DNA of 8,784 nucleotides from Candidatus Fermentibacterota bacterium (GTDB taxonomy: Bacteria; JAFGKV01), in NCBI GenBank assembly GCA_016928395.1, contig JAFGKV010000081.1, positions 1 to 8,784 on the forward strand, written 5' to 3'. Every line of letters starts with the position of its first letter. Position 1 is the first letter of the stretch. Of this stretch, positions 1 through 8,784 are shown piece by piece. A model generated the notes under the pieces. That model searched no databases and was not told the DNA's origin. It saw only the letters and a list, made by a program, of their open reading frames with translations. The position numbers and the translations under genes were made by a program.

Positions 1-810
1 GCCTACGTGCCCGGGGCGCACCGCTACTTCACGATCAGAGACCCGAAGGAACGCGAGATCGCCGTGGCGCCGTTTCGGGACCGCGTGGTTCACCACGCCG
101 TGGTGGCGACCATCGAACCGTGGTTCGAGCGGGCCTTCATCAGCGATTCGTACGCATGCCGGAAGGGCAAGGGCGTGCACGCGGCGATACGGCGCGCGCA
201 GGTGTTCCTCCGGCGGCATCGCTGGTATGTGAAGACGGATGTCGAGAAGTACTTCGAGCGTGTCGATCATGAGGCGCTTCTGGGTATCCTGCGGCGGAAG
301 CTCAAGGATCGTCGGATTCTCGGGCTGCTGGAGACCATCATTCGGAACACGCGGGAGCCCGGCCGCGGGCTTCCCATCGGCAACCTGACGAGCCAGTTTC
401 TCGCCAATGTCTACCTTGACCCGCTGGATCACTTCATCAAGGAACGACTTCGGATCCGCGCCTATGTCCGCTACATGGACGACCTCGTCGTCTTCGACGA
501 CGATCCCGCCCGCCTCGAAAGCCTGGTGAGGGAGATCGAGGGGTTTCTCCACGGCGAACTCCGGCTTTCCTTGAAGCCCGGCTCGACATGGCGGAACACG
601 CGCGCACACGGGCTGAGCTTCCTGGGAGTGAGGGTCTTTCCCGGCCTGCTGCGGGTTCGCGGCGAGAACCGGCGGCGGTGTCTTCGCAGGATGCGGAATG
701 TGGTTGGAGCATGGCGAACGGGAGATCTGAGCGAGGAAGCAATGGAGCAGAGCCTCTGCAGCTCGGCGGGTCATCTGCGGTATTTCGATCGGCGGGCTGT
801 GGTGGCATGA
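1..810 (+). CDS. DGR-type reverse transcriptase, 5' end outside window
   Basis: RNA-directed DNA polymerase of a diversity-generating retroelement. It would copy the template-repeat RNA into adenine-mutagenised cDNA that replaces a variable region. The frame is open to the left edge, so about 70-80 N-terminal residues are probably missing. The GTG at 7 is not the true start. Numbering from that GTG, I see FTIRDPKEREI (8-18), APFRDRVVHHAV (21-32), the first catalytic Asp in KTDVEKYF (D78), the motif-4 block GLPIGNLTSQFLANVYL (121-137), the YMDD catalytic box (156-159), LKPGSTW (189-195) and GLSFLGVRVFP (202-212). The IGNLTSQ form of motif 4, rather than QGxxxSP, separates DGR enzymes from group II intron maturases. 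No maturase or HNH domain follows. The C-terminus is short and basic and looks intact. The TR begins about 55 bp downstream, which supports the assignment independently. Confidence 0.93.
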   Translation, partial: AYVPGAHRYFTIRDPKEREIAVAPFRDRVVHHAVVATIEPWFERAFISDSYACRKGKGVHAAIRRAQVFLRRHRWYVKTDVEKYFERVDHEALLGILRRKLKDRRILGLLETIIRNTREPGRGLPIGNLTSQFLANVYLDPLDHFIKERLRIRAYVRYMDDLVVFDDDPARLESLVREIEGFLHGELRLSLKPGSTWRNTRAHGLSFLGVRVFPGLLRVRGENRRRCLRRMRNVVGAWRTGDLSEEAMEQSLCSSAGHLRYFDRRAVVA

Positions 811-850
811 GCGCCGCGTGCGGCCGTTGCGATGAAGTCGTACTGATCGG

Positions 851-868
851 TCCAGGGGCATTCCTGGA
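851..868 (+). other. Small hairpin at the 5' edge of the TR
   Basis: TCCAGG (851-856) and CCTGGA (863-868) form a perfect 6-bp stem with a 6-nt loop, between the reverse transcriptase stop and the TR. It may be part of the folded TR RNA. The stem is short and could occur by chance. Confidence 0.35.
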
Positions 869-996
869 GGGACGGGTCGAACCGGGTGAAACGCGGCGGC
901 AGCTGGAACAACAACGCGCAGAACTGCCGCTCCGCGAACCGCAACAACAACTCGCCCGGCAACAGCAACAACAACATCGGCTTCCGTCTCGTTCGC
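865..996 (+). repeat. DGR template repeat (TR), formylglycine-generating-enzyme/C-type-lectin type
   Basis: This is read as the non-coding template copied by the adjacent reverse transcriptase. In one frame it spells WRDGSNRVKRGGSW, then AAC-rich codons, then IGFRLV, which is the usual C-terminal signature of SUMF1/FGE-type DGR target proteins. Codons 907-975 include 12 AAC codons (907, 910, 913, 922, 937, 943, 946, 949, 961, 967, 970, 973), and only two adenines in that stretch fall outside AAC. Adenine mutagenesis of AAC can give many residues but no stop codon, the known DGR design. The stretch 977-997 has no adenine on this strand and would suit a 3' initiation (IMH*-like) segment. The frame closes upstream with TGA at 844-846 and lacks a start or ribosome binding site, so it is not a gene. 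The ends are approximate because no variable-region copy is present to align. Confidence 0.9.
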
Positions 997-1016
997 GAGC
1001 ACGGGCATCAGCAGAG

Positions 1017-1078
1017 CCGCGGCCTTCACGGAGGCCGCGGGAGTCCGGCGCCCGTTCAGCCTCCGGTACCGGCGCCGG
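1017..1078 (+). other. Two tandem GC-rich hairpins downstream of the TR
   Basis: Hairpin 1 is CCGCGGCCT (1017-1025) paired with AGGCCGCGG (1032-1040), a perfect 9-bp stem with a 6-nt loop. Hairpin 2 is CCGGCGCC (1045-1052) paired with GGCGCCGG (1071-1078), 8 bp, and a further perfect palindrome CCGGTACCGG (1063-1072) overlaps it. They begin about 20 bp after the end of the TR frame. DGR template RNAs are known to need structured flanks, and hairpins also occur next to variable regions, so a role in the DGR RNA is plausible. They could instead act as the transcription end of the RT-TR unit, although there is no T run. Confidence 0.5.
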
Positions 1079-1191
1079 GGTCTCCCGGTCGAACAGGATC
1101 GTCTCCCCTGCTTCGGTAGGCCGCTGGGTCGAAGGCGCGGGGGAGGCGGGGCGTGCCCCCAGGTCGGAGTCGTCGGCGGGGGCCTTCGGCT

Positions 1192-1246
1192 TCCCCCTCT
1201 GCTAAGGGGGACCGAGGGGTCGTTGACCCTGAGCGGAGTCGAGGGG
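1192..1246. repeat. Pair of small palindromic intergenic elements
   Basis: TCCCCCT (1192-1198) pairs with AGGGGGA (1205-1211) around a 6-nt loop. It is followed at 1228-1245 by CCCTGAGCGGAGTCGAGGGG-like sequence, whose ends CCCT and AGGG are inverted. Both resemble short dispersed intergenic repeats I recognise from many bacterial genomes. The copy number in this genome cannot be seen here. Confidence 0.45.
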
Positions 1247-1280
1247 AATTTCGAAAATGGATCCCCGCTGCATTGGGGAA

Positions 1281-1316
1281 AGGGATGTAGGTTGGGCGAG
1301 CGAATGCGTACCCCAG
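1281..1316. repeat. GTAGGTTGGG-type imperfect inverted repeat, copy 1
   Basis: ATGTAGGTTGGG, then CGAGCGAATGCGTA, then CCCC: a head and tail of opposite sense around a GCG-rich centre. A related element occurs at 8591-8625 (GGGATGTAGGTTGG, then GCGTAACCCCC). Both resemble the widespread GTAGGTTGGG...GCGTAACCCAAC intergenic repeat. Confidence 0.5.
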
Positions 1317-1331
1317 CAGGGGGTCTGACTG

Positions 1332-1359
1332 CTGTGAGCTGCGAACTGTGAACTGCGAG
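1332..1359. repeat. Four tandem copies of a 7-bp unit (CTGYGAR)
   Basis: CTGTGAG, CTGCGAA, CTGTGAA, CTGCGAG lie directly end to end. All four fit CTGYGAR and vary only by transitions at positions 4 and 7. The following GCGAGCGAAGCGAGC continues a similar flavour out of register. No coding role is seen. Confidence 0.7.
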
Positions 1360-1400
1360 CGAAGCGAGCCGAAATCCCTGCCGGCCTCCCACATTGGGAT

Positions 1401-1440
1401 GGAAGACTGGAAGGCTGGAATGATGGATGGGTGGGAGACG
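1401..1440. repeat. Degenerate 8-bp tandem repeat, purine-rich
   Basis: Five consecutive octamers begin with GG: GGAAGACT, GGAAGGCT, GGAATGAT, GGATGGGT, GGGAGACG. The period is clear in the first three units and decays after that. Function unknown; it may simply be relic tandem duplication. Confidence 0.45.
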
Positions 1441-1462
1441 AGGGGTTGTGCCTGCGGTGGAT

Positions 1463-1486
1463 TGTAGGAGCGTCGTAAGGCGCGAA
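1463..1486 (+). repeat. REP-like element with GTAG head and GNRA-loop hairpin (single)
   Basis: TGTAGGAGCG leads into the hairpin GCGTC-GTAA-GGCGC (one T-G wobble), then GAA. The 27 bp at 1460-1486 are identical to 8758-8784 at the right edge of the window. A GTAG tetranucleotide 5' of a small palindrome is the mark of REP elements mobilised by REP-associated tyrosine transposases (RAYT). No RAYT gene lies in the window. Confidence 0.75.
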
Positions 1487-1497
1487 GGGGTGGGGCT

Positions 1498-1528
1498 TCT
1501 GGTTCCGATGCTCCGCGTCGGAACCAGA
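1498..1528. repeat. Perfect 11-bp inverted repeat
   Basis: TCTGGTTCCGA (1498-1508) pairs with TCGGAACCAGA (1518-1528) around the loop TGCTCCGCG. It looks like the dispersed GGTTCCGATGCTCCGCG-type intergenic element. It is followed by a shorter hairpin, GGCGC-GGA-GCGCC (1553-1565). Confidence 0.7.
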
Positions 1529-1573
1529 GTGCCCCGCTCTGCGGTGGCGAGGGGCGCGGAGCGCCAGCCGATG

Positions 1574-1598
1574 CGCTCCCACGGGGACCATGGGAGCG
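1574..1598. repeat. Perfect 8-bp inverted repeat
   Basis: CGCTCCCA (1574-1581) pairs with TGGGAGCG (1591-1598) around a 9-nt loop. It resembles the common CGTTCCCACG...CGTGGGAACG intergenic family and sits about 45 bp from the preceding 11-bp palindrome, so the two may form one composite element. Confidence 0.6.
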
Positions 1599-1629
1599 AG
1601 GAACAATGGGGAATGCGGTGCACAGACGC

Positions 1630-1687
1630 TGTAGGAGCGCCGAAAGGCGCGGTGCGCGGTATGCTCGCGGCTTACGCCGCTCCTACA
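1630..1687. repeat. REP-like doublet (inverted pair)
   Basis: The head TGTAGGAGCG (1630-1639) and tail CGCTCCTACA (1678-1687) are exact inverted repeats. Each half carries its own hairpin: GCGCC-GAAA-GGCGC in the head and, read on the - strand, GCGGC-GTAA-GCCGC in the tail. This is the inverted-pair layout of bacterial BIME/REPIN elements. Stem bases differ between halves but pairing is kept. Confidence 0.75.
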
Positions 1688-1812
1688 ATGGGGGAATGCC
1701 CCATGAGGGCTTGTCAGGGGGTGGGGGAGAGGAGAGATTGAGGGGAGCGATCTGACAGAGAAGAATAGCAGATAGCCGAGGGTCGGAGCGGCCAGGACCA
1801 GTGGGAGGCATC

Positions 1813-1953
1813 ATGGGAACAAGAGGGAGGAAGGGATCGAAAGCTAAGGGCGAGGTTCTGGATTATCGGTTTGAGAATGTCACGAGGGTGAACATACCGC
1901 CCGCGGGGTTGGCGGCGAGGGGGACGATCGTCAGAGAGAAGAAGCTAGCCTAG
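1813..1953 (+). pseudogene. mod: N-terminal segment of mod, separated by a frameshift
   Basis: A 46-codon frame from ATG 1813 to TAG 1951-1953, with ribosome binding site GGGAGG at 1803-1808 and a 4-nt gap. The peptide has a basic start (MGTRGRKGSKAKG) then VLDYRFENVTRVNIPPAGLAARG. From memory of the family, a VLxYRxExxxRxNxPPAGL block followed by a YAYDPHLPPVLRFD-like block forms the extreme N-terminus of this Type III-like methyltransferase. The second block (AHNPHLSPTLRFDVTGRADK) is present immediately downstream, but in another frame (1953-2012). The two therefore look like one gene split by a shift at about 1945-1955. Removing one CTAGC unit (5 nt) or adding one base would give a continuous protein of 1084-1086 residues. 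It could be a true mutation, a switchable state or an assembly error. An independent 46-residue protein is less likely. Confidence 0.7.
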
Positions 1954-1955
1954 CC
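1945..1955 (+). repeat. 5-bp tandem duplication at the mod frameshift
   Basis: CTAGC is repeated directly (1945-1949 and 1950-1954), and the period-5 match runs on to 1955. With two units the upstream frame ends at TAG 1951-1953. With one unit it reads AAG CTA GCC CAC AAT straight into the mod frame. The tract is short for a hypermutable repeat, but its position and size fit the split exactly. Confidence 0.6.
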
Positions 1956-2021
1956 CACAATCCGCATCTGTCACCGACGCTGCGGTTTGACGTTACGGGC
2001 AGGGCCGACAAGATTGCCGAG

Positions 2022-5000
2022 TTGGTCGAGGCGGCAGGCGAGCGACGGCTCGAGCCCGACGAGCTGAAGATCCTCCAGGAAGCCCTCCGCAATCACGAGC
2101 CATGGTTGGAATGGTCTGGGAAGCGGGAACAGCAGTGGTGCGTAGCTGATCCGGTTGCGCTTCACATCCACGAGCGCGTTTCAACGCAAGCGATTCTGAG
2201 AGTTGCGAAGCGGGAGGACGTGCAGCGCGACCTGTTCGCCGATCCCGAGATGGAGTATCGCCAGGCGGTTCAGTTCTACAAGTGGCCGATGGACTGGACG
2301 AACCGAATGATCCTGGGCGACTCGCTGGCTGTGATGGCATCCCTCGCCCGGCGCGAGGGACTGGCCGGCAAGGTCCAGATGATCTACATGGACCCGCCCT
2401 ACGGCATCAAGTACGCCAGCAACTTCCAGCCCGAAGTCGGCCGCCGCGACGTGAAGGACAAGGACGAAGACCTCACCCGCGAACCAGAGATGGTCAAGGC
2501 CTACCGCGACACCTGGACGCTTGGCGTCCACTCCTACCTGTCCTACCTCCGGGATCGGCTGTTGCTATGCAAGGAACTCCTGGCGGACACGGGAAGCATC
2601 TTCGTGCAGATCAGCGACGAGAACTTTCATAGAGTGCGGGTTCTCATGGATGAAGTGTTCCGGGCGGAGAACTTCATATCGGTCATTGGCTTTCGGAAGA
2701 CGAGTAATCTGACTGCTGAGTTTCTGCCGACCTCATGCGACTTCCTGTTGTGGTATTCCAGAGACCGAGCCAAGGCTAAGTACCGCCAGCTATTCGTAGA
2801 GAAGAGCTTCTCCAACGTATCGACGGACAGTTATGGCTGTTTCGAGACTTCTGAGGGCTTCTGGCGAAGGCTCTCTGGCCCCGAGAAGGAAGCGCCGAGC
2901 CTCTTGGCTGGGCGGAACCGCCTGTTCGGGTTGGGCGATCTCACATCATCTCACTACTACGCCAGCCCTTCCTTCGAGTACGAAGGCAGGGAGTTCACTC
3001 CGAAGAGTCGCTATTGGTCGACGTCAGCTGGTGGCCTGGCGAGGGTCAGTGGAGCTGGCCGCATTGCCGCAGTGGGGGACACTCTGAGGTACAAGCGCTT
3101 CTTTGATGACTTCCCAGTGATGGTTCTCAATAGCCAATGGGATGACACTGGGACCGGCACTCAGACGGAGGAGCGGGGATACGTAGTCCAGACCGCCACG
3201 AAGGTAGTAGCTCGTTGTCTTCTGATGACCACGGACCCCGGTGATCTCGTCCTCGACCCAACCTGCGGATCGGGCACGACAGCGTACGTTGCGGAGAACT
3301 GGGGGAGGCGGTGGATCACGATTGATTGCAGTAGGGTGGCGTTGGCGATTGCGAGGCAGCGGCTACTGACGGCGAAGTATGACTACTATCAGCTCAGGCC
3401 GACGAGCGCGGAGGACGTGCAGCGGAATCCCGGAGGTCCGTGGCTGAGCGATCCGGAGGGGAAGATCCAGGGGACGTGCACGTTCGACTGCAAGACCGTG
3501 CCGCACGTCACGCTCAAGAGCATCGCCCAGAACCAGGCGCTTGATCCGATCTTCGAGAAGTGGGAGCCGGTGTTGAGCAAGCGTCTGGTGGCATTGAACG
3601 ATGCACTGGCAGAGACGGTCACCGATGAGATACGGCAACGGCTGAAGATGAAGATCATCGAGAAGGAGAAGCGGGAGGGGAAGAAGGCGGTGACGGATGC
3701 GGACCGGAGGAGGTGGGTGCTGCCGGAGGTAGACGCGGCGTCTCGCCGCGTTTTGGGAAGCGGCGGGGACGCCGCTTCTACTGCGATTGAGATAGCGGGT
3801 GAGGCGAGTGGTTGGCGGGAGTGGGAGGTGCCGTTCGACACGGATCCGGATTGGCCAAGGGAGCTGCAGGAGGCGCTGACTGAGTACCGGAAGGCGTGGC
3901 GGGGGAAGATGGACGAGGTCAACGCCTGCATCGCGGCACGGGCCGATCAGGAAGAGTTGGTCGACCAGCCGTCTGTGGACCGGAGCAAGGTGCGCGTCTC
4001 GGGGCCGTTCACGGTCGAAGGTGTGATACCCGAGGAGGAGAGCATCGAGGAGGATCAAAGCCCTCACCCCCACCCTCTCCCAGAAGGAGAGGGGGATGTC
4101 TTTGTCGGTGCGCGCCCTCACCCCGACCCTCTCCCAGAAGGAGAGGGAGTGACACCCATCGGTGGGGCGCCGGAGGAGCTGGAGACGTTCGAGGGCTCGG
4201 AGCTCGATGCGTCAGCAGCCGAGGGCCGCGAAGAATCGCTGAGGTCTGTCCGGACGGATGCGCGGAATGCCGATGCGTACCTTGACCGGATGATTCGGCT
4301 TCTGCGTGAGGACGGGGTGCGGTTCCCGGACAACAAGGTCGTCAAGTTCGGCACGCTGGAAGCGCTGGCCGATGGATCGATCCTGCATGCCGTGGGAACA
4401 TGGGGAGAAGGCGCCGAAGAGCGGCGCGCGGCGGTGATGTTCGGGCCGCAGTACGGCGCGCTGGTGACCACTATGGTCGAGGATGGGATTCGGACTGCCA
4501 GCCGGCGAGGGTACGACGATCTCGTGTTCGCGGCGTTCAGCTTCGACAGTGCGGCGCAGGCAACGATTCAGGATGATCCCGATCCCCGCGTCCGCATCCA
4601 CATGGCCCAGATCAGGCCGGATGTGACGATGGGAGATCTGCTCAAGACGACCGTGTCCAGCCAGATCTTCACCGTGTCCGGCATGCCGCGCACTGAGATC
4701 AAACCCGCGGATGACGGGCAGTTCGTGGTCGAGATGCAAGGCGTAGACATCTACGATCCGGTAACGAACACCGTGCGGTCCACAGGCGCGGAGAAGGTCG
4801 CCGCCTGGTTCCTGGACACCGACTACGATGGCCGCTGCTTCTGCATCACGCAGGCGTTCTTCCCGGACAGGTCCTCATGGGACAAGCTGAGTCGGGCGCT
4901 GAAGGGCACGCTGGACCCCGAGGCGTTCGACAAGCTCTCGGGCACGGTGTCGCTCCCGTTCCCGGCGGGGCAGCACCGACGCGTGGCGGTGAAGGTCATC

Positions 5001-5072
5001 GATCCCCGCGGCAACGAAGTCGTCCGCATCCATCGGCTGGGGGCAATCGACTATCGAGAGGTGGAGTCATGA
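2022..5072 (+). CDS. mod: Type III-like DNA methyltransferase (Mod), N-terminus frameshifted
   Basis: DNA methyltransferase of an R-M pair, expected to make N6-methyladenine with S-adenosylmethionine. From TTG 2022 it has 1016 residues. MILGDSL is at 96-102, the catalytic motif IV DPPYGIKYASNF at 124-135 and the cofactor-binding motif I LDPTCGSGTT at 411-420. The order IV before I is the beta class typical of Type III Mod. The target-recognition part is about 220-395. A long family-specific C-terminal part ends with ALKGTLDPEAFDKLSG and PAGQHRRVAVKVIDPRGNE. TTG 2022 is a weak start without a ribosome binding site. The same frame carries conserved sequence back to about 1953 with no usable start, so the real start is probably ATG 1813 across a frameshift. 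In-frame palindromic repeats encode residues 570-587 and 681-709. The stop overlaps the next gene's ATG. The whole methylase core is intact, but translation may be impaired in this sequence state. Confidence 0.9.
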   Translation: MVEAAGERRLEPDELKILQEALRNHEPWLEWSGKREQQWCVADPVALHIHERVSTQAILRVAKREDVQRDLFADPEMEYRQAVQFYKWPMDWTNRMILGDSLAVMASLARREGLAGKVQMIYMDPPYGIKYASNFQPEVGRRDVKDKDEDLTREPEMVKAYRDTWTLGVHSYLSYLRDRLLLCKELLADTGSIFVQISDENFHRVRVLMDEVFRAENFISVIGFRKTSNLTAEFLPTSCDFLLWYSRDRAKAKYRQLFVEKSFSNVSTDSYGCFETSEGFWRRLSGPEKEAPSLLAGRNRLFGLGDLTSSHYYASPSFEYEGREFTPKSRYWSTSAGGLARVSGAGRIAAVGDTLRYKRFFDDFPVMVLNSQWDDTGTGTQTEERGYVVQTATKVVARCLLMTTDPGDLVLDPTCGSGTTAYVAENWGRRWITIDCSRVALAIARQRLLTAKYDYYQLRPTSAEDVQRNPGGPWLSDPEGKIQGTCTFDCKTVPHVTLKSIAQNQALDPIFEKWEPVLSKRLVALNDALAETVTDEIRQRLKMKIIEKEKREGKKAVTDADRRRWVLPEVDAASRRVLGSGGDAASTAIEIAGEASGWREWEVPFDTDPDWPRELQEALTEYRKAWRGKMDEVNACIAARADQEELVDQPSVDRSKVRVSGPFTVEGVIPEEESIEEDQSPHPHPLPEGEGDVFVGARPHPDPLPEGEGVTPIGGAPEELETFEGSELDASAAEGREESLRSVRTDARNADAYLDRMIRLLREDGVRFPDNKVVKFGTLEALADGSILHAVGTWGEGAEERRAAVMFGPQYGALVTTMVEDGIRTASRRGYDDLVFAAFSFDSAAQATIQDDPDPRVRIHMAQIRPDVTMGDLLKTTVSSQIFTVSGMPRTEIKPADDGQFVVEMQGVDIYDPVTNTVRSTGAEKVAAWFLDTDYDGRCFCITQAFFPDRSSWDKLSRALKGTLDPEAFDKLSGTVSLPFPAGQHRRVAVKVIDPRGNEVVRIHRLGAIDYREVES
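3729..3781. repeat. REP-like doublet inserted in frame in mod
   Basis: GTAGA (3729-3733) and TCTAC (3777-3781) are inverted ends. Inside are two hairpins: CGCGGCG-TCT-CGCCGCG (3734-3750) and AAGCGGCG-GGGA-CGCCGCTT (3758-3777). The layout, a GTAG head plus two palindromes, matches the intergenic doublets in this window, but the stems belong to another family. It encodes VDAASRRVLGSGGDAAST without breaking the frame, in a linker after the methylase core. Confidence 0.7.
4061..4147. repeat. Two copies of a CCCTCACCCC hairpin repeat inside mod
   Basis: Copies at 4061-4093 and 4115-4147 agree at 32 of 33 bases. Each contains the perfect stem CCCTCTCC/GGAGAGGG with a CAGAA loop. The 54-bp spacing is 18 codons, so both are read in the same frame as PHPHPLPEGEG and PHPDPLPEGEG. 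This is the well-known dispersed CCCTCACCCC(N)ACCCTCTCCC intergenic repeat, here within a coding region between the methylase core and the conserved C-terminal domain. Confidence 0.8.
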
Positions 5073-5290
5073 ACGAATACGTGGTTGTCAATCCCGAGGT
5101 GTGCGCAGGCAAGCCCGTGCTCCGGGGCACGCGGATCATGGTCAGGAACATCCTCGGCATGGTCGCGGGCGGCTACACGGTCGACCGCATCCTTGAGGCA
5201 TATCCCGAGCTGACCAAAGCCATGGTCCAGGCTGCCCTCGAGTACGCCGCGACAGTCGTCGACGAGGAGCAGGTTGTCGCCTGTGCCTGA
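5069..5290 (+). CDS. DUF433 family protein (antitoxin-like)
   Basis: A small 73-residue protein. The motif NPEVCAGKPVLRGTRIMV (8-25) followed by GGYTVDRILEAYPELT (34-49) and a helical ALEYAATVV segment is the DUF433 signature. The family is a helix-turn-helix-like fold often placed as antitoxin next to a PIN-like (DUF5615) toxin. The ATG at 5069 overlaps the mod stop as ATGA, so it is probably translationally coupled. A purine-rich GAGAGG at 5056-5061 can serve as ribosome binding site. I see no complete DUF5615 partner; only a 26-codon frame lies before res. Possible roles are regulation of the R-M operon or leftover antitoxin. Family assignment is firm, role is not. Confidence 0.9.
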   Translation: MNEYVVVNPEVCAGKPVLRGTRIMVRNILGMVAGGYTVDRILEAYPELTKAMVQAALEYAATVVDEEQVVACA

Positions 5291-5363
5291 AGGTGGCCTG
5301 CGAATGCTCGCATCAGAACTGCCCGAGATCGGTCATCCTGTGAATCGAGCAGGGGGAGACTAG
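5283..5363 (+). CDS. Possible micro-ORF or toxin remnant between DUF433 gene and res
   Basis: GTG 5283 overlaps the end of the DUF433 gene, and TAG 5361-5363 lies 2 nt before the res ATG. The 26-residue product (VPEGGLRMLASELPEIGHPV...) is too short to classify. Its tight packing, and the position where a DUF5615 toxin gene is often found, suggest either an internally deleted toxin remnant or a coupling leader. The LRMLA...GHPV spacing only faintly recalls the start of DUF5615 proteins. It may be chance. Confidence 0.2.
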   Translation: MPEGGLRMLASELPEIGHPVNRAGGD

Positions 5364-5365
5364 CC

Positions 5366-8300
5366 ATGCAGCACGAACCTGTGCTCGTTCAGCCAGTCGA
5401 GAGCCCGGTCATCTGCAAACCATACTACGAGCCGACGTGCTACTGGGACTATGACAGGGAAACCGGGCAGGCTGCCATGAAGTCAGGACGACGGCCCGCG
5501 GCATACTGGTACAAGCTTCCTGAGGCGGACCTGCGACGTGGGCAGTTGACCTTCGAATTGGAGGAGGAACGTCGTGATCTGATCTACGTGAACAAGATCA
5601 GAGCCGACGTGAAGCGGTGGCGGGAGTCAAAGTGGGAAGGCGCCTCGAACGTGACCAAGGATCTGCTCCGCCACTGGACGCGGAAGGGCCGGGCCAGGCG
5701 GCTCTTCTTCTGCCAGATTGAGGCCGCGGAGACCCTCATCTTCCTCAACGAGATCAGAGGACTGCGGCGGGATGGGAGCCGTGGCAAGCCCCGCTGGGCC
5801 CCGTCGTTCAATGACGAGGACTTCCAGGCGCTCTTCGACCAGCCGTTCGACGCCGAGTATCCGCCGATCCCGCGCATGGGCTGCAAGATGGCCACGGGGA
5901 GCGGCAAGACCGTGGTCATGGCGATGCTCATCGCCTGGGCCTTCTGCAACCGGGGGCGAGTGCCGAGCGACGAGCGTTTCCCTCGCGCCGTGCTGGTCTG
6001 CTGCCCCAACCTGACGATCAAGGAACGGCTGCAGGTGCTGCGGACCGATACATCCGGCGAGGACTACTTCACGCAGTTCGACATCGTGCCGAGCACCTAC
6101 CGGGACCTCCTGCGTGCGGGCAAGGTCATGGTCACGAACTGGCATTTCTTTGCGCCCGAGTCGGAGCACTGCGAGGGCGGGAAGAGTTACGGCGTGGTGC
6201 GCAAGGGCGAGGAGACAGACGAGGCATTCGCCCGGAATCGCCTCGGGGAACTCTACGACCTTGGCCCGCTGATGGTGCTCAACGACGAGGGGCATCATGC
6301 CTATCGCCCCGCGCCGCTTCCCGACCTGGAGGGCGAGGGCGCCGACGCGGAGGCGCGGAAGCAGCGGGAGGAAGCCACGATCTGGGTGCAGGGGCTCGAC
6401 CGCATCAACAATGCCTGCGGCATCAAGACCTGCGTGGACTTGTCGGCCACGCCGTTCTACATCAAGGGCAGCGGGTATCCAGAGGGAGAGCCGTTCCCCT
6501 GGATCGTGAGCGACTTCGGGCTCGTGGATGCCATCGAGAGCGGCATCACGAAGATCCCCAGGCTCCCGGTCAGCGACACGACGGGCCGCCCCGATCCCAA
6601 GTACTTCAGACTCTGGAAGAACATCACGGAGAACCTGGCGCCGGCGCAGCGGCTGTCGAATGGCCGCCCCAGGCCGGACGTCGTGTGGCAACGGGCCGAG
6701 GACGCGCTGGTGCAGCTTGCGGGTGAGTACAAGAAGGCCTTCGAGGCGATCCAGGCCGCAAGCGACACCGCACTCAAGGCGCCGCCGGTCATGATCGTCG
6801 TGTGTGACAACACAGGCATCGCCCAGGTCTTCTTCGAGAGTATCTCGGGGCAGCAGGAAGTTGAGGACATCGCCGCCGAGGAGGATGCCGAGGATGATGA
6901 AGGGCAAAGCGGCAAAGCGCCTCGTCAGAAGGCCAAGCGGCGCGTCACGTACGGCAGAGGCAAGGTCTTCCCGGAGCTGTTTCAGAACGAGAACGGCCGT
7001 CTTTTCACCATCCGGATCGACAGCAAGCAGCTTGAGAAGGTCGAGAGCGAGGACCCGAATGCGTCGAAAGACCAAGCGGCCCAGGAGCTCCGCGGAATCG
7101 TGAATACCGTCGGTAAGCCGGGGAAGTCCGGGCAGGATGTTCGCTGCGTCGTGTCGGTGGCCATGCTCACTGAGGGGTGGGATGCCAACAATGTCACCCA
7201 CATCCTGGGGCTGCGCGCATTCACCAGCCAGCTCCTCTGCGAACAGGTCGTGGGGCGCGGCCTTCGACGGATGAACTACACGCCGGATCCGGTGACTGAA
7301 CTGCTGCCCGAGGAGTTCGTCGACGTGTATGGCATCCCGTTCTCGGTCATCCCGTACAAGGGGAAGACTACGCGCACTCCGGTCGACCGGCCGGTAAACC
7401 ACGTGAAGGCACTGCCTGAGCGGGCGGGATACGAGATTCGTTTCCCCAACGTCGAAGGGTATGTCTACTCGCTGCAGAAGATGCGGGTCCGGGCGGATGT
7501 GGGCCGGATGGAACCGATGAGGATCGAACCAGAAGTCAAGCCGACGGCGACCTTCCTGCGCATCTCGGCCGGGTATGGCGAAGGGTATGCGGCCATGAGC
7601 GGGATCGGCGATTTCGTCGAGCACAACCGCGAGGAGTACTACGCGCACCACCATCTGCAGGAGATCGAGTTCGAGGTGGCGCGGTTGATCGTGGCGGATT
7701 TGGTAGGGGAGGGACCACATGCGCCGGTACGGGGCAGCGCACGGCTGCGCGGCGTGGCACGTCACCATCTCTTCCCGCAGGTGCTTCGGATCGTGAAGCG
7801 ATTCGTGCGGGACAAGGTCGATTTCCGCGGCGTGAACCCCTGCGAGTTGGGGTTGGCGGAGTATGTCCAGCGGATGCGGGAGCGCTTGCGGGACGCGATT
7901 GAGCCGGATACCGGCATGGGGGAGGCACCGCTGTTGCCGATCTTGAACCCCTACAAGCCGGTCGGCACCACGGCGGACGTGGATTTCACCACGACGCGCA
8001 ATGTGCACTCGGCGCAGCGTTCGCACGTCAACGCCATCGTGCTCGACAGCCAGTGGGAGCAGTGCGCCGCGTTCTACCTGGAGCGGCAGGCGAACTTGGT
8101 GGCGACATACGTTCGGAACGAGCGGCCGTTCCTGCTCATACCCTACGAGTTCGAGGGGGTTCAGCATCACTACGAGCCGGACTACCTGGTGCGGTTGATT
8201 GATGGAAACATGGTGATCCTGGAGATCAAGGGCGAGGAATCGGAGCAGGACCGCGCCAAGCACGAGGCGGCGCGGAGATGGATCTCCGCAATCAACAACT

Positions 8301-8386
8301 GGGGCCGGTTGAGCCGCTGGGAGTTCGCAGTATGCCGCGACCCGCAGCGGATAACGGAGGTTCTGCGGGGGCTTGCGAGGGCGTAG
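5366..8386 (+). CDS. res: Type III-like restriction endonuclease subunit (Res), BPTD_3080-like
   Basis: Restriction subunit of 1006 residues combining a superfamily 2 helicase/translocase with a nuclease. It would hydrolyse ATP to move along DNA and cut unmethylated targets together with Mod. Visible helicase motifs are Walker A ATGSGKT (176-182), motif II DEGHH (307-311), motif III SATP (360-363), TEGWDANNVTH (602-612) and motif VI QVVGRGLRR (627-635). The C-terminal PD-(D/E)xK nuclease shows EPDYLVRL (937-944) and LEIKGEE (952-958), with catalytic D939, E953 and K955 as candidates. The N-terminus (EPTCYWDYDRETG, then GRRPAAYWYKLP) fits the roughly 1000-residue Res group often labelled BPTD_3080. 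An acidic then basic insert lies at 499-533. Ribosome binding site GGGGGAG (5352-5358) sits 7 nt before ATG 5366. No key residue appears lost. Confidence 0.93.
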   Translation: MQHEPVLVQPVESPVICKPYYEPTCYWDYDRETGQAAMKSGRRPAAYWYKLPEADLRRGQLTFELEEERRDLIYVNKIRADVKRWRESKWEGASNVTKDLLRHWTRKGRARRLFFCQIEAAETLIFLNEIRGLRRDGSRGKPRWAPSFNDEDFQALFDQPFDAEYPPIPRMGCKMATGSGKTVVMAMLIAWAFCNRGRVPSDERFPRAVLVCCPNLTIKERLQVLRTDTSGEDYFTQFDIVPSTYRDLLRAGKVMVTNWHFFAPESEHCEGGKSYGVVRKGEETDEAFARNRLGELYDLGPLMVLNDEGHHAYRPAPLPDLEGEGADAEARKQREEATIWVQGLDRINNACGIKTCVDLSATPFYIKGSGYPEGEPFPWIVSDFGLVDAIESGITKIPRLPVSDTTGRPDPKYFRLWKNITENLAPAQRLSNGRPRPDVVWQRAEDALVQLAGEYKKAFEAIQAASDTALKAPPVMIVVCDNTGIAQVFFESISGQQEVEDIAAEEDAEDDEGQSGKAPRQKAKRRVTYGRGKVFPELFQNENGRLFTIRIDSKQLEKVESEDPNASKDQAAQELRGIVNTVGKPGKSGQDVRCVVSVAMLTEGWDANNVTHILGLRAFTSQLLCEQVVGRGLRRMNYTPDPVTELLPEEFVDVYGIPFSVIPYKGKTTRTPVDRPVNHVKALPERAGYEIRFPNVEGYVYSLQKMRVRADVGRMEPMRIEPEVKPTATFLRISAGYGEGYAAMSGIGDFVEHNREEYYAHHHLQEIEFEVARLIVADLVGEGPHAPVRGSARLRGVARHHLFPQVLRIVKRFVRDKVDFRGVNPCELGLAEYVQRMRERLRDAIEPDTGMGEAPLLPILNPYKPVGTTADVDFTTTRNVHSAQRSHVNAIVLDSQWEQCAAFYLERQANLVATYVRNERPFLLIPYEFEGVQHHYEPDYLVRLIDGNMVILEIKGEESEQDRAKHEAARRWISAINNWGRLSRWEFAVCRDPQRITEVLRGLARA

Positions 8387-8592
8387 GGGGCAGGGGAAGG
8401 GTGGAGCGAGGGCGTTGCCGGGAGAAAGAGGGACTATTCTAAGGTGAGAATAGTGGTGCGAGTGCGGGTGAAACGAACTTTGTTTTTTGAAGTTCACGGT
8501 CGAGGGGTTTGGCAGGGGGCTTGGCGCGGGAGTGGATGGCTCGCACGCGGCGCGTGATCCCGCGCCCTCGGATGCGGGATAGACCGCGATGG
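8387..8592. other. Intergenic region after res
   Basis: No coding region is seen. It holds an AT-rich 8-bp inverted repeat (8433-8454), a 6-bp stem GAACTT/AAGTTC around a T-rich loop (8475-8495), and ATCCCGC/GCGGGAT (8557-8563 and 8574-8580). These may be regulatory or transcription-end structures. None has a clear T tract after the stem. Confidence 0.5.
8433..8454 (+). terminator. Candidate hairpin downstream of res
   Basis: ACTATTCT (8433-8440) pairs perfectly with AGAATAGT (8447-8454) around AAGGTG, 47 bp after the res stop. It is unusually AT-rich for this DNA. It lacks a following T run, so it could equally be a protein-binding operator. Confidence 0.3.
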
Positions 8593-8625
8593 GATGTAGG
8601 TTGGATTGGCGCGGGCGTAACCCCC
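8591..8625. repeat. GTAGGTTGG-type imperfect inverted repeat, copy 2
   Basis: GGGATGTAGGTTGG, then ATTGGCGCG, then GGCGTAACCCCC. It matches the element at 1281-1316 in head, centre and tail style. Confidence 0.5.
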
Positions 8626-8629
8626 GTCC

Positions 8630-8690
8630 TGTAGGAGCGCTGTGAAGCGCGAACATTGCCGCCCTGGGGTCGCGGTTTACACCGCTCCAA
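8630..8690. repeat. REP-like doublet, second copy
   Basis: The head TGTAGGAGCG carries hairpin GCGCT-GTGA-AGCGC. The tail, read on the - strand, starts TTGGAGCG and carries GCGGT-GTAA-ACCGC. Same plan as 1630-1687, with different stem bases that still pair. A further small hairpin, GCCGC-TTC-GCGGC, follows at 8693-8705. Confidence 0.7.
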
Positions 8691-8757
8691 CGGCCGCTTC
8701 GCGGCAAACAGGTAGTACGGAGCAGGAGATCCGAGACGAGGAGTTGGGCCTCAGGCC

Positions 8758-8784
8758 GATTGTAGGAGCGTCGTAAGGCGCGAA
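8758..8784 (+). repeat. REP-like element at right edge
   Basis: Identical over 27 bp to 1460-1486, with hairpin GCGTC-GTAA-GGCGC. The window ends inside or just after it, so a partner half may follow. Confidence 0.75.

Follow-up and report, generated by a model that had tools for sequence, protein, structure and literature searches.

In the diversity-generating retroelement (DGR) of Bordetella phage BPP-1 (mtd, avd, TR, brt), the template repeat (TR) precedes the reverse transcriptase (RT) gene, and the target is a phage tail protein. The RNA 3′ of this TR is needed for priming: the spacer recruits the RT-Avd complex and primes cDNA synthesis (PMC12875486). The DGR of Treponema denticola has lipoprotein targets, several of them remote, and an HRDC accessory gene that overlaps the RT gene; the sections of the source drawn on here describe HRDC as the accessory gene and do not mention Avd (PMC4891356). 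Plasmid pPAES01 of Prosthecochloris aestuarii (NC_011061, L134) carries an FGE target, HRDC, Avd and RT genes in that order, followed by an adenine-rich repeat; this element is annotated whole, and a restriction-endonuclease gene follows it.

The window, i.e., the whole analyzed stretch of 8,784 nucleotides from a Candidatus Fermentibacterota bacterium, makes up the whole of contig C111, in a genome of 4.79 Mb and 343 contigs. Its start is very probably the RT-TR end of a chromosomal DGR, an assessment that jointly covers the mechanism proposed below and the order of a cassette split by the assembly: FGE-fold target with the variable repeat (VR), inverted repeat, HRDC, Avd-like gene, RT, TR, and structured RNA tail. 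The gene order, the adenine-only TR/VR differences, the RT clade, and the covariation and DGR specificity of the tail are direct observations. The element is an ordinary member of a known DGR kind, because the same gene order is annotated on the Prosthecochloris plasmid. The two share the RNA tail and differ in that their RTs are just 46% identical and the Prosthecochloris element, located on a plasmid, has a second FGE gene after the TR. BPP-1 is alike in RT family, adenine-only TR/VR logic, IMH, and inverted repeat after the VR, but differs in the position of its TR and the nature of its target, and its annotated stretch contains no HRDC gene. With its two cassettes, the present DGR is a verified addition to a large known family. 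The features of the window are as follows.

1..810, + strand: DGR reverse transcriptase, C-terminal 269 codons (ORF, RVT_1, PDB match 8ub7, RT tree, IGNLTSQ and YMDD)
873..996, + strand: template repeat (15/15 differences from the C318 VR at TR adenines)
977..996, + strand: adenine-free 3′ end of the TR (TCGGCTTCCGTCTCGTTCGC), the same in the VR; putative IMH*/IMH position (TR/VR alignment; IMH role from BPP-1, PMC12875486)
997..1062, + strand: structured RNA directly 3′ of the TR (covariation, specificity of the R1 model; no Rfam match)
1001-1006 with 1050-1055, + strand: outer stem P1 (covariation)
1017-1026 with 1031-1040, + strand: P3, a 10-bp hairpin with the loop CACG (covariation)
1074..1089, + strand: possible second hairpin, then CGAACAGG (weaker; present in all three paralogous tails of the genome, outside the covariation test)
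1101..1147, + strand: stem P5 with an internal GGTAG...CGAA motif (cognate versus swapped arm energies)

The ORF at positions 1 to 810 encodes 269 aa with no stop within and has no start codon because the contig begins inside the gene. The first-pass annotation had called it a DGR-type RT from its IGNLTSQ and YMDD motifs, a call that would be contradicted by a grouping with retrons or group II introns, and the call is borne out. The ORF product matches Pfam RVT_1 (E 2e-18); in PDB, the top-scoring entry is 8ub7, a 328-aa protein (E 1.4e-41), with the best group II intron RT at 5e-23 and retron RTs far weaker. The PDB molecule name is just ‘Reverse transcriptase’; the translated brt of BPP-1 likewise has 328 aa, and we take 8ub7 to be the BPP-1 enzyme, bRT. 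In an RT tree of 28 rows, the window RT falls with those of BPP-1, a Vibrio phage, and TR/VR-verified DGRs, and five group II intron RTs stand apart with support of 100/99; retron RTs, absent from this tree, were compared by PDB score alone. The top-scoring NCBIfam model is a group II RT/maturase, as would be expected if this were a retron or group II intron RT that merely lies near an FGE fragment; its 125 bits, however, are far under the cut-off of 300. IGNLTSQ fits the DGR motif [ILV]GxxxSQ, with SQ where group II RTs (QGxxxSP) have SP. Among the 80 RTs from other genomes that are most closely related to this one, 66 are accompanied by a nearby TR/VR pair of 70 nt or more that has 9 or more A mismatches and no others; behind most of the remaining 14 RTs lies a TR-like adenine cassette. 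Such an origin is already contradicted by the tree and by the adenine-only TR/VR pairs described below, so that its probability is close to nil: group II identity is ruled out by the tree, and retron identity by the PDB ranking.

The TR starts 62 bases past the RT stop codon. As the first-pass annotation had proposed, an adenine-coded template cassette is present after the RT: translated in the frame that starts at 871, it gives DGSNRVKRGGSWNNNAQNCRSANRNNNSPGNSNNNIGFRLVR, which scores as an FGE domain end. Of the range given there for the TR, 865 to 996, the end stands and the start does not, homology to the VR beginning at ~873; a TR-specific tail begins after 996, where VR homology ends. A search of the genome with window positions 800-1060 matched four other places, and the suggested copy with mismatches at TR adenines was found on contig C318, where it forms the 3′ end of an FGE-fold ORF of 375 aa. 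Positions 874-996 of the TR contain 33 A in 123 bases; the C318 VR differs at 15 positions, all 15 of them TR adenines (hypergeometric p 1.5e-10), with eight changes from A to T, five to G, and two to C. Randomization of every TR adenine would vary ~19 codons and allow ~10^19.6 possible proteins; only one TR codon (AAA at 889) could turn into a stop. A second cognate pair, with the TR on C213 and the VR on C334, has 18/18 differences at A (p 4e-13). Crossed comparisons between the C318 and C334/C213 pairs also give non-A differences, and therefore each TR has its own target. Among the ten full-length FGE domains of the genome, compared with both TRs, adenine-only matches are found just on C318 and C334; C291, C341, and C28 are ruled out as targets of these two TRs by many non-A mismatches.

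The C318 target matches PF03781 over residues 129-374 of its 375 (E 1e-56), with the VR as its last codons, and has a lipoprotein-like N terminus, a hydrophobic segment followed by Cys. The C334 target is a 661-codon frame, also with an Ig-like match. Judged from these sequences, the DGR targets resemble lipoproteins whose FGE-fold tip is variable. The earlier proposal that the TR mutates a surface or signalling protein agrees with the adenine-only FGE-fold target on C318; the word ‘surface’ draws solely on the lipoprotein-like N terminus. Past the VR, C318 has a perfect 15-nt inverted repeat and C334 a 40-nt one (80%). Beyond its repeat, C318 encodes an HRDC protein (PF00570) and then MREDYPVFVHWYRLLDWILDTVERFPKS, the start of an Avd-like protein whose first codons alone precede the contig end. 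The FGE-like and Avd-like genes predicted to lie upstream of the RT are thus located on C318, with HRDC in addition; more than 10 of the RT loci contain both an HRDC and an Avd-like gene.

C318 runs into HRDC and the Avd-like start and stops there, and therefore C318 and the window are read as one DGR cut by the assembly, as are C334 and C213. The gene order on C334 is the same, with a complete bAvd-family gene (PF22296, E 7.5e-19) and an RT N terminus before the contig end, and C213 carries an RT C terminus and then the TR. The RT N terminus and most of the Avd-like gene of the window cassette fall in the assembly gap. The first base of contig C292 is the one that follows a TR, and the contig carries a third DGR tail, whose RT is missing from the bin; C292 is ruled out as the same locus as the window, since the tails diverge after 64 identical bases. 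An FGE gene at the edge of C291, with a VR-like end cognate to neither TR, may be the target of this third DGR.

Every RT piece in the bin is partial, including those on C334 and C213, the C292 tail lacks an RT, and the two nearest genomes examined, a genus relative (82% complete) and a family relative, did not yield this RT, so that the element is patchy and could be decaying. These facts would suit a decayed DGR with broken RT or accessory genes, whose adenine-only differences are a relic of earlier activity. However, the breaks fall at contig ends, the 269 codons in view form an open frame with intact catalytic motifs, both VR frames are open, and neither cognate pair has accumulated non-A TR/VR differences, as expected if homing was recent. 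We consider decay unlikely and retain the reading of a DGR split by the assembly.

The tail as a whole (window 997-1147), which the first-pass annotation had missed, shows strong covariation across phyla. Between the two TR tails of this genome, identity is 84% over 144 bases, against 64% for the RT DNA. Right behind the TR, tails from other phyla show the same layout, in which an outer stem is combined with a 10-bp hairpin that has a loop region of ~UUYAYGGA. In 11 aligned tails, 93% of cells pair, compared with 64% when shuffled, and 10 of the 13 pairs are compensated by changes on both sides; the covariation score is 0.87, versus 0.26 for shuffled and at most 0.26 for slid partners. P1/P3 begin exactly at the TR junction, and the loop bases are near-invariant. 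A hairpin followed by (G)CAAA, resembling positions 1074-1089, can be seen by eye in other tails.

A covariance model, R1, was built from the 11 aligned tails. Among 93 sources, it recovers TR tails, including one outside the seed (G053 C86, E 2e-4), and it matches the Prosthecochloris aestuarii tail with an E value of 7e-12. In a blind scan of 386 genomes, 5 were matched at E ≤ 1e-3, and only DGR TR tails were found; in the three of these that were new to the analysis, each match ends a TR or TR-like cassette beside a DGR RT. The model thus finds DGR templates in genomes without use of the RT sequence. Weak matches are seen on contig C207 (E 0.29) and in a Vibrio phage (E 0.014), the latter between TR and RT, which is the place of the BPP-1 spacer. 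BPP-1 differs here: its spacer is outside the reach of R1 and is not recognized by it. A search of Rfam 15 with the tail gave no convincing match, and no description of the tail was found in the open-access literature, which is weak evidence of absence. A test of pairing between cognate TR ends and tails is only suggestive (p 0.04 over 17 loci).

Further on, by ~100 bases, a stem interrupted by GTAG...CGAA is found in 41 of 59 tails (shuffled mean, 3.6/59). The P5-bearing tails include those of Bacteroidota and Verrucomicrobiota, which have a different first hairpin. The P5 arms pair at −18.0 kcal/mol with their own partner and at −8.8 kcal/mol with swapped ones (0/20000 permutations). The template RNA probably ends at P5, which resembles a terminator in relatives. 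A U-run follows P5 in 27/41 loci (background 23%) and is absent in the window. The terminator-like stem and the U-runs are what one would see if the whole tail were a mere transcription terminator with chance hairpins and no part in reverse transcription. Against this stand the start of P1/P3 at the TR junction with their strong covariation and near-invariant loop bases, the conserved internal GTAG...CGAA of P5, and the weaker R1 match between TR and RT in the Vibrio phage, a position that does not end an operon; a terminator with no other role appears improbable.

We read the tail as the likely equivalent, in RT-then-TR DGRs, of the cDNA-priming spacer of BPP-1. On balance, we lean toward the view that the ~150-nt RNA after the TR (P1/P3, second hairpin, and P5) represents a conserved, uncatalogued family of RT-then-TR DGRs in many phyla and might be a general handle on the template RNA that recruits the RT, primes the cDNA, and ends the transcript. 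In BPP-1, with its TR ahead of the RT, the RNA flanking the template is known to be decisive; covarying structure at this same position in DGRs of the opposite order offers testable stems and loops for template choice. It also allows DGR templates that lack a VR nearby to be annotated by sequence, such as the C292 tail without its RT.

By analogy with BPP-1, the source for binding, priming, mutagenic copying, homing, and current activity, the RT message would run on through the TR into the tail, and the RT and accessory proteins would bind the folded tail, which would position the TR 3′ end for priming. The cDNA would be copied with random bases opposite TR adenines and would then take the place of the VR in the C318 gene, with the adenine-free 3′ end common to TR and VR and the inverted repeat downstream of the VR as guides. 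HRDC may assist in strand opening, a role suggested for Treponema (PMC4891356).

A separate consensus, AGCTCA..GCCGGATGGCT..TGAACAG..CCTGTCCC(hairpin)GGGACAAAAA..AGTAG, is seen in tails of Bacteroidota and Verrucomicrobiota (L038-L110, e.g., L041 from 5345), and the BPP-1 spacer has a similar stretch, CCTGC(hairpin)GGCAAAACG. In genome G361, a NACHT-FGE protein is encoded just after the DGR tail (L131 5403-8519), and at the end of its frame the TR is matched over 87 nt with almost nothing but A mismatches (10, and at most one other; L131 8513-8599), possibly making a STAND NTPase a DGR target.

After the DGR, the window contains a type III-like restriction-modification pair (2022-8386). Its methyltransferase matches PADLOC MTase_III (E 1e-175), a DUF433 gene lies within the block at ~5069-5290, and a restriction endonuclease belongs to the BPTD_3080 family (NF046055, 927 bits, cut-off 800). 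All three DGR tails of this genome adjoin restriction-modification genes (type III-like, DUF1156-like methylase, and MmeI/type IIG), as do the elements on the P. aestuarii plasmid and in G221 (loci: window 997-2022, L009, L012, L134, and L129); other relatives do not. Restriction-modification genes are ruled out as a part of the DGR, the association not being general: elsewhere, the neighbors are gyrase, lipoate ligase, or an MFS transporter. A CCCTCACCCC.ACCCTCTCCCAGAAGGAGAGGG-type repeat occurs twice in the methyltransferase frame (window 4063-4150), where it is translated as SPHPHPLPEGEG...PHPDPLPEGEG; it is palindromic and apparently tolerated in a coding gene. Short REP-like copies (TGTAGGAGCGTCGTAAGGCGCGAA and variants) flank the restriction-modification block at ~1464-1489, 1630-1655, 8631-8656, and 8761-8784.
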